Of a stretch of DNA of 64,000 bases, positions 1-64,000 are shown piece by piece (the stretch's first letter is position 1; every line of letters starts with the position of its first letter). Under the pieces are notes generated by a model. That model did no database searches. It saw nothing but the letters and a program-made list of their open reading frames with translations, and was not told the DNA's origin. The translations under genes and the position numbers were made by a program. The stretch lies in NCBI RefSeq assembly GCF_032397745.1, contig NZ_CP135921.1:8048501-8112500 (forward strand), given 5' to 3'. This DNA is from Bradyrhizobium prioriisuperbiae (lineage in GTDB: Bacteria > Pseudomonadota > Alphaproteobacteria > Rhizobiales > Xanthobacteraceae).

Positions 1-4
1 ACGC

Positions 5-841
5 TCACCCCGCCACGCTGGAATCGAAGAAGAAGGCGTTGTTCTCGAAGGCGCGGATCGCTTCCGCACTTGCCGTCCGGCAGAGATCGTCGGCGCCGGC
101 AGGCGCGGCGCGATACCGAATGATTTCGACCGGATCCTCGGCATAACGGGGCGACGGGTCGAGCGGATGCGGACAGTTTGACAGCGCGATCAAGAGATCC
201 ATTTCGGCGCGCAGGTCGACGAAATCGCCGGCCTGGCGGCGGTCCGCCAGCCATTGAAAGCGCCCCTCGGCATCGACACTGACCGGTGCAAAAAAGCTGA
301 TGCACGGCATCACGTCGCGCCGATCGAGCCCGAGCTTGCCGGCGGCAAGGATGAAATTGTCACGGGTGTTGCGATGAGCACCGGCCCCATAGCGGGCTGC
401 GTTGGTCGCTGCCGTCGAGCCGCCGGCAAGGGTGTCATGGCCGGCGCCGGTGTCTTCGATGATGCTGAGCAGCGTGCGGCCCATGTCGGAGAGGATCACG
501 CGTCCCTTCCGCAGGCTCGCTGCCCACTGCACCTTGATGGTGTCGGCATGGTTGAGCCGCTCGCTGGGGTCGGTTGCGCTCCACGCCAGCAGGCTGACAC
601 AGGATGCGCCGCTGGTGTTGATCAGCCGCAGCGCCTCGCCGCGGTTGAGGCGCGTGGTCCAGTACCAGCCGCCGGGAATGATTTCGCGGTGGACGACCGC
701 GCCGGCTGCGATCGGCGCGCCGTCACGCGATGTCGGCGGCGGCAGCGCGCGAGGCGCCTGCCCCTGGCCGGCGGCCTTCAATGCCTCGTAGCGCGTCTTG
801 TAGGCCGCGATCTCGGCCTGCTGTTGTTCCGTCAGGATCAT
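5..841 (-). CDS. DUF1989 protein, carboxyguanidine deiminase-type subunit (UAAP1-like)
   Basis: 278 aa. The central block, with WYWTTRLNRGEALRL, LLAWSATDPSERLN, SDMGRTLLSIIEDT and GHDTLAGG, is the pattern of the DUF1989 proteins long annotated as urea carboxylase-associated proteins (UAAP1/UAAP2). Proteins of this family have been shown to form a two-subunit carboxyguanidine deiminase that converts carboxyguanidine to allophanate. I chose the ATG at 841 because AGAAAGGG lies six bases upstream; the frame is open to 886. It is the fourth gene of an operon with an ABC importer, behind a guanidine-I riboswitch, which fits guanidine use. The partner subunit, carboxylase and allophanate hydrolase would be expected beyond the left edge. 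Family call is strong; the subunit assignment is less sure. Confidence 0.82.
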   Translation of the reverse strand: MILTEQQQAEIAAYKTRYEALKAAGQGQAPRALPPPTSRDGAPIAAGAVVHREIIPGGWYWTTRLNRGEALRLINTSGASCVSLLAWSATDPSERLNHADTIKVQWAASLRKGRVILSDMGRTLLSIIEDTGAGHDTLAGGSTAATNAARYGAGAHRNTRDNFILAAGKLGLDRRDVMPCISFFAPVSVDAEGRFQWLADRRQAGDFVDLRAEMDLLIALSNCPHPLDPSPRYAEDPVEIIRYRAAPAGADDLCRTASAEAIRAFENNAFFFDSSVAG

Positions 842-882
842 GGTTTGCCCTTTCTCAGACAAGCGCGCCGGGTCGTCCCGGC

Positions 883-1674
883 TCATGCTCCTTGTTTGGC
901 CGGGTCGTCCCGGCCAGAGCGAAATGTCGACAAATGACGCACGTCGGCGACGCGGCGTGGGTAGATCTCGAGATCGCGCGAAATGGTGGCGCCGTAGCGT
1001 TCACGCTCTTCAGGACGATTGCGGTTACGCTCAAACGCGATCACCCGCGTCGCCAGCCGGAACGCTTCGCTGAGGTCATGGGTCACCATCACCACGGTGA
1101 GCTCGGTCTCATTCCAGAGCCGTTTCATCAGCACATGGATGTCGGCGCGGATGCCTGGATCGAGCGCGCCGAACGGCTCGTCCAGCAGCAGAATTTTTGG
1201 GCCGCGCATCACGGCCTGCGCCAGCGCCAGGCGCTGCTGCATGCCGCCCGACAGCGAGGCCGGATATTTGTCTTCGTGGCCGGCGAGGCCAACCTCGGCG
1301 AGCAGCGCCATGGCCTGCTCCACCGCGGCGCGTTTGGCCGCACCGAACAGCCGGCCCGTCACCTTGGCCTGCTGCAGTTCGCGCCCGAGCACGACATTCT
1401 GCAGCACCGTGAGATGTGGAAACACCGAATAGCGCTGGAACACCACGCCCCGGTCGGCGTCCGGCTCCGGCTTCAGCGACTTGCCGTCGACCAGGATTTG
1501 CCCGCGGGTCGGGCTTTCCTCGCCCAGCAGCATGCGCAGGAAGGTGGTCTTGCCGCAGCCCGATGGCCCGACCAGCGCGATGAACGCGCGCGAGGCAACA
1601 TCGAGCGTGATCCGCTCCAGCACGATGTGGTCATCGTATTCCTTCCAGACGTCGTCGAAATGGATCGCGCTCAT
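883..1674 (-). CDS. ABC transporter ATP-binding protein (guanidine/urea-carboxylase-type importer)
   Basis: 263 aa cytoplasmic ATPase of the nitrate/taurine (SsuB/TauB-like) importer type. Visible motifs are Walker A GPSGCGKT, signature LSGGMQQR, Walker B ILLLDEPFGALD and the H-loop in MVTHDLSEAF. The start ATG at 1674 overlaps the stop of the permease (ATGA), so translation is probably coupled. A longer in-frame opening to 2040 exists but lies within the permease gene and is rejected. Substrate is inferred from the riboswitch and the DUF1989 neighbour: guanidine or a related nitrogen compound. Confidence 0.88.
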   Translation of the reverse strand: MSAIHFDDVWKEYDDHIVLERITLDVASRAFIALVGPSGCGKTTFLRMLLGEESPTRGQILVDGKSLKPEPDADRGVVFQRYSVFPHLTVLQNVVLGRELQQAKVTGRLFGAAKRAAVEQAMALLAEVGLAGHEDKYPASLSGGMQQRLALAQAVMRGPKILLLDEPFGALDPGIRADIHVLMKRLWNETELTVVMVTHDLSEAFRLATRVIAFERNRNRPEERERYGATISRDLEIYPRRVADVRHLSTFRSGRDDPAKQGA

Positions 1675-2489
1675 TCCGCCCTCACCGATGCGAACCAGGG
1701 AAAGGCCTTGCGCTGCAGCAGGCGCAGTGCCGCGTCCATCAGGAAGGCGAGCAGCGTGATCCAGATCACGTAGGGAATGATCACGTCCATGGCGAGATAG
1801 CGCCGCACCAGGAAGATGCGATAGCCAAGACCGGAATCCGAGGCGATGGCTTCCGCGGCAATCAGGAACAGCCAAGCCGGCCCCAATTGCAGCCGCAACG
1901 AGTCGATCAGCCGCGGCAGGATCTGCGGCAGCACCACCCGCAGCGCCACCTGCCAGGTCGAGGCGCCGAGTGTCTGCGCCTTGATCAACTGCTCGCGCGG
2001 CAATTCCAGCACCTTCATGGTGAGATCGCGGATGATGCACGGCAAGGTGCCGATCACGATCAGCGCAACCTTGGAATTCTCGCCGAGCCCCATCATGATG
2101 AACAGAATGGGCAGCAGCGCCAGCGGCGGCACCATGGAGGTGACGTTGACGAACGACGCCAGCAAGGCGTTCGCCGACGGCAACAGCCCGATCACGATAC
2201 CGAAGATCAGGGCGGCGACGGTCGAGATCGCCAGCGCCGACACCAGCCGCCCGAGACTCGCGATGGTGTCGGACAGCATCAGGATGGTGCCGGTGCGCAC
2301 ATCGACCTCAAAGCCCATGCGCTTGACAGCCTGCGCCATGCTGGACAGCGCAGGCAGCAACTTGTCGTTCGGATTTTCCGCCAGCCGCATGCTGGAGCCG
2401 GTGAAATACGCAATCAGGAGCAACACGAACGGCAGCATGGCGAGATAAAATCCCACCTGCCGACCGGGCTTGATGTTCATGAGGCGCAT
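1671..2489 (-). CDS. ABC transporter permease (guanidine/urea-carboxylase-type importer)
   Basis: 272 aa inner-membrane protein of the BPD_transp_1 (SsuC/TauC-like) family. It has an N-terminal membrane segment (YLAMLPFVLLLIAYF), several further hydrophobic helices and an EAA-type cytoplasmic loop around TLGASTWQVALRVVLPQILPR. Start ATG at 2489 is preceded by AGGAG at good spacing. It lies between the binding protein (gap of about 45 bases) and the ATPase (4-base overlap), forming a standard three-gene importer. Confidence 0.88.
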   Translation of the reverse strand: MRLMNIKPGRQVGFYLAMLPFVLLLIAYFTGSSMRLAENPNDKLLPALSSMAQAVKRMGFEVDVRTGTILMLSDTIASLGRLVSALAISTVAALIFGIVIGLLPSANALLASFVNVTSMVPPLALLPILFIMMGLGENSKVALIVIGTLPCIIRDLTMKVLELPREQLIKAQTLGASTWQVALRVVLPQILPRLIDSLRLQLGPAWLFLIAAEAIASDSGLGYRIFLVRRYLAMDVIIPYVIWITLLAFLMDAALRLLQRKAFPWFASVRAE

Positions 2490-2534
2490 GGCCGTCTCCT
2501 GCAGCAGCTTTCAGAGCCGTCTCAGAGCTTGCTC

Positions 2535-3608
2535 TTAAAGCTTACCTTTGGCGGCGGCGTCCATGTAGGTCGCGTCGAAGCGCAGCTTGATGTTGCTCTT
2601 GTCGCCGAGCACCTTCTTGTCGCCGAGTTCGATGCCGACGGCGTCGGCAGACTTCGCATCCTTGCCGAGCAGCGCCTTTTCGAACAGGAACTTGCGCACC
2701 CGGTCCATGGTGGTACCCACTGCCGCGCTCTTGGTGAAGGCTTCCGCGTCGGCTGCCTTGTCGAACAGCTTGGTCGAGGCGAGCTGGCTCTCAAAGCCGG
2801 CGAGATCGGTGCCGGAGGCTTTCGCCATGGCTTCCTTCGCCGCCTTGCCCTCTTCGCCAGCGGCGGTCATCTTGGCAATCGTCTCATACCAGATGCCGAC
2901 CAATGCCTTGGCGAAATTGGGATTATCCTTCAACACTGCGGTGTTGGCCACCATCAGGTCCATGATCTCGCCGGGGATCTGCGAGGAATCGAACACCTTC
3001 TTGGCGTCCTTGGATTCGAGAATTTCGGAGACGATCGGATTCCAGGTCACCACGGCGGTGACGTCGGCCGTCTTGTAGGCGGCGGCGAGATCGGCATCGG
3101 AGGTGTTGACGACCTTGATGTCTTTTTCGGCCAGATGCTTGCTCTCCAGCGCCCGCGCCAGCAGGTAATGCGAGACCGAGAACTCGACGAGGTTGATCTT
3201 CTGGCCCTTGATGGCGGCGAGATCGGCCTTGTTCTTCAGGATGACGGCGTCATTGCCGTTGGAGAAATCGCCCATCACCACAGCCGTGGTATCGACGCCA
3301 CCCGCGGCGGGAATCGACAACGCATCCATGTTGGTGATGGTCACGGCGTCGAACGCACCGGCGGTGTATTGATTGACCGATTCAACGTAGTCGTTGAACT
3401 GCTTCACCTCGATGGTGAGGCCGTATTTGTCCGCCCATTTCTTGACGATGCCGGTATCGGCCGCATAGCCCCAGGGCATCCAGCCGACATAGATCGACCA
3501 GGCGACCTTGAAGTCCTTCTTCGGCGCGGCCTGGGCGGGCGCCGCGATCACGGCGCTCAGCGCGGTGACGACAGCGACGGAACGGAGAAATGATGTGAGC
3601 TTGTTCAT
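2535..3608 (-). CDS. ABC transporter substrate-binding protein, urea-carboxylase/guanidine operon family
   Basis: 357 aa. The N terminus has a Sec signal peptide ending ...VIAAPAQA, followed by a mature NMT1/SsuA-like binding protein (KVAWSIYVGWMPWGYA, AGAFDAVTITNMDALSIPAAGGVD). It resembles the binding-protein family that accompanies urea-carboxylase (now guanidine carboxylase) operons. ATG at 3608 has GAGGGA upstream. It is the first gene after the riboswitch and terminator, so its expression should respond directly to the sensed ligand. Periplasmic location is inferred from the signal peptide. Confidence 0.87.
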   Translation of the reverse strand: MNKLTSFLRSVAVVTALSAVIAAPAQAAPKKDFKVAWSIYVGWMPWGYAADTGIVKKWADKYGLTIEVKQFNDYVESVNQYTAGAFDAVTITNMDALSIPAAGGVDTTAVVMGDFSNGNDAVILKNKADLAAIKGQKINLVEFSVSHYLLARALESKHLAEKDIKVVNTSDADLAAAYKTADVTAVVTWNPIVSEILESKDAKKVFDSSQIPGEIMDLMVANTAVLKDNPNFAKALVGIWYETIAKMTAAGEEGKAAKEAMAKASGTDLAGFESQLASTKLFDKAADAEAFTKSAAVGTTMDRVRKFLFEKALLGKDAKSADAVGIELGDKKVLGDKSNIKLRFDATYMDAAAKGKL

Positions 3609-3632
3609 GACAGATCCCTCTTGCAAATTTAC

Positions 3633-3673
3633 AAAAAGGGATCGGCGACAGACCATCGCTTTGCCAATCCCTT
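3633..3673 (-). terminator. Intrinsic terminator of the riboswitch expression platform
   Basis: On the minus strand an 11-bp stem (AAGGGATTGGC with GCCGATCCCTT, one G-U pair) encloses a 16-base loop and is followed by a short T run, 24 bases before the binding-protein start codon. It sits just after the riboswitch aptamer. A competing small hairpin, GCCAA-GGGA-TTGGC, uses the 5' arm of the stem and could act as antiterminator. Control by transcription termination is inferred from this layout. Confidence 0.72.
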
Positions 3674-3682
3674 GGCTAACGA

Positions 3683-3790
3683 GGTCTCCCGGGCTTTTGT
3701 CCCGCCGTGCACCTGCGAGGATGTCTCCCCCGCAAGCGGCTGCTCTCGGACCAGCGCTCTGCCAAAGCAGAGCCGGAACCCTAGCGGCCA
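3683..3790 (-). promoter_or_regulatory. Guanidine-I (ykkC) riboswitch aptamer
   Basis: On the minus strand the leader carries, in order, the conserved pieces of the ykkC/guanidine-I aptamer: CTAGGGTTCCG (3774-3784), a GCTCTGC/GCAGAGC hairpin, CTGGTCCGAGAG, then ACGGCGGGA with AAAAGCCCGGGAGA (3684-3707). The order, spacing and sequences match the family consensus as I know it. It sits between a sigma-54-type promoter and an intrinsic terminator, upstream of importer genes. Guanidinium sensing is family knowledge. The exact ends are approximate. Confidence 0.93.
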
Positions 3791-3805
3791 ACTCGGAAAA
3801 AGAGA

Positions 3806-3821
3806 TGCATGCAACGTGCCA
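3806..3821 (-). promoter_or_regulatory. Candidate sigma-54 promoter of the guanidine operon
   Basis: The minus strand reads TGGCAC-gttgc-ATGCA. This matches the sigma-54 pattern TGGCAC-N5-TTGCW with one deviation and correct GG-to-GC spacing. Transcription would begin about a dozen bases downstream, near 3795, just before the riboswitch aptamer. This fits nitrogen control of guanidine use. No convincing NtrC site was seen upstream. Confidence 0.6.
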
Positions 3822-3849
3822 CATCCCGGCCGATTGAAAATCAAGGGAT

Positions 3850-4580
3850 TTTGGCCAGAGCCCAGTGGTTCACCGCGAACGCTTGCTCAACAAATATGCA
3901 GCCGCGCATTTTATTGAAGCTTTCCTTTTCCGGACGTCGAGGCACCTTTGGACAGCGTCGATGATCGACGCGAACACAGGACAGACGTCGGATGAAATGG
4001 CTGCGGAGTGGATTGCGCCTGTTGCTCGCCGGGCTGTATGGCCGGTGCGGTCTCAGCGCAAGTCCAGATCACAAATGCGCACGATGACATCGGCGCAGCC
4101 GACGGCGGGTACTCTTGATACGAGCCCGGCGGCCGGAGTTGCCGAGCGTTGAGCGGCGAAGGCAACAAAAAACTCCCGCGGGCGATTTGCGAACGCGCCC
4201 CACTCCAAACTAGTTTTGCATTGGAGGCGCTAGTCGCAGAGGATCCAAAATCCAACTAGAGAACCGACTGATTGCGATTGTAGAGTTTCCTTATCAGTTT
4301 CACAGACTTACTCCGTTTAACAGAACGTTATCAGTCAGCAAACTGACTCCTGTTCATGCCAAACCTTATCAGTTGCGAACTGATTTCATTTTGGCGCGGA
4401 ACCGCATCACCTAAACAACTGATCATGCCTCGGTGACGCCCGCCCGCAACCCTCTCATCGTTCTGAAGATCCCCGTCAGGCGCGTCAATGCAACTCTGTT
4501 CCGGAGCACCGCCGCGAGCGTTCGCGAAATCCTACGCGAAGACTATCCCGATGCTCCCAGTCGGCGTCCTGCGACCCACT
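3850..4580. other. Non-coding stretch between the guanidine operon and the IS element
   Basis: Open frames here are short, lack ribosome-binding sites and contain no recognisable domain. The only structure I see is the TTATCAGT motif array at 4267-4423, listed separately. Base composition becomes visibly more AT-rich from about 4260, which may mark the left edge of the accessory island. Confidence 0.5.
4267..4423. repeat. Array of TTATCAGT / AACTGAT motifs
   Basis: TTATCAGT occurs at 4291, 4328 and 4366, spaced 37 and 38 bases apart. Two copies are part of inverted repeats: TCAGTcagcaaACTGA (around 4331-4346) and the perfect ATCAGTT-gcg-AACTGAT (4368-4384). Half-sites ACTGAT lie at 4267 and AACTGAT at 4417. 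The regular spacing suggests binding sites for a dimeric DNA-binding protein rather than chance. Function unknown. Confidence 0.55.
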
Positions 4581-5603
4581 AGGTGTTTGGTCCCAAGCTT
4601 TGATGGTGCGTTCTTATCGCACGATTCGAAGGATGGGCTATGGGACAAGTTTTACACGGCTGCGCCACCACGACGGAGGCAGTCCGTCGAGCAATACAAA
4701 ATAGTCAAGAGAGCCTGAGGGCGCTGACCAGGCGCTACGGGATCAACCAGAAGACTGTCGCGAAGTGGAAGGAGCGCGAGACTGTCGCCGATATCCCGAC
4801 AGGCCCCAGGGACGCCAAGTCGACAGTGCTTTCCATCGAGGAGGAGGCGATCATTGTCGCTTTCCGGCGGCATACGCTATTGCCGCTCGACGATTGCCTC
4901 TATGCGCTCCAGCCAACCATCCCGCATCTGACGCGATCCTCCCTGCATCGCTGCCTCCAGCGCCACGGCATCAGCCGATTGCCGGAGGTCGAAGGCAGCA
5001 AGCCTCCGAAGAAAAAGTTCAAGGCTTACCCGATCGGTTACTTCCACATCGACATTGCTGAGCTTCAGACCGCTGAAGGCAAGCTCTACCTGTACGTCGC
5101 CATCGACCGCACGAGCAAGTTTGCCTTCGTACAACTGGTCAGGAAGACGGGAAGAACCTCCGCCTCGGCCTTCCTTGAAGCTCTGATCGCGGCTGTCCCC
5201 TACAAGATCCACACGGTTCTCACCGACAATGGGATCCAGTTCACTTTCCCGCCGCGCTATGCGGACGGCCCGACGGCACGATACGTGACACATATGTTCG
5301 ATATGCGCTGCCAAGAGAATGGCATCGAACATCGGCTGACCAAGATCAAGCACCCCTGGACCAATGGCCAGGTCGAGCGCATGAACCGCACGATCAAGGA
5401 AGCGACCGTCCAACGCTACCATTACGATCGACACGACCAGCTTGAAGCTCACCTCGCCGACTTCATCAACGCCTACAACTACGCTCGACGGCTGAAGACC
5501 CTGAAGGGCCTCACGCCTTACGAATACATCTGCAAATGCTGGACTTCCCAACCGGACCGATTCAAACTTAATCCGCTCCAGCAAATGACGGGACTAAACA
5601 CCT
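4581..5603 (+). mobile_element. IS481-type insertion sequence, complete
   Basis: A roughly 1.02-kb element carrying one transposase gene. It is bounded by near-perfect inverted repeats: AGGTGTTTGGTCCC at 4581-4594 and GGGACTAAACACCT at 5590-5603 (13 of 14 match; extending by one base gives TAGGTG... / ...CACCTA). Size and single-ORF structure fit the IS481 family. The transposase stop codon lies within the right repeat. No target-site duplication was convincing by eye, so the outer ends may be off by a few bases. Confidence 0.8.
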
Positions 5604-5605
5604 AA
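4640..5605 (+). CDS. IS481-family transposase
   Basis: 321 aa. The N-terminal helix-turn-helix (LTRRYGINQKTVAKWKER, about residues 28-47) is followed by an rve/integrase catalytic core. DDE residues are visible as D in IGYFHIDIAEL, D in TVLTDNGIQF and E in GQVERMNRTIKEA. The C terminus has LADFINAYNYARRLKTLKGLTPYEYI, typical of IS481 transposases. The gene is full length with no frameshift, so the element may be active. The start ATG follows AAGGATGG. Confidence 0.92.
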   Translation: MGQVLHGCATTTEAVRRAIQNSQESLRALTRRYGINQKTVAKWKERETVADIPTGPRDAKSTVLSIEEEAIIVAFRRHTLLPLDDCLYALQPTIPHLTRSSLHRCLQRHGISRLPEVEGSKPPKKKFKAYPIGYFHIDIAELQTAEGKLYLYVAIDRTSKFAFVQLVRKTGRTSASAFLEALIAAVPYKIHTVLTDNGIQFTFPPRYADGPTARYVTHMFDMRCQENGIEHRLTKIKHPWTNGQVERMNRTIKEATVQRYHYDRHDQLEAHLADFINAYNYARRLKTLKGLTPYEYICKCWTSQPDRFKLNPLQQMTGLNT

Positions 5606-5615
5606 GGCCCCTCAC

Positions 5616-6017
5616 CTAATCGCGGGCGACGAGATTACCAAGGTCACGCAGAAAGGTGAGCAGTTTGTCTAGCCCCTCAGGGGATCCGTCCCACACCCTT
5701 GCGGCTGCTTTGGCAAGCTGCTCCCTTCCGCTCTCCGCGTGTTCCGCGGCGTTGTTGGAAAGACACTTTTTTGCATAATTGCATAACTCGGCGAGAGTCG
5801 GAGTGAGCCGAGGCGGCCTTCGGTTCAGCGCACGGTGGACGCTCGACTGGTTCACGCCGACCAACTCCGCCAGCGCAGCATCCTTTAGTCGTAGGGAATT
5901 TTTGAGTTTAACGACCAGGGCCACGGCCTCGACCGCGCCCTCTTCCGGACTGACGGGCCGCCCTACAGAATTCTGAATTTCATCTTTTCTGCGCGCCACG
6001 TTTATGTAATAATGCAA
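5616..6017 (-). CDS. Small helix-turn-helix protein, divergent to NADAR gene
   Basis: Up to 133 aa. A helix-turn-helix is visible in LKDAALAELVGVNQSSVHRALNRRPPRLTPTL, of lambda-repressor/XRE type. The remainder (HAESGREQLAKAAARVWDGSPEGLDKLLTFLRDL) looks helical. The listed start at 6017 is TTG without a clear ribosome-binding site; a GTG about six codons in is an alternative. It is divergent from the NADAR gene with under 50 bases between, so it may repress that gene. Exact role unknown. Confidence 0.6.
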   Translation of the reverse strand: MHYYINVARRKDEIQNSVGRPVSPEEGAVEAVALVVKLKNSLRLKDAALAELVGVNQSSVHRALNRRPPRLTPTLAELCNYAKKCLSNNAAEHAESGREQLAKAAARVWDGSPEGLDKLLTFLRDLGNLVARD

Positions 6018-6044
6018 AAATTAAATCTTCACAAGGGGTCGGCG

Positions 6045-6545
6045 ATGAAGGAAATCCGCTTTTATCGTGCAAGCGAAAAGCCTTACGGCGTGTTCAGCAA
6101 TCTCTACAGGCGGCCGATCACATTTGAAAAGTGCGTCTATCCGACCTCCGAGCACGCCTACCAAGCCGGGAAAGCACGCAAAGAAGAAGTGCGCGATTGG
6201 CTTATGGCCGCGCCCTCCCCGGCGTTACTCGCGATGGCGGCGCATGGCCTCTATCAGTGGGACATCACCCCCGATTGGTCGAGAATTAAGTTCGACCGCA
6301 TGAGAGCTGTACTCAGGGCGAAGTTCACCCAGCACCCCGATCTGGCAGCTATCCTTCTCGACACCAAGGATGCAGTGCTGATCGAGACCGCGACCGTCGA
6401 TAACGCCGTCAACAGGCTTTGGGGCGAGGTGCCCGGCAAGGGCGGAAAGAACATGCTCGGGATAATGCTGATGGAAGTTCGCGAAAGTATCCGGCAAAAC
6501 AGCAACAAGCGGCGACGCAAGATCACCATGCAGGCGGCTGAATAG
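6045..6545 (+). CDS. NADAR family (YbiA-like) N-glycosidase
   Basis: 166 aa, full length for the family. It shows the NADAR/DUF1768 pattern: FYRASEKPYGVFSNLYRRPITF near the N terminus, PTSEHAYQAGKA, then FTQHPDLAAILLDTKDAVLIE, DNAVNRLWGEVPGKGGKNMLGIMLMEVR. Family members cleave N-glycosidic bonds. Some act on riboflavin-pathway ribose-phosphate intermediates, and others remove ADP-ribose from guanine as antitoxins to DarT-type toxins. ATG at 6045 has AGGGG upstream. The gene converges on the PfkB kinase gene with three bases between stops. No DarT-like toxin was found nearby. Confidence 0.85.
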   Translation: MKEIRFYRASEKPYGVFSNLYRRPITFEKCVYPTSEHAYQAGKARKEEVRDWLMAAPSPALLAMAAHGLYQWDITPDWSRIKFDRMRAVLRAKFTQHPDLAAILLDTKDAVLIETATVDNAVNRLWGEVPGKGGKNMLGIMLMEVRESIRQNSNKRRRKITMQAAE

Positions 6546-6548
6546 ACT

Positions 6549-7547
6549 TCAGTCGCGGCTACAACGCCCGAGCGTTGTCACATACGAGGTGGACGACTCG
6601 TCGATACCTCGATCAAGCATCGCGCGAACGCGGCGTGCACCGGCCGCGAGAAACAATCCACGAGCACCGGTAAAACCGCAATTCAGTGCTGCAAGGCGTT
6701 GCCCGAGCTGGATACCATCGAAGATATCTTCGACCTTCCAGCTTCCTTCGTGATACCAGCGCTTCAGGACGAGATCCAACAGACCAGTCGTCACCATGTC
6801 TCCCGATCCGCACGTGTCAACGACGCGCGGAGCAAAGCTGGACGGAAAATGACGCCGAACGTTTCCGTTCGAAACTGTCAATCCGTGAACCCCATGAGTC
6901 CTGATGATTATTGTTTCAGGATCAAGCTCGTCGTCAGCAATGTGTTTTCCAGCCGTCTCATCGGACAGCTTGATGACTGTAGCGCAACGAACGGCCCTAG
7001 TGAACAATTCGTCGTCAACCGACGCCGGCTCGAAGAAGATTAGAGCCCCTGCTCGTTTTGCCTCTTCCATCGCGAGCATGATCGATTCCGAAACACGATC
7101 TGCGTAGAAAATTGACACCGACTTCAATGTCTCGGCAGCCTGCCAAACGTGGTCATGATTAATCGATCGCCACTTTGGAAAGCGGACGAACGTCTGAGGA
7201 CAAGTTGAAGTGAATCGGTGAGTTGCGTTCACCGTATCAACGATTTCTACAATGACAGGAGAGCTTCCCGTGTTGGCCCGAGACACATAGCGCGTCTCGC
7301 ATCCAGCCTTCTCGAACTCGTCAAAGAGGAAACGGCCATGATCGTCGTCGCCGAGATTGACCACTGGGAAGACCGGGTGCCCCAGCAACGCAAGCGATAG
7401 CAGAACATTTCCACATGATCCGCCTAGAGCTTCCGTCGGAGCGGTATAGGAATCGGCATAGATCCGGTCGACAGCTGTCAGACCGGTGCCTGCGACGGCA
7501 GGGCGCGCCGATTGCAGCGTGAACTCTCTCGACCTCAATTGGACCAT
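6549..7547 (-). CDS. PfkB/ribokinase-family sugar or nucleoside kinase
   Basis: 332 aa. The first PfkB signature is visible as GGSCGNVLLSLALLG (about residues 42-56). The catalytic motif is DTCGSGD at 244-250, in place of the usual DTxGAGD, with the catalytic Asp kept. FEPA-type and IKLSDET motifs also fit. Substrate is not predictable by eye: ribose, nucleoside or another sugar. It is the last gene of a five-gene operon, 15 bases after the SIS-HAD gene. A biosynthetic or salvage step on a phosphosugar is the natural inference. Confidence 0.82.
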   Translation of the reverse strand: MVQLRSREFTLQSARPAVAGTGLTAVDRIYADSYTAPTEALGGSCGNVLLSLALLGHPVFPVVNLGDDDHGRFLFDEFEKAGCETRYVSRANTGSSPVIVEIVDTVNATHRFTSTCPQTFVRFPKWRSINHDHVWQAAETLKSVSIFYADRVSESIMLAMEEAKRAGALIFFEPASVDDELFTRAVRCATVIKLSDETAGKHIADDELDPETIIIRTHGVHGLTVSNGNVRRHFPSSFAPRVVDTCGSGDMVTTGLLDLVLKRWYHEGSWKVEDIFDGIQLGQRLAALNCGFTGARGLFLAAGARRVRAMLDRGIDESSTSYVTTLGRCSRD

Positions 7548-7562
7548 AACATGAACACTTTA

Positions 7563-9491
7563 TCAGAGCCGCCGCAGAACGGATACATCTAGTTGCGCTC
7601 TACCGGTACTTATCAGGCGCATGCCGCCGAGTATCCTTAACAGACCATCAGGACCCGAGACGTTGCCCGGCAGTAGATTCCAACAGGAAATCTCACGCGC
7701 GCACACCCGATCCACACTCAAGCCGAAGTCTTCACCAAGGAGCTCGTAGTCGTTGCCATAGCGATCCCCACTATCGCCGATCGCGAGCATTTGAAGCTGA
7801 CCACCGACCATCCTGGCCCGAATCGCATCAAGGACGCGCGGCTTGGCCGCCCACACGGGACAAATATCGATCGAGTGCCCGGAGCGGACCATTTTCAATG
7901 CCGGACGCGTCCCCACGATCTCCCGCAGCTTGCGTTGACCGTCGGGCGACGACACCAGTTTGTCGATACCGATCGTGATCTGGAGAGCGTTCGCTTTCGG
8001 AAGCCACCCGTTTAGGAACAGCCCCGCTTCGGCCTGGATGCAAGCGAAAGCGTCCGCTATTGCGGCATCCGACTTCAGACAAGTCTTTCGAATATCTTCC
8101 GAGAGCGGAGCGATGTAGGCCCCGTTGTAGTATCCAACCAGCACCCGATCCCAATGCTCAGCCGAAAGACACTCTCGCAATTCCTCGCCGACTGATCCTC
8201 CTCGGCCGGTCGCCAGCGCAACGGCAAGGCCACCATCCAAGAGCTTTTTGAGACTCTCTATGACAGGCTCGGTGGGTAATTTGCCTCTTTTGTCCGTTGC
8301 CACCACAGTTCCATCGTAATCGAGGATGAGGGCACCGAACTCTGCGGCTCCGAGACGCTCGATGAACTCGTCGCGTCGCGAACTCCAAGCTGCAGCCGTT
8401 CTGTTTGGTTCATCGACTTTCTGCTCAGACCGCCTCTTGCGGCGTGTGGAAGCATCCTCGCTCTCGATTGCAACGAGCAGATCTTGACCGTCGTAGATTA
8501 ACCGTCCGAAATCTGGAATTATGGGCTTTCCAGGGTCGATACGCGCCGCCTCTCCAAGGCCTTCGACGATCCCGAAGGAGGTTATAACCGCGTCAAAAAG
8601 GGTATGCCGGCCAGCAGCGCCGAAACCAAAGTGAATCTGTGGTATCGTCGACGGGATACACGATCTGATCGACTCCCAAAACATCCGGCTGCGATCGCAG
8701 GTCAACGCAAGCAGGACCGTACGATCGGGATGCTTACCGAGCCAAACGTGCCGTCCGTGCCCAAAATTACGGAAATCTGTCCGCTGTACCCTGCAGAGCC
8801 CCGCTTCCCAGCAACTGGTTTCGATCATGACAGCCGCGGCGCTCAAAGCAGGATCATGCAGGATGATCAGCGTGTCACGTCCGGCATCCCAAGCGCTCGC
8901 AACTTCTTCCATGGTGCGAGTTCGGCTCGAAGAAGACAGCAACGTCGCTGATCTCAGTTGAACCTGATCGCTTCTTTCAGTGACATCATGCCCCGCAACT
9001 TGATCACTTGCAAGAAGTAGCGACGTCACGGTTGAAGTGAGGGAGTGCGTCGCGAGGAATCCATCCTTCTGATCGGTCACGGGAACAACGTGGAGTCTGA
9101 CATCGCGACTATCCGCGCCAGCAACTAGGCTTCCGCCGCGCGCAGTGACGACGTCGATGCGGCGAGCATGTTCCTTCACCGAGGTCTGGAATGCTGCCCG
9201 GATATCGGCGTTCTCGCCCCCCGCGGTGAACAGCCACACTCCCCACATCGGCAACACGGGATCGAGTGCAAACGCCATCGGCGTCGTCACAGCCGTCGCT
9301 GACTGGAGCAGCCACGTCCTGCAAGACGACAGGAATTCGGCTCCAACGGCGGATCCTCCGCTTCCAACTGCCGCCACGGGATAATCGGCAGAACGCTCGA
9401 GAGCCTCGGCCAATGCATCCAACTCGCTTCCGCAGGCCGCCGAGATAGTGCTCTGCAAACGACTTACCTTGGCTGTGAAGACTGTAGTCAT
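7563..9491 (-). CDS. SIS (sugar isomerase) - HAD phosphatase fusion protein
   Basis: 642 aa from ATG 9491. Residues about 1-345 form a double SIS domain: phosphosugar loop VAAVGSGGSAVG at 39-50, FTAGGENADI at 88-97, and a second lobe with ETSCWEAG...FRNFGHGRH at 224-248. Residues about 385-625 form a HAD hydrolase of the Cof/IIB type: DYDGT at 391-395 (nucleophile D391, acid/base D393), ATGR 427-430, K550, and GDSGDRYGND 572-581. A basic linker (about 346-375) joins them. Isomerase and phosphatase in one chain suggests sequential steps on a sugar phosphate. An in-frame GTG at 9530 would add 13 residues. Confidence 0.8.
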   Translation of the reverse strand: MTTVFTAKVSRLQSTISAACGSELDALAEALERSADYPVAAVGSGGSAVGAEFLSSCRTWLLQSATAVTTPMAFALDPVLPMWGVWLFTAGGENADIRAAFQTSVKEHARRIDVVTARGGSLVAGADSRDVRLHVVPVTDQKDGFLATHSLTSTVTSLLLASDQVAGHDVTERSDQVQLRSATLLSSSSRTRTMEEVASAWDAGRDTLIILHDPALSAAAVMIETSCWEAGLCRVQRTDFRNFGHGRHVWLGKHPDRTVLLALTCDRSRMFWESIRSCIPSTIPQIHFGFGAAGRHTLFDAVITSFGIVEGLGEAARIDPGKPIIPDFGRLIYDGQDLLVAIESEDASTRRKRRSEQKVDEPNRTAAAWSSRRDEFIERLGAAEFGALILDYDGTVVATDKRGKLPTEPVIESLKKLLDGGLAVALATGRGGSVGEELRECLSAEHWDRVLVGYYNGAYIAPLSEDIRKTCLKSDAAIADAFACIQAEAGLFLNGWLPKANALQITIGIDKLVSSPDGQRKLREIVGTRPALKMVRSGHSIDICPVWAAKPRVLDAIRARMVGGQLQMLAIGDSGDRYGNDYELLGEDFGLSVDRVCAREISCWNLLPGNVSGPDGLLRILGGMRLISTGRAQLDVSVLRRL

Positions 9492-9617
9492 CCATCTACC
9501 GAATTTGTTCGCCTGCAGGTGCCACGCCACCTACGTTGCATTTGATCATAAACCGAATCGAGAACTTGTCTCTTGCAACTTTCCGGTGGATAACCAATTT
9601 TGAGCACGCTTAACGCA

Positions 9618-10733
9618 TTAGCTGACGACGTCTTCGGGCTCGACATCGTAGCTTCCATAGACGGGCCCGTGAAGCCAAACGTGAACGGCCATGTCGGGCG
9701 GCGCATCCAACTCCTTCGTGCCGGTCGGCTCGAACTCGTAGCGCAGCGTCTCGACATACTGAACCGAAAGATTGTGTTCGATTGCAGCCATCATTGCGCC
9801 GACCGCGATCACCTTGCTGCCGAACGGAGAAAGAATGAGTTGCGGGAAGAATACGCCTTCTACGGTTTGATCATATCGCGATTTCAGCGTCGAAATCGTT
9901 CGATAGCAATCGAGTGGATTGCGCTCCGACACATAAATCAGATCCCGCGCGTCAACCTGCCATTCGTTCAGGAGCTGCCCTTGATATTCGGCAAGAAGTT
10001 CATCGGCCCGCCTCGGGTTTCTCGCAGGAAAAGGCACTACTGGGCACACTTTGTACACGCTATCGAGCGTGTTCCTTATCTTGCGCAGCGTCTCAACCCG
10101 ACCGCGTCCCAACTGGGGTAACCAGATGCGAGCCACGGGAAGCGGCTCATAGCCACCGGAAGGACCCGAGTAGCCGCGGACGGACTGCACTTGCGGCGAC
10201 GGTTCCCCAATGATCCGGTCATCAAGCTCAGGGTTCGAAACAACCATCACGTGCAGACTCACACTGGGGTGCGCCTCAGCATATTCTAGCAGGAGCTTTG
10301 CCAAAGGAAATCCGATCCCTGTCGACAGCGCACTCATATCAAGCACGATATCGGTGATATTCTTCGGCCAGTCGTACTTTTCCAAAGCGGCACGAACGCC
10401 GTGGCCCCCAATGGGAGCCTGGTCATCTGCGGAGAATATCTGGATGTAAGCAATCCTGGCGTCCGCAATGACGCCTTTAAGTTGCGCCTCGGTCTCGTCA
10501 GCAAGTTTCTGAAGATTGGCAGCTGGATCGCCGCGCTCCTCTCGAATGAAAAACCCGTGCACACGAGAGCCCATCGCTGCCGAAAGCCGATGAGCGATAC
10601 GCTTAGCTCTCGGATCAAACCCAGCACCAGCCACAAGGACGCAATGGCGGGAAGGCCGAACAAAGTAATCGTCGATGAACTGGTAAACGCCTTCATCGAA
10701 ATGGGTGACGCAGTTCTCCCAATGCCGACGCAT
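9618..10733 (-). CDS. Uncharacterised Rossmann-like protein of the PRTase/AAA operon
   Basis: 371 aa, family not recognised. The N-terminal half reads like a Rossmann-type alpha/beta domain: HCVLVAGAGFDPRA (about 29-42), a helix, then ITDIVLDMSALSTGIGFPLAKLLLE and LHVMVVSNPELDD. The C-terminal half has LILSPFGSKVIAVGAMMAAIEHN and VQYVETLRYE, another nucleotide-fold-like pattern, and ends MAVHVWLHGPVYG. No signal peptide or membrane segment. It starts 5 bases after the AAA ATPase stop and is clearly co-transcribed. It could be a sensor, an enzyme or an effector. Confidence 0.7.
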   Translation of the reverse strand: MRRHWENCVTHFDEGVYQFIDDYFVRPSRHCVLVAGAGFDPRAKRIAHRLSAAMGSRVHGFFIREERGDPAANLQKLADETEAQLKGVIADARIAYIQIFSADDQAPIGGHGVRAALEKYDWPKNITDIVLDMSALSTGIGFPLAKLLLEYAEAHPSVSLHVMVVSNPELDDRIIGEPSPQVQSVRGYSGPSGGYEPLPVARIWLPQLGRGRVETLRKIRNTLDSVYKVCPVVPFPARNPRRADELLAEYQGQLLNEWQVDARDLIYVSERNPLDCYRTISTLKSRYDQTVEGVFFPQLILSPFGSKVIAVGAMMAAIEHNLSVQYVETLRYEFEPTGTKELDAPPDMAVHVWLHGPVYGSYDVEPEDVVS

Positions 10734-10738
10734 GACTC

Positions 10739-12646
10739 TCAGACCTCTTCTTCGACCAAGGCGAGATCAGAAGCCCGACGCTCCAGGAACCCGCCGCGAT
10801 TAAGAGTCAAACCGTAAGCAAGACAAACGGGGCCAGACAATTCGAGCAGACACCAAATCTTCCCTCCTTGACCGTAGTCGCGGATGGCCACGATTGCTCC
10901 GTAGGCGATCGCATACTTAAGGATCAGAGCAGTCTCGCTTTCGCTCGCGAGCAGATCCTTCATCTCGGCCTCAAGAACTCCGACTGCATTAGCACCTGCT
11001 CCCAAGGACGCGTTTGGCTCCGTAGATACGGTTCGGCAGTCGGCGGCAAACCGATCGGCCAAGGCGCGCACCCTTCGAGCGAACGGAAACCTCCAAGAAT
11101 CCATCATTTCCTGCGACTTTTCGCGGAGGGCGTTTTGCTGCTGCGCGGGCGTCAATGCCGGATCTTGATTTCTGATCGCCTTTGTCTCCATCCGCTCGAC
11201 GAGAGCGCCTGCCAGCTGCAGAAAAACCTCCGCATTCTCGTTGCTAGCATCGCAAAGATCATCCAATCCGAAGTGAAACGGGCGCTTGAACTTGTCGTTG
11301 AGAATCAAGCGCGCTGCGTCGGCGATTGTGCTTTTCACCCTCAACGGCTGGCGGGGCTCCGGGTCGTCCGCGAAGAGACTGCCGGTCAGACCGGTGGTAC
11401 GGACGATATAGCGATGCAGCAAGACGCGATACATCATGAGTCGGACATCTTCGCCAAGATCGACCGATTTCGCCCCCTTAACGTAGCGATCAACGATTTG
11501 CTCGATTTTCGTCTGACGGTCCTGCGAGATCCCGTGCTCTCTCTGTTCGCGATCGATAAGCGCTCGCAATTCGTTCAACTGACCGGCCGTGAGCCGAGGC
11601 GGTTCTTCGCTTAAAAGGTCCTTGAACCGGTTGTAGTTTCGATCGCGAAGCGGCTGCACGAGACGGAGGTAGCGATCCGCCATATCGGTTGCCATCCTGC
11701 GAAATTGACGGCGCTCGTCGAGACGAACGCTATCGGTCTGCATGAAGATGTCCAGATAATCGCGCTCCACCTTAAGACCAGGTAACGCATCTGCGTCCGC
11801 GGATCTAAAGACCGCATTGGGCGACAACGCATCCATCCTCATCATCATCCACCGCGCGAATCGGATTTCCCGCCTCGCGAGAGCTCGAAAGAGCGCTTCG
11901 AACTGCTCCGGATGCAGTGTGTGCACATCGTCGAGTATCGTCAGGGGACGCAGACGGCAGGGACTTCCATCCCAATCGATTTCGATTTCTTGAATCGCTT
12001 CGAAAGGCTGATAAGGCTCGCTCGCCTCCTTTGGAATATTCTCAAGGAAGGGAGGAAGTAGACTCGCCCCGATGGAATATACGGCCCTCTCGACGCTGCG
12101 AGCACGCTCGACAATATCCTGCGCGTTCGACCCGCCGATTTGTTCGAGCTGCGCTCCCGCGCCATCACGAGGAATGAATTTTATTTCAGTCACGCGACGC
12201 CGCCGATTTGCGGTAATGTTACGCACTAATTCGAGAATAGTGCGAGCCTGGATGAGAGCCAGAACGAGCTTGGTTTTGACCCCGGGCTCATAGGGCAGCT
12301 CCCAGAAATCGCGATATTCCGACTCCATCGGTATCCTGACCCCGGCAATCCTTGGCCGCTCATCCGCCGTAAAGCCACAGCTTGCGAGGACGGAGGCCAG
12401 CGACCGGTTGTTCTCGCTACTCTGGTCGCGGAGGATAGATTCGATAAGCCGAAACTCGACCAGGCTGGCCATCATGGTCTTACCGCTTCCCGGCGTGCCA
12501 ATAACCCGGACTGGATGATCGAACAGAAGCTCGCGCTTCTTATGTTTGGCTACAAACGTAGTCAGCGGCTCTGGGCTAACGATCGCAAGAAAAGCAGAGT
12601 CGTCTCGGATGTATTCCGTAGCGCGCCTGAGGAAGGGATTGGTCAT
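10739..12646 (-). CDS. ORC/Cdc6-like AAA ATPase of the PRTase operon
   Basis: 635 aa. Walker A is GTPGSGKT at 50-57 after RVI, and Walker B is LTILDDVHTL at 235-244, with the double Asp and following His typical of ORC/Cdc6 or STAND-like ATPases. The C-terminal 350 residues are helical and charged with no motif I recognise. Its ATG overlaps the PRTase stop by four bases, so the two are translationally coupled. ATPases of this kind often act as sensors or switches in conflict systems; that role here is inferred from context only. Confidence 0.8.
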   Translation of the reverse strand: MTNPFLRRATEYIRDDSAFLAIVSPEPLTTFVAKHKKRELLFDHPVRVIGTPGSGKTMMASLVEFRLIESILRDQSSENNRSLASVLASCGFTADERPRIAGVRIPMESEYRDFWELPYEPGVKTKLVLALIQARTILELVRNITANRRRRVTEIKFIPRDGAGAQLEQIGGSNAQDIVERARSVERAVYSIGASLLPPFLENIPKEASEPYQPFEAIQEIEIDWDGSPCRLRPLTILDDVHTLHPEQFEALFRALARREIRFARWMMMRMDALSPNAVFRSADADALPGLKVERDYLDIFMQTDSVRLDERRQFRRMATDMADRYLRLVQPLRDRNYNRFKDLLSEEPPRLTAGQLNELRALIDREQREHGISQDRQTKIEQIVDRYVKGAKSVDLGEDVRLMMYRVLLHRYIVRTTGLTGSLFADDPEPRQPLRVKSTIADAARLILNDKFKRPFHFGLDDLCDASNENAEVFLQLAGALVERMETKAIRNQDPALTPAQQQNALREKSQEMMDSWRFPFARRVRALADRFAADCRTVSTEPNASLGAGANAVGVLEAEMKDLLASESETALILKYAIAYGAIVAIRDYGQGGKIWCLLELSGPVCLAYGLTLNRGGFLERRASDLALVEEEV

Positions 12647-13788
12647 TGCAGGGATCCGTGCCTATCTCGTCGATAGAAGAGCGAACGCATCTTGTGTACG
12701 CCGCCCTTTCCTTCCGTCTCTGCCCACAGCAATGGGATGCTGTTGTTCGGCGTATTGTGCTCGAGAACGATGGGCAGAGCACAATCGGCATAGCCGAGCT
12801 TCATGTCTGTCTGACCAGCCTCGCGGCAATGCTTCTCGGCTCGGGTGAAAATTTCGTGGTCGTAATACTTGGCGCCAAGATCGAGCATGCGCCCATCGCC
12901 CGGCCGCAATAACCGCAGGGACATCGGAAGAAGGAGGCTCTCGGTGACAGTGTACTCCGAGCAAGTCCACTCGCTCCATTCCACTTTGGCATATTCCAAC
13001 CGCTCTACCAGCGCACCGCGGGCTTGAGTACTCGAAATGTAGTGATGGATATGGAGAGTATAATCTTCCGCTATCGGAAATCGATCTTTGAGCTCATTGC
13101 GGGCATTACGAATAAGGTCGTTGAACTTCTTCAGTTTGCCCTTCCAAGCACCATTAACGTTGCGGATGAACGTCGTGCCGGACGCGGTAAAATCGTCAAT
13201 CAGGTAGACGCAATCGAATCTCTCGGACGGTGCCATTCCTTGGACCTCCCTGAGGTTCTTGCTCAGATCAAGCCATTTCTCGGAGTCGACGTTCATCATC
13301 GGCACGACCTGCTCGGTCGAAATGCGACCTGAGTTTGCGCGTCTCAGCATGTCGATGCGACTTCCGTCGCTCATCCCTACGAAGAGCGTCTTTCGCAGAC
13401 ACTTCTTAAACGCGTCCGCGCCCCGTTTGTCGGTCCAGACCTCGTAGGGCTTGATTCCAAGCTTGAGCGCGACCGTTCGCCGCAGATGCGGGGTAACGAC
13501 CTCGGGGACGAAGGTTTCGACGAGGCGCTGCATTTCTGGCAGGGAAATGTAGACGAGGCGCCGCTTTATAAAATCGTACGCTGTGGCTCGATCTTCCGGA
13601 TCGAACTGCTTCAGCCAAGTCGCCAAACTCTCGAGAAACCGTACGCCGGCGCGGAAGTACGAGTAACCGTCGTACTTCACCGCGGACATCATGCGTAGCC
13701 AAGCGTACTCGTGAGTTGCTACTGTCTGATCATCCTCTGGCCATCCTATGATTTCAGCCAGAAGACTGAGCGCCATCCTGTCGTTCAA
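12643..13788 (-). CDS. Phosphoribosyltransferase-like protein, first gene of the operon
   Basis: 381 aa. The PRPP-binding loop VYLIDDFTASGTTF lies at residues 194-207 and matches the type I PRTase signature. The C-terminal block LGYADCALPIVLEHNTPNNSIPLLW (about 331-355) is what I associate with PRTase-like proteins that pair with ORC-like ATPases. The N-terminal 180 residues are helical. I chose TTG at 13788 because GAAGAGG lies five bases upstream and a sigma-70-type promoter at 13864-13891 would start transcription after the farther upstream TTG at 13860. ATG 13776 is another option. Reaction and base substrate unknown. Confidence 0.78.
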   Translation of the reverse strand: MNDRMALSLLAEIIGWPEDDQTVATHEYAWLRMMSAVKYDGYSYFRAGVRFLESLATWLKQFDPEDRATAYDFIKRRLVYISLPEMQRLVETFVPEVVTPHLRRTVALKLGIKPYEVWTDKRGADAFKKCLRKTLFVGMSDGSRIDMLRRANSGRISTEQVVPMMNVDSEKWLDLSKNLREVQGMAPSERFDCVYLIDDFTASGTTFIRNVNGAWKGKLKKFNDLIRNARNELKDRFPIAEDYTLHIHHYISSTQARGALVERLEYAKVEWSEWTCSEYTVTESLLLPMSLRLLRPGDGRMLDLGAKYYDHEIFTRAEKHCREAGQTDMKLGYADCALPIVLEHNTPNNSIPLLWAETEGKGGVHKMRSLFYRRDRHGSLQ

Positions 13789-13863
13789 ATGAGCCTCTTC
13801 AATAGCAGGTCGTATCTGAAAATGTTGCGAATCGCCGCGAGCACGATGAACTGTTCGCAACCT

Positions 13864-13891
13864 GTTATACTAGTAGTAGACGATTGATCAA
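13864..13891 (-). promoter_or_regulatory. Candidate sigma-70 promoter of the five-gene island operon
   Basis: Minus strand: TTGATC (-35, complement of 13886-13891), 16-base spacer, TATAAC (-10, complement of 13864-13869). Transcription would begin near 13857, giving a leader of about 70 bases before the chosen PRTase start. It is the only good promoter I see for the operon, as the gene junctions downstream are tight apart from about 126 bases before the SIS-HAD gene. Confidence 0.55.
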
Positions 13892-14289
13892 CCGGCGGTG
13901 GAAGGATTGCGCCCTTCTGTAGGAGCCGGCGCAATACTATTCGACCTGCCAGCGCTCAGCCTTAATGGCCCGGCAAGCGCGCCGCCGAAGCGCCGGGGTA
14001 CCTGACGTGGCAGACGCCCTCGAGGCTGTCGGCCACGATATCGTCCCGGCCCAATGTCTGGCTCGGATCGACATCATCACCGACAGAACGCACTTGGCGC
14101 CATCGTTCAAATCTTGGTCAAGGCCATTCGGATCAACCATCATGGCAAGCGCCGTCGCCAGTACTCGTATCAGCATCACTGCGGTCAGCGCGCCACACAG
14201 GTCGACGATCGCCTGATGCTTCGCGAAGCTCCAGCCACAAATGGTCGGCGACCAAGCTTAAAACCCGATATGATATTAAGAGTTGACAC
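13892..14289. other. Stretch without a recognisable gene
   Basis: Several overlapping short open frames exist on both strands but none has a ribosome-binding site, a known domain or a credible length. A decayed mobile element is possible given the island setting, but I cannot match one. It may mark the right edge of the accessory island. Confidence 0.4.
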
Positions 14290-14625
14290 TTACGCCCGAC
14301 CGACGGTTTCCATCAGTTCGAGATTGACCGCCGGCTTGACCATGGCCGCGTCTCCGACGGCAGCCAACATCGTTTCGATATCCCGCTCCGATGTCGGCTG
14401 CCAGCCACATGGACACGACTGATTCTGGTGCGCTGCCGCCACCTGCCGATACACCGACCCGAGCGCTTCAGCCATCATCCGCATGACGGCCATCGGCGGC
14501 AGTCGCGATCCATCGAGCACACGGCAGAACGTCGTCATCAACGTTCGATCGAGATCGGCCTGAGTCGTTTGGGAATCGTCACCGTCCGATACGACCTTGC
14601 GCTGCTCGAGCATTCGCATCTCCAT
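14290..14625 (-). CDS. Hypothetical protein with CPCGW motif
   Basis: About 111 aa. Not recognised. Visible are a helical stretch RTLMTTFCRVLDGSRLPPMAVMRMMAEALGSVYRQ and the short cysteine motif SCPCGW, which resembles small proteins of rhizobia that I cannot name. The frame is open up to 14691; 14625 is an internal ATG, and other ATGs close by are equally possible since none has a strong ribosome-binding site. Opposite-strand frames overlap it, so coding status is uncertain. Confidence 0.4.
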   Translation of the reverse strand: MEMRMLEQRKVVSDGDDSQTTQADLDRTLMTTFCRVLDGSRLPPMAVMRMMAEALGSVYRQVAAAHQNQSCPCGWQPTSERDIETMLAAVGDAAMVKPAVNLELMETVGRA

Positions 14626-14771
14626 CGCCGACACCAGCCGATATTGCCGCTGGTCGCAGCAACGTCTAGGCCCTCGCGGTGCCACGCTCAATATGTCCGG
14701 GCGGCGGTGGAACTAGAAGGCCTCAAAGGTCACGGCACCGAGAACGGACCGCAGCCCAGTCTCGAACGATT

Positions 14772-16130
14772 CTAACCCGTAACCAGAACCTTGGCTTCGG
14801 CGGCCGACGCAGCTTTGCGAAAACCGAGCGAGCCGATGGTGCAGGCTGCGATCAACGCGGCGCCACCGATAGCCCAGAACACCGCGTCGGGTCCTCCGGT
14901 CGCTTGCTGCAGCAGTCCGGCGACAAAAGGACCGAGGATGGCGCCGACACGGCCGACACCCAATTCCATGCCCACGCCGCTGGCACGCACATCGGTGTCA
15001 TAGGATCCCGCGGTAAAATTGTTCAGCACATGCTGCGCGCCGATGATGCAAAAGCCCGCAACGGTCACGACGGCAATATTGACGATATGATCGTTGGTGA
15101 ACACCAGTGCGATAATCGCCAGCCCGCCGATACACCACCACGCCGCGAGATAGCGCGGGGCCTGCGCAAAACGACGATCGGCCAACACCGCCAGCACGAG
15201 CCCACCCACGAATGAAGCTGCCTGCATCAGCGCGCCGAAACCGAATGATGCCGCAAACGTCTCGCCGCGTTTCATCATCACGGTGGGAATCCAGCCGGTG
15301 AGCCCGAAGATCGCGAACAGGCTGAGAAAGGCGGTCAGCCAGATCGTCAGCGACACTCGGCGATAACGCGGTGCCAGCAGGATCTTGTAGGTGTTGCCCG
15401 CGGCCGCCGGTTCGACCGCGCGCAACGCCGTGCCGGCATAAGCCTCGCGCCGATCCGGACGCAAGCGCACCAGCAACTGGCGCAATTCCTCCACCCGCCC
15501 CCGCGCCGCGAGAAACTTGGGGCTTTCCGGCAGCACCGATTGCACGATGAAGGTCAGCGGAATCGACAGGGCGCCGATGTAATAGAGCACTTCCCAGCCG
15601 AAGCGCGGCGTGAGGAACACCCCAACCAGGCCGGCGAGCATGCCGCCCGCGGACCAGCCCAGCGCCACGCCCCACAGCGAAAACACGTTGCTGACCCGGC
15701 GCGGCGCGAGTTCGTTGATGTAGGTGGTCGCCAGCGGCAGGATGACGCCAAGCCCGATACCGGTCAGCAGCCGCAACACGCAGAAGCTCCAGAAGCCATC
15801 GGCCAGCAGCGCGGTGAGAACCGTAAACACGTTGACGATCCACAGACCGGCCAGCAGCGTTCCCCGCCGCCCGAACCGATCCGCCACCACACCGTGGCCG
15901 GCGGCCCCGAACAGGAAGCCGATCAGACCGGAACTGACGAGAAGGCCGGCCTGCCCCGCCGCCAGCCCCCAGGGCTGCGCGACATAGTGGATGACATAGG
16001 CCGGGTTGAAGGTGTCGTAACCGTCGAACATGGTCATCAGCGCGACGAGAATGCCGAGACGGCGATGGAAAGGTCCAACCGCCGCGCCCGACAGCTCGTC
16101 ATGGATATCGATCTCGGATGCCGAGCTCAT
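14772..16130 (-). CDS. MFS transporter, aromatic acid:H+ symporter type
   Basis: 452 aa, 12 hydrophobic segments. It has the AAHS-type features of PcaK/BenK-like carriers: FDGYDTFNPAYV in the first helix, the loop 2-3 motif GVVADRFGRRGTL, ELAPRRVSN, and PESPKFLAARGR before the central loop. It sits 57 bases downstream of the gamma-resorcylate decarboxylase gene on the same strand and probably imports 2,6-dihydroxybenzoate or a related aromatic acid. GGGAGGG precedes the start. Confidence 0.85.
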   Translation of the reverse strand: MSSASEIDIHDELSGAAVGPFHRRLGILVALMTMFDGYDTFNPAYVIHYVAQPWGLAAGQAGLLVSSGLIGFLFGAAGHGVVADRFGRRGTLLAGLWIVNVFTVLTALLADGFWSFCVLRLLTGIGLGVILPLATTYINELAPRRVSNVFSLWGVALGWSAGGMLAGLVGVFLTPRFGWEVLYYIGALSIPLTFIVQSVLPESPKFLAARGRVEELRQLLVRLRPDRREAYAGTALRAVEPAAAGNTYKILLAPRYRRVSLTIWLTAFLSLFAIFGLTGWIPTVMMKRGETFAASFGFGALMQAASFVGGLVLAVLADRRFAQAPRYLAAWWCIGGLAIIALVFTNDHIVNIAVVTVAGFCIIGAQHVLNNFTAGSYDTDVRASGVGMELGVGRVGAILGPFVAGLLQQATGGPDAVFWAIGGAALIAACTIGSLGFRKAASAAEAKVLVTG

Positions 16131-16187
16131 GGTGTCCCTCCCTGATGTTTTTCCCGGTGTGCCGTCTGCTCTTCGGGCAGATGCGGC

Positions 16188-17165
16188 TCAGCCTAGCTTG
16201 AACAGCGACCAAGCGTTGTCCCGGCCGATCTTGGTGCGATCGCCTTCCGCAATCGGCGCGGCATCGAACCACTGCGAGGCATGGTCGATGTTCTCGAACG
16301 GCCAGTCGGCCGAGAACAGAATCCGGTCGGAGCCGATCTCCAGCATCGCGTCGATCAGGGTCTGGCTGCGGAAATTGCCCGATGTGGTGATGTAGAAATT
16401 CTCGCGAAAGTAATCGGCGATCTTGCGTTTGGCGGGATAGCGGTTCTGCTCGCGCATCCATTTGTTGTGGTTGTCGATCCGCCACATCGAATAAGGCAGC
16501 CCCTCGCCCATGTGGCCGAGGATGATGTTCAGCCCGGGATAGGCATCGAACAGTCCCGAGCCCATCAGCCTCAGTGCGTGAACGGCGGTTTCCTGTCCGA
16601 ACGCCCAGGTGGGCCCCATCAGCCAGCGATGCCCCTCATAGATCGCGGCGTCCTTCGGCAGCGGGTTGCGCGGGTGCAGATAGAAGGGAACGTCGAGGCG
16701 CTCGACCTCCTCCCAGAACGGCCAGTACGACTTCAGATCATAATACACCGCGGCATCGCTGCCTTCGATCTGGGTAAAGCCATTGGTCAGCGCGCCGCAA
16801 AATCCGAGCTCCTTGACGCAGCGGATCAATTCCCGCGTCGCTGCGATCGGACTTTGCATCGGCAGCGCGGCAAGGCCCTTGAACCGACCGGGGCGGCGCT
16901 GCACGTGTTCCGCCAGATAATCATTGGCACGGCGCGACAGCTCGGTGGCGGTCTTCAGATCGGGAATCGCCTGCACGGCCGGTGCATTCAGCGACAGCAG
17001 CATCATTTCGATGCCGTTCGCGTCCATCTCCCGCAACCGCCGGTCCTGGATATCGAGCAGGCGGACCTTCAGTTCGGGCCAGTCGGCCTCGGGGGCGAAG
17101 CCGGCGCTGTCCTGAAGCGTCTCCTCGAGCGCGAAATGCTCCTCAAGCGCCACTTTTCCCTGCAT
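16188..17165 (-). CDS. Gamma-resorcylate (2,6-dihydroxybenzoate) decarboxylase
   Basis: 325 aa amidohydrolase-superfamily enzyme. The sequence closely follows the characterised Rhizobium enzyme as I know it: E8 and H10 in VALEEHF, H164 in PFYLHPRNPLP, H218 in ILGHMGEG and D287 in FSADWPFEN are at the numbering expected for the metal and catalytic residues. It decarboxylates 2,6-dihydroxybenzoate to resorcinol, reversibly. ATG at 17165 has GGAGG upstream; the longer frame to 17324 would run through the regulatory gap. Divergent from a MarR regulator. No resorcinol hydroxylase is present in the window. Confidence 0.92.
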   Translation of the reverse strand: MQGKVALEEHFALEETLQDSAGFAPEADWPELKVRLLDIQDRRLREMDANGIEMMLLSLNAPAVQAIPDLKTATELSRRANDYLAEHVQRRPGRFKGLAALPMQSPIAATRELIRCVKELGFCGALTNGFTQIEGSDAAVYYDLKSYWPFWEEVERLDVPFYLHPRNPLPKDAAIYEGHRWLMGPTWAFGQETAVHALRLMGSGLFDAYPGLNIILGHMGEGLPYSMWRIDNHNKWMREQNRYPAKRKIADYFRENFYITTSGNFRSQTLIDAMLEIGSDRILFSADWPFENIDHASQWFDAAPIAEGDRTKIGRDNAWSLFKLG

Positions 17166-17238
17166 CGCAATCCTCCAAATGTCCGTTGCTCGCTTGACGG
17201 CAACAGACATCGGGAGCCGTAAATTGTCAACGATAATG

Positions 17239-17264
17239 TTGCTAATGCAAATAATGTGAACACA
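17239..17264. promoter_or_regulatory. Candidate MarR operator between decarboxylase and regulator
   Basis: Two adjacent palindromes lie in the roughly 110-base divergent gap: TTGCTAATGCAA (17239-17250) and TGTGAACACA (17255-17264). The surrounding stretch is AT-rich compared with the flanks. Such paired dyads in a divergent MarR/target gap are typical operators; binding is inferred. Confidence 0.5.
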
Positions 17265-17274
17265 AATATTGCGC

Positions 17275-17877
17275 ATGACAGGGCGCGTGATAAGCCGGGA
17301 CCAGCAGCCATCGCTCAGGACCAAGCCCGTGTACCGACTATCGAATTCCCTGCCCTACCTGCTGGCCCGCCTCGGCGTGCGGATGGGTGACCTCTTCGTC
17401 AGGGTGGTCAGAAAAGAAGGCCTCACCCTGCCGATGTACCGGGTGCTGGCGGCGCTGGCGGAACAGGAGCGCCCGCTGCGGCTGGGGGAGCTGGCGGCCC
17501 TGACCTCCGCCGACATGTCGACGCTGTCGCGCCTCGTCGCCGACATGCATCGCGAGGGCATTCTCACCCGCGAACGTCCGGAACACGATCAGCGCAGCCT
17601 GCAGGTCGCCCTGACGCCCAAGGGCGCCGCGCTGGCCGAGCGCTTCATGCCAGTCGCCGCGTACTATGAAGAGGTTGCCGCCGGCAGTCTCACCGCGAAG
17701 GAGGTCGACGCGCTGAAGGCCACGCTGCTTCAGCTCTACGACAACCTCGACCGGCTCGAACGCGAGGTCGAGAGCGGCGAGGTCGCGAAGCTGATCGGAT
17801 CCTCGCCACGCAAACGCTCCGAGCGATCGCCAACCGAACGGCCAGCAGCAAAGCGCCGCAACAAAACCTCCGGTTGA
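17275..17877 (+). CDS. MarR-family transcriptional regulator
   Basis: 200 aa from ATG 17275 (TTG at 17269 is alternative). Winged-helix features are clear: MYRVLAALAEQERPLRLGELAALTSADMSTLSRLVADMHREGILTRERPEHDQRSLQVALTPKGAALAE. A basic C-terminal tail (SSPRKRSERS...KRRNK) is unusual in length. Divergent from the gamma-resorcylate decarboxylase operon, so it most likely responds to the aromatic acid or a product and controls that operon. Confidence 0.85.
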   Translation: MTGRVISRDQQPSLRTKPVYRLSNSLPYLLARLGVRMGDLFVRVVRKEGLTLPMYRVLAALAEQERPLRLGELAALTSADMSTLSRLVADMHREGILTRERPEHDQRSLQVALTPKGAALAERFMPVAAYYEEVAAGSLTAKEVDALKATLLQLYDNLDRLEREVESGEVAKLIGSSPRKRSERSPTERPAAKRRNKTSG

Positions 17878-18228
17878 TGCTGACTGCACCGCCAACGGTC
17901 CAGGGAAGAGGACCCGATCAGCTTTGGCCGCCATCCGCCATTTAGAAGCAATCCAGGCCGTTGCGTTTGCGCGCGGGGTTTCCCTGGGATATTTGCTTCC
18001 TTGTAGTCAGTTCCGTGCCGGACCGCTGCTCACCCGCATGGCGCAGATGGTTTCGCAATGGCGAGTTGGCGCAACACAATTGAATCCCTCTTCCTGACGC
18101 ATCGGCGTCAGCTGGAATCAATCGTGCGCAAAAGCGTCGTCTCATCGCGGGTGAAGAGCAAGGCTTATTGGGCGCCGGGCAAGACCGGGCTGGATTAAAG
18201 CGCGAGATGCTTTAGCCCAGCTTGTGCC
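17878..18228. other. Intergenic stretch, nothing convincing
   Basis: No gene with domain or ribosome-binding support. A 7-bp hairpin CTGACGC/GCGTCAG lies near 18095-18112 without a T run. A 67-aa frame on the minus strand (17942-18145) has no recognisable feature. Confidence 0.4.
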
Positions 18229-19416
18229 TCACGCATACAGGCCCGCGATGATCGGCATCCGTGCTGCGCGCAGCGCCGGAAAGAGACCGCCGATCAATCC
18301 GACGATCAACGCCAGGCCCACGCCCTGCCCCATCAGCGCCGGGCTGAGCTTGAAGTCGAACACCACCTGGGTGAAGTTGCCGCCGAGCGTCGATGCGGTC
18401 AGTCCGTCGAACGCCAGATACGTTGCCGCGGCACCAAGCACGCCACCGATGGCCGCCAGTGTCAGGGATTCCACCAGCGTGCCGACGAAGGCGGGAAAGC
18501 CGCCGAATCCGATCGCCCGCAATGTGGCGATCTCGACGGCGCGTGCCGCCACCGACGAGTACATGGTGTTGAGCGCGCCGGCGAGCGCGCCGAACGCCAT
18601 GGCGATGGCCAGCGGCCAGCCCAGCTTCTGGATCAGGTCCGAGGTCTGCGAGGCCTGTTCGGCGAAATAGGCCGCCTCCGACTTGACGTCGAGCTTGAGG
18701 CGCGGATCGGCGTCGTTGAAGGCCTTCAACTCGTTCAGCGCCGCCGGGCTGGTCAGAGCGACGCGCACGGTCTGGACGATGTTGTTGCGATTGAACAGGC
18801 TCTGCACGACCGGCAGGTCGGCCCAGATCTCAGATTCGAAGACATTCCCGGCCGCCTCGAAGATGCCCACCACGGTCCAGCGCGTGGCGCCGAACGCCAC
18901 CGTGCTGCCGAGATCGAAGCCCGCGAACTCGCGCACCAGCGCCTTGCCGACCACGATCTCATTGGCGCCGCGGCTGAACATGCGGCCGGCGCTGATGGTG
19001 ATGCCCTTGCGCAGGGCCGCGCCCTGCTCGCCGATGCCGCGCAGCGGCAGGTTGGCCTTGGTCATGGTGGTGCGCTTCAAGCCGTCGACCACGAGATAAA
19101 GCTCGGGCGAGAGCAGCGGCTTGCCGTCGCTGCCCTTCGCGATACCCGGGCCGTCCTCGATCAGGCGCACCTGGTCGCGCGAGACCGTGCTGTTGATCTC
19201 GGCTTGCGAGCCCGCACGCAGCACGATGGCAATGTCGGCGGCGCCGGATCCGGCGATGGTGCGCTGGAAGCCGTTGGCCATCGCGAGGAACGCCAGCAGC
19301 ACGACAACGACCAGCGCCACAGCGACCACGGTGGACAGCGACAGCCAGCGCCGCTGCGGCAGGCTCTTCAAGTTAATGGAGGTGACCGCGGCCACCTGGA
19401 GCAACAGCGAGCGCAT
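18229..19416 (-). CDS. ABC transporter permease, FtsX/MacB type (second)
   Basis: 395 aa. Topology of a MacB/DevC-type permease: one N-terminal membrane helix (LSTVVAVALVVVVLLAFLAMANGFQ), a large extracytoplasmic domain, and three C-terminal helices forming the FtsX domain (AIAMAFGALAGALNTMYSSVAARAVEIATLRAIGF, then TLAAIGGVLGAAATYL and VGLALIVGLIGGLFPALRAARM). Last gene of the PadR-HlyD-ATPase-permease-permease operon, three bases after its paralogue. Exports an unknown small molecule or lipid. Confidence 0.85.
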   Translation of the reverse strand: MRSLLLQVAAVTSINLKSLPQRRWLSLSTVVAVALVVVVLLAFLAMANGFQRTIAGSGAADIAIVLRAGSQAEINSTVSRDQVRLIEDGPGIAKGSDGKPLLSPELYLVVDGLKRTTMTKANLPLRGIGEQGAALRKGITISAGRMFSRGANEIVVGKALVREFAGFDLGSTVAFGATRWTVVGIFEAAGNVFESEIWADLPVVQSLFNRNNIVQTVRVALTSPAALNELKAFNDADPRLKLDVKSEAAYFAEQASQTSDLIQKLGWPLAIAMAFGALAGALNTMYSSVAARAVEIATLRAIGFGGFPAFVGTLVESLTLAAIGGVLGAAATYLAFDGLTASTLGGNFTQVVFDFKLSPALMGQGVGLALIVGLIGGLFPALRAARMPIIAGLYA

Positions 19417-19419
19417 GAC

Positions 19420-20580
19420 TTAACCTCGTCCGAGCGCCGCGGCGATTTTCAGCCGCATGGCGTTGAGTGCGGGAATGATTCCGGTGATCAGGCCGAGCGC
19501 CAGCATCAGCACGAGGCCGAGCAGCGCGATCTCCGGCGACACCGCAAAGGACGGCGCCATATTGGCGACACTGTTGCGCAGGGTCCGTGCGATCAGGGCC
19601 GCAATCACCAGCCCGGGGATGCCGCCAAGCAGCGCCAGCAGCACCGACTCCCCGAGCACGAGTTTCAGAATCCGTGGACCAGGAAAGCCGAGTGTCTTCA
19701 GCACACCGATTTCACGGGTCCGCTCGCGAATGGTCAGCGCCATGGTGTTGCCGACGATCATCAGGATCGTGACAAAGGCGGCGCCGACGACTAGCAGGAC
19801 AATCAAAGCGATATTGCCGAACTGGGCTGCGAATGCCTTGCCGAACGCCTTTTCGGTGTCGGTGGACGTCTCGGCGCTGGAGTTGGCGAACATCGCGTCA
19901 ATGGTCTTGGCCACGCGGTCATTGTCGGCCGGCGCATTGGTCTGCAGGATCAGCCAGCCGATGGTATCCTTGGCGATGGTCCGGGTCTCGTCGAAATAGG
20001 CATACTGGAACAGCATGAAGTTGGTATCGACCTGCTCGGTCCCGGCCTTGACGATCCCGGCGATGGTGACGTCCCAGGACTGCCCGCCATTCTTCTGGGT
20101 AAAGATGTTGCTGGAGATCGGGACGCGATCCCCGACTTTCCAGCCCCATTTCTCCGCCATCTTCTCGCCGACCACGGCGCTGGTGCGCTCACGGATGAAG
20201 GCCTGCAGCTGGTCCGGTGGAAGAATAAACTCACGACTGTAGAGGCTGAAATAGCTGGCCGGCTCCACCGCAAGCGTCATCAGGAAGTTCTTCGGATCCT
20301 GGTAATACCCGCCGAACCAGTTGGCGAAGGTGACCTGCTTCACCCCCTCCACCGCTTTCACCCGGTTGAAATAGGCGATCGGCATCGGCTGGGTGAAATT
20401 GATCTTGTTAACCGTGATCATGCGATCGGCGGCCGCCTGATCCTCGCCCGAGGTGAAGGCCCGATAGAAGCCCGTCAGCACGCCGAAGATCATGAACGCG
20501 ACAAGGATCGACACGATCATCAGGATCGCGCGCAGCTTGCGGCGGAACAGGTTTTTCCGGATCAGGTCGAAATCGTTCAC
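19420..20580 (-). CDS. ABC transporter permease, FtsX/MacB type (first)
   Basis: 386 aa with the same FtsX arrangement as its neighbour: N-terminal helix LRAILMIVSILVAFMIFGVLTGFYRAF, periplasmic region, then IALIVLLVVGAAFVTILMIVGNTMALTIRERTREIGVLKTLGF and two C-terminal helices ending GLITGIIPALNAMRL. Its ATG overlaps the ATPase stop (20577-20580). Two different FtsX permeases imply a heterodimeric exporter. Confidence 0.86.
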   Translation of the reverse strand: MNDFDLIRKNLFRRKLRAILMIVSILVAFMIFGVLTGFYRAFTSGEDQAAADRMITVNKINFTQPMPIAYFNRVKAVEGVKQVTFANWFGGYYQDPKNFLMTLAVEPASYFSLYSREFILPPDQLQAFIRERTSAVVGEKMAEKWGWKVGDRVPISSNIFTQKNGGQSWDVTIAGIVKAGTEQVDTNFMLFQYAYFDETRTIAKDTIGWLILQTNAPADNDRVAKTIDAMFANSSAETSTDTEKAFGKAFAAQFGNIALIVLLVVGAAFVTILMIVGNTMALTIRERTREIGVLKTLGFPGPRILKLVLGESVLLALLGGIPGLVIAALIARTLRNSVANMAPSFAVSPEIALLGLVLMLALGLITGIIPALNAMRLKIAAALGRG

Positions 20581-21275
20581 GCGGCGAGCTCCTCTGCGAC
20601 AAAGCGGCCCTTGTCGAGATGCAGCGTCCGCTTGGCATAACGGGCCGCGGCGGGATCGTGGGTCACCATCACGATGGTCTTGCCGAGATCCTTGTTGAGC
20701 AGCTGCAGGATGGACAGGATTTCATCGGCCGAGTTGCGGTCGAGGTCGCCGGTCGGCTCGTCGCACAGCAGCAGGTTCGGGTCGGACACGATGGCGCGAG
20801 CAATTGCGACGCGCTGCTGCTGGCCGCCGGACATCTCGCGCGGATAATGCTTGACGCGATCGGCGAGATTGACCACCGACAGCGCGGTCTGAACGCGGGT
20901 GGCGCGCTCCTTGCCGCGAAGACTGGTCAACAGCAGCGGCAGTTCGACATTCTGTGCCGCCGTCAGCATCGGCATCAGATTATAGAACTGGAAGATGAAG
21001 CCGATGTTCTGGGCGCGCCAGTGCGCCAGCTGGCCTTCGGACAGACCGTCGATGCGGCTGTCGGCGATGTTGACTTCGCCCTTGTCGGCGCGATCGATAC
21101 CGCCCAGCAAATTGAGCAGCGTGGTCTTGCCGGAGCCCGAAGGGCCCATCACGGCAACGAAATCGCCGCGCGGAATCACCAGATCCAGATGATCGAAAAT
21201 CGTGATGGTTTCCTTGCCCTTGGTGAAGCCCTTGCTCACGCCGGCCAGACGGACCATTGGATTATCAGTTGTCAC
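20577..21275 (-). CDS. ABC transporter ATP-binding protein, MacB/LolD type
   Basis: 232 aa, normal for the LolD/MacB ATPase family. Walker A GPSGSGKT, signature MSGGQQQR, Walker B LLLCDEPTGDLD, H-loop MVTHDP. The GTG at 21275 is preferred because AGGAGA precedes it; an upstream opening to 21368 would overlap the adaptor gene. Energises the two FtsX permeases downstream. Confidence 0.88.
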   Translation of the reverse strand: MTTDNPMVRLAGVSKGFTKGKETITIFDHLDLVIPRGDFVAVMGPSGSGKTTLLNLLGGIDRADKGEVNIADSRIDGLSEGQLAHWRAQNIGFIFQFYNLMPMLTAAQNVELPLLLTSLRGKERATRVQTALSVVNLADRVKHYPREMSGGQQQRVAIARAIVSDPNLLLCDEPTGDLDRNSADEILSILQLLNKDLGKTIVMVTHDPAAARYAKRTLHLDKGRFVAEELAA

Positions 21276-21294
21276 GCGTCTCTCCTGTCCAATC

Positions 21295-22389
21295 TCAATC
21301 AGTTCGCACGGCCGACCGGCTCGGGTCGGCTTTTGCTGAATCTTTCTGCCCATCCTGGGGTTTCGCATCCCGCAGGAACGTCACCTTCACCGCCATGTCC
21401 GGCAGGATGCGCGGATCCTTCTGCAGCAAGCGGATACGCACCTTGACGGTCGCCTTCTCACGATTGGCCGTCGGCACGATGGCGATCACCGACGCAGGAA
21501 TCTGCCAGTCGGGATAAGCATCGAGCACCGCCGTTACCGGACCGCCCGCGACCACGCGGCCGATGAAGGCTTCGTTGACATCGACCTCGATCTCAATGGA
21601 GTCCATGTCGACCACGGTGCAGATGCCGGTGCGGGTGAAGCCGCCGACCGACATCGGTGAGATCATTTCGCCCGGCTGGGCGCTGCGATCGACCACCACG
21701 CCGGCAAACGGCGCGCGGATCTGATGCTTGTCCAGCACTGAGGCCGTGCGCTGCGCATCGAGCTTGGCCGTCTCCCATTGCGACTGCGCCTGACGCATCT
21801 GCGCGGTCAGCACCGCCACGCGCGCTTCCGACTTGGTGAGATCCGCTTCAGTCGCGAATTTGTTCTGTGACAGGCTCCTGATCCGCGACAGAATCCGGTG
21901 GGCGTCATCGAGGTCGGCAGAGACGGCGGCGACGGCAGCCTGGGCTGCCTCGGCGCGCGACTGCGCCAGCGCCAGATCTTTTTCCGCGAGCACGCTGTCG
22001 AGGCGCGCTGTCACCTGGCCGGCCGCAACCGTCATACCTTCCTCGACCAGCACCTCCACCACCTTGCCGGTGATTTCGGCGGCGATGGTGGCGCGCCGCC
22101 GCGCGACGACATATCCCGACGCGGCCAGGGTGCCCGGCTCCTTGGGCGCGACCGCCTGGGGCTGCGCGTCCTGACGCGGCGCAGGCGGCGGCGACTGCAC
22201 GGCCACCTGCTCGGCACGGTTCGGCGAACCGATGCGAAACGCGAACACGGCAGCCAAGGCCGCCACAACAATGACGGCGGCGACGACGATCGGCAGCTTC
22301 CAGCGGTTTGCGGACGACGGCGGCGCCGGGTTCGGGCTGCTTCGGTCGATCGCCAGGGAGCGCAACAATTTGGTTTTGTCTTCAGTCAT
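21295..22389 (-). CDS. HlyD/MacA-type periplasmic adaptor
   Basis: 364 aa. One N-terminal membrane anchor (LPIVVAAVIVVAALAAVFAF, about 31-50), a lipoyl half (ASGYVVARRRATIAAEITGKVVEVLVEEGMTVAAGQ), a coiled-coil hairpin (about 125-205, rich in Ala/Gln/Glu), then the second lipoyl half (IRAPFAGVVVDRSAQPGEMI) and a beta-barrel. Its ATG overlaps the PadR stop (22386-22389), so regulator and exporter are made together. Links the ABC permeases to an outer-membrane channel not encoded here. Confidence 0.87.
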   Translation of the reverse strand: MTEDKTKLLRSLAIDRSSPNPAPPSSANRWKLPIVVAAVIVVAALAAVFAFRIGSPNRAEQVAVQSPPPAPRQDAQPQAVAPKEPGTLAASGYVVARRRATIAAEITGKVVEVLVEEGMTVAAGQVTARLDSVLAEKDLALAQSRAEAAQAAVAAVSADLDDAHRILSRIRSLSQNKFATEADLTKSEARVAVLTAQMRQAQSQWETAKLDAQRTASVLDKHQIRAPFAGVVVDRSAQPGEMISPMSVGGFTRTGICTVVDMDSIEIEVDVNEAFIGRVVAGGPVTAVLDAYPDWQIPASVIAIVPTANREKATVKVRIRLLQKDPRILPDMAVKVTFLRDAKPQDGQKDSAKADPSRSAVRTD

Positions 22390-23120
22390 TTTTCGATGGA
22401 TCCCACCGTGTGTACATCCGGCCGGTGCGTCGTTTCACCATGCCGCGCCGCACGTGCGCGATAGTCCCGTTCGCAGGTTGCCTGGATGTTGCGCCACACA
22501 TCGACCGGTCCCCATCCCTCTTCGGTGATGCGGCGGACGAGGTCGGTGACGAACGCAAGCTCGGCATTGAGCAGCGCCAGGCGATACTCGCTCTCCACCA
22601 GGAAAATTGCCGGAAATTGCTGGCTTAACAAAGGCGCTTCGAGCTGTTCATCGGGACCCGCCAGCGCCGACAGCGGCTGGCCGAGCACGGACGCGAGCAT
22701 CGCCTTGGCTTGCCCGATCATCTCGTCGATCCGTGCGGCGCGCTGGCGCAGCAACCTCACGGCCTCATCGGGAGGCAGCACCGCCAAAAGGCTTAAGCCG
22801 GCCTCGAACTGCGAGAACTCCTTCGCCGGCGTGGCCAGCAGATCCCCCATCCAGTCGCGCAGATGCGCATGGCCAGCAGGTGTCAGGGTGTAGACCGTAC
22901 GCTCCGGCCGCCGGCCGCCCCGCGACGTTTCCATCGGCTCGATCAGCCCCTGGGCACTGAGCAGGTCGATCACCGTATAGAGCGACCCATACCGCAGCTT
23001 GATGCTCTCATGCTTGTGGCGCTGCTTCAAAAGCGCAGCCATTTCATAGGGATGCATCGGCCGCTCAAATGTGAGCGCCAGCACCGCCAAGGCCAGGGGA
23101 TTGGAGATTCGCCGTTTCAT
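22386..23120 (-). CDS. PadR-family transcriptional regulator
   Basis: 244 aa. The N-terminal PadR winged helix is clear: LAVLALTFERPMHPYEMAALLKQRHKHESIKLRYGSLYTVIDLLSAQGLIEPMETSRGGRRPERTVYTLTPAGHAHL. A long C-terminal helical region follows, as in larger PadR members with a Vir_act_alpha-like tail. First gene of the export operon and co-translated with the adaptor, so autorepression with induction by the exported compound is likely. A palindrome at the promoter supports this. Confidence 0.88.
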   Translation of the reverse strand: MKRRISNPLALAVLALTFERPMHPYEMAALLKQRHKHESIKLRYGSLYTVIDLLSAQGLIEPMETSRGGRRPERTVYTLTPAGHAHLRDWMGDLLATPAKEFSQFEAGLSLLAVLPPDEAVRLLRQRAARIDEMIGQAKAMLASVLGQPLSALAGPDEQLEAPLLSQQFPAIFLVESEYRLALLNAELAFVTDLVRRITEEGWGPVDVWRNIQATCERDYRARAARHGETTHRPDVHTVGSIEK

Positions 23121-23145
23121 CGACGCCCCGATTACCCCAGCTCGA

Positions 23146-23165
23146 TATATTCGTCAACGGATATA
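23146..23165 (-). promoter_or_regulatory. Candidate PadR operator overlapping the promoter
   Basis: An imperfect palindrome with arms TATATnCGT and ACGnATATA around a 2-base centre lies 26 to 45 bases upstream of the padR start. On the minus strand it contains TTGACG, a good -35 box, with TAATCG 17 bases downstream as a weak -10. An operator over a -35 box would give simple autorepression. Confidence 0.5.
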
Positions 23166-23341
23166 CGGGTGAGGAATAATGCCGCACCCTTACCGAGGGC
23201 CGGGAAACGGATTGAGACGCCGGGACGGCAAGCGCAAAAATCCCCGGCAGCCAGAGGCTGACGGGGATGCGGGGATTACGCCGTAGTCTCAGTGGGAGCT
23301 AGTCCGGCCGGCGCCGCATGTGCGCCCTCGGATGTGTCACG

Positions 23342-24454
23342 TCAGCGCGCACCGAACGTGGTGTCGCCGAACAGGGCTTTCTGCGTGGACGGCTGCGAGC
23401 GCCAGTATTGCGGCGGCGCATTGACGGACGCGCCGAGCTGGGCTGCGGCGTGCCAGGGCCAGCGCGTATCGTAGAGCATGCCCCGCGCCAGCGCGACGAA
23501 GTCGGCCTTTCCGTTCACAACGATGTCCTCGGCCTGCTGCACTTCCGTGATCAGGCCGACGGCGATGGTGTTGACGCCGGTCGCCTGCTTGATCGCCTGC
23601 GCAAACGGCACCTGATAACCCGGCTCGAGCTTGATCTTCTGCAGCGGCGAGACGCCGCCGGACGAGGCATCGATCCAGTCGACGCCGCGCTTTTGCAGCT
23701 CGCGGGTGAACGCGATGGTCTGTTCGAGATCCCAGCCGCCGTCGACCCAATCGGTCGCCGAGACGCGGACGCCCACCGGCTTGTCGTCCGGGAAGACGGC
23801 GCGCACCGCATCGAACACCTCAAGCGGAAATCGCATCCGGTTCTCGAGCGAGCCGCCATATTCATCGGTGCGACGGTTGGCGATCGGCGACAGAAACTGA
23901 TGCAGCAGATAGCCGTGAGCGCCATGGATTTCCAGCGCATCGATCCCCAGCCGCGCGGCTCGCTTCGCCGCCACAACGAACGCCTCGCGCACCCGTGCGA
24001 GCCCCGCTGCATCCAGCGCCAGCGGCGGCGCCTCGCCCTCCTTGTGCGGCACCGCCGACGGCGCATGGGGCACCCAGCCGCCTTCGGACGGCGGAATCAA
24101 CTGCCCGCCACGCCATGGCACATTGCTCGACGCCTTGCGCCCGGCATGCCCGAGTTGCATCGCCACCGCGATTTTTGAATGCTGGCGGATCGCAGCCAGC
24201 ACCGGCTTCAGCGCCGCCTCGGTAGCGTCATCGTACAGACCGAGATCGCCGGGGGTGATGCGCCCATCGGCTTCCACCGCCGTCGCCTCAATGCACAGCA
24301 TGCTGGCACCGGACAGCGCGAGGCTGCCGAGATGCATCATGTGCCAGGCATTCGCGGCCCCATCTTCGGACGAGTACTGGCACATCGGAGAGATGACGAT
24401 GCGGTTCGGCAAGATGACGCTGCGCAGCGTGAACGGAGAGAACAAGGCGCTCAT
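23342..24454 (-). CDS. NADH:flavin oxidoreductase, Old Yellow Enzyme (YqjM-like)
   Basis: 370 aa, FMN-binding TIM barrel. SPMCQYSSEDG carries the Cys typical of the thermophilic-like (YqjM) class. The active-site and FMN motifs LGHAGRKASS, HGAHGYLLHQFLSPIANRRTDEYGGSLENRMRFP and FVALARGMLYDTRWPWHAA are present. Reduces activated C=C bonds with NAD(P)H. The start at 24454 gives MSALFSPFTLRS; the longer opening to 24682 has no support. Stands alone, so physiological substrate is unknown. Confidence 0.9.
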   Translation of the reverse strand: MSALFSPFTLRSVILPNRIVISPMCQYSSEDGAANAWHMMHLGSLALSGASMLCIEATAVEADGRITPGDLGLYDDATEAALKPVLAAIRQHSKIAVAMQLGHAGRKASSNVPWRGGQLIPPSEGGWVPHAPSAVPHKEGEAPPLALDAAGLARVREAFVVAAKRAARLGIDALEIHGAHGYLLHQFLSPIANRRTDEYGGSLENRMRFPLEVFDAVRAVFPDDKPVGVRVSATDWVDGGWDLEQTIAFTRELQKRGVDWIDASSGGVSPLQKIKLEPGYQVPFAQAIKQATGVNTIAVGLITEVQQAEDIVVNGKADFVALARGMLYDTRWPWHAAAQLGASVNAPPQYWRSQPSTQKALFGDTTFGAR

Positions 24455-24795
24455 GAGGTTTTTCCGAAGGCGGGAGGAGATCGATCGCAGGGAAGGCCGG
24501 CCCGACGCTGGCCAGCGCGATCCGCAGAAAATAGGATCATCGCGGATTTCCGCCAGAGCGACAATCGTCTGAGCGCCCCGCAAGCGCCGGCCAATCGCAG
24601 CCGATCTAACCCAATTTATCGGGTTTTTCAGCTTCCTGACGGCACCGGCATGGCTGACCTGCGGCGCCTGCCCGGCCCGCATTCACGGCCGTCTCGTGTC
24701 CCAATTCCATGTGATGGCCATACCGCGCGTCCGATGTATCCTCGACAGGCTCAAAGCACAGCGATGCGATCAAGCATCCATGGGGGAGGACTCAC
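24455..24795. other. Divergent intergenic region
   Basis: Holds the promoters of the OYE gene and the TTT binding-protein gene. I see no clear palindrome, RNA element or gene in it. Confidence 0.4.
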
Positions 24796-25761
24796 GTGCC
24801 GTTCTGGAAATTTGTCGCTGTTATTGGCGCGTGTCTCGGTTTGACGTGGCAGGCCCACGCGCAGGAGCCCTACCCCAACCGCCTGGTCACGCTGGTGCAC
24901 GGCTTTGCCGCCGGCGGCAACGCCGATGTCATTGCCCGGATCGTTGCCGACGGACTGGCGCAACGCCTGGGCAAGCCGGTGATCGTCGAGCCCCGTGCCG
25001 GGGCCGGCGGCACCCTTGCCTCCGACTATGTGGCCAAGGCGACGCCTGATGGACACACCCTGATCATGCTGACCGGGGGCCACTCGGTGTCCGGCGCACT
25101 GTACAAGTCGCTGCCGTTCAAGCCGGTCGACGACTTCCAGATGCTCTCGACGGTGATCTTCTTTCCGTTCGTCATCGCGGTGAACACCAACCATCGTTTC
25201 AAGAGCCTCGCGGACCTGATCGCCGAGGCCAAGGCCAAGCCCGACACCCTGACGTTCAGCTCGGTCGGCGTCGGCAGCACCCAGCATCTGGCCGGCGAAC
25301 TCTTGGCGTCGATGGCGGGGATCAAGCTGGTGCATGTGCCCTATCGCGGCGGCGGCGGCCCGATCAACGACGTGCTCGGCGGCCAGATCGATATCCTGGT
25401 CGATACGCTGACCATCGCAGCCCCACAGCTCGCCGCCGGCAGCATTCGCGGCCTCGGCATCACCAGCGCCACGCCGTGGTTTTCCCTGCCCGGCATTCCC
25501 ACGGTTGCCGCCACCGTGCCGGGTTACGAAGTCCGCTCCTGGCTCGGCATCGCTACCGCGAAGAACGTGCCGCAGCCGATCGTGGAGCGGCTCAACCGCG
25601 AAATCCGTGCGGTGCTCGAGTCATCGGCGGTGAAGGAGAAGCTGCAAGCGATGGGCAACGAGGTGCGCGCCAGTTCGCCGGAGGAAATGCGGACCCTGGT
25701 TGCGAGTGAGATCGAGCGCTGGAAAGGTGTGATCAAGGATGCAGGGATTCCGCAGCAGTGA
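24796..25761 (+). CDS. TTT-type (Bug family) periplasmic substrate-binding protein
   Basis: 321 aa. Sec signal peptide (KFVAVIGACLGLTWQAHAQ) followed by the Bug/TctC pattern: YPNRLVTLVHGFAAGGNADVIARIVADGLAQRLGKPVIVEPRAGAGG, LTFSSVGVGSTQHLAGELL and VPYRGGGGPINDVLGGQID. GTG start at 24796 after GGGGGAGGA. No TctA/TctB membrane genes are adjacent, so it is one of the orphan Bug proteins that are abundant in these bacteria. Ligand, likely a carboxylate, unknown. Confidence 0.9.
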   Translation: MPFWKFVAVIGACLGLTWQAHAQEPYPNRLVTLVHGFAAGGNADVIARIVADGLAQRLGKPVIVEPRAGAGGTLASDYVAKATPDGHTLIMLTGGHSVSGALYKSLPFKPVDDFQMLSTVIFFPFVIAVNTNHRFKSLADLIAEAKAKPDTLTFSSVGVGSTQHLAGELLASMAGIKLVHVPYRGGGGPINDVLGGQIDILVDTLTIAAPQLAAGSIRGLGITSATPWFSLPGIPTVAATVPGYEVRSWLGIATAKNVPQPIVERLNREIRAVLESSAVKEKLQAMGNEVRASSPEEMRTLVASEIERWKGVIKDAGIPQQ

Positions 25762-25770
25762 TCGGCGATG

Positions 25771-25847
25771 TAGCCCGGGTGAGCGCAGCGACACCCGGGA
25801 CTAACGCAGCGGTGCTCTCCCGGATATCGCTGCGCTCATCCGGGCTA
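25771..25847. repeat. REP-type inverted repeat
   Basis: A 30-base arm (25771-25800, beginning TAGCCCGGGTGAGCGCAGCG) and its inverse (25818-25847) match at 26 of 30 positions. The sequence is of a kind common between genes in Bradyrhizobium-group genomes. It lies between two converging genes and can form a long hairpin on either strand, so it may also act as a bidirectional terminator. Confidence 0.75.
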
Positions 25848-25863
25848 CTCTCTGAGCGGAAGG

Positions 25864-28800
25864 CTACTCTTCGCCATCAAACGCCGGCCGCACCACCGAG
25901 CCCGGCGCCAGGCGGCGGATCAGGATGTAGAAGATCGGCGTGAACACGAGGCCGAACAGCGTCACGCCGAGCATGCCGAAGAACACGGCAACACCGACGG
26001 CCTGGCGCATCTCGGAGCCCGATCCGGATGAAATCACCAGCGGCAGCACGCCAAGGATGAAGGCGAACGAGGTCATCAGGATCGGCCGCAACCGCAGCCG
26101 GCAGGCTTCGATCACCGCATCGAGGCTGTTGCGTCCCTCGAGCTCGATGTCGCGCGCGAACTCGACGATCAGGATGGCGTTTTTCGCGGCCAGCCCCACC
26201 AGCACGACAAAGCCGATTTGCGTCAGGATATTGACGTCCTGTCCCATGACGCGCACGCCGATGGTGGCGGCAAGCAGGCACATCGGCACGATCAGAATGA
26301 TCGCGAACGGCAGGCTCCAGCTGCCGTATTGCGCGGCCAGCACCAGGAACACGAACAGCACGCAGATCGGGAAGACATAGAGGCCTGAATTGCCGCCGGT
26401 CACCTGCTGATAGGACAGATCCGTCCATTCATACGTGAACCCGCTCGGCAGGGTCGTATCCGACAGCTTCTTCATGATGTTGATGGCGGTCGCCGAGCTG
26501 GTTCCGGGCAGCGTGTCGCCCTGCAGCTCGGCTGTCGGATAGAGATTGTAGCGCGGCACCCGGTCCGGCCCCGCAGTGTCCTGGAAATTGACCACACTGC
26601 CAAGCAGGACCATCTGGCCCGCGGCGTTGCGGGTCTGCAGCCGGGCGAGATCGGAGGTTTCCTTGCGAAATTGATAATCCGCCTGCGTGGTGACGTGATA
26701 GGTTCGGCCCAGGATGTTGAAGTCGTTGACATAGGCCGAACCGAAATAGGTCTCGATCGCCTCGGTCACGTTCTGCATGGGCACGCCAAGCATCTGCGCC
26801 TTCTGCCGATCGATATCGACAAACACCTGCGGCGTGTTGGCGGAGAACGGCGAGAACACCGATGTCAGCCCCGGCGCCCGGCGCGCCGCATTCACCAGAT
26901 CGTCGGTCGCCGCCGCCAGGATCTCGGGGCCACGGCCCTGACGATCCTGGATGCGCATGGCAAAGCCGCCGCCGGTGCCGATGCCGGGCACCGCGGGCGG
27001 CGGGATCACCACAATGAAGGCGCTCTCGATGCTGGCGAGACGCTTGCGCAACTCGGCCGTGATGGCGTTCGCCGTCTGGCCTTTTTTCGCCCGAACCTCC
27101 GGTTCGTCAAACACCGGGAACAACGCCGCAGCGTTGCCCTGCTGGGTTCGCGTCGCACCCGAGAAGCCGGCAAACGCCGGTACCCGCACCACGCCCGGAA
27201 CAGTGAGCGCGATCTTTTCGATCTGGCGGACGACTTCGGTGGTGCGCGCCAATGACGCCGCACCGGGCAATTGCACGGAGACGATGACATAGCCGCGATC
27301 CTGCGCCGGGATAAAGCCCTGGGGGGTGGTCATCAAGAGCCAGCCGGCCGAGCCGATCAGCAGGACATAGACCCCCAGCATCAACACCGTATGGTGGATC
27401 ACGAAGCCGGCCACAGTGCCATAGGCATGCGCCAGCCGGTCGAACACCCGGTTGAAGGCGCCGGTGAAGCTTTCCCATGCGCGGGCAACGATGTTCCAGC
27501 TCGGGGTCGGCTTCTTTTCGTGATGCGGCTCCAGGATCATCGACGCCAGCGCCGGCGACAGTGTCAGCGAGCAGAAGCAGGAGATCGCGGTCGCCACCGC
27601 AATGGTGACGGCGAACTGCTGGAAAAACTGGCCGGAGATTCCGCCCAGGAACGCGGTGGGCACGAACACGGCACAGAGCACCAGCGCGATCGACACCAGC
27701 GCACCGCCGACCTCTTCCATGGTGCGCAGCGCGGCGTCACGCCGGCTTTTGCCCAGGCCCAGATGCCGCTCGACGTTTTCGACCACCACAATGGCGTCGT
27801 CCACCACGATGCCCACCGCCAGCACGAGGCCGAACAGCGTCAGGTTGTTGATGGAGAAGCCAAGCGCCGCCATCACCGCAAAGGTGCCGACCAGCGAGAC
27901 CGGAATGGCCAGGATCGGGATGATCGCCGGCCGCCAGCCCTGCAGGAACACCAGCACCACGATCACAACCAGCGCCATCGCTTCATAGATGGTCTTGATC
28001 AGCTCGCTGATCGACTGGGCGATGAATTCGGTCGGGTTGTAGCCGATGTTGTATTCGAGGCCGCGCGGAAAATCCTTTTTCAGCGTCGCCATGGTATCGG
28101 AGATGCCCTTGGCGGTGGCGAGCGCGTTCGATCCCGGACGCTGCGTCACCACCATAGCCACCGCGGATTTCTGCAGCAGGAAGCTGTTGGTGGAATAGGA
28201 CAGCGCGCCGAGCTCGATACGCGCGACATCGCGCAGCCGCACCGTGCGCCCGTCGGCATCGGATTTCAGCACGATGTTCTCGAACTGCTGTGGATCCTTT
28301 AAGCGGCCGGTGAAGGTGAGGTTCGGCTGCAGAGCGCGATCGGCGATCGGCGGCTCGGCGATCTGGCCGCCGGCGATCTGCAGGTTCTGGGCGCGGATCG
28401 CGGTCAACACGTCGCCAGCCGTCATGCCGAGCTGGGCGATCCGGTCCGGATTGAGCCACAGCCGCATGGAATAGTCGCGCGCGCCGAAGATCTGGATGTC
28501 GCCGACGCCGTCAAGCCGCAGCAATTGGTCACGGACTTGCCGCAGCGCATAGTTGCTGATGTAGAGCTGGTCGTAACTGTCGTCCGGCGACAGCATAAAC
28601 ACCACCAGCAGCAAATCGGGGCTGTTCTTGCGGGTGACAACACCATTGCGCTGCACTTCTTCGGGCAGCCGCGGCTGGGCGATCGCCACGCGGTTCTGCA
28701 CCAGCACCTGCGCCTTGTCGAGGTCGGTGCCGAGCTTGAACGTCACGGTGATGGTGAGCTGGCCGTTCGAGGTGGCCTGGCTGTAGAGGTACAGCATGTC

Positions 28801-29025
28801 CTCGACGCCGTTGATCTCCTGCTCGATCGGCGTCGCCACCGTATCGGAAACGGTCTGCGCCGACGCGCCGGGATACTGCGTCGTGACGGTGACAGTCGGC
28901 GGCGCGACCTGCGGATATTCCGAGATCGGCAGCGTGGGATAGGCAATCGCGCCGACGATCAGGAGCACGATGGACAGCACCATCGCAAGGATGGGCTGGT
29001 TGATGGAAAGACGACCGAGGTTCAT
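25864..29025 (-). CDS. RND efflux pump inner-membrane subunit (HAE1, AcrB/MexB-like)
   Basis: 1053 aa, full length for the HAE1 family. N terminus LSINQPILAMVLSIVLLIVGAIAYPTLPISEYPQVAPPTV and the proton-relay segment GIVVDDAIVVVENVERHLGLGKS are characteristic, as are twelve membrane helices split by two large periplasmic loops. Its ATG overlaps the adaptor stop (29022-29025). Pumps hydrophobic toxic compounds out of the cell with the adaptor and an outer-membrane channel encoded elsewhere. Confidence 0.93.
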   Translation of the reverse strand: MNLGRLSINQPILAMVLSIVLLIVGAIAYPTLPISEYPQVAPPTVTVTTQYPGASAQTVSDTVATPIEQEINGVEDMLYLYSQATSNGQLTITVTFKLGTDLDKAQVLVQNRVAIAQPRLPEEVQRNGVVTRKNSPDLLLVVFMLSPDDSYDQLYISNYALRQVRDQLLRLDGVGDIQIFGARDYSMRLWLNPDRIAQLGMTAGDVLTAIRAQNLQIAGGQIAEPPIADRALQPNLTFTGRLKDPQQFENIVLKSDADGRTVRLRDVARIELGALSYSTNSFLLQKSAVAMVVTQRPGSNALATAKGISDTMATLKKDFPRGLEYNIGYNPTEFIAQSISELIKTIYEAMALVVIVVLVFLQGWRPAIIPILAIPVSLVGTFAVMAALGFSINNLTLFGLVLAVGIVVDDAIVVVENVERHLGLGKSRRDAALRTMEEVGGALVSIALVLCAVFVPTAFLGGISGQFFQQFAVTIAVATAISCFCSLTLSPALASMILEPHHEKKPTPSWNIVARAWESFTGAFNRVFDRLAHAYGTVAGFVIHHTVLMLGVYVLLIGSAGWLLMTTPQGFIPAQDRGYVIVSVQLPGAASLARTTEVVRQIEKIALTVPGVVRVPAFAGFSGATRTQQGNAAALFPVFDEPEVRAKKGQTANAITAELRKRLASIESAFIVVIPPPAVPGIGTGGGFAMRIQDRQGRGPEILAAATDDLVNAARRAPGLTSVFSPFSANTPQVFVDIDRQKAQMLGVPMQNVTEAIETYFGSAYVNDFNILGRTYHVTTQADYQFRKETSDLARLQTRNAAGQMVLLGSVVNFQDTAGPDRVPRYNLYPTAELQGDTLPGTSSATAINIMKKLSDTTLPSGFTYEWTDLSYQQVTGGNSGLYVFPICVLFVFLVLAAQYGSWSLPFAIILIVPMCLLAATIGVRVMGQDVNILTQIGFVVLVGLAAKNAILIVEFARDIELEGRNSLDAVIEACRLRLRPILMTSFAFILGVLPLVISSGSGSEMRQAVGVAVFFGMLGVTLFGLVFTPIFYILIRRLAPGSVVRPAFDGEE

Positions 29026-30194
29026 GGCTTGGCGCCACCGCTGGCGGCCGCCGCATGCGGAGCGACCTTGGCGCCGACGCGGGCGCGCTGCAGGCCGTCG
29101 ACGATCACCTTGTCCTCCGGCTTCAGCCCTTCCTTGATGACACGAAGGCCCTCGTCCAGCGGACCGAGCACCACCGGCTTCGCCTCCACCGTATTGTCGT
29201 CCTTGACCACGAACACGATCTTGCGCGACTGATCGGTGGCAATCGCGGTATCCGGCAGCAGCAGAGCCTCATAAGGCGCGCTGCCGATCACGCGGACCCG
29301 GGCGAATTGCCCCGGCAGGATCGAGAGGTCCTGGTTCGGGACAAGTGCGCGGCCACGCAAGGTGCCGGTGCTGACATCGAGACGATTGTCGAGGAAATCC
29401 ACCGAGCCCATGTGCGATGGCTTGGTCTCGCCCGACAGCAGGATCTGCACCGGATTGGCGGTGTCACGCGAGCTCGGCCGCTTGCCTTCGAACCACAGCC
29501 TGCTGTTACGCTGATAGATCGATTCATCCATGTCGAAATAAGCATAGATCGGATTCATCGAGACGATCGAAGTCAGCAGCGTGGCGCCGCTCTCGCTGCC
29601 CTGCACGAGGTTGCCGACCGTCACCAGATGGCGGCTGATGCGGCCGTCGATCGGCGCCTTGACCTTGGTGAATTCGACATCGAGCTCGGCGCGCTTGAGC
29701 GTTCCCTCGGCCTGCAGCACCGAAGCCTGGGCCGCCTGCAGTGCCTGCTTGCGCTGGTCGACCACGCTTTCCGAGGCGAACTGCGACCTGTTCAATTCGG
29801 TAGCGCGGGTGAACTCCCGCTGTGCCAGATCGACCCTGGCCTTGGCGTCGGCCAGTTGCCCCTGGGCTTGCTCGGCGACCGCCTCATACTGCCGGGGATC
29901 GATCACATAAAGCAGATCGCCGGTCTTCACCATCGCGCCGTCCTTGAACTCGACACTGGTCACGAAACCGGTGACGCGGGCGCGGATTTGCACCTGCTCG
30001 ATGGCATCGAACCGTCCGGTGAACTCATCCCAGTCGGTGACCGTCCGCTTGGTCGGCTGGGCAACGGTGACCGGAGGCGCAGGTGGCGCCGCCTGCTGGG
30101 TGGCGTTCTCGCCGCACCCGGCAAGGGCCAGCAGCGCGGCAAAGGGGCCTATTTTCGCGATTCGACCAAGGCGTGACGGTGCTATCGTGTTCAA
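29022..30194 (-). CDS. RND efflux periplasmic adaptor lipoprotein (AcrA/MexA-like)
   Basis: 390 aa. TTG at 30194 is preferred: GGGGGA lies upstream, and the resulting N terminus is a lipoprotein signal (IGPFAALLALAGC, lipobox LAGC). Lipoyl motifs RARVTGFVTSVEFKDGAMVKTGDLLYVID and FTKVKAPIDGRISRH bracket a coiled coil. An in-frame opening back to 30440 has no support. First gene of a two-gene pump operon without outer-membrane factor and without an adjacent TetR regulator. Confidence 0.88.
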   Translation of the reverse strand: MNTIAPSRLGRIAKIGPFAALLALAGCGENATQQAAPPAPPVTVAQPTKRTVTDWDEFTGRFDAIEQVQIRARVTGFVTSVEFKDGAMVKTGDLLYVIDPRQYEAVAEQAQGQLADAKARVDLAQREFTRATELNRSQFASESVVDQRKQALQAAQASVLQAEGTLKRAELDVEFTKVKAPIDGRISRHLVTVGNLVQGSESGATLLTSIVSMNPIYAYFDMDESIYQRNSRLWFEGKRPSSRDTANPVQILLSGETKPSHMGSVDFLDNRLDVSTGTLRGRALVPNQDLSILPGQFARVRVIGSAPYEALLLPDTAIATDQSRKIVFVVKDDNTVEAKPVVLGPLDEGLRVIKEGLKPEDKVIVDGLQRARVGAKVAPHAAAASGGAKP

Positions 30195-30450
30195 AATCGT
30201 CCCCCTGAAAGAACAGCAAGTGATGTCATTAAAGCACAACCTGTCGACGCAAGGCAAAACCACACCGGTGAAGCCGTGTGGGTTCAGTAGATGGGCGGGC
30301 GCTGGATTTGGCGATGCAATATCGAATTTGCAAGGTGTCGCAGGCCTGACCAAACATTGGCTCGACTTTATGATAAAATGACAGCCTGATGTCGGTCGAA
30401 CACCGTCATATGACTGACAAGCACTTGACAGGCTCGGCACGCAACGTGTG

Positions 30451-30788
30451 CTACGCGCTTCTCAGCAGCGAATCGCTGATCTTCTCAGCGATCATGATGG
30501 TGGGCATGTGGCAGTCGGTAGACGTGGCATCCCTGAGACATCGGCCACATCGATGTTGCCGATGCCGATTACGTTGCCAACGGGATCGACGACCGCCTGC
30601 GGATCCGACGCGTCGCCTATTCGGCGGGCGCCGAGCGGCTGCCACACGCCGAACACGGCGCGGCGAATGAACTGTTCCAGCGCATCATCCTTGGACATGA
30701 CGTCAGGGAAAGCGCGCCGGTTCAACAGCAACGACCTGACAACGCGATGCCGGACTATCGCGAGGCACCCATCCGCGTCGTGCGGCAT
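30451..30788 (-). pseudogene. Remnant of a GMC oxidoreductase (C-terminal part, frameshifted)
   Basis: One minus-strand frame reads WQPLGARRIGDASDPQAVVDPVGNVIGIGNIDVADVSGMPRLPTATCP, which is the C-terminal FAD-binding region of choline-dehydrogenase-like GMC enzymes (expected HPxGTCRMG...DPxxxVxGxxNLxVADxSxMP). The expected next motif, PTIMIAEKISD, is in another frame ending at 30451. So there is a frameshift near 30495, the conserved HPxGTCRMG is degraded, and the N-terminal 400 residues are absent. A decayed fragment. Confidence 0.72.
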
Positions 30789-30920
30789 CCGCGGCGATGC
30801 TGGCGGGCATGGAGATCATCGCGGCCGATCTCAAAAGGGCGGCGGCATCCGCAGTTGCACCGGCCCGGCGTTGAACACCCAATAATCCCATGCCACGGAA
30901 AACCAACACCAGAATCCGCC

Positions 30921-30958
30921 CGAGAGTCCCGCTTCGATAAACCGAAACGGGACTCTCG
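30921..30958 (+). terminator. Strong hairpin, probable terminator
   Basis: An 11-bp perfect stem, CGAGAGTCCCG with CGGGACTCTCG, encloses a 16-base loop and is followed by ATTTTGTTTG. No intact plus-strand gene precedes it now, so it may have ended a gene that has been lost along with the GMC fragment's surroundings. Confidence 0.6.
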
Positions 30959-31103
30959 ATTTTGTTTGACGCATTTTCTTCACGCGAACCAGCATCCACT
31001 TCGCTCGAAAACGCTATAGCCACGCCGCGAGCCGGATGAAATACTCACAGCCAAGGCCGGCGCAGTCCTTCAACGTCCGGCCACTGGGAAGGAACAGCTT
31101 GCA

Positions 31104-31880
31104 ATGGCGGGACAAGGTGTGTTGAGCGGCAAGGTGGCGCTGGTGACGGGTGCCGCCGGTGAAATCGGAGCAGCCACTATCAAGCTGCTGGCTGAGCGCG
31201 GCGCCCGCATTGTGGCTGTTGACCGTGATGCCGACGGCCTCAAGCGCGCCACCCAAGCGCTACCGGCGTCGGCCGAGGTGCTGCCGATCGTCGCCGATGT
31301 CACCCGCGAGGACGAGGTCGCTGCCTATGTGCAGCGGACCGTGGAGCGGATGGGCGGCCTGCATATTTTCTTCAACAATGCCGGCATCGAGGGCGATATC
31401 ACCCCGATCACCGACTATCCGCTGGAGACATTTCGTCGCGTGCTCGACGTCAATGTGGTCGGCGTTTTCCTGGGCATGAAATACGTGATTCCGGTGATGA
31501 GGCGGCAAGACGGCGGCAGCATCATCAACACCGCCTCGATCGCCGGCATGATCGGCAGCCCTCTGATCGCTGTCTACAGCGCCAGCAAGCATGCCGTCAT
31601 CGGCCTGACCAAGAGCGCTGCGGCGGAATGCAGCGACACCAAGGTCCGGATCAATTGCATTTGTCCGGGACTGATCGAGAGCCGCATGCTGAGGTCGATC
31701 ATCGACGGGCGGAATTCCGGCACACCGGTGCCGCTGGAGAAAATCGTCGACCGCGTTCCTGCCCGCCGTCTTGGTCTCGCGTCCGAGGTGGCCGCGGTCG
31801 TCGGCTTCCTCGGCTCCGACGATGCAAGTTATGTGTCGGGATCGTCCTATCCCGTCGACGGCGGCCGCACAACGACCTGA
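31104..31880 (+). CDS. Short-chain dehydrogenase/reductase
   Basis: 258 aa classical SDR. Cofactor motif TGAAGEIG near the N terminus, with VAVDRD suggesting NAD preference (Asp after beta-2), NNAG, and catalytic YSASK with upstream S in INTASIAG. It is followed 51 bases later by a lactone/ester hydrolase and then a Baeyer-Villiger monooxygenase. The trio resembles the alcohol dehydrogenase, monooxygenase and lactonase of cyclic alcohol/ketone degradation (ChnA-ChnB-ChnC-like). Confidence 0.88.
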   Translation: MAGQGVLSGKVALVTGAAGEIGAATIKLLAERGARIVAVDRDADGLKRATQALPASAEVLPIVADVTREDEVAAYVQRTVERMGGLHIFFNNAGIEGDITPITDYPLETFRRVLDVNVVGVFLGMKYVIPVMRRQDGGSIINTASIAGMIGSPLIAVYSASKHAVIGLTKSAAAECSDTKVRINCICPGLIESRMLRSIIDGRNSGTPVPLEKIVDRVPARRLGLASEVAAVVGFLGSDDASYVSGSSYPVDGGRTTT

Positions 31881-31931
31881 CGATCCCGTTCAAGGGCGCA
31901 ACCATTAGACACGACCAACAGAGACCATCCC

Positions 31932-32876
31932 ATGCCAATCAAGCTCGATCCCGATGCCGCCGCGGTGCTTCAGGCTTTTCGCGAGGCCGGCCGCCCGCCC
32001 TATGAGACGCTGACGCCTCAAGAAGCCCGCGAGTACTATCTGGCGGCCCGCCTGGTCACCAACCCCGACCCGCCACCGGTCGCATCCGTCGAGACGCTCG
32101 CGATTCCCGGACCTGACGGCTCTATCCCGGCGCGCCTCTACAAGCCGCAAACGCTGCGGCAAAGCGGCGGTCAATCGCCCTGCCTGGTGTTTTTCCATGG
32201 CGGCGGCTGGGTGATCGGCAATCTGGACTCCCATGACGTGGCCTGCCGGACGCTGGCCAATGAAGGCCAGCTTCTGGTGATCTCGGTGGACTATCGCCTG
32301 GCGCCCGAGCACAAGTTTCCTGCCGCCGCCGACGATGCCATCGCGGCGACCAACTGGATCGCAGACAATGCGAAGCAACTCGGCATCGATACCACGCAGC
32401 TGTTCGTGGGCGGCGACAGCGCCGGCGGCAATCTCGCCGCCATCGTTGCCATCACCGCGCGCGAGGCCGGCCCGAAACTCGCGGGTCAGGTGCTGATCTA
32501 TCCCGCCACCGATTTCGCCATGACCCATCCGTCTCACAGCGAACCGGAAACCGACTGCCTGCTGACGCATTCGGTGATCCGCTGGTTTCGCGACCACTAT
32601 CTCAACAGCCCGGCCGATATCGAGAACTGGAAAGCATCTCCGCTGCGGGTCAAGACGTTCGCTGGCCTGCCGCCCGCCTTTGTCCTGACCGCCGGCGGCG
32701 ATCCCCTGCGCGACGAGGGCGACGACTACGCGAAGCGTCTTGCCGAAGCAGGCGTGACCGTGACGTATCAGACCTATCCCGGCCAGTTCCACGGTTTCAT
32801 CACCATGGGCAAATTGCTGCCGAAAGCGGGAGTCGCACTTGCCGAGATCGGTGCCTGGCTGAAAGTGCCGAAATAA
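31932..32876 (+). CDS. Alpha/beta hydrolase, hormone-sensitive-lipase family
   Basis: 314 aa. Oxyanion motif HGGGW at 89-93 and nucleophile elbow GDSAGG at 161-166 (S163) are HSL-family hallmarks; the acid and His are in AGGDPLRDEGDDY and QFHGF. Cytosolic, no signal. Between an SDR and a Baeyer-Villiger monooxygenase, so lactone or ester hydrolysis after ring expansion is a reasonable inference. Confidence 0.9.
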   Translation: MPIKLDPDAAAVLQAFREAGRPPYETLTPQEAREYYLAARLVTNPDPPPVASVETLAIPGPDGSIPARLYKPQTLRQSGGQSPCLVFFHGGGWVIGNLDSHDVACRTLANEGQLLVISVDYRLAPEHKFPAAADDAIAATNWIADNAKQLGIDTTQLFVGGDSAGGNLAAIVAITAREAGPKLAGQVLIYPATDFAMTHPSHSEPETDCLLTHSVIRWFRDHYLNSPADIENWKASPLRVKTFAGLPPAFVLTAGGDPLRDEGDDYAKRLAEAGVTVTYQTYPGQFHGFITMGKLLPKAGVALAEIGAWLKVPK

Positions 32877-33016
32877 CGCAGGGCTGATCGCAGCGGGCCA
32901 TCGCAACAGGTCATGGCATCGCTTGTCTCGTCTGCAGTTTTGCGTATTGCCGGCTGGCAATCCGCATAGAATGCTGAGCGAACCAAGACAAAAAGCATAT
33001 CCGGGAGCGAGATGCG

Positions 33017-34666
33017 ATGGACGCCATGCAGAAGTCCGCCACCAGCGATCGCTACGATGCCGTCGTGGTCGGCGCCGGTTTCGCCGGACTCTACATGCTG
33101 CATCGCCTGCGCGGTCTCGGCCTGTCGGTGCGGGTCTATGAGCAAGGCGGCGACGTCGGCGGAACCTGGTACTGGAATCGTTATCCCGGCGCCCGCTGCG
33201 ATGTCGAAAGCATGCAGTACTCCTACTCCTTCTCGGAGGAACTGCAGCAGGAATGGGACTGGAGCGAGCGCTACGCGCCGCAGCCGGAGATCCTGCGATA
33301 CGCCAATCACGTCGCCGACCGTTTCGATTTGCGCCGCAACATCCAGCTCGACACCCGCGTCGACACTGCAGCGTTCGACGAGGCAACCAACCGCTGGTCG
33401 ATCCATACCTCAGACGGCCGAACGGTCTCAGCCACCTATTTCATTCTGGCAACCGGCTGCCTGTCCAACGCCCGGGTTCCGGCGTTCAAGGGCCTCGAAA
33501 ATTTTCGCGGCAAGACCTATCACACCGGCCACTGGCCGCATGAGACTGTCGATTTCACCGGCCAGCGTGTCGGGGTGATCGGCACCGGATCTTCCGCGAT
33601 CCAGTCGATTCCCCTCATCGCCGAACAGGCGGATCATCTCCATGTCTTCCAGCGCACGCCGAATTTCAGCGTCCCCGCCCACAACGCGGCACTGACGCCC
33701 GATATCACCCAGCCGTGGAAGGCCGACTATGCCGAGCGACGCCACCGCGCGCGCACGGAATCGCGCAACGGCATCCTGATGCCGATCCCCGAAAAAGGGG
33801 CACGCGACGATACCGAGGACGCGCGGCAGCGTGTGTATGAGGCCGGCTGGTTGCGCGGCGGCATCAGCTTCATGGCGACGTACAACGACCTACTGTTCGA
33901 CAAGGCATCGAATGACACCGCGTCGGATTATGTCCGCGGGAAAATTCGTGACATCGTTCGTGACCCCGCCGTCGCACAGCTGCTGCAGCCGCACGACCAC
34001 CCGATCGGCGCGAAACGCATCTGTGTCGATACCGACTATTATGCAACATTCAACCGACCCAATGTGACGCTGGTCGACATCCGCTCAACGCCGATCGATG
34101 AAATCCTGCCGCACGGACTGCGCTCGGGCGACAAGGGCTACACACTCGATGCCATCGTGTTCGCGACCGGCTTCGATGCCATGACCGGCTCGGTCGCCAA
34201 GATCGACATCACCGGCCCAGACGGCCTCACACTCAACCAAAAATGGGCCGAGGGCCCGCGCACGTATCTCGGCCTGATGAGCGCCGGCTTTCCCAACCTG
34301 TTTCTCATCACCGGTCCCGGCAGCCCCTCGGTGCTCAGCAACATGATCGTGTCGATCGAGCAGCATGTCGACTGGATCACTGCCTGCATCGACACTTTGC
34401 GCGCGCGTGGCCTCGACCGCATCGAAGCGACGCGCGCGGCCGAGGACGAATGGGTCGATCACGTCAACGAGGTCGCGCACCGTACCATCTATCCGCAGGC
34501 TAATTCCTGGTACATGGGCGCCAACATTCCCGGCAAGCCACGGATCTTCATGCCCTACATCGGTGGCGTCGGCGCCTATCGCCAGATCTGCGACGATGTC
34601 GCCGCCAGCGACTACGAGGGGTTTGCTGTGTCTGCGCGAACGCCGGCGGCATCTGCTGCCGAATAG
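33017..34666 (+). CDS. Baeyer-Villiger monooxygenase (flavin-containing)
   Basis: 549 aa. FAD Rossmann motif GAGFAG at 19-24, GGTWYWNRYPGARCD (48-62), BVMO fingerprint FRGKTYHTGHWP at 163-174 and NADPH Rossmann motif GTGSSA at 189-194. Closest in character to cyclohexanone/cyclopentanone monooxygenases. Inserts oxygen next to a ketone to give an ester or lactone, matching the hydrolase upstream. Start ATG follows GGGAGCGAG. Confidence 0.92.
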   Translation: MDAMQKSATSDRYDAVVVGAGFAGLYMLHRLRGLGLSVRVYEQGGDVGGTWYWNRYPGARCDVESMQYSYSFSEELQQEWDWSERYAPQPEILRYANHVADRFDLRRNIQLDTRVDTAAFDEATNRWSIHTSDGRTVSATYFILATGCLSNARVPAFKGLENFRGKTYHTGHWPHETVDFTGQRVGVIGTGSSAIQSIPLIAEQADHLHVFQRTPNFSVPAHNAALTPDITQPWKADYAERRHRARTESRNGILMPIPEKGARDDTEDARQRVYEAGWLRGGISFMATYNDLLFDKASNDTASDYVRGKIRDIVRDPAVAQLLQPHDHPIGAKRICVDTDYYATFNRPNVTLVDIRSTPIDEILPHGLRSGDKGYTLDAIVFATGFDAMTGSVAKIDITGPDGLTLNQKWAEGPRTYLGLMSAGFPNLFLITGPGSPSVLSNMIVSIEQHVDWITACIDTLRARGLDRIEATRAAEDEWVDHVNEVAHRTIYPQANSWYMGANIPGKPRIFMPYIGGVGAYRQICDDVAASDYEGFAVSARTPAASAAE

Positions 34667-34720
34667 CGGGAAGCCGCCACATCGGCGCGGGATCAGCGCT
34701 GAATATTGAAGCGTCTCATC

Positions 34721-34920
34721 ACTCTCAGTGTCATCGCCCGGTTTAGTGATCTGTCCGGGCTAAACATTTAACCGGGCGATCCAGTACTCCCGGTGTGTTT
34801 GGTGCGTGATGAATTCACGAATATCGGCCGGCACCCCGCCGTTTCAACGTCATCGTTCCATCAACGGGCCTTGCCGCCTACTGGATCGTCCGGTCGAGCC
34901 GGACGATGACACCGAGGGTG
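34721..34920. repeat. Intergenic palindromic repeats (REP-like), two units
   Basis: Two related units in opposite orientation: 34721-34796 (GTCATCGCCCGG ... CCGGGCGATCCAGTACTC) and 34877-34920 (TACTGGATCGTCCGGTC ... CCGGACGATGACACCGAG). The core, a GATCG(C/T)CCGG palindrome ending GATGACACCGAG, resembles mobile palindromes of the Bradyrhizobium group. No gene in the interval. Confidence 0.6.
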
Positions 34921-35010
34921 TCGAACCGCCCCGTTTCTTAGCACCGTGGGACAACAGCGCTGCTGGCGATATTCACATCACCGCAAATCCGGCTTGCGCT
35001 TTTATGGTTT

Positions 35011-35034
35011 TTTGCCGTATTAGATCGATTTAAA
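35011..35034. promoter_or_regulatory. LacI-type operator, site A
   Basis: The minus strand reads TTTAAATCGATCTAATACGG followed by CAAA. Over 24 bases it is identical at 22 positions to site C at 41392-41415, but in the opposite orientation relative to the downstream gene, which argues for an operator rather than a promoter. It lies about 36 bases before the SDR start. Confidence 0.72.
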
Positions 35035-35069
35035 TCGGGCTCCCTCGAATGGGGCCATCGGGAGACAAC

Positions 35070-35843
35070 ATGCCTGCGGAGAAACCCAAGGTCGCGTTCA
35101 TCACCGGCGCCGGGCGCGGGATCGGCCGCGGGATTGCGCTGGTGCTGGCGGAGAAAGGTTTCCGCATTGTCGTCAATGATATGCAGGCGTCAGCTGACCT
35201 GGACGAAACCCTGGCGTTGCTTGCCGCGCGCGGCGCCGAGGCAAAGGCCGTCGTCGGCGACATCGCTGCGATCGACCATCATCAGGACCTGATCGAGACG
35301 GCGTGGGCGGAGTTCGGCCGGATCGACTGCCTGGTCAACAATGCTGGCGTGTCGGTCGCGACCCGCGGCGACATTCTCGATGTGACATCGCAAAGCTTCG
35401 ACCGGCTGATAACCATCAACCTGCGCGGGCCGTTCTTCCTGACCCAGGCCTGTGCCCGGCGCATGGTGGCAACGCCCACTGCGGGCTTTCGCAGCATCAT
35501 CACCATCTCGTCCATGAATGCCGAGGCCGCCTCCCCCGACCGGGCCGAATACTGCATCTCGAAAACCGGCCTCAGCATGATGACCAAACTGTTCGCGCTG
35601 CGGCTGGCCGGTGAAGGCATTCACACCTATGAAATCCGTCCCGGCGTGATCCGGACCGCCATGACGGCGGTGGCGAAGGACAAATACGATCGCATCTTCG
35701 CCGACAATGGCGCACCGCTGTCGCGCTGGGGCGAGCCCGAGGATGTCGGACGCGCCGTCGCCACGCTGGCCAGCGGCGCCTTCCCCTATTCGACCGGCGA
35801 AGTCGTCCATGTCGACGGAGGACTGTCGCTTCCGACATTGTAG
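35070..35843 (+). CDS. Short-chain dehydrogenase (3-ketoacyl-ACP reductase-like)
   Basis: 257 aa from ATG 35070, chosen because GGGAGA precedes it; an in-frame ATG at 35049 is upstream. TGAGRGIGRG cofactor motif, NNAG, S in TISSMNAEA and YCISK. C terminus GEVVHVDGGLSLPTL is typical. Eight bases before a MaoC-like gene and behind operator A, so it belongs to the LacI-linked catabolic set. Likely oxidises a hydroxyl on the catabolised compound. Confidence 0.88.
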   Translation: MPAEKPKVAFITGAGRGIGRGIALVLAEKGFRIVVNDMQASADLDETLALLAARGAEAKAVVGDIAAIDHHQDLIETAWAEFGRIDCLVNNAGVSVATRGDILDVTSQSFDRLITINLRGPFFLTQACARRMVATPTAGFRSIITISSMNAEAASPDRAEYCISKTGLSMMTKLFALRLAGEGIHTYEIRPGVIRTAMTAVAKDKYDRIFADNGAPLSRWGEPEDVGRAVATLASGAFPYSTGEVVHVDGGLSLPTL

Positions 35844-35851
35844 AGGTGGAT

Positions 35852-36352
35852 ATGAATGCGACTCTGACGGACGCCCCATCGCGACGGCTCGGACCGGGTG
35901 AATACTGGTTCGAGGATGTCGCTGTTGGCGACCACTATGACACCGGCCATATCGTGGTGACCGAATCCCATATCGTCGGTTTCGCCGGCCTGTCAGGCGA
36001 CCTCTTCGATGTGCACATGGACGACGAGTTCGCCCGCACCCAGGGCTTTCCCGCACGCATCGCCCATGGGTTGCTCGGGCTCGCGATGGCCGACGGGCTG
36101 AAGAACCGCTCCTCGGTGCGGATCATGGCGGTTGCGTCATTGGGCTGGAACTGGAACTTCAAGGGCGCGATCATCGCCGGCGACCGGATCGGCGTCGCTG
36201 TTGCCGTCAAGGCCAAGCGGCTCACCAGCAAGGGCGACCGCGGCATTCTTACCCTCGGCTTCACGGTTCGCAATCAGCGCGGCGAGATCGTGCAGGACGG
36301 TGAAACAGCGCTGCTGACACGAAAGAAACCGACGGAATTGGCCTCCGGCTAG
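35852..36352 (+). CDS. MaoC-like (R)-specific enoyl-CoA hydratase/dehydratase (first)
   Basis: 166 aa hot-dog fold protein. FAGLSGDLFDVHMDDEFARTQGFPARIAHGLLGLAMADGL contains the MaoC hydratase motif with the catalytic Asp/His pair (D in GDLFDVHMD, H in IAHG). Start at ATG 35852 with AGAGGTGG upstream. In an operon with the preceding SDR; hydration or dehydration of a CoA thioester is inferred. Confidence 0.86.
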   Translation: MNATLTDAPSRRLGPGEYWFEDVAVGDHYDTGHIVVTESHIVGFAGLSGDLFDVHMDDEFARTQGFPARIAHGLLGLAMADGLKNRSSVRIMAVASLGWNWNFKGAIIAGDRIGVAVAVKAKRLTSKGDRGILTLGFTVRNQRGEIVQDGETALLTRKKPTELASG

Positions 36353-36428
36353 CACTTGGCCGCATTGACGAACCGACCGACGGCACCGCAAACTACGCGA
36401 CATCGACGACATCCGATTTTCGCACCTG

Positions 36429-36444
36429 ATTTAGATCGATCCAA
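36429..36444. promoter_or_regulatory. LacI-type operator, site B
   Basis: ATTTAGATCGATCCAA, matching the TTRGAWCGATCYAA consensus found at sites A, C and D. It lies about 80 bases before the binding-protein start and just downstream of the MaoC gene, where a promoter for the next gene is expected. Confidence 0.62.
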
Positions 36445-36524
36445 CAACACCCCGACAACGACTAGCCAAAACAAGCCGAGCGACCAGATCACTGGCGCAA
36501 CACAACACTGGGAGGAGCAATATA

Positions 36525-38147
36525 ATGACGGTCAACCACGGGTGGCTGAGCCGCCGCGACATCGCGAAACTGCTCGGCATCGGAGGTGCGGCGATCGCGG
36601 CCGGCCTGCCCGATCGCGTGTTCGCTCAATCGCGAAAGAGCACCCTCGTCATCGGTCTCGACATCAGCGACACCATCACGCTGGATCCGGCGCGACAGGC
36701 GCAGTACACGCCGCCGATGACCCTGCTCGCCGCCTACGACATGCTGGTCACCATGGCGCCCGGCGACTACATCACCATTCGCCCGGCACTGGCCACCAAA
36801 TGGGAGCGCACGCCGGACGGCAAGGGCTGGCGCTTTACGCTGCGCGAAGGCGTGAAGTTCGCCAGCGGCAACCCGATGACGGCGGAAGACGTGAAGTGGT
36901 CGCTCGACCGCGTGCTGTATCTCGGCGACCAGACGTCACAGTACATCTCCCACGTCGACCGCACCGAGATCGTCGATGCCAAGACGGTGGACGTGATCCT
37001 GAAGGATCCGTCACAACCGCTGCTGACCATCATCGCCGCGCCCGGCTTCGTGATCTATGACCGCAAGCTGGTGGAACAGAATGGCGGCGATGCCAGCAAG
37101 GAGGCCAAGACCAAGGACAAGGCCACCACCTGGCTCAATTCCAATTCCGCCGGCGCCGGCGCCTACAAACTGGTGGCGTGGGAACGCAACGCCCAGATCC
37201 AGTTCGTGCGCAACGACAACTACTGGCGCGGCAAGCCGCCGTTCGATCGGGTCATCATTCGCCATATCGGTGACAGCGCGGCGCAACTGCTCTCGATCCG
37301 GCGCGGCGACATCGACATCGCCTTCAATTTGATCCCGGAACAGATCGCGACCATCAAGTCCGACGCCAACCTGCGGCTGGAAGCCTTGACCAGCCTCGAT
37401 TTCGTCTACATGGCGCTGACCCAGGAGGCGGAGTACAACAAGGCCCTCGCCGTGAAGGAAGCGCGCCAGGCGATCGCCCATGCCATCGACTATGACGGCA
37501 TCATCAACAGCCTGCTCGGCGGCGCGGCGGTGCGCCCCGCGAATTTCCTGCCGATCGGCGTGTCCGGGTCGACCGACGCGATCGCCAAGCAGATCGGCTT
37601 CCGTCAGGACCTCGACAAGGCGAAAAAGCTGCTGCAAGGCGCCGGCCTTGCCGAAGGTTTCGAGTTCGACATCGCCTATGGCAACGCGGCCATTGCGGGG
37701 GTGACCTATCAGACCCTGGCGCAGAAAATCCAGGCCGACCTCGCCCGGGTCAATATTCGCGCCAAGCTGACGCCGATGGACCAGGTCAACCTGCGCACCA
37801 CCTACACCGGCAACAAGGCGCAAGGCGGCGTGCTGACGTTCTGGAATCCGCCGGCGGTGGAAAACCTGCTGTGGGCCGCGGCGACCGTGGAACGCGTCGC
37901 CAAGCGGGTGCACTGGACGGTGCCGGAGGATGTCACCAAATTGGTGCGCAGCGCCGCCGGCGAACAGGATCCCAAGAAGCAGGCCGAACTCTGGGTCGAC
38001 TACCAGAAGCGCGTGGTCGACCAGGCCAACTACATCATTCTGTTCCAGCCGATCTACCAGATTGCGGTCCGCAACACCCTGGACAAGCTGCCGTTGACGG
38101 CAGCTGGCTGGCAGATCGACATGTACGACACCAAACCGAAGGCGTGA
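36525..38147 (+). CDS. Oligopeptide/dipeptide-type ABC substrate-binding protein, Tat-exported
   Basis: 540 aa. N terminus LSRRDIAKLLGIGGAAIAAGLPDRVFA is a twin-arginine signal. The mature part is a family 5 extracellular solute-binding protein: LDPARQAQYTPPMTLLAAYDMLV, GKGWRFTLREGVKFASGNPMTAEDVKWSLDRVL. Cognate permeases and ATPase lie 3.4 kb downstream (41539-45528), separated by a minus-strand pair and the LacI gene, but linked by shared operators. Binding proteins of this family also carry non-peptide ligands. Confidence 0.9.
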   Translation: MTVNHGWLSRRDIAKLLGIGGAAIAAGLPDRVFAQSRKSTLVIGLDISDTITLDPARQAQYTPPMTLLAAYDMLVTMAPGDYITIRPALATKWERTPDGKGWRFTLREGVKFASGNPMTAEDVKWSLDRVLYLGDQTSQYISHVDRTEIVDAKTVDVILKDPSQPLLTIIAAPGFVIYDRKLVEQNGGDASKEAKTKDKATTWLNSNSAGAGAYKLVAWERNAQIQFVRNDNYWRGKPPFDRVIIRHIGDSAAQLLSIRRGDIDIAFNLIPEQIATIKSDANLRLEALTSLDFVYMALTQEAEYNKALAVKEARQAIAHAIDYDGIINSLLGGAAVRPANFLPIGVSGSTDAIAKQIGFRQDLDKAKKLLQGAGLAEGFEFDIAYGNAAIAGVTYQTLAQKIQADLARVNIRAKLTPMDQVNLRTTYTGNKAQGGVLTFWNPPAVENLLWAAATVERVAKRVHWTVPEDVTKLVRSAAGEQDPKKQAELWVDYQKRVVDQANYIILFQPIYQIAVRNTLDKLPLTAAGWQIDMYDTKPKA

Positions 38148-38180
38148 AACGCAGAGACCGCGGAGGAAGAACTTCCTTGT

Positions 38181-38264
38181 CGTTGCCGGGCTTGTCCCGG
38201 CAACCTCGCTTAGGGGCGCACTGCCTCCCTAAGCGGGATCACCGGGACAAGCCCGGTGATGACA
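38181..38264. repeat. Intergenic inverted repeat (REP-like)
   Basis: TTGCCGGGCTTGTCCCGGCAA is a self-complementary unit, and ACCGGGACAAGCCCGGTGATG is a second, inversely related one. A GCTTAGG/CCTAAGC stem lies between them. Typical Bradyrhizobium-group intergenic palindrome pair at a convergent gene junction. Confidence 0.65.
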
Positions 38265-38333
38265 ATGTGGGTGGGATAACTTCATCTCTTAAACGGTAAC
38301 GCCCAAAGATGGGTGCACGCCGATGGAATTGCT

Positions 38334-39356
38334 TCACGCGATGCTGACCGGCGCTCCCGTTGCCGAGGACTGCAGCAGCGCTTCGATCAGAAGGTGGACC
38401 TTCAAGGCTTCCTGGCCACTGACGGCCGGCTCGCGCCCCTCTTCGATCGCATCGAGGAAGTCGGCAATCAGCGCCTTGTGGGCCTGGTTGGAAAACGCCA
38501 TCGGATCGGCGCCGCCGCTCTTCGACTCTCCGCCATCGAAGCGTTCGGTGCGGCCATCGTGGTAGAACACCGCGAGCGATTCCGCCTCCAGCACGGCGGT
38601 GCCCTTCTCGCAGGCGAGCTCGATCTTCTCCGAGAAGCCGGGAAACGCCACCGTGGTGGCATCGATGGTGCCGATCGCGCCGTTGCCGAAGCTGACGGCA
38701 GCCGCGACGATGTCTTCGGTATCGATCTTGCGCAGTGGTGACGTCCTCACCATCGCCGCGACCCGGCTGACCGGTCCGGTGAGGCTCTGGAACATATCCA
38801 GGGTGTGGATCGCTTGCGTGATCAGTACACCGCCGCCGTCGCGCGCTTTCATGCCACGGCCCGGCTCCGCGAAATACTCCGGCGAGCGCCACCAGCGGAC
38901 CGAGGCCGAGCCCGACACCAGTTCGCCGAGTTCACCGCTTTGCATGATCGCGGCAAGCTTGCGCGACGCCGTCCGGAAGCGATGCTGCAGCACCACGCCG
39001 AAGCGGCGATCGGCCTTGCGCATGGCCTCGACGGATTGCCGGGCACGCTCGGACGTCACGTCGAGGGGCTTTTCCAGCAGCACATGCTTGCCAGCCGCGG
39101 CGCACCGGGCCACCAGATCGAGATGGCTCATCGGCGGCGTCAGCAGGATGACGGCGTCGACAGCGCGATCACCGAGAACCGCATCGAGATCACCGGTCAC
39201 CGGGAGGTCCGGATGAAGTTTCGCGAACGATTGCTGCCGCGCCACGCTGGGCGTCTGGCACGCAATGACCCGGACCCGGCCGGACAATTCGCGCAGGCTC
39301 TGGATATGCGGCTTGTGGGCCATCCCCAAACCGACGACGGCAACACCAAGGGTCAT
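38334..39356 (-). CDS. Gfo/Idh/MocA-family NAD(P)-dependent oxidoreductase
   Basis: 340 aa. N-terminal Rossmann motif VAVVGLGMAHKPHI, the family EKP motif in KHVLLEKPLDVT and the substrate-domain motif GGGVLITQAIHTLD with the catalytic Asp/His. Such enzymes oxidise or reduce sugars, inositols and cyclitols. Overlaps the crotonase stop/start (39353-39356). Divergent from the LacI gene. Confidence 0.88.
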   Translation of the reverse strand: MTLGVAVVGLGMAHKPHIQSLRELSGRVRVIACQTPSVARQQSFAKLHPDLPVTGDLDAVLGDRAVDAVILLTPPMSHLDLVARCAAAGKHVLLEKPLDVTSERARQSVEAMRKADRRFGVVLQHRFRTASRKLAAIMQSGELGELVSGSASVRWWRSPEYFAEPGRGMKARDGGGVLITQAIHTLDMFQSLTGPVSRVAAMVRTSPLRKIDTEDIVAAAVSFGNGAIGTIDATTVAFPGFSEKIELACEKGTAVLEAESLAVFYHDGRTERFDGGESKSGGADPMAFSNQAHKALIADFLDAIEEGREPAVSGQEALKVHLLIEALLQSSATGAPVSIA

Positions 39357-40120
39357 TGCTTGAACTCCGCATCCCGTTTTTGCTGGAAGGCACGAATGCC
39401 CTCCATGTGATCGCCCGCCGCAAAGCAGAGTGTGTTCATTTCATTCTCATATCTAAGACCGGCCGGAAGTGTCGACGTCAATGCCATGCGGACGGAGGCC
39501 TTGACGGATTCCACGGCCACCGGGCTGAAGCCCGCGAGCTTGCGGCAAAGACCCCTCGCCGTATCCAGGACCTCCTGATCGTCCACCAGGTATTCGACAA
39601 TGCCCAGCCGATGGGCCTCCTCGGCGCTGATCGGATCGCCGGTCAGCAGCAAGCGCATGGCCTGGCCGTATCCGATCAGCCGGGGCAGCAACTGCGACGC
39701 GCCGCCGCCGCCGACCCAGCCGCGCTGCACCTCGGGAAAACCAAGACGGGCGCTGCGTCCCATCACCCGGATGTCGGCCGACAGCGCCATCTCGGCACCG
39801 CCGCCAAGTACCCAGCCATGCAGCGCAGCGACCACCGGCTTGCGCATGTCGCGCACGAAGGTCGCGTATTCCCGGCGGTTGCGAAATTTCCAGGCGGTCG
39901 GATATTCCGCCAATGCATTCAGATCGCTGCCCGCGCAGAAAGCGCGCTCCCCCGCCCCTCTCACCAGCACCACGCGCACGCTGTCGTCGCGGTCGAGATC
40001 GCGGCAGAACTGCTCGATCGCGGCCGACATCTCCGGGGTGACGGCATTCATCTTGGCCGGGCGATTCAGGATGATTTCGGCGACGGCGCCGTCCTGTTTG
40101 AGCAATACCTCATCTTCCAT
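39353..40120 (-). CDS. Enoyl-CoA hydratase/isomerase (crotonase) family protein
   Basis: 255 aa. Crotonase features: oxyanion-hole segments FCAGSDLNALAEY and LHGWVLGGGAEMALSADIRVMGRSARLGFPEVQRGWVGGGG, with Glu in PEV. First gene of a two-gene minus-strand operon with the Gfo/Idh enzyme, divergent from the LacI regulator. Probably acts on a CoA intermediate in the pathway whose CoA-transferase is at 45538. Confidence 0.88.
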   Translation of the reverse strand: MEDEVLLKQDGAVAEIILNRPAKMNAVTPEMSAAIEQFCRDLDRDDSVRVVLVRGAGERAFCAGSDLNALAEYPTAWKFRNRREYATFVRDMRKPVVAALHGWVLGGGAEMALSADIRVMGRSARLGFPEVQRGWVGGGGASQLLPRLIGYGQAMRLLLTGDPISAEEAHRLGIVEYLVDDQEVLDTARGLCRKLAGFSPVAVESVKASVRMALTSTLPAGLRYENEMNTLCFAAGDHMEGIRAFQQKRDAEFKQ

Positions 40121-40183
40121 CGGGATGTCCTCTCACGTAATCACAGTTTGACGAAGGGTGGGAAAAAGGTGCACGAAGCGGGC

Positions 40184-41230
40184 ATGAAACGTCCCAGCAA
40201 AAGCCGGCAGCCCGCGCAGCGCGTCACCCTGCACGACCTGGCGCAACACGCCGGCGTGTCGCGGGCAACGGTGTCGCTGGTGCTGCGCAAGAGCCCGCTG
40301 GTGGCGGACAAGACGCGGGAGAACGTGCTCGAGGCGGTGACCGCGCTGGGCTATGTCTACAATCGCGGCGCGGCGAACCTGCGCACCCAGCGCTCCCACA
40401 CCATTGGCGTCGCGATCAACGACATTACCAATCCCTATTTCGCCGAGCTGACGGCCGCGATCCAGCGTGCCTTTTTCGATCTCGGACGCACGGTGTTCAT
40501 TGCGAACTCCGAGGAAGACCCGGCCCGGCAGGACCAGTTCATCGCCACCATGCGCGAGTACAATGCCGACGGGCTTGCGATCTGCCCGTCGCAAGGCACC
40601 ACGCGCCAGACGCTGAAGCGGCTGAAGGAGCAAGGCATTCCCTGCGTGCTGATTTCGCGCAATGTCGCGGGCTGCGGCCTCGACTATGCCGGCCATGCCA
40701 ACCAGGCCGGCATGCAGATGGCGACCGAACATCTGATCGAGCTGGGGCACCGGCGCATCGCCATGATCGGCGGAACCGACCTGATTTCCACCGGTGCGGA
40801 GCGGCGCAAGGGCTATCGCGACGCGCTGGCTAAACACGGCATTCCAATCGACGAAGATCTGATCGTGCCGGGCACGGCGCCGACCCGCAGCTTCGGTGCG
40901 AGCACCGTGAAGGCCCTGCTGCAGATCAAGAATCCGCCGACTGCCGCTGTCTGCTTCAACGACGTCATCGCCTTCGGCGTGATGCTGGGACTGCGTCAGG
41001 TCGGCCGCGAACCGGGGCGCGATTTCGCTGTCGTTGGCTATGACGATCTCGCCGAAGCTGAGTTGTGGACGCCCGCGCTCTCTACGGTTGCAATCGATTC
41101 CGTCGGCATCGGCGCCGCGGCGGCACAGCTGCTGCTGCAGCGCATCGAACATCCCGACGCACCGCCGCGCCGCATGGTGTTCGAGCCGAAGCTGATCCTG
41201 CGCGACTCCAGCTGCCCGCCGCGTCGATAA
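40184..41230 (+). CDS. LacI-family transcriptional regulator
   Basis: 348 aa from ATG 40184. HTH VTLHDLAQHAGVSRATVSLVLRKSPLVADKTRENVLEAVTALGYVYN, then a periplasmic-binding-protein-like core (IGVAINDITNPYFAELTAAIQRAF). A GTG at 40169 (GGGTGGG upstream) would add five residues; a much longer frame opening at 39356 is antisense to the crotonase gene and rejected. It lies centrally in the catabolic block. Operators A-D are its likely targets; no such site lies in its own promoter gap. Confidence 0.9.
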   Translation: MKRPSKSRQPAQRVTLHDLAQHAGVSRATVSLVLRKSPLVADKTRENVLEAVTALGYVYNRGAANLRTQRSHTIGVAINDITNPYFAELTAAIQRAFFDLGRTVFIANSEEDPARQDQFIATMREYNADGLAICPSQGTTRQTLKRLKEQGIPCVLISRNVAGCGLDYAGHANQAGMQMATEHLIELGHRRIAMIGGTDLISTGAERRKGYRDALAKHGIPIDEDLIVPGTAPTRSFGASTVKALLQIKNPPTAAVCFNDVIAFGVMLGLRQVGREPGRDFAVVGYDDLAEAELWTPALSTVAIDSVGIGAAAAQLLLQRIEHPDAPPRRMVFEPKLILRDSSCPPRR

Positions 41231-41391
41231 GCGAGCCGGCAACGGGGTTTGTTCCCTGGCATTCCCACGCGTGCGCGCTCGCAGCAAACCTGCTGAACGC
41301 GATCTCTCCTCCCTGCGGAACAATTTTTTGCTCGCGACGTCCATGATTTGACCGCGACCATAAATGACAATTGACATGGCGTCACCCAGAA

Positions 41392-41415
41392 TTTAGAACG
41401 ATCTAATACGGCAAA
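41392..41415. promoter_or_regulatory. LacI-type operator, site C
   Basis: TTTAGAACGATCTAATACGG followed by CAAA. The perfect 4-bp arms TTAG/CTAA flank AACGAT. It is 22/24 identical to site A (opposite orientation) and lies 31 bases before the leader ORF at 41447 and the importer operon. Confidence 0.75.
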
Positions 41416-41446
41416 TAATGAAAATAAACGACATCGGGAGGGATTC

Positions 41447-41527
41447 ATGGCTGTTCGCAATCGGCGCACGATGCCGGCCCCGGCTGGCACACACATCGCC
41501 CGCATCAGTGACCTGCAGCGGCACTGA
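41447..41527 (+). CDS. Possible 26-residue leader peptide
   Basis: ATG with a strong ribosome-binding site (GGGAGG, five to seven bases upstream) opens a 26-codon frame ending TGA at 41527, eleven bases before the permease ATG. The peptide is basic (MAVRNRRTMPAPAGTH...) with no known motif. It could be a translated leader, a coupling peptide for the permease or the stub of a deleted gene. Confidence 0.45.
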   Translation: MAVRNRRTMPAPAGTHIARISDLQRH

Positions 41528-41538
41528 CGGAGCTGGCC

Positions 41539-42549
41539 ATGCTGCGCTTCCTGGTTTCGCGTTTAGGATTGACCGTCCTGATGGCGCTGCTGGCGACACT
41601 GGTCATTTTCCTGATCGCCAACATGGTGCCGGGCGATCCGATCCTCGCACAGCTCGGCGACGTCGCCGCCTCCAACAAGGAGTTCGTGGCGGAGTGGCGG
41701 GCCAAATGGGGCCTCGATCTGCCGCTGTGGGAGCGCTACTTCATTTTCCTGAAAGGCCTGCTGCACGGCGATCTCGGAATTTCGATCTCGTCGCAGCGGC
41801 CGGTGCTGCAGGATATCGCTCAGTTCGCACCCGCGACTCTCGAGCTCGCGACTATCAGCTTTCTGCTCGCACTGGTGATCGGAATTCCACTCGGCATCAT
41901 CGCAGCCGTTCGGCGTGACAGCTGGATCGACCATGTCGCCCGGCTGGTGTCGCTGGTCGGCGTGTCGTCGCCGACCTTCTGGCTCGCCTTCATCGTGCTG
42001 GCGATCTTCTATGGCGGACTCGAAATCGCGCCGGGCCCCGGGCGGCTGGATGCGGTCGCCTTCCCGCCGCAATCCATCACCGGCTTGATGCTGATCGACA
42101 GCCTGCTGGCCAGCGACTGGGACACCTTCCGTGATGCGGCCGCGCATCTCGTGCTGCCCTCCATTGTGCTGGCCGCCGCGACACTGGGACTGATCACCCG
42201 CACCATGCGGGCCAGCATGCTGGAGAGCATCCAGCAGGACTATGTGCGCGTCGCCCGCGCCAAGGGCCTGAAGCCATCTGCCATCATCCTCGGACACGTG
42301 CTGCCGAATGCGCTGATCCCCGTGGTCACGCTCGGCGGCCTCGCCTACGCCAACCTGCTCACCGGCGCGGTGATGACCGAGACCGTGTTCTCCTGGCCGG
42401 GCCTCGGCCGCTATACCTTCCGCAGCGCCGCGACCCTCGATGTGCCCGCGATCATGGGCATCACCCTCATCGTTGCGATGGTCTATCTGCTGGTCAATCT
42501 CTTGACCGACATCAGTTACGCCCTGCTTGATCCGCGCGTGAATCGATGA
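41539..42549 (+). CDS. Dpp/Opp-type ABC permease (DppB-like)
   Basis: 336 aa. N terminus MLRFLVSRLGLTVLMALLATLVIFLIANMVPGDP and the region from TFWLAFIVLAIFYGG to DYVRVARAKGLKPSAIILGHVLPNALIPVVTLGG are the DppB pattern, including the EAA loop. GGAG precedes the start. Ten bases before the DppC-like gene. With the Tat-exported binding protein at 36525 it should form one importer. Confidence 0.92.
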   Translation: MLRFLVSRLGLTVLMALLATLVIFLIANMVPGDPILAQLGDVAASNKEFVAEWRAKWGLDLPLWERYFIFLKGLLHGDLGISISSQRPVLQDIAQFAPATLELATISFLLALVIGIPLGIIAAVRRDSWIDHVARLVSLVGVSSPTFWLAFIVLAIFYGGLEIAPGPGRLDAVAFPPQSITGLMLIDSLLASDWDTFRDAAAHLVLPSIVLAAATLGLITRTMRASMLESIQQDYVRVARAKGLKPSAIILGHVLPNALIPVVTLGGLAYANLLTGAVMTETVFSWPGLGRYTFRSAATLDVPAIMGITLIVAMVYLLVNLLTDISYALLDPRVNR

Positions 42550-42559
42550 GGCTGAATCG

Positions 42560-43444
42560 ATGACCATCGCCTTCGATCAACCAACATCGACCGCGCTTCC
42601 GATCGCCGCCGTTCCGACCGCGACGCAACGCTGGCGCCGGCGGTATGGCCTTGCAGCCTTCGGCACAGCCATTGTGGTCGGCTGGATCATCCTTGCGACC
42701 GCCGCTCCCCTGCTGACGCCGTACCAGCCGGATCTGGTCGACGTGACAAACCGGCTGCAACCACCCACCTGGGCCCATTGGCTCGGGACTGACGTTCTCG
42801 GGCGCGACGTGCTGACCCGCCTGCTGTATGGCGCGCGGGTGTCGCTGCTGACCGCCCTGGTCGTGGTGATCGCCGGTGCCCTGTTCGGCACGCTGGTGGG
42901 CGGCATTGCCGCCTATGCGCGTGGCACGACCGAAAACATCATCATGCGTCTGACCGACCTGGTGCTGTGTTTTCCGCCAATCATCCTGGCACTGGCGATT
43001 GCCGCGGCGCTCGGGATCGGCGCGCTCAACACCATGATCGCCATGCTGGTGGTGTGGTGGCCGAAATTCGCTCGCCTCGCCCACTCCCTCGTGCTGGTGC
43101 AGCGCTCGCAGGAATATGTTGAGGCTGCCACGGTAATGGGCTTCGGCCCCGGACGTATCCTGCTGCGCCATATCATCCCCAACTCCGTGGGGCCGCTGGT
43201 GGTGCTTGTGACGCTCGATCTCGGCAACGCCATCATGACCTTCGCCGGCTTGTCGTTCCTCGGTCTCGGCGTGGTGCCGCCGACACCGGAATGGGGCTCG
43301 ATGGTGGCCGAGGGACGCGAGCTGGTGCAGCAATGGTGGGTCGCGACCTTTCCGGGACTGGCGATCCTGACCGTGGTGCTCGGATTCAACTTCCTCGGCG
43401 ACGGCGTGCGCGACTGGCTCGATCCGAAAGCAAGGATGCGGTGA
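42560..43444 (+). CDS. Dpp/Opp-type ABC permease (DppC-like)
   Basis: 294 aa. DppC features: LTPYQPDLVDVTNRLQPPTWAHWLGTDVLGRDVLTRLLYGARVSL and the EAA loop EYVEAATVMGFGPGRILLRHIIPNSVGPLVVLVTL. Overlaps the GTG of the ATPase gene (43441-43444), indicating coupled translation. Confidence 0.92.
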   Translation: MTIAFDQPTSTALPIAAVPTATQRWRRRYGLAAFGTAIVVGWIILATAAPLLTPYQPDLVDVTNRLQPPTWAHWLGTDVLGRDVLTRLLYGARVSLLTALVVVIAGALFGTLVGGIAAYARGTTENIIMRLTDLVLCFPPIILALAIAAALGIGALNTMIAMLVVWWPKFARLAHSLVLVQRSQEYVEAATVMGFGPGRILLRHIIPNSVGPLVVLVTLDLGNAIMTFAGLSFLGLGVVPPTPEWGSMVAEGRELVQQWWVATFPGLAILTVVLGFNFLGDGVRDWLDPKARMR

Positions 43445-45528
43445 GCAGGCCCATGAACATGCATATCGACACATCGGACGTCGTTGCGTCGCGGCCGGCG
43501 CTGGAAGTCAGGGACCTGAAGACGCAGTTCTTCACCGATGACGGCGTGGTGCGCGCCGTTGACGGTGTCAGCTTCACGGTCGGCGCCGGCGAGACGCTCG
43601 GCATTGTCGGGGAGTCCGGGTCCGGCAAGAGCATCACCGCCTTGTCGCTGATGCGGCTGCTGGACGAGCCCAGCCGGATTGTCGGCGGGGAAATCCGCTT
43701 CCAGGGCCGCGACATGCTGCGCGCCAGCCCGGAGGAGTTGCGCAATCTGCGCGGCGACCGGCTGGCGATGGTGTTCCAGGATCCGATGACCTCGCTCAAT
43801 CCGGTGCTCAAGATCGCGCGGCAATTGACCGAGACTATGGTGGTGCACGGCCGCTACACCACCGAAGAAGCCGGCAAGCGCGCCGTCAGCCTGCTCGGCC
43901 GCATGGGCGTCAGCGCGCCGGAGCGCGCCATCGACAGCTATCCGCATCAATTCTCCGGCGGCATGCGTCAGCGGGTGATGCTGGCGCTGGGCATGAGCAA
44001 CGAACCGGCGCTGCTGATCGCCGACGAACCGACCACGGCGCTGGACGTCACCATCCAGGCGCAGATCCTGGAACTGCTGCGCGAGCTCAATCGCGATTTC
44101 GGCACCGCCATCGTGCTGATCAGCCACGACCTCGGCGTCATCGCCCGGGTCTGCGCCCGCACCATCGTGATGTATGGCGGCGAAGTGGTGGAGGAAGGCC
44201 CGACCGAGGACCTGCTCGCCGATCCCCGCCACCCCTACACCTGGGCCCTGATCAACGCCGTTCCCCGCGTCGACGAAGCAACTTCAGACAACCGGCGCCT
44301 CACCACCATCGAAGGCCAACCGCCGGATCCCCTCAACCACCCCACCGGCTGCCGCTTTGCTCAGCGCTGCCCGTTCCGGATCGAGAAGTGCGATGAGCAT
44401 CCCGCTCTCGACGACGTGCTGCCCGGGCGCAAGTCGCGGTGCTGGGTTACGCAGTCGGGCCAGAAGCTCGACGTGAAACGGCGCGCGCCGGTGTCCGCGA
44501 CGGTCGCACCGGCATCGGCTGCCCCCAAAACCGCGGCGTCGGCCGCGCCACCGGTGCTGATCGTTCGCGACATCGTCAAACGTTTCGCGCTGCCGAAGCG
44601 TGGCTTCTTCGAAGCGCCGCGATTCGTTCACGCCGTCGATCACGTCGATCTCGATGTCCGCCGCGGCGAGACGGTCGGCTTGGTCGGGGAATCCGGCTGC
44701 GGCAAATCCACCCTGGCGCGCACCATCGTCCGCATCCACAAGCCGGACGCTGGCGAGATCCTGTTCGACGGACATGACATCGCAACGCCTTCGCTCAGCG
44801 ATATCCGCCCGCTGCGAAAACGTATCCAGATGGTGTTCCAGGACCCCTACGCCTCGCTCAACCCGCGCATGAGTGTGGCGGACATTCTGGGCGAGCCGCT
44901 GCGGTTTCACGGCCTGACCACCAGCAAGGCCGAGACCCGCGAGCGCATCGAGGAGCTGCTCAGCATCGTCGGTCTCAGTCCCAAAGCGGCGCAGCGTTAT
45001 CCGCACGAATTCTCCGGCGGCCAGCGCCAGCGCGTCTCGATCGCACGCGCGCTTGCGGTGAGGCCGGATTTCATTGTGGCTGATGAGCCGATCTCCGCGC
45101 TTGACGTCAACATCCAGGCCCAGATCATCAATCTGATGCTCGACCTGCAGGACCGCTTCGGGCTGACGTATCTTTTCATCGCCCACGATTTGGCGGTGGT
45201 CAGGCACATCTCCGACCGGATCGTGGTGCTCTATCTCGGCAAGGTGATGGAGATCGCGCCGGCCGGCGCCATCTTCGCCCGGCCGTTGCATCCCTACACG
45301 CGCTATCTCATCTCGGCGGTGCCGATCCCCGACGCGGCGGTCGAGCGCCAGCGCACCCACGTCCAACTCACCGGAGAGCCGCCGAGCGCGATCAATCCGC
45401 CGTCCGGCTGCCGCTTCCGCACCCGCTGCCCGATCGCAAAGCCGGTGTGCGCCTCAACACCGCCGCCTTTGGTCGAATATGCGTCCGACCATTTCGCGGC
45501 CTGTCATTTCCCGAACCAGCTGTCCTAG
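43441..45528 (+). CDS. Fused Dpp/Opp-type double ATP-binding protein (DppD-DppF)
   Basis: 695 aa with two full ABC ATPases. First: [28 protein letters not shown], then the C-terminal oligo_HPY piece [18 protein letters not shown]. An Ala/Pro-rich linker ([22 protein letters not shown]) follows. Second: [28 protein letters not shown], then [21 protein letters not shown] at 43441 has AAGGA upstream and couples to the permease stop; ATG 43453 is an alternative. The fusion replaces the usual two separate subunits. Confidence 0.92.
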
Positions 45529-45537
45529 GAGGCCCCC

Positions 45538-47154
45538 GTGCAACGCGTCAGTGCCGACGAAGCCGTCAAACTCATCCGTTCCAACGACACCATCGTGATC
45601 GGCGGTTCGGGCGGTGGCCATGCGGTGCCGGAAGCGCTGATGGCCGCGCTGGAGCGTCGCTTTCTCAGCGAGGGACAGCCGCGCAATATCACGGCCGTGC
45701 ATCCGGTCGGGCTCGGCGACGGCGCAACGCTGGGCGCCAATCACTTCGCTCACGAAGGCCTGCTCAAGCGCATTGTGTGCGGCACTTTCGTCAACTCGCC
45801 GAAGATTTCCGACCTCGCGATCGCCAACAAGATCGAGGGCTACACCCTGCCGCAAGGCGCACTGTCGCAGCTGATGCGGGAAATCGCGGCCGGACGTCCC
45901 GGCCTGATGACCAAGACCGGTCTGCATACGTTCGTCGACCCCCGCCATGGCGGCGGGCGGCAAAGCGAATGCGCGCCCGAAGGCGTGGTTGAGCTCATCG
46001 ACTTCCGCGGCGAGGAGTATCTGTTCTTCAAGCCGTTCCACATCGACGTCTGCTTTATCCGCGGCACCACCGCCGATGAAGACGGCAACATCACCATGGA
46101 GCAGGAAGCAGTGTTCCTGGAGATGCTGTCGGAGGCGCAGGCCACCAGGCGCTGCGGCGGCCTCGTGATCGCGCAGGTCAAGCGCATGGCCAAGCGCGGC
46201 ACCCTGCCGCCCAAGGCGGTGAAAATCCCCGGCATCCTGGTCGACCTCGTGGTCGTCGAACCCGGCCAGTGGCAGACCTATGACGTCGAATACAGCCCCT
46301 CCTATGCCGGCGAATTACGGATGCCGTTGTCGGACATTCCGGTGTTGCCGCTCGATGCCCGCAAGATCATTGCCCGGCGCGCCGCGCTCGAACTGTTTCC
46401 CGGCGCAATCTGCAATCTCGGCTCGGGCATCTCCACCGGGATCGCCAATGTCGGCGCCGAGGAAGGCGTCCTGGACGAAGTCTGTTTCACCAACGAGCAG
46501 GGCCTGGTCGGCGGCGCGCCGGCGTCCGGCGGCGATGCCGGCGCGGCACGGAATTATTCCGCCATCATCGACCAGCCTTACCAGTTCGATTTCTATGACG
46601 GCGGCGGCCTCGACCTCGCCTTCCTGTCGTTTGCTGAAGTCGATGCCACGGGCAATGTCAATGTCAGCCGCTTCGGCAACCGCATTGTCGGCCCCGGCGG
46701 CTTCATCAACATCAGCCAGAATGCCAAAACCGTGGTGTTCAGCGGCACCTTCACCGCCGGCAAATCCGAGATCGCCTGGCCGGACGGCAAGATGAATATC
46801 ATCAGCGACGGCAAACAGCCGAAGCTGGTCGAGACAGTCCAGCAGATCACTTACAGCGGCCCCTATGGCGCGCAGCGCGGCCAGCGGGTGCTCTATGTCA
46901 CCGAACGCGCGGTGTTCCGCCTCACCGAGCGTGGCGTCGAACTGATCGAATTGGCGCCGGGCGCCGATGTCGAGCGCGATGTCATCGCGCGCATGGGCTT
47001 CCGGCCGCAGATCTCACCGGCGCTCAGGACCATGGATGCCAACCTGTTCCGGCCCGAACCGCTGCGGCTCGACCGTCATCTCGCCGGCAAATCCCGCCGC
47101 CCCGGCCCGGCCCACCTGAACACCCCCGCGGATCTGATGACCGCCGCGCAATAA
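45538..47154 (+). CDS. Acyl-CoA:carboxylate CoA-transferase (YdiF/propionate CoA-transferase-like)
   Basis: 538 aa, the fused alpha-beta family I CoA-transferase. N-terminal DTIVIGGSGGGHAVPEALMAALE, the second half with NLGSGISTGIANVGAEEG, and the catalytic-site segment VCFTNEQGLVGGAP with the nucleophile Glu at residue 320. Start GTG at 45538 after AGGAGG. It would activate a carboxylic acid brought in by the upstream importer to its CoA ester, feeding the dehydrogenase and hydratases around it. Confidence 0.9.
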   Translation: MQRVSADEAVKLIRSNDTIVIGGSGGGHAVPEALMAALERRFLSEGQPRNITAVHPVGLGDGATLGANHFAHEGLLKRIVCGTFVNSPKISDLAIANKIEGYTLPQGALSQLMREIAAGRPGLMTKTGLHTFVDPRHGGGRQSECAPEGVVELIDFRGEEYLFFKPFHIDVCFIRGTTADEDGNITMEQEAVFLEMLSEAQATRRCGGLVIAQVKRMAKRGTLPPKAVKIPGILVDLVVVEPGQWQTYDVEYSPSYAGELRMPLSDIPVLPLDARKIIARRAALELFPGAICNLGSGISTGIANVGAEEGVLDEVCFTNEQGLVGGAPASGGDAGAARNYSAIIDQPYQFDFYDGGGLDLAFLSFAEVDATGNVNVSRFGNRIVGPGGFINISQNAKTVVFSGTFTAGKSEIAWPDGKMNIISDGKQPKLVETVQQITYSGPYGAQRGQRVLYVTERAVFRLTERGVELIELAPGADVERDVIARMGFRPQISPALRTMDANLFRPEPLRLDRHLAGKSRRPGPAHLNTPADLMTAAQ

Positions 47155-47170
47155 CGGAAACAGGAAAACC

Positions 47171-47995
47171 ATGACGAACACCGACATCCAGCAGGTCACC
47201 ATCGACGGCGAAACGCGACTGCTGGCCATTATCGGCGATCCCATCGGCCAGGTGAAATCGCCGCGCACACTCAATCCGCGGTTTGCCGCGGCCGGCATGG
47301 ACACGGTGCTGCTGCCCGTGCATGTCAAACCGGAGCTGTTCGATATCACGGTGCAGGGACTGATGGCCGTCGGCAATCTCGACGGCATCATTGTCACCGT
47401 GCCCTACAAGGCGCGAATCCTGCCACTGATCGACGAGGTGCTGCCGATGGCAGCCCAGGTCGGCGCGGCGAATGCGCTGCGCCGACAGGCCGACGGCCGC
47501 TGGTGTGGCGACATGTTCGACGGGCGCGGCCTGGTGCGCGGGCTGCGCAACGCCAAGATCAATCCCGCGGTGCGCCGCGTCATGCTGATCGGCGCCGGTG
47601 GCGCCGGCAGTGCGGTCGCGGTGGCGCTGGCCGATGCCGGCGTATCCGTGCTCACCATTTTCGATGTCGACAGCAACAAGGCTGACGCATTGGCCCGCCG
47701 TGTCGCCGTGGCGTTTCCGGCCTGCAGCGTTCGTACCGGGCCGGTCGATATTCCGGGTCATGACACGCTGATCAACGCCACGCCGATCGGCATGGCGCCG
47801 GGCGACGGACCGCCCGCTCCGCTCGACGGGCTCACCTCGGAGGTGCTGGTCATCGACGTCATCATCAAGCCGGACACGACGCCGTTCCTCGATGCCGCGC
47901 GGGCCACCGGCTGTCGCACCTTCAATGGCCGCCTGATGCTGGACGGCCAGGCGGAGGAGTTGGCTGCCTTCTTCGGCGCCGGAGAACGGAGATGA
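47171..47995 (+). CDS. Shikimate dehydrogenase-family (AroE-like) oxidoreductase
   Basis: 274 aa. AroE layout: GDPIGQVKSPRTLNPRF, IIVTVPYKARI with the catalytic Lys, MFDGRG in place of NTDGxG (Asp kept), Rossmann MLIGAGGAGSAVAVAL, and NATPIGM. The Ser-x-Ser substrate motif is altered to V-K-S. So a cyclic hydroxy acid other than shikimate is likely. Sits between a CoA-transferase and MaoC gene, which argues for catabolism rather than aromatic amino acid synthesis. Confidence 0.85.
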   Translation: MTNTDIQQVTIDGETRLLAIIGDPIGQVKSPRTLNPRFAAAGMDTVLLPVHVKPELFDITVQGLMAVGNLDGIIVTVPYKARILPLIDEVLPMAAQVGAANALRRQADGRWCGDMFDGRGLVRGLRNAKINPAVRRVMLIGAGGAGSAVAVALADAGVSVLTIFDVDSNKADALARRVAVAFPACSVRTGPVDIPGHDTLINATPIGMAPGDGPPAPLDGLTSEVLVIDVIIKPDTTPFLDAARATGCRTFNGRLMLDGQAEELAAFFGAGERR

Positions 47996-48432
47996 CGGAC
48001 ACCCATCTTGCGGTCGGAGAGACGGCAACTTTTTCAAAGACCATTTCCGAGGCCGACGTGGTGCTGTTCTCGGGTCTCACCGGCGACTTCGATCCGATTC
48101 ATGTCAATGAACAATACGCCAAAACCACGCCGTTCGGGCGCCGCATTGCCCATGGCGGACTGGTGATGGGACTGCTGTCGACCACCGCCTCCATGATGTC
48201 GCGACGCTCGGTGGAGCGTGGCTCGACCGCGACATCGGTTTCACTGGGCTATGACAAGATCCGTTTCATCCGCCCGGTGTTCATCAACGACACCCTCACC
48301 GCCCGCTACACCATCGAAGAGATCAATGCCGCGGCCGGGCGCAGCCGCTCCAAAGTGGAAGTCATCAATCAGGCCAATGAGCTGTGCCTGGTCGGCACGC
48401 ATGTCATGAAATGGATTCCGGCCAAAGCCTGA
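47992..48432 (+). CDS. MaoC-like enoyl-CoA hydratase/dehydratase (second)
   Basis: 146 aa. VVLFSGLTGDFDPIHVNEQYAKTTPFGRRIAHGGLVMGLLSTTAS holds the MaoC hydratase motif, with D and H in GDFDPIHVN. ATG overlaps the AroE-like stop (47992-47995). Followed 48 bases later by an acyl-CoA dehydrogenase. It differs clearly from the first MaoC at 35852, so two hydration steps or substrates are possible. Confidence 0.9.
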   Translation: MTDTHLAVGETATFSKTISEADVVLFSGLTGDFDPIHVNEQYAKTTPFGRRIAHGGLVMGLLSTTASMMSRRSVERGSTATSVSLGYDKIRFIRPVFINDTLTARYTIEEINAAAGRSRSKVEVINQANELCLVGTHVMKWIPAKA

Positions 48433-48479
48433 CATCGCCTGCGCTCGCCTCCGTATCAACGATTTGAAAGTTTCTCTCC

Positions 48480-49625
48480 ATGCAGCTCTCGGACACCCAC
48501 CAGGAGATCCGCCAGACCACCCGCCGCTTCGCCGAAGACGTCATCCGGCCGCAAGCCGAAGCGCTGGACCGCGACGAGACCTTTCCCGGCGAGATCTACA
48601 AACAAATGGGCAAGCTCGGGCTGTTCGGCATCACCACGCCGGCGGAGCTGGGCGGAGCCGGTCTCGACGTCGTCGCCTATGCCCTGGTGATGGAGGAATT
48701 GTCGCGGGGCTACTCATCGGTGGCCGATCAATGCGGGCTTTACGAGCTGATCGGCACGCTGCTGTCGGTGCATGGTACGCCCGAGCAGCAGACCAAATGG
48801 CTGAAGCGCCTGCTCAGCGCCGAACTGCGGCCGGCCTATTGCATCACCGAGGCCGATGCCGGCACGGATGTCTCCGGGATCAAGACCACGGCCGAGCGGA
48901 CGCCGTCCGGGTGGCGGCTGAACGGCTCGAAACTTTGGATCCACAACGCGCCGGTCGCCGACGTCGGATTCGTGCTGGCGCGCACCGACAAGGCCGCCGG
49001 CAAGCGCGGCATGAGCATCTTCATTGTCCCGTTCGATCGCCCCGGGGTGTCGCGCGGGCTGAAAGAGCACAAGATGGGACAGCGCGCCTCTCAAGTCGGC
49101 GCGCTGCACTTCGAGAATGTGGAGTTGCCGGCCGACGCGCTGCTGGGCGCGGAAGGGCGTGGCTTCCAGATCATGATGGGCGCACTCGACAAGGGGCGGG
49201 TCGGGATCGCGGCACTTGCGGTCGGCATCGCCCAGGCCGGCCTCGAGGCCGCGCTGGACTATGCCGGCACCCGCAAGCAGTTCGGCCAGCGCATCGCCGA
49301 TTTCCAGGGCCTGCAATGGATGCTGGCCGACATGGCCAAGGACATCACCGCGGCACGGCTGCTGGTTCATCAGGCCGCAAGCGCGCTCGATACCGGACGA
49401 TCGGCCACCATCTACTGCTCGATGGCGAAATGTTTTGCCGGCGACATGGCGGTGGCGCAGACCGCCAACGCGGTGCAGATTTTCGGCGGCAGCGGCTACA
49501 TCAGGGGATTCGAGGTGGAGCGGCTTTATCGCGACGCCAAGATCACCCAGATCTATGAAGGCACCAACCAGATCCAGCGCTCGATCATCGCCCGTGAGCT
49601 TTTGGCCAACGGCGTGCCGGCCTGA
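48480..49625 (+). CDS. Acyl-CoA dehydrogenase
   Basis: 381 aa FAD enzyme. Motifs [71 protein letters not shown] and [36 protein letters not shown] are standard; the catalytic Glu is in IYEGT. Last gene of the plus-strand operon, converging with the next minus-strand transporter with no gap between stop codons. Confidence 0.93.
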
Positions 49626-50438
49626 TTAACGGTCGAGTCGGAACACCATCTGGGTCGGCCGCACGAAACGCAGCGCCACCAGCAGCAGCGCCATCACCAT
49701 CACCATGTAGATCACGGCCATGGCATCGATCGAATAGACCGGGCGCACGCCGCCGGCGAACATGTTGTAGAACAGCGCCACCACCAGGGTCTGGGAGCCG
49801 CCGCCGCCCAGCAGGAACGCCAGCTCGAAGTTCGAGATGGTATTGACCAGGATCAGGATGCCGGCGGTGAGAATGCCCGGGATCATCAGCGGAAACAGGA
49901 TGCGCCGGAAAATTTGCGCCCGGCTGGCGCCCAGAACCTGGGCGCTGCCCTCAAGATTGACGCTGATCTGCTCAAAGAACGGCATCAGGATAAAGACCGC
50001 GAGCGGCACCATCGGCACCATCACTGCCAGAATGACCCCGAGCACTGATCCGCCGACGCCGTAACGATACAGCGTGGTCGCCAGCGGAATGCCGTAGGTC
50101 ATCTGCGGGATCACCATCGGCAGGAAGTACAAAAGCAGCAGCAGCGACTTGAAGCGGAAATTCCGCCGCGCCAGGATGTAGGCTGCCGGAAACGCGATCA
50201 GCAGGGACAGCACCACCACCGCGACCGCTACGAACAGCGTGACGCTCAGCACCTGCCCAAGGTCAAAATTCTTCCAGGCATAGCTGAACCAGTCGGTGGT
50301 GAAGGCCGGCGGCAGCGGGTTGCCGAACCAACGCTTGGCAAAGGCGCTCACCACAACGTGAGAAACGATGCCAATCATGTTCAGGATGAAGCCCAGGATA
50401 AAGAGATACAGCGCCAGGTTCCACAATCGTCCACGCAT
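49626..50438 (-). CDS. ABC transporter permease (PotC/FutB-like, second)
   Basis: 270 aa inner-membrane protein of the spermidine/putrescine or iron/thiamine permease type, with six hydrophobic segments and EAA loop GSAQVLGASRAQIFRRILFPLMIPGILTAG. ATG at 50438 gives MRGRLWNLALYLFILG; the frame upstream lies in the first permease gene. Last gene of the binding protein-ATPase-permease-permease operon. Confidence 0.88.
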   Translation of the reverse strand: MRGRLWNLALYLFILGFILNMIGIVSHVVVSAFAKRWFGNPLPPAFTTDWFSYAWKNFDLGQVLSVTLFVAVAVVVLSLLIAFPAAYILARRNFRFKSLLLLLYFLPMVIPQMTYGIPLATTLYRYGVGGSVLGVILAVMVPMVPLAVFILMPFFEQISVNLEGSAQVLGASRAQIFRRILFPLMIPGILTAGILILVNTISNFELAFLLGGGGSQTLVVALFYNMFAGGVRPVYSIDAMAVIYMVMVMALLLVALRFVRPTQMVFRLDR

Positions 50439-50458
50439 CGTATGTCCCCGCTCTGCCG

Positions 50459-51358
50459 CTACCGTTTCCCAACACCCATCGTCGCCGCCGGCGACAGCCT
50501 GCGCCGAAACAAGATGATGACGACCAGCGCCGCCAACTGGCAGAGCCCCATCACCACTGCAATCGCCGAGGCATAGGACATGTCGTATTGCTCGAATGCC
50601 TGCTGATAGGCAGCGATCGAAATCGTGCGTGTCGAGCCGGATGGCTGGCCCAGCATCATGGCCGACGGAAACACCGCGAAACTCATCACGAACACCAGCG
50701 CGAACGCGATCGCCAGCCCCGGTGCGATCAACGGCAACATCACGCGCCGAAACACCACCCACGGCGTGGCCCCCAGCATCCGGGCCGAACGCTCGAGGCT
50801 GGGATCGATGCCGGAGATGTAGCCCAGCAGCATCAGGAAGCAGAACGGAAATTGCTGCATGAACAGCGCCAGCGTCACGCCGATATAATTATGGGTCAGG
50901 ATGAAGGGATCGCTGACCAGACCGAGCGCGATGACAATTTGGTTGAACCAGCCCTGCGAGCCGTAAAAACCGAGAATACCTTCCGACAGCAGGATCACGC
51001 CGAGCGAAATCGGCAGGATCAGAATCGTGGTGACGGTGCGCTCCATGAAGAAGCCGCGACGCATGCCGTAGGCCAGCACGAGCGACAGCACCAGAACAAT
51101 GATGGTGCATGGCACCGCCAGGCTGAAGGTAATCCAGATGGTGCCGTACTGATAGGGATCGCTAAAGAACGTCAGATAGTTGGCGAGGCTGAACCCCGCC
51201 ATCTTCTGCGGCCGCAGGCTGAGATAGAGCCCGTACAGGAACGGGTACACGAACATGCACAGCACATAGAGCAGCGACGGCAAGATGCAGAGCATCGCAA
51301 AGACGTCGAATTCGCTTCGTTCGCGGGGTGTCGTTGCGCGCATGGGATTCTCGATCAT
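50459..51358 (-). CDS. ABC transporter permease (PotB-like, first)
   Basis: 299 aa. Membrane segments FAMLCILPSLLYVLCMFVYPFLYGLYLSL, VTTILILPISLGVILLSEGI and others; EAA loop RSARMLGATPWVVFRRVMLPLIAPGLA. ATG 51358 overlaps the TGA (51355-51357) of the ATPase reading frame that encodes the TOBE domain. That overlap indicates the intact ATPase gene originally ended there. Confidence 0.88.
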   Translation of the reverse strand: MIENPMRATTPRERSEFDVFAMLCILPSLLYVLCMFVYPFLYGLYLSLRPQKMAGFSLANYLTFFSDPYQYGTIWITFSLAVPCTIIVLVLSLVLAYGMRRGFFMERTVTTILILPISLGVILLSEGILGFYGSQGWFNQIVIALGLVSDPFILTHNYIGVTLALFMQQFPFCFLMLLGYISGIDPSLERSARMLGATPWVVFRRVMLPLIAPGLAIAFALVFVMSFAVFPSAMMLGQPSGSTRTISIAAYQQAFEQYDMSYASAIAVVMGLCQLAALVVIILFRRRLSPAATMGVGKR

Positions 51359-52417
51359 TCGCTGGGCAGCACCACGACCTTGTCGACGGGAAAGCCGAGG
51401 CTGACGGTGTCCCCGACCTGCATGTCCGTGGCTGTGCGCAACCACACCCGCGTGCCGTCGTCGAGACGGACGGCGGCTTCCTGCTCGCGCCCGAGATATT
51501 CCACGATCTCGACCCGCCCGCGAACGGCCCCCTCGCCGATCAGCACGTCTTCAGGACGGATCGCCATGATGGCGCTGGCTCCGACCCCAAACGCGGGATC
51601 GGTGGTCTTCCCCCCGCAGCCGGACACCTGCGGTGTCCGCCTCAACAACTCCGTCCACAACCGCAACGATCTTGCCCCTGAAGAAATTCCGGAAGCCCAT
51701 GAAATCGGCCACGAACATGTTTCGCGGACGGTCATGGATCTCCTGTGGTGAGCCGGATTGCATCAGCACACCATCCTTCAGCACCACGATTCGATCGGAC
51801 AGCGACAGCGCCTCCGCCTGATCGTGGGTGACGTAGATCGAAGTCAATCCAAGCTCCGAATGGATCTGCTTGATCTCGGCGCGCATCTCGACCCGCAGCT
51901 TGGCATCGAGATTGGAGAGTGGCTCGTCGAACAGCATGAGACGGGGACGCAATACGAGGGCGCGTGCGATCGCCACACGCTGCTGCTGTCCGCCGGACAG
52001 TTGCCCGGGGTAGCGATCTTCATATCCCAGCAACTGGACCAGACGCAGCATGTCCTGCACCCGCCGCTTGATCTCATCCTGCTGAAACGATTTCAGAGTG
52101 AGACCGAACGCGACGTTGTCGAACACGGTCATATGCGGGAACAGCGCATAGTTCTGGAACACCATGCCGAAGCCGCGCTTTTCCGGCGGCAGCTCGTCGG
52201 CGCGCTTGCCGTCAAGCCAGATTTCGCCCGCGGTGGCGGGCGTCAATCCGGCGACAATCGACAGCGCGGTCGACTTGCCGCATCCGCTGGGTCCCAGAAA
52301 CGTGACGAACTCGCCGCCACGGATTTCAAGTTCGAGGTTATCGAGAACGGTCTTGTTGCCGTAGCGCTTGGTGATGCCCATGCGCAGGGAATTCAACGAC
52401 GTGATTGGTTCCGGCAT
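51355..52417 (-). pseudogene. ABC ATP-binding protein (PotA-like) with frameshift before TOBE domain
   Basis: The frame from ATG 52417 encodes a full nucleotide-binding domain: GPSGCGKS, LSGGQQQR, LMLFDEPLSNLD and VTHDQAEALSLSD. After GVRLRG it enters nonsense and stops at 51551. The missing C-terminal TOBE domain (KTTDPAFGVGASAIMAIRPEDVLIGEG...VDKVVVLPSE) continues in another frame to 51355. Removing one G from the six-G run at 51610-51615 restores a single continuous protein of about 353 residues. Could be real inactivation, a phase-variable tract, frameshifting or a sequencing error. The 288-aa product keeps all ATPase motifs. Confidence 0.8.
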
Positions 52418-52502
52418 GTACCCCGCCTGTGGGACAGATCAGCCGGGTCGCCGCAGGGGCGGCCCGCATTGAACGGATACTTGGAATGGATGTCGGGCTG
52501 GC

Positions 52503-53666
52503 TTATTTCTTGACCTGGTCCGCGCCGATTTCGCGATCCCACCGATCCATGGCGTAGCTCAGTTCCTTGACCGCCAGTGTCGGTGCCGTCTTCCACTTGG
52601 TGCCGATCTGGTCGTACTCGGGGCGCCAGAACTCCTTGACCTGGTCCTGGATGTCCTTCGGCGCCTTGTCGAGCGTCGCGGCCTTGATCGAGGGTCCGAT
52701 GAAAGCCGGCCAGGTCAGTTGCTGCTGCTCGGGCGTGCGCATGAACTTCATCAGGTCGAGGATGACGTCGATCTGATCCTGCGGAACGCCGACCGGAATT
52801 GCCCAGTAATGGCCGTCGATCACGAAGGTGGTCTTCTCCATGATGGAGATTTTCGAGTCCGGCGGAATGACGCTCTGCGCCCGGGGCTTCATGTCCCATT
52901 CCATGATGCCGGCGATGATCCAGCGCTGGCCCTGCGCGAATTCCTTCAGGGTGATGGCCGTGCCGGTGGGATAATATTCGACCGACTTGCCGAGCTCCTT
53001 CAGATAAGCCCAGGTCTTGTCCCAGCCCTTTTCCGGATCGAGCGGTTTTGAATCGCCGAGGATATAGGAGATGCCCTGCACGATGGAGCGGCCCGGGCCG
53101 CTGTTGGCGGGACGCGCATACATGAACTTACCCGGGTTGGCCTTCGCCCACGCCAACAATTCCTCCGCGGTCTTCGGCGGGTTCGGCACCTTGCTCGGAT
53201 TGTAGATCAGCACCGGACCGCCCGGGCTGACCACCGACGGCAGGAGATAACCACCGCCCTCGTCCTGCAGCTCCTTGCCGGCTTCCGTCAGTTCGTCGCG
53301 CGGAAACATCTTGTCGTAGGTCGGAAACAGTTTGATCAGCTGATTGTTGGCGGCGAGCACCGAGCCGCCGTCCTGTCCTGTCAGGATCAGATTGATGTCA
53401 AGACGGCCGGCATCCTGCTGCGCCTTGATCTTGGCCGGCACTTCGGGCGCCGGGGCACGCTGCAGCTTGATCTCCTTGACCTTCTGCGGATTGGCTTTCT
53501 TGTAGTTTTCGATGATGGCCTGCGTAGAGGCGAGATCGCCGCCGGTGTCGATGATGGACAACGTGATCGGCTCGGCGAGCCCAGACCGGGGCAACAGCGC
53601 AGCTGCGGCAACCGCAGTCAGCACAAAGACAGGCAGCCGCAACCATGCAACCGGACGAGTCCGCAT
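52503..53666 (-). CDS. ABC transporter substrate-binding protein (PotD/iron-type)
   Basis: 387 aa. Sec signal ending ...LLPRSGLAE, then a type II extracellular binding protein: LSIIDTGGDLASTQAIIENYKKANPQKV, LPSVVSPGGPVLIYNPSKVPNPPKTAEELLAWAKANPGKF. GGGAGG precedes ATG 53666. First gene of the operon behind operator D, so controlled together with the Dpp-type importer. Ligand unknown. Confidence 0.88.
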   Translation of the reverse strand: MRTRPVAWLRLPVFVLTAVAAAALLPRSGLAEPITLSIIDTGGDLASTQAIIENYKKANPQKVKEIKLQRAPAPEVPAKIKAQQDAGRLDINLILTGQDGGSVLAANNQLIKLFPTYDKMFPRDELTEAGKELQDEGGGYLLPSVVSPGGPVLIYNPSKVPNPPKTAEELLAWAKANPGKFMYARPANSGPGRSIVQGISYILGDSKPLDPEKGWDKTWAYLKELGKSVEYYPTGTAITLKEFAQGQRWIIAGIMEWDMKPRAQSVIPPDSKISIMEKTTFVIDGHYWAIPVGVPQDQIDVILDLMKFMRTPEQQQLTWPAFIGPSIKAATLDKAPKDIQDQVKEFWRPEYDQIGTKWKTAPTLAVKELSYAMDRWDREIGADQVKK

Positions 53667-53720
53667 GTTCAGTCCCTCCCTGAATTTTTATAACGGCCGC
53701 GACTGATGCTGCGGCCGCTT

Positions 53721-53736
53721 TATTGGATCGTTCCAA
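53721..53736. promoter_or_regulatory. LacI-type operator, site D
   Basis: The minus strand reads TTGGAACGATCCAATA; compare TTAGAACGATCTAATA at site C. The two G/C changes are symmetric (TTGG/CCAA), so the palindrome is kept. Lies 55-70 bases upstream of the binding-protein start codon. Confidence 0.68.
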
Positions 53737-53894
53737 GAACACGGCGTGCCGTGAGGAGTGTCAAGGCAGCTTTACAATTTTTAACAACTTTGAAAAGTCG
53801 TTTGTGTCAATTGCGCTGCGATATAATCGCGCGTGACAGCCACGCGGAACGCGTCAACACACGGACCGCTTCGCGCCGCACGGCAACCGCGCCA

Positions 53895-54035
53895 TTGATG
53901 CGCAGCCACCGATTTGACTCGGTACGGCTCATCGAGAAACGCTATGGTTTCAGCGTCGAGCGATACCTCCAGCGCAGACATCGCGTCGTCGAGATGCGAC
54001 ATCCTGGTGGCGCCCCCGATCGCTGAGGTCACGCC
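53895..54035 (-). pseudogene. C-terminal remnant of an aldo/keto reductase
   Basis: The minus-strand frame reads PGVTSAIGGATRMSHLDDAMSALEVSLDAETIAFLDEPYRVKSVAAHQ, the C-terminal end of YajO/Tas-like aldo/keto reductases (expected VIGATKxxHLxDAxxALxxxLxxEEIxxLEExYxPH...). Nothing upstream in this frame is reductase-like; it runs antisense of sense with the MFS gene, whose stop codon lies inside the fragment. The rest was probably lost when the MFS region arrived. Confidence 0.68.
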
Positions 54036-55486
54036 CGGCGAACGACAGTTCGCCCCAGGAACTTTCGACCGAACAAAATGGGGAGAAGCCCGAGCACAAG
54101 CAGAATCACACCGACCTGATAGCTCATGCCCAGCATGAACGCATAAGCGTGATCGGCCGTGTCGGGTGAATCGACCGGAACGGAAACTCCAAAATAGAAC
54201 ATGTTGACAATGGCCACGCCGAACGCGCCGCCGACTTGCTGGCAGGTCGCGACCAAACCCGCGGCTGACCCGGCATGATCTTTTCTCGTGCTCGCCAAAA
54301 CCGCATTGAGAAGCGGCGGCAAAAACAGCCCCTGCCCAACTCCGACAGCCAGAAGTACGGGAACAAGACCCCAGCCGTTGGCGACATGGTGCGTCATCGC
54401 GATGACGATGCACCCACCATAACCGAGCGCCGTGAGAAAGCCCCCGGTCAACATGGCAGCAAGCGATCCGTAGATTTGAGGCTGTCGATTGGCGATGAGT
54501 GAAGTGACCAGGAAGGCGGCCGGAATTGGCACGGTGACCCATGCCGTTTGCCACGGCGAATAATGGAGCCCGACCTGAAGAAAGAGTGCCAGCGCGAATA
54601 GAAATCCGACAAGTGTCGAATGAAACAGGAAGGCGATCGCCGTTCCGCTTGAAAATGCCGGGATCGCAAACAGGTCGGTCTGAATCAGTGAATTGGTGCA
54701 GCGACGTGCCTTACCGCGTTGATCGAGCAGGAACACGACAAGCATTCCGCCGCCCGCAATCATGAAGCCGACGATCCAGCCCGGCCAACCGGCGTGGCGC
54801 CCCTCAATCAGTGCATACAGCAGCAACCCGAGGCCACAGGCGCAGAGCAATGCGCCGGTGACATCGAGGCGCGCAGCCCGGTCCGGCCGTGTTTCGGGGA
54901 GCCACCTTATGGCACCCGCGCAAGCAGCAAAGCCTATCGGAACACTGACCAGAAACACCAGGCGCCATCCCGTCCCGAACAGATCTGCCGCGATCAGCGC
55001 ACCGCCGATCAGCGGGCCGGAAATTCCGGACAATCCCAAGGCGACACCGAAAGCGGCGAAGGCCCGGGCGCGGCGGCCCTCGTCTCCAGCCGTCACACGA
55101 ATGATCGAGAGAATTTGCGGAAACATCATCGCCGCGGCCAGGCCCTCGCCGATACGTGCAGCGATCAGCATCGCAGCCGACGTTGCCAAACCGCAAACAA
55201 GAGCCGTTGCCGTGAATCCGGACAAACCCCAGACAAACATGCGTCGGCGACCATACAGATCGCCAAGACGTCCGCCGGTGATGAGCATGCAGCCATAGGC
55301 AAGACCATAGAACGCAACGACGGCAGATATCTCTGATGGCGAAGCGCCGAACTCCCGTTGGATGCTCGGGATCGCAACATTGACGATGAAGGTGTTCATC
55401 ACCGCGAGAAAGACACCGCTGAGGAGAACGACAAGCCCCATCGGGCTCAACTGAGCCTGATCTGGAGCTGATACGAGCGAGGACAT
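54029..55486 (-). CDS. MFS drug efflux transporter, DHA2 (EmrB/QacA-like) family
   Basis: 485 aa, about 14 membrane segments. MGLVVLLSGVFLAVMNTFIVNVAIPSIQREFGASPSEISAVVAFYGLAYGCMLITGGRLGDLYGRRRMFVWG holds the DHA2 motif D-type start and the loop 2-3 motif. ATG 55486 preferred over the upstream opening at 55555, which would cover the operator. Divergent from an XRE regulator that likely controls it. Exports toxic organic compounds by proton antiport. Confidence 0.9.
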   Translation of the reverse strand: MSSLVSAPDQAQLSPMGLVVLLSGVFLAVMNTFIVNVAIPSIQREFGASPSEISAVVAFYGLAYGCMLITGGRLGDLYGRRRMFVWGLSGFTATALVCGLATSAAMLIAARIGEGLAAAMMFPQILSIIRVTAGDEGRRARAFAAFGVALGLSGISGPLIGGALIAADLFGTGWRLVFLVSVPIGFAACAGAIRWLPETRPDRAARLDVTGALLCACGLGLLLYALIEGRHAGWPGWIVGFMIAGGGMLVVFLLDQRGKARRCTNSLIQTDLFAIPAFSSGTAIAFLFHSTLVGFLFALALFLQVGLHYSPWQTAWVTVPIPAAFLVTSLIANRQPQIYGSLAAMLTGGFLTALGYGGCIVIAMTHHVANGWGLVPVLLAVGVGQGLFLPPLLNAVLASTRKDHAGSAAGLVATCQQVGGAFGVAIVNMFYFGVSVPVDSPDTADHAYAFMLGMSYQVGVILLVLGLLPILFGRKFLGRTVVRRA

Positions 55487-55517
55487 GGCAAACGCTTTCG
55501 ATGTGGGGCAAACGTGC

Positions 55518-55535
55518 GCGATCGGTATCGATCGC
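55518..55535. promoter_or_regulatory. Candidate operator in the MFS/XRE divergent gap
   Basis: GCGATCG-GTAT-CGATCGC is an inverted repeat with perfect 7-bp arms, 32-49 bases upstream of the MFS start and in the 126-base gap to the regulator gene. Binding by the XRE protein is inferred from position. Confidence 0.5.
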
Positions 55536-55612
55536 CGCGCGCTACATCGAGCCATGTGTTATGATTGGACCAGAGAGCATCTTATCCAGGTATTAGAAGT
55601 ATCAGGTTCGGC

Positions 55613-56542
55613 ATGACCACCCGCAGCCGTGTCCCGCAACGCACTGAACTCGCTGCTTTCCTCAAAAGCCGGCGCGCCGGGCTGTCGCCTGCGGACGTGG
55701 GATTGCCGGCCACGCCGCGACGGCGAACACCCGGGCTGCGGCGGGAGGAAGTCTCACACCTCGCGGGCATCGGGATCGCCTGGTACACGTGGCTGGAGCA
55801 GGGTCGCGAGATCGATGTCTCGACTCACTTCCTGGAGCGAATTGCGCAGGCGCTGCGGCTTGATTCGACCGAACGCGCACATCTCTTCACCATGGCCCAC
55901 AATCGCCCGCCACCGATCGCGCCAAGCGACGCGATCGAAGTGTCCCCCACCTTGCGCCGGATGCTCGAGACGGTCGCCGGCCCGGCTTATCTCGCAACTC
56001 CCTCCATGCATGTGCTGGCCTGGAATACAGCACTGTCGGCTGTGTTCGGCGACATGAGCGTGATCCCGGTCGAAGATCGAAATATGCTGTGGCTGGTGTT
56101 CGCAAGCCCCTCGCACCGGGCCACCATTCCGGATTGGGAAACCGATGCGCGTGCGATGCTTGCGCGCTTCCGGGTGGAATTCGGACGCCACCGCGACGAC
56201 CCGGCATTTCTGACGATCATCGAGCGCCTGCAGCGCGCGAGTCACGAATTTCATCGCTGGTGGCCGGAGCAGAACGTCAGCTCACGCGCCAACAAAACCA
56301 AACGGTTCGAGGCTCCCGGTGTCGGCCAGATGGAGCTCGAGCAAAGCACATTCCTTGTCGAAGAAGCCGTCAACCTGCGACTTGTGACCTACACGCCGGT
56401 CGACGAACAAAGTGCAGGGAAAGTGAAACAGCTTCAAAAGGAATGGAAGACGCGCCAGCGCCTTCGAAGCTCCAGAAGCAAACCACGATCGGACAGCGCC
56501 GAAACCATCAGCGCAATGCAAGACGGCTACCGCGTGCCGTAG
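55613..56542 (+). CDS. XRE-family regulator with MmyB-like ligand-binding domain
   Basis: 309 aa. HTH_31-type N terminus: [73 protein letters not shown]. Then an MmyB-like domain (about 105-270) with [35 protein letters not shown], and [13 protein letters not shown]. Basic C terminus. Usual partner of divergent exporters or dehydrogenases. Its last 16 bases overlap the upp stop, convergently. Confidence 0.88.
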
Positions 56543-57156
56543 GCACGGTCGCCGGCATCGCCCAATCCGGGAACGATGAAGGCCGCGTCATCCAGCCCCT
56601 CGTCGATGCCCGCGGTCCACAGCGGCACATCGGGATGCAGGCCGCGCACCCGCTCAACGCCTTCCGGCGCGGCAAGCAAACAGACCAGACGGATGTCCTT
56701 GGCGCCGCGTTCCTTCAGGCGATCGATGGCGGCGACTGCCGTGTTCGCGGTCGCCAGCACCGGCGACACCACGATGGCCAGCCGCTCCTGCAGATCGGAG
56801 GGCGCCTTGAAGAAATATTCCACCGCCGTGAAGGTCTGGGGGTCACGATAGAGACCGATGTGGGCGACGCGTGCGGTGGGGACCAGATCAAGCATGCCAT
56901 CGACAAAAGTCACGCCGGCGCGCAGCACCGGCACGAATACCAGCTTCTTGCCCGCGATCTTGGCGGAATGCATGCGGGCCAGCGGCGTCTCGACCTCGAC
57001 GTCGGTCAGCGGCAGATCGCGCGTGACCTCGTAACACAGCAGCATTCCGATTTCCTTGAGCAGTTCACGGAATGACTTGGTCGAGATGGTCTTGTCGCGG
57101 ATGAGCGTCAGCTTGTGCTGGACCAGCGGATGACCGACAACCGTGACGCCTTCCAT
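56527..57156 (-). CDS. upp: Uracil phosphoribosyltransferase
   Basis: 209 aa, family length. PRPP/uracil motifs: [99 protein letters not shown] and the uracil-binding C terminus [17 protein letters not shown]. Makes UMP from uracil and PRPP. AGGAGAGAG precedes ATG 57156. Here it is the last gene of a URC operon, so it probably serves as the URC6-type entry step of uracil catabolism rather than only salvage. Confidence 0.95.
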
Positions 57157-57185
57157 GGCCTCTCTCCTTCAATATCTCTTGATAC

Positions 57186-58421
57186 TCAAAATACAGTGCC
57201 GTCGCTAATAACCCTGACCGGCGGCGAGCCGTCGGGCCGACGCTCGAACGCAAGCTTGCGGCCCGCGGCCCAGCTGCCACCTTCGAGAATTCGGGCCAGC
57301 GGCAGGCTGGTCGCATCCTTACTCAGCCGTTGCCGCACGGTTTGCGCCAGCCGATCGAGCAGCGCGACGGTCAGCGCCCGCCATTCCACCACCAGCGGCG
57401 ACGCCACATCGTGCTCACGCGTCGCATCCGCGGGATCGCGGAACGACAGCACGCCGGCGTCGACGAACAATCCGCCGTTGCGGTATTCCGCAAGCCCGGT
57501 GAGACCATCGATGTCGGTCACGGTGAGGCCGGCGCGCTGCAGCGGCTCAATCAGTGAATAGGTCAGCCATTGCGACAGTTTGTGCAATGGCACCAATCCG
57601 GTCGTCGCGTCATCGGTCACCAAGGAGGGATGACGCCAGCAATCGCCGAGAGGGACGCCGTCGAGGGACAGCCGCGACGGCCAGATCGCGCCGAGCTGAC
57701 GCAGCACTTCGGAGAGAACATGTGGCGCGGCAATCGTGTTGTGATCGGCTGACGATACCAGACGGTCGACCAGCCCGCCAGGGCGCGGCGTGTCGTTGCG
57801 GCCGAAGATCTCGGGCTTCACCGCAAGCAGCGCACCGAGACGGCGCAGCAGATCGACCCTGCCCTCCAGGCCCACCAGCGGATTGGCGTCGGTCACCTGA
57901 AAACCGCGACACAGATCGGCGACCGAAAGATTTATCAGTGCTTCTGCGTCGACACGCAGCGGCTCCGTCTGTCGGGTTGAGAACGCGCCGGCGGCAAACA
58001 TGTCGAGGCTCGCCAGTGCAAGGCCTTCGGAGCGGCCGATGGCGACGCCGCTCGCGTCATCACGATAACGCCACGCCGGACCCGCCCCCGCATCGAGCAG
58101 CACGCTGACAATGGCGAGATCGAATTCGGCGCGCGCCCGTGCGATCGGATCAGGCCAGGCCGCAGCGTCGGCAATCCCTGCCCATCGATCGGCCCCGCCG
58201 ACCACGAAGTGACGCCAGCGCGAATGGAACGGAACATCGCCGGTGGGATAATTCTTTTGCGTGACGGCCAGCACAAGATCGACGGCGGCGTCGAGCCGGG
58301 GCAGATCAATGCGGAAGTGCGGAAGCTTATCCTCCAGCCCGATCGCCAGCAGGCGGTGCGCGCGATCGCGAACCGCCTGGGCGGACAAAAGGGACAACGC
58401 ATCGACGGTGTCGACTGCCAC
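57186..58421 (-). CDS. URC4/Urg3 family protein (DUF1688), uracil catabolism
   Basis: 411 aa. The C terminus LARILEGGSWAAGRKLAFERRPDGSPPVRVISDGTVF and the internal LSDLCRGFQVTDANPLVGLEGRVDLLRRLGALL-type block are DUF1688 hallmarks. The family is URC4 of the fungal and bacterial uracil catabolism pathway; its exact reaction is not established to my knowledge. GTG at 58421. Lies 19 bases after the GTP-cyclohydrolase-like gene and 29 before upp, all minus strand. Confidence 0.87.
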   Translation of the reverse strand: MAVDTVDALSLLSAQAVRDRAHRLLAIGLEDKLPHFRIDLPRLDAAVDLVLAVTQKNYPTGDVPFHSRWRHFVVGGADRWAGIADAAAWPDPIARARAEFDLAIVSVLLDAGAGPAWRYRDDASGVAIGRSEGLALASLDMFAAGAFSTRQTEPLRVDAEALINLSVADLCRGFQVTDANPLVGLEGRVDLLRRLGALLAVKPEIFGRNDTPRPGGLVDRLVSSADHNTIAAPHVLSEVLRQLGAIWPSRLSLDGVPLGDCWRHPSLVTDDATTGLVPLHKLSQWLTYSLIEPLQRAGLTVTDIDGLTGLAEYRNGGLFVDAGVLSFRDPADATREHDVASPLVVEWRALTVALLDRLAQTVRQRLSKDATSLPLARILEGGSWAAGRKLAFERRPDGSPPVRVISDGTVF

Positions 58422-58440
58422 GAGAACGCTCCGGCCGGGA

Positions 58441-59697
58441 TCAGTATTTGTCGAGGGAACGGCCGACCGAGTCGGTCAGATCCTGCGGCTTCGGCTGCTC
58501 CGGCGAGAAGTATCCGGCGGCTTTCTTGGCTGCGATCTCCACATGCGCGTCGGCCGGGATCAGATCGTCGGGGATCGGAACCCGCTCGACGATGTCGACG
58601 CCCTGTCCAACAAGTGCGTCATACTTCATGTCGCTCATGGAGACGAAACGATCGATCCGCCGCAAGCCGAGCCAATGGATCACGTCTGGCATCAGCTGCT
58701 GGAAACGCGCGTCCTGCACGCCGGCCACGCACTCGGTGCGTTCGAAGTAGGCCGCAGCCGCATCGCCGTCTTCCTGGCGCTTGCGTGCATTGTAAACCAG
58801 GAACTTGGTGACTTCGCCGAGTGCACGGCCTTCCTTGCGGTTGTAGACGATCACGCCCAGGCCGCCGGTCTGGCCGGTGCGCGCGCATTCCTCGATGCCG
58901 TGGATCAGATACGGACGGCAGGTGCAGATATCGGAGCCGAACACATCCGAGCCATTGCATTCGTCATGCACGCGGCAGGTGATCAAGGTGCGATGATCGG
59001 GCAGCTTGTTGACGTCGCCGAACAGATACACGGTGGTGCCGCCGATCGGCGGCAGGAAAACCTGCAAATCGGGCCGCGTCACCAGTTCGGGGAACATGCC
59101 CGCGGTCTGCTCGAACAGCGCACGGCGCAGATTGGTCTCGCTGGTGCCGAAGCGTTGCGCGATGCCCGGGAGATACCACACCGGATCGATCGCGATCTTG
59201 ACCACCGACACGCTGCCATTGGCATGCACGACATCGCCGTCCGCCACCAGGCGCTTGGCCGCCAGCGCGGCCTGCAACTCCGGCAGGTCGAGCCGCGCCC
59301 GCGTGATCGCAATGCTCGGCCTGATGTCGACGCCCTCGGCGATCTCGGTGCGGAAATTCTCCGCAACCAGATGTCCCCATGGATCGAGCGCGACAATGCG
59401 GCCGGGTTCGCCCCACTGCGGAAACGGACCGACGGTGGCCGCCGGATAGGTGTTTGTCAGGTCCGGGCGACGAATGGGATCGAGCGCGCCCGATGAGACC
59501 GCGAGTGCGCGATACACCGCATAGGATCCACCGTGGCTGCCGATCACGTTGCGATCCTGCGGACGGGAGACGGTGCCGATGATCGGCCCGCGCTCGCGTG
59601 CGGTCGCGGCGCCCCAGGTAATAGGGAAATCGTGCTTCGCTCCCGGCACGGGGTGCGACGTCAGGCGGATATGATCAGTGCGATTCGAACGGGTCAT
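58441..59697 (-). CDS. URC1-type GTP cyclohydrolase II homologue
   Basis: 418 aa, longer than RibA (about 200). A conserved N-terminal extension (about 200 residues) precedes the GTP cyclohydrolase II core: LITCRVHDECNGSDVFGSDICTCRPYLIHGIEEC with the three zinc Cys (C, CxC), GLGVIVYNRKEGRALGE and DVIHWLGLRRIDRFVSMSDMKYDAL. This architecture is that of URC1 in uracil catabolism, thought to open the ring of a uridine nucleotide. ATG 59697 chosen; an upstream opening to 59709 is also possible. First gene of the operon. Confidence 0.88.
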   Translation of the reverse strand: MTRSNRTDHIRLTSHPVPGAKHDFPITWGAATARERGPIIGTVSRPQDRNVIGSHGGSYAVYRALAVSSGALDPIRRPDLTNTYPAATVGPFPQWGEPGRIVALDPWGHLVAENFRTEIAEGVDIRPSIAITRARLDLPELQAALAAKRLVADGDVVHANGSVSVVKIAIDPVWYLPGIAQRFGTSETNLRRALFEQTAGMFPELVTRPDLQVFLPPIGGTTVYLFGDVNKLPDHRTLITCRVHDECNGSDVFGSDICTCRPYLIHGIEECARTGQTGGLGVIVYNRKEGRALGEVTKFLVYNARKRQEDGDAAAAYFERTECVAGVQDARFQQLMPDVIHWLGLRRIDRFVSMSDMKYDALVGQGVDIVERVPIPDDLIPADAHVEIAAKKAAGYFSPEQPKPQDLTDSVGRSLDKY

Positions 59698-59807
59698 CGG
59701 TAACCCCAAAGTCGGCGGGTCCTAAAACGGCGACGGCCCGCCTGAACGACGGGCCTGACCAGCAAAACCAAATGAAACACGCGAGCCGTTAAAACTCGCT
59801 TACAAAC

Positions 59808-59835
59808 AATATAGGCCATCCAGATGTACTTACAA
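59808..59835 (-). promoter_or_regulatory. Candidate sigma-70 promoter of the uracil operon
   Basis: Minus strand: TTGTAA (complement of 59830-59835), 16-base spacer, TATATT (complement of 59808-59813). The leader of about 100 bases before ATG 59697 contains a GGCCCG/CGGGCC hairpin near 59735-59757 of unknown function. Confidence 0.5.
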
Positions 59836-59947
59836 TGACCTAAAACGTTGAACTTGGTCGCCTTTTGGTGATGCCAAAGCCGTTGGCAACGCGGCTGTCC
59901 GTGATATAGTAGGCTGTTTCTTCTCGCGCCTCGAGGGAGGGAACATC

Positions 59948-60253
59948 TTGGGCGAACTGCATAACTGGCTCGTCAGCCAGCACCCGGGTCTGCGGACCTA
60001 CAAATCCTTTCAACACAAGGCCTTGGAGCTTGCGTCGTCGGACGCGGAGCATGGCGCGCTTTATCGCCTGCTCGCATCGATGGTGGGACGCTATATCGAG
60101 TCCTTCGACGAAGAACCGCTTCCCGTCGACGTCGCCAAGCAGGCTTATCAGCGCCTGCTCAGCATTGTCGACGACGCGGAAAAGTCGACCACCGCGCCGG
60201 CTCTCGAGCAGGTGAAAACACTGAACAGGGTGGCCGCGACCGAACTGTTCTGA
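59948..60253 (+). CDS. Small conserved-looking hypothetical protein
   Basis: 101 aa, TTG start with GGGAGGGAA immediately upstream. Acidic and helical (MGELHNWLVSQHPGLRTYKSF..., LYRLLASMVGRYIESFDEEPLPVDVAKQAYQRLLSIVDDAE). No domain recognised. Coding is supported by the ribosome-binding site and by a clear terminator hairpin right after its stop. Confidence 0.62.
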   Translation: MGELHNWLVSQHPGLRTYKSFQHKALELASSDAEHGALYRLLASMVGRYIESFDEEPLPVDVAKQAYQRLLSIVDDAEKSTTAPALEQVKTLNRVAATELF

Positions 60254-60258
60254 ACGGC

Positions 60259-60284
60259 CCTCCGTCATTCGGCGGAGGACTTTT
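60259..60284 (+). terminator. Intrinsic terminator after the 101-aa gene
   Basis: CCTCCG/CGGAGG stem with an 8-base loop, followed by ACTTTT; the stem begins six bases after the TGA at 60253. Confidence 0.65.
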
Positions 60285-60424
60285 CGCATACGCAAATCAG
60301 CATCAATCAGCTGCCTTCGTTCCGACCGAAGGCAGGGTTGAAAAACTGCGAATTGCGCCCGCGCGTCACCGGGGCCACGATTGCGTCACGTCGACACAAC
60401 GACGGCCTGCATCGGACCACGACG

Positions 60425-60664
60425 ATGACAACCACAACTCAGACCTCAAGCCACCTGCTCGAAACCGCAGCGATCGGTCTTGCCTGCCTGCTGTCGCTGA
60501 GCATCCTGATCCGCTTCCACGACGCGGATGACGCGGCCATCCATCACGCCTCGCCGCCGGCTTTCGGTCCGGCATACGCTCAGCGCAAAACGGCCACCCC
60601 GCCTGCTGTCGATCCGAACGACGAGGTCCGCAAGTTGATCGCCGAGATGAGGTTGCACGACTAA
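60425..60664 (+). CDS. Small single-pass membrane or secreted protein
   Basis: 79 aa. A hydrophobic stretch, AAIGLACLLSLSILIRF (about residues 15-31), is followed by a short polar domain ending DPNDEVRKLIAEMRLHD. Could be an anchored periplasmic peptide or use AYAQ near residue 52 as a cleavage site. ATG 60425 has a weak ribosome-binding site. Not recognised. Confidence 0.5.
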   Translation: MTTTTQTSSHLLETAAIGLACLLSLSILIRFHDADDAAIHHASPPAFGPAYAQRKTATPPAVDPNDEVRKLIAEMRLHD

Positions 60665-60746
60665 ACACGCATTTCGGCATCGAAGCCCTCCCCTTGCCGG
60701 CCACGACTCGCTATACCGTTCGATGCATGAGAGAGGCGTCGAACGG

Positions 60747-61580
60747 ATGAAAGTGGAAGGGCGCGGCGTACAGTCGATCGAAGTCGGGGGCCGGATCCTG
60801 ACCGCGCTGATCGAACTGGGACAGCCGACCATGCTGCGCGATCTCGCGGCGCGCGCGGGGATGACCTCGGCGCAGGCCCACGCTTATCTCGTGAGCTACC
60901 GAAAGCTCGGCCTGGTCGAACAGAATCCTGCCAACGGCCACTACTTTCTTGGCCCCCTGGCGCTGCAGCTCGGTCTGGTGCGCATGCGCGGCTCCGATCC
61001 CCTGCGCATGGCCAGCGACACATCGATCGAGCTGTCCGAAGCCACCGGCTACATGGTCACCGTGACGGTGTGGGGAACGCACGGACCGACCATCATCCAG
61101 GTGCATGAGGCGGCTTATCCGGTGCACGTCAATCTGCGCGCCGGGGCGCTCTACACCCTCACCGGCACCGCCACCGGCCGGCTGTTCGCGGCGATCTATC
61201 CGTTCGAAGTGGTTCGCACACTGCTGGCGCGGGAGATGCGGGCCGAGCAGAAGGCGCAGCATCTGCCGAGCGGAAAATCCCGCGAGGCCTTTACGGAGGA
61301 TTTCGACGAGATCCGCCGGCTGGGCTACGCCACCACCGAAGGCGTGCCGGTGCCGGGCATCAACGCCGTCAGCGTTCCGGTGTTCGACCAGAGCCAGAAG
61401 ATGCAGTTTGCCCTGACAGCGATCGGACCGACGTCCGCACTCGACGTGCGCACGGGAAGCCGCGATGTGGCTGGTGTGGCCGAAGCGATCAACCGGTTGT
61501 CTGAGAAGCTGGGTTATCGGCCCGATCTCGCTGCCAATCCCGCGCCGGCCAAGCCGAGAATGCGCCCACGGCGGGGTTAG
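60747..61580 (+). CDS. IclR-family transcriptional regulator
   Basis: 277 aa from ATG 60747; ATG 60723 would add eight residues. Winged helix GVQSIEVGGRILTALIELGQPTMLRDLAARAGMTSAQAHAYLVSYRKLGLVEQNPANGHYFLGPLALQLG, then the IclR effector domain with TGRLFAAIYP and INAVSVPVFDQSQKMQFALTAIGP. Convergent with the Liv-type transporter genes and possibly their regulator. Confidence 0.88.
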   Translation: MKVEGRGVQSIEVGGRILTALIELGQPTMLRDLAARAGMTSAQAHAYLVSYRKLGLVEQNPANGHYFLGPLALQLGLVRMRGSDPLRMASDTSIELSEATGYMVTVTVWGTHGPTIIQVHEAAYPVHVNLRAGALYTLTGTATGRLFAAIYPFEVVRTLLAREMRAEQKAQHLPSGKSREAFTEDFDEIRRLGYATTEGVPVPGINAVSVPVFDQSQKMQFALTAIGPTSALDVRTGSRDVAGVAEAINRLSEKLGYRPDLAANPAPAKPRMRPRRG

Positions 61581-61598
61581 ACGGAAAGCCCTCTCGCC

Positions 61599-61710
61599 AT
61601 ATCTCCTCATGGTGAGGAGCGCGGCACGCGCGTCTCGAACCATGTGGCCCGTGACGCCTTGGCCTCGTCCTTCGAGACGCAGGCTTCGCCTGCTCCTCAG
61701 GATGAGGGTG
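61599..61710. repeat. REP-like repeat typical of Bradyrhizobium-group genomes
   Basis: ATCTCCTCATGGTGAGGAGCG with CGCGTCTCGAACCATG, then CCTTCGAGACGCAGGCTTCG with CCTGCTCCTCAGGATGAGG. TCTCGAA/TTCGAGA and CTCCTCA/TGAGGAG form inverted pairs across the unit. Located between convergent genes, where it may end both transcripts. Confidence 0.72.
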
Positions 61711-61734
61711 TAAGTTGTTTATGACGCAGTTGAA

Positions 61735-62454
61735 CTAATGCGCGCTGCCCAGATAGGCCTTGCGCACGTCCGGATGCGCCAGAAGCTCGGCGCCGGTGCC
61801 GCTCATGGTGATGCGACCGCTGTCGAGCACGTAAGCGCGATCGGCCAGCCGCAAAGCGAGGTTGGCCATCTGCTCGATTAAAAGGATGGTCATGCCGCGC
61901 GCGCGCAGATCGCGGATGATGGCGAAGATTTCCTTGATAATAAGCGGTGCGAGCCCGAGCGACGGCTCGTCCAGCAGCAACAGCCGCGGCGCGCCCATCA
62001 AAGCGCGGCCGATCGCCAGCATCTGCTGCTCACCGCCCGACAGTGTGGCGGACATCTGGTCCTGGCGTTCGCGCAGACGCGGAAACAGCCGATACTGTTC
62101 TTCAAGAGCTGCCTCCAGATCGGGGGCGCTCAAGCGCCGTGCATATGCACCGAGTTCGAGATTGTCCCGGATGGTCTGATCGGAGAAGACCTGGCGCCCC
62201 TCCGGCGACAGCGCGATGCCGAGTTGCACGCGGCGATGCGGAGCGGAGGCGGTAATGGCGTTGCCTTCGAACCAGATTTCACCCGTCCGCGGTTGCATCA
62301 GGCCGGCGATGGCCTTCAGCAGCGTGGTTTTGCCGGCGCCATTGGCGCCGACGATGGCGACAACCTGGCCCTGCTCCACCTCGATGGATGCGTTGGACAC
62401 CGCCTCGATCGGGCCGTAGGACACGCTGACATTGTCGAGCCTCAGCATCGTCAT
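61735..62454 (-). CDS. Branched-chain amino acid-type ABC ATP-binding protein (LivF-like)
   Basis: 239 aa, normal for LivF. GANGAGKT, LSGGEQQMLAIGRALM, LLLLDEPSLGLAP and the LivF-typical C terminus GTGAELLAHPDVRKAYLG. ATG 62454 lies ten bases after the LivG stop. Energises import of a branched-chain amino acid, amide or aromatic acid; the ligand cannot be read from the ATPase. Confidence 0.9.
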   Translation of the reverse strand: MTMLRLDNVSVSYGPIEAVSNASIEVEQGQVVAIVGANGAGKTTLLKAIAGLMQPRTGEIWFEGNAITASAPHRRVQLGIALSPEGRQVFSDQTIRDNLELGAYARRLSAPDLEAALEEQYRLFPRLRERQDQMSATLSGGEQQMLAIGRALMGAPRLLLLDEPSLGLAPLIIKEIFAIIRDLRARGMTILLIEQMANLALRLADRAYVLDSGRITMSGTGAELLAHPDVRKAYLGSAH

Positions 62455-62464
62455 GCGCCGTCTC

Positions 62465-64000
62465 CTACGAGGCCGTGGCGGCAACGACCGGATGGTCGTC
62501 GGCCTCGTCGACACCGAGATAGGCTTCAGTCACCCGTTTGTCGCTCTGCACCACGGACGGGGGCCCTTCCGCGATCTTCTCGCCATAGTCGAGCACGATG
62601 ACATGGTCGGCGATCTTCATCACCAGATCCATGTGATGCTCGACCAGCAGGATCGTGATGCCCTGGTCGCGGATGCGCACCAGCAGCCGGCCCAGTTCTT
62701 TGGTCTCCTGCGGATTGAGCCCGGCAGCTGGCTCATCAAGCAACAACAGTTCCGGCTCGGTCGCGAGCGCCCGCGCCAGCTCGACGCGCCGCTGCAGGCC
62801 GTAGGCCAGATCGCCGGCCGGTTTCTCGGCGTGTTCCGACAAGCCGACAAACTGCATGATGGTCTCGACCCGGCGAAACGCCAGATCCTCCTGTTGCCGG
62901 GAGCGCGGAAGCCCGAGCAGCGAGATGAAGAAACCATTCGTCATGCGGCGATGTTGGCCGACCAGGATGTTGGTCCGGACGCTGAGATCCTTGAACAGCC
63001 GCAGGTTCTGGAAGGTACGGGCAATACCTTTGCCGCAGATGGCATGCACCGGCTTGTGGGTGATGGTCTCATCACGAAAGGCGATCTCGCCCTGGTCGGG
63101 CTTCACGATGCCCGACAGGATGTTGATGAAGGTGCTTTTGCCGGCGCCGTTCGGGCCGATCAAAGCGTGGATATGTCCCGCGGTCAGAGTCGCACTGAGG
63201 TCGCGGGCCGGCCGCACGCCGCCATAGGATTTCGAAATGCCGGAGGATTGCAGCAGCGTCGTGTTCTTCTCGCACGCCGCCTTGCGCTGAAGCAGAGCCG
63301 GGACGACGCCGGGGGACTCGACGCACGGCAGTGGCGCGGGCTTTGTGCGAAAGCGCGCGAAAAGCCCGGTGGCGACACCGGCGAGACCTTTGGGCATCAC
63401 ATAAAGCGCGAACAACAGCAGCGCGCCATTGGCGAAATGCTCGGCCCAGCTCCAGCGCGCGAGAAAACTGCCGAGCAACGTCAGCGTCACGGCACCCAGC
63501 AACGGCCCCGCCAGCGAGCCGCTGCCGCCGAACATCACCAGCAGCAGGATAAAGACCGACAGATTGAAATTGATGAAATCGGAATTGATGTACTGGTTCT
63601 GCTGGGCCACCAGCGCACCCGCCAAGCCACAGGTCGCGGCCGCAATGACGAAGGCGGCGACCTTGTAACGAAGCACCGGCACGCCCATCGAGCCCGCGGC
63701 AACTTCGTCGGCCTGGATCGACAGCAATGCGCGGCCGAACCGTCCGGTCAACACGTTGCGCAGCAGCAGGTGGACACCCAGCGCAAGCACCAATGCGAAC
63801 CAGACCCAGTGCTTCATCTCGAACGGCGCGCCGTTGAGCGTCAGCGGCTTGATGGCATAGATGCCCATGGCACCGCCGAAGATATCGGAGGCTTCAGTGA
63901 CCAGCTTCTCGACCACGATGCCGAACGCCAGTGTCACCATCGCCAGGCTCGGTCCCTTCACCCGCAGCGAGGGGGCTGCGATCAGCACGCCGAACAATGC
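62465..64000 (-). CDS. Fused LivM permease - LivG ATPase (5' end outside window)
   Basis: At least 510 aa, open at the right edge. Residues 1 to about 215 of the visible part are the LivM permease C-terminal portion (RVKGPSLAMVTLAFGIVVEKLV, GRALLSIQADEVAAGSMGVPVLRYK, LSVFILLLVMFGGSGSLAGPLLGA). After a linker of about 30 residues comes a complete LivG ATPase: GPNGAGKST, YGLQRRVELARALA, LLLLDEPAAGLNPQE, LVEHHMDLVMKIAD. LivM-LivG fusions are known in rhizobia. Co-transcribed with LivF. Confidence 0.9.
   Translation of the reverse strand, partial: ALFGVLIAAPSLRVKGPSLAMVTLAFGIVVEKLVTEASDIFGGAMGIYAIKPLTLNGAPFEMKHWVWFALVLALGVHLLLRNVLTGRFGRALLSIQADEVAAGSMGVPVLRYKVAAFVIAAATCGLAGALVAQQNQYINSDFINFNLSVFILLLVMFGGSGSLAGPLLGAVTLTLLGSFLARWSWAEHFANGALLLFALYVMPKGLAGVATGLFARFRTKPAPLPCVESPGVVPALLQRKAACEKNTTLLQSSGISKSYGGVRPARDLSATLTAGHIHALIGPNGAGKSTFINILSGIVKPDQGEIAFRDETITHKPVHAICGKGIARTFQNLRLFKDLSVRTNILVGQHRRMTNGFFISLLGLPRSRQQEDLAFRRVETIMQFVGLSEHAEKPAGDLAYGLQRRVELARALATEPELLLLDEPAAGLNPQETKELGRLLVRIRDQGITILLVEHHMDLVMKIADHVIVLDYGEKIAEGPPSVVQSDKRVTEAYLGVDEADDHPVVAATAS

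Follow-up and report, generated by a model that had tools for sequence, protein, structure and literature searches.

The window analysed here, a stretch of 64,000 nucleotides from Bradyrhizobium prioriisuperbiae (contig NZ_CP135921.1), carries a conserved cassette of seven genes with the following features.

5616..13902: conserved seven-gene cassette (alignment with five Bradyrhizobium cassettes)
13864..13891, minus strand: promoter-like element TTGATC-16-TATAAC (upstream comparison)
12643..13788, minus strand: PRTase-CE protein, effector slot (Pfam PF24390, alignment A3 of 28, upstream comparison)
10739..12646, minus strand: ORC-CDC6-like AAA+ ATPase (PF24389 below cut-off; Walker residues)
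9618..10733, minus strand: CARF6-family protein with CARF-fold Rossmann domains, probable ligand sensor
7563..9530, minus strand: double-SIS phosphosugar isomerase/deglycase-type domain fused to a HAD-IIB phosphatase
6549..7547, minus strand: PfkB-family sugar/nucleoside kinase (PF00294)
6012..6545, plus strand: NADAR protein (N-glycosidase family), convergent on PfkB (PF08719)
5616..6017, minus strand: HTH (Xre-like) protein, probable regulator, cassette end (PF20432 below cut-off)

Five Bradyrhizobium cassettes align with the window from 5620 to 13902 at 75-79% nucleotide identity, and outside this interval a single 458-bp match (L006) was found, nothing else longer than 150 bases aligning in these relatives. 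The IS481 gene was considered as a cassette member and rejected, since the relatives align from 5620 upward only. Four relatives match parts of the window between 31 and 3797, adjoining the guanidine transporter, and one of them has a further 343 aligned bases near 61.8 kb; for an empty insertion site, this comparison gave no right-hand junction. The TATAAC of the promoter-like element is kept in the window and in the five close cassettes, and a scan for consensus promoters did not pick up the element. The PRTase reading frame opens at 13860, its probable start being the TTG at 13788 or the ATG at 13776, and an alternative in-frame ATG for NADAR lies at 6045.

A sequence-only reading of this DNA had proposed a coupled five-gene operon (PRTase, ATPase, an unknown protein, SIS-HAD and PfkB) and named a survey of co-occurrence as its refuting test. 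We ran this survey, and its outcome did not contradict the proposal: the same genes occur together in many bacterial groups, all five being present in 72 of 80 homologous loci and on a single strand in 72 of these 72, so that the operon is a real, conserved unit. Among the eight incomplete loci, six end at a contig edge in or beside the operon, judging by the listed coordinates, and two are remnants (L040 and L052); in L046 and L080 the ATPase or the PRTase carries an interruption. These remnants and interruptions count against the reading preferred below. In every gene order the sequence PRTase-ATPase-CARF6 is kept with no core gene intervening, as listed for 71 of the 72 complete loci, and the 72nd (L042) fits as well, its CARF reading frame opening upstream of the CARF match proper at 10001-11077. 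Furthermore, the SIS-HAD fusion and this CARF6 subfamily occur in the identical six of 398 genomes.

NADAR and the HTH gene belong to the cassette too. The NADAR gene, which the earlier reading had left as a mere neighbour together with the IS element, lies at the same place and convergent on PfkB in 35 of 80 loci, and is thus part of the system, while the IS481 gene falls outside the conserved cassette. NADAR is well conserved (76 columns at least 95% identical over 36 rows). It opens the operon in L132, and all 36 complete order-B loci within the 80 lack it. The HTH gene is present in 29 of 80 loci and its product is weakly conserved, with 3 columns at least 95% identical over 30 rows and 25.0 bits against PF20432 (cut-off 25.8).

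Distance correlations, computed without L046, L057, L079 and L080, reached 0.94-0.96 within the PRTase-ATPase-CARF6 triad and 0.91 for SIS-HAD with PfkB in loci of order A, against 0.78-0.85 between these blocks. In order B all pairs gave 0.92-0.97 and the blocks do not separate; it is hence order A, together with gene content, that supports the contrast between two modules. The second module is not fixed, as NADAR is absent from the complete order-B loci and PfkB is absent from L132, which likewise counts against the preferred reading.

The PRTase matches Pfam PF24390 (PRTase-CE) with 81 bits (cut-off 27) and PADLOC PRTase_III-A with 50.7 bits, and carries a PRPP loop, LIDDFTASGTT, and a C-terminal HNTPNN motif. 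The Walker motif residues of the ATPase are invariant across 28 sequences. The window ATPase stays under the PF24389 cut-off of 27, at 23.7 bits, which counts against a role of the cassette in conflict. Divergent cassette ATPases score 39.8-103 bits with this family: those of L131, L132 and L133 exceed the cut-off (99.5, 103.1 and 39.8 bits), and a profile of our own, based on the 80 loci plus the window, recovers the same three with 160, 127 and 798 bits.

That the remaining genes belong to families of sugar- or ribose-phosphate enzymes was correctly anticipated from the sequence. The PfkB kinase scores 60.7 bits with PF00294, residues D244, G247, G249 and D250 of its DTCGSGD motif are invariant in 28 sequences, and its best solved relative in a profile search is a fructokinase. 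Pfam gave no match for the SIS half; its predicted fold is the double-SIS fold of GlmS and NagB-II, and it is joined to the HAD domain. Its residues E242 and H258 are invariant with a spacing of 16, which we take to match that of the catalytic pair in GlmS, a Glu and a His. A search with a SIS-only profile for equivalents of these catalytic residues gave a single weak, uninformative match. NADAR scores 96.2 bits with PF08719 and also exceeds the cut-off of a metabolic family, the NCBIfam riboflavin-intermediate N-glycosidase (81.5 bits, cut-off 73.7), a match that counts against a conflict role. All five catalytic motif sets are intact in the alignments. All the enzymes look active, a state that would be compatible with plain metabolism as well and that also counts against conflict.

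The product of the third gene had been described as an unknown Rossmann-like protein. It has a predicted CARF (Rossmann-like) fold and belongs to the CARF6 family, matching PADLOC profile PDLC01910 with 352.9 bits (E 4.6e-106). The fold was assigned by structural alignment of the predicted structure, plain Foldseek having ranked cotransporter regulatory domains first. Searches by sequence found no convincing solved relative for this protein or for the PRTase. As for makers of a signal, Csm1-type Cas10 (TIGR02578) gave no match over cut-off in the six cassette genomes, two of which have sub-cut-off matches of 22.5 and 19.3 bits; the Cas10 palm PF22335 reached 24.3 bits (cut-off 27) in the window's own genome, and the SMODS cyclase PF18144, looked for as a CD-NTase of the CBASS type, was over cut-off in 0 of 6. 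An ancillary role in type III CRISPR was rejected, as no Cas10 match was over cut-off in the six cassette genomes (TIGR02578) or in the window's own genome (PF22335). The CARF6 proteins would be a family of sensors that, in these six genomes, probably bind something other than a product of Cas10.

The triad also exists by itself. We examined eight triads that lack SIS-HAD, PfkB and NADAR and keep the order effector-ATPase-CARF6; the first slot is taken by PRTase-CE in L123 and L145-L147, by HD-CE in L140 and L143 and by a metallophosphoesterase in L141 and L142. A DNA methyltransferase adjoins four of the eight, and their PRTases are shorter, 283-309 residues against 366-381 in cassettes with the sugar enzymes. 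The idea of a PRTase-ATPase switch module of the conflict-system type is supported, except that the unit is a triad including CARF6 and not a pair.

The lower GC content and mobile character claimed for the region were supported across loci. Operon GC is below that of the flanks in 39 of 61 loci, the flanks are not conserved, and the Bradyrhizobium copies fall in four separate places of a tree built without L042, L079 and the window. Among plasmid records, 17 carry the CARF6 protein (8 conjugative) and 152 carry relatives of the ATPase (135 conjugative). Phage records contained no copy of the cassette, and neither single-sequence nor alignment queries found homologues in viral contigs, an absence that counts against conflict. 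We also scanned the 115 nearest flanking ORFs of the complete loci, using 65 of the 72 after seven that were near-copies or interrupted had been set aside in advance. Among the matches listed (the best 25 of 123 PADLOC and the best 25 of 80 Pfam families, several of which may represent one protein), and with no control set for comparison, conjugation coupling proteins account for 6 of the 115, and Avs2, type I R-M, DISARM and Gabija models have single matches.

On the other hand, the proposal that the window itself is a defence-type island stood only in part: mobility and lower GC agree with it, but the defence label is a weak one for the window. Ten proteins from outside the cassette were scanned with PADLOC; three match its models (E <= 1e-5), two ABC-type ATPases and one permease-like protein, and we read these models as generic transporter domains; the IS481 protein gave zero matches. 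Judged by eye from their translations, the flanking proteins look like ordinary transport and metabolism, which is a further point against a conflict role, and guanidine riboswitches alone reach Rfam thresholds in the window.

From gene content, linkage, conserved catalytic motifs, two predicted folds and mobility we infer each functional step of the reading that we prefer, with a probability of roughly 55%: the cassette would be a mobile, self-contained conflict system of two modules, probably directed against phages or plasmids. The first module, the PRTase-ATPase-CARF6 triad, would be a switch. Infection would be sensed by the CARF6 protein, through a small ligand that it binds or in some other way; the ORC-like ATPase would relay the signal in an assembly step driven by ATP; and the PRTase would be the effector, which on release uses PRPP or attacks nucleotides so that growth stops. 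The second module, the double-SIS/HAD fusion and the PfkB kinase, often with NADAR, may act on a phosphosugar or N-ribosyl product of the PRTase reaction, and we judge clearing or maturing of this product likelier than independent work. The HTH protein would probably regulate the cassette. Enzymes encoded beside the PRTase should act on its product or substrate, which turns the effector question into a metabolite question, testable with four purified proteins.

A possible, if doubtful, alternative is that the second module serves as an antidote or for repair, in which case the PRTase would N-ribosylate a cellular or phage target using PRPP, and NADAR, PfkB, SIS and HAD would remove and recycle the adduct. 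The frl operon offers an analogy, its kinase and deglycase acting on Amadori products and its kinase FrlD belonging to the PfkB family. The triads with shorter PRTases do without any such module, however, the order-B loci lack NADAR, and the targets (amine, nucleobase, protein or nucleic acid) are guesses. On another reading, which we consider rather unlikely, the cassette would be a writer-eraser immunity system: a PRTase controlled by the ORC-ATPase and CARF6 would use PRPP to modify a macromolecule or a metabolite, attaching (phospho)ribose to one of its amines or nucleobases, and the co-inherited SIS-HAD, PfkB and NADAR would strip and recycle it. If true, PRPP-dependent ribosylation would be a conflict counterpart of NAD-dependent ADP-ribosylation.

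It is quite unlikely that the PRTase makes a nucleotide-like second messenger, trimmed by HAD, PfkB and SIS and sensed by the operon's own CARF6 protein in a closed signalling loop that dispenses with Cas10 or a CD-NTase. This is close to the hypothesis of the sequence-only reading, and it agrees with the predicted CARF fold, with ribose-phosphate-type enzymes in the same operon and with six cassette genomes free of over-cut-off Csm1-type Cas10 and SMODS. Nevertheless, triads with HD-CE or a metallophosphoesterase retain CARF6 with no PRTase in the slot, which argues that its ligand is not generally a PRTase product, and the sub-cut-off Csm1 and Cas10 palm matches also weigh against it. Finally, a horizontally moving salvage operon for nucleosides or damaged sugar phosphates is improbable: although intact motifs, the metabolic NADAR match and a chemically sensible series of PRTase, kinase, isomerase, phosphatase and N-glycosidase would suit accessory metabolism, the cassette has no transporter, is patchy and rare (six of 398 genomes) and found on plasmids, HD-CE or a metallophosphoesterase substitutes for the PRTase in other triads, and we know of no CARF6 protein or ORC-like ATPase that is a metabolic enzyme.

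The proposed two-module conflict system can be compared with several known systems. Most of the familiar CARF effectors join sensor and effector in one protein and are linked to type III CRISPR; the window protein shares the profile of the CARF6 family (a PADLOC name) and the predicted fold of the CARF superfamily, but it is a stand-alone operon protein in genomes that, in six of six, lack Csm1-type Cas10 over cut-off. With the frl fructosamine operon (FrlB deglycase, FrlD kinase) the cassette shares the pairing of a SIS-fold enzyme with a kinase, whereas its SIS domain forms one protein with a HAD phosphatase and comes with the CARF6 triad, with no transporter. Related PRTases occur in type III-A retrons and perhaps in the DprA-PRTase system (PMC9122126 and PMC12548924), and the RVT_1 and DprA families are absent among the eight proteins scanned here with Pfam; a retron was rejected, as these include no reverse transcriptase. 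PMC9122126 presents DprA-PRTase as protective against T7 and lambda and PRTases as probable retron effectors whose mode of action it calls unknown, and a figure legend of PMC13092281 counts a PRTase among validated defence systems. A Ter-linked module for a nucleoside-like metabolite, as outlined in PMC7824862, likewise has a PRTase and a HAD protein in a conflict-type operon, but none of the eight proteins scanned matched TerB, TerC or TerD in Pfam. PRTases are a repeated component of retrons, DprA systems and CARF6 triads. Within open-licence PubMed Central papers we found no description of the operon, which, for these papers, bears out the earlier view of it as undescribed. Close counterparts are the sugar-enzyme-free triads, for example that of a Klebsiella conjugative plasmid (L145), with the same three families in the same order (the window ATPase by its sub-cut-off match), and the Pfam entries ORC-CDC6-like, PRTase-CE and HD-CE bear consecutive numbers (PF24389-PF24391), from which we conclude that the core triad has probably been recognised by someone already.

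The five genes of the operon are tightly packed on one strand, in a genome assembled as a single contig of 9.08 Mb; the named relative closest to their CARF6 protein is from Bradyrhizobium.

6549-13860, minus strand: five operon genes, reading frames overlapping or almost touching
13864-13891, minus strand: promoter-like TTGATC-16-TATAAC, with the likely start codons about 76-88 bases downstream

Pfam identifies the product of the PRTase gene as PRTase-CE (81 bits) and recognizes a HAD domain in the SIS-HAD protein (28.7 bits), a PfkB kinase (60.7 bits) and, in the adjoining plus-strand gene, NADAR (96.2 bits). Against ORC-CDC6-like the ATPase stays at 23.7 bits, under the Pfam cut-off of 27. 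The third operon protein gave no match in the Pfam scan and had been described from the DNA as unknown and Rossmann-like; a PADLOC model now places it in the CARF6 family (352.9 bits). GC content is 55-58% across about 4 to 14 kb and 60-67% over most of the remaining window, which bears out the lower GC reported for this region by the sequence-only reading. A consensus promoter scan of 13500-14300 found nothing; the TATAAC element is conserved in the upstream comparison of the window with five close cassettes. Next to the left-hand transporter genes of the window lie a guanidine-I riboswitch (3684-3795, minus strand) and a guanidine-II riboswitch (868-916, minus strand). The first overlaps a substrate-binding-protein frame called from 3824, so this start is probably too early and the true one further in.

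Alignments of 28 members per protein family revealed (near-)invariant motifs: D222, D223 and G228 of the PRPP loop plus an HNTPNN motif in the PRTase; G50, P52, G53, G55, K56, T57, D239 and D240 in the ATPase; the loop G56-S60, E242 and H258 in the SIS half; D404, D406, K563, G585, D586, N593 and D594 in the HAD half; and D244, G247, G249 and D250 in PfkB. Judging from these residues, the ATPase as well as the enzymes appear to be functional. The D199 and D391 singled out earlier are the PRPP and HAD aspartates numbered from later starts.

A single scan with the CARF6 alignment yielded 102 relatives, from which 80 loci were retained. The complete five-gene set, whose co-occurrence elsewhere the sequence-only reading had proposed to survey, is present in 72 of them, co-stranded in 72/72.

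Gene orders of the cassette
PRTase-ATPase-CARF6-SISHAD-PfkB (order A): 34 loci and the window
SISHAD-PRTase-ATPase-CARF6-PfkB (order B): 35 loci, 36 counting L042, a locus whose CARF frame opens upstream of the actual CARF match
PfkB-SISHAD-PRTase-ATPase-CARF6: 2 loci
SISHAD-PfkB-PRTase-ATPase-CARF6: L131 and L150, from sources beyond the 80 loci
NADAR-SISHAD-PRTase-ATPase-CARF6, without PfkB: L132, beyond the 80
Order B plus NADAR: L134 and L148, beyond the 80

An actinobacterial plasmid (L149) has the same gene order as the window. NADAR accompanies 35/80 loci, in order A wherever the order is readable, and an HTH gene 29/80; no other flanking family is common to more than seven of the 80. 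Five Bradyrhizobium cassettes align to the window between a left edge at 5620-5766 and a right edge at 13798-13902, the exception being an additional 458-bp match of L006, distant from the cassette. These limits define a cassette of seven genes and leave the IS481 gene outside; of the setting first described, NADAR thus belongs to the cassette and the IS element does not. Two loci (L040, L052) hold only cassette pieces with a partial ATPase, no PRTase or SIS-HAD being found, and are decayed or disrupted copies.

We also searched 398 genomes of the phylum of the window. The CARF6 model had hits in seven, strong ones in six, and the SIS-HAD profile (E <= 1e-10) matched exactly these six; the weak seventh (L140) is part of a different triad. 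PRTase-CE was above cut-off in 18 genomes, five of which carry the cassette (the window and L131-L134) and one the L123 triad; among the others are PRTase-CE genes in different settings.

Protein distance matrices were compared in two blocks across 68 loci and the window: PRTase, ATPase and CARF6 correlate mutually at 0.96-0.97, SIS-HAD with PfkB at 0.95 and the blocks with each other at 0.90-0.93, values that serve for block comparison only, matrix pairs being non-independent. The contrast is clear within order A (triad 0.94-0.96, SIS-HAD/PfkB 0.91, cross-block 0.78-0.85); order B alone shows none, with every pair at 0.92-0.97.

Around PRTase-CE and ORC-CDC6-like genes, the ATPase-CARF6 pair recurs downstream of varied first genes.

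L123: PRTase-CE, with an N6 methyltransferase
L140: HD-CE, with a cytosine methylase
L143: HD-CE, behind the candidate system PDC-M33
L141, L142: calcineurin-like phosphoesterase (L141 scanned; L142 of the same arrangement)

Relatives of the L123 ATPase occur on 152 plasmid records (129 Klebsiella, 135 conjugative), and three plasmids examined, from Klebsiella, Moraxella and Paraburkholderia, all carry PRTase-CE, ATPase and CARF6, two of the three with a DNA methylase. The PRTase, ATPase and CARF6 genes of the window therefore represent one member of a modular family; SIS-HAD, PfkB and NADAR form a module added to it.

Several arrangements were noted alongside. On Klebsiella pneumoniae plasmid pKPHS2 (L145, 3831-8907), a DNA methylase, PRTase-CE, ORC-CDC6-like ATPase and CARF6 lie near repA, the last three annotated as hypothetical; this stretch is found, plasmid-borne, in 4/5426 E. 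coli genomes. In L143 (530-7966, minus strand), the candidate defence system PDC-M33 A/B/C abuts the HD-CE/ORC/CARF6 triad, and M33 looks as if it were the front half of that triad. A further PRTase-NADAR pairing is seen in L120 and L121 (about 3.7-12.6 kb; domain scan covering L120), where PRTase-CE is flanked by a large NOV_C-domain helicase and NADAR, followed by a DUF1156 methyltransferase. In L126 (8093-10693) PRTase-CE adjoins a reverse transcriptase, much as in retron type III-A.

The CARF6 protein turned up on 17 plasmid records, of which eight are conjugative, and on no phage record. In a CARF6 tree of 78 rows (window left out, some rows metagenome bins) the two main gene orders fall apart, and Bradyrhizobium appears in four separate places, one within the order-B half. 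Operon GC is lower than that of the flanks in 39/61 loci (mean difference 2.1 points, Wilcoxon p 0.0009). Among the families listed for 115 nearest flanking proteins, as uncontrolled raw counts, a conjugation coupling protein family accounts for six, and Avs2, type I restriction, DISARM and Gabija models matched once each. Of ten flanking proteins in the window, three have PADLOC hits (E <= 1e-5), and all three are transporter-type. Of the mobile defence island proposed earlier, the mobile character is upheld; the defence setting is weak in the window's own flanks.

Since CARF6 is retained in triads that have another gene in place of the PRTase, it would most likely form a general sensor-switch together with the ATPase, with the first gene of the triad as effector. 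PMC9122126 calls PRTases probable effectors of retrons and describes a DprA-PRTase pair that confers protection from T7 and lambda. No Csm1-type Cas10 or SMODS cyclase was above cut-off in the six cassette genomes (weak Csm1 matches in two, 22.5 and 19.3 bits; cut-off 170), and it is therefore unlikely that either of them makes the ligand of CARF6.

The triad is of an already known kind, given that CARF6 is named in PADLOC and that ORC-CDC6-like, PRTase-CE and HD-CE have consecutive Pfam accessions; the accessible part of PMC13092281 lists a PRTase system among validated defence systems. Searches on the system, NADAR and frl chemistry found no description of the operon in the accessible text of open papers, and as far as can be checked there the form with all seven genes, SIS-HAD, PfkB and NADAR among them, is new.

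As to chemistry, the N-glycosidic bonds that NADAR enzymes are described as cutting are those in riboflavin intermediates and in ADP-ribosylated guanine (available portions of PMC11543638, PMC11833690). The window NADAR scores 81.5 bits against the riboflavin-intermediate family (cut-off 73.7) and 62.4 against the anti-phage family DS32_2, far under its cut-off of 240. Taken with the PRPP-using PRTase and the likeness to frl-type kinase and deglycase, this suggests N-ribosyl chemistry, with the added module possibly on its clearing side. The same frl, NADAR and PRTase facts are compatible with plain metabolism and leave room for it. In the frl operon, according to the accessible text of PMC12632257, Amadori adducts are taken off by a kinase together with a deglycase; by predicted fold, the SIS half of the cassette protein is structurally related to FrlB.
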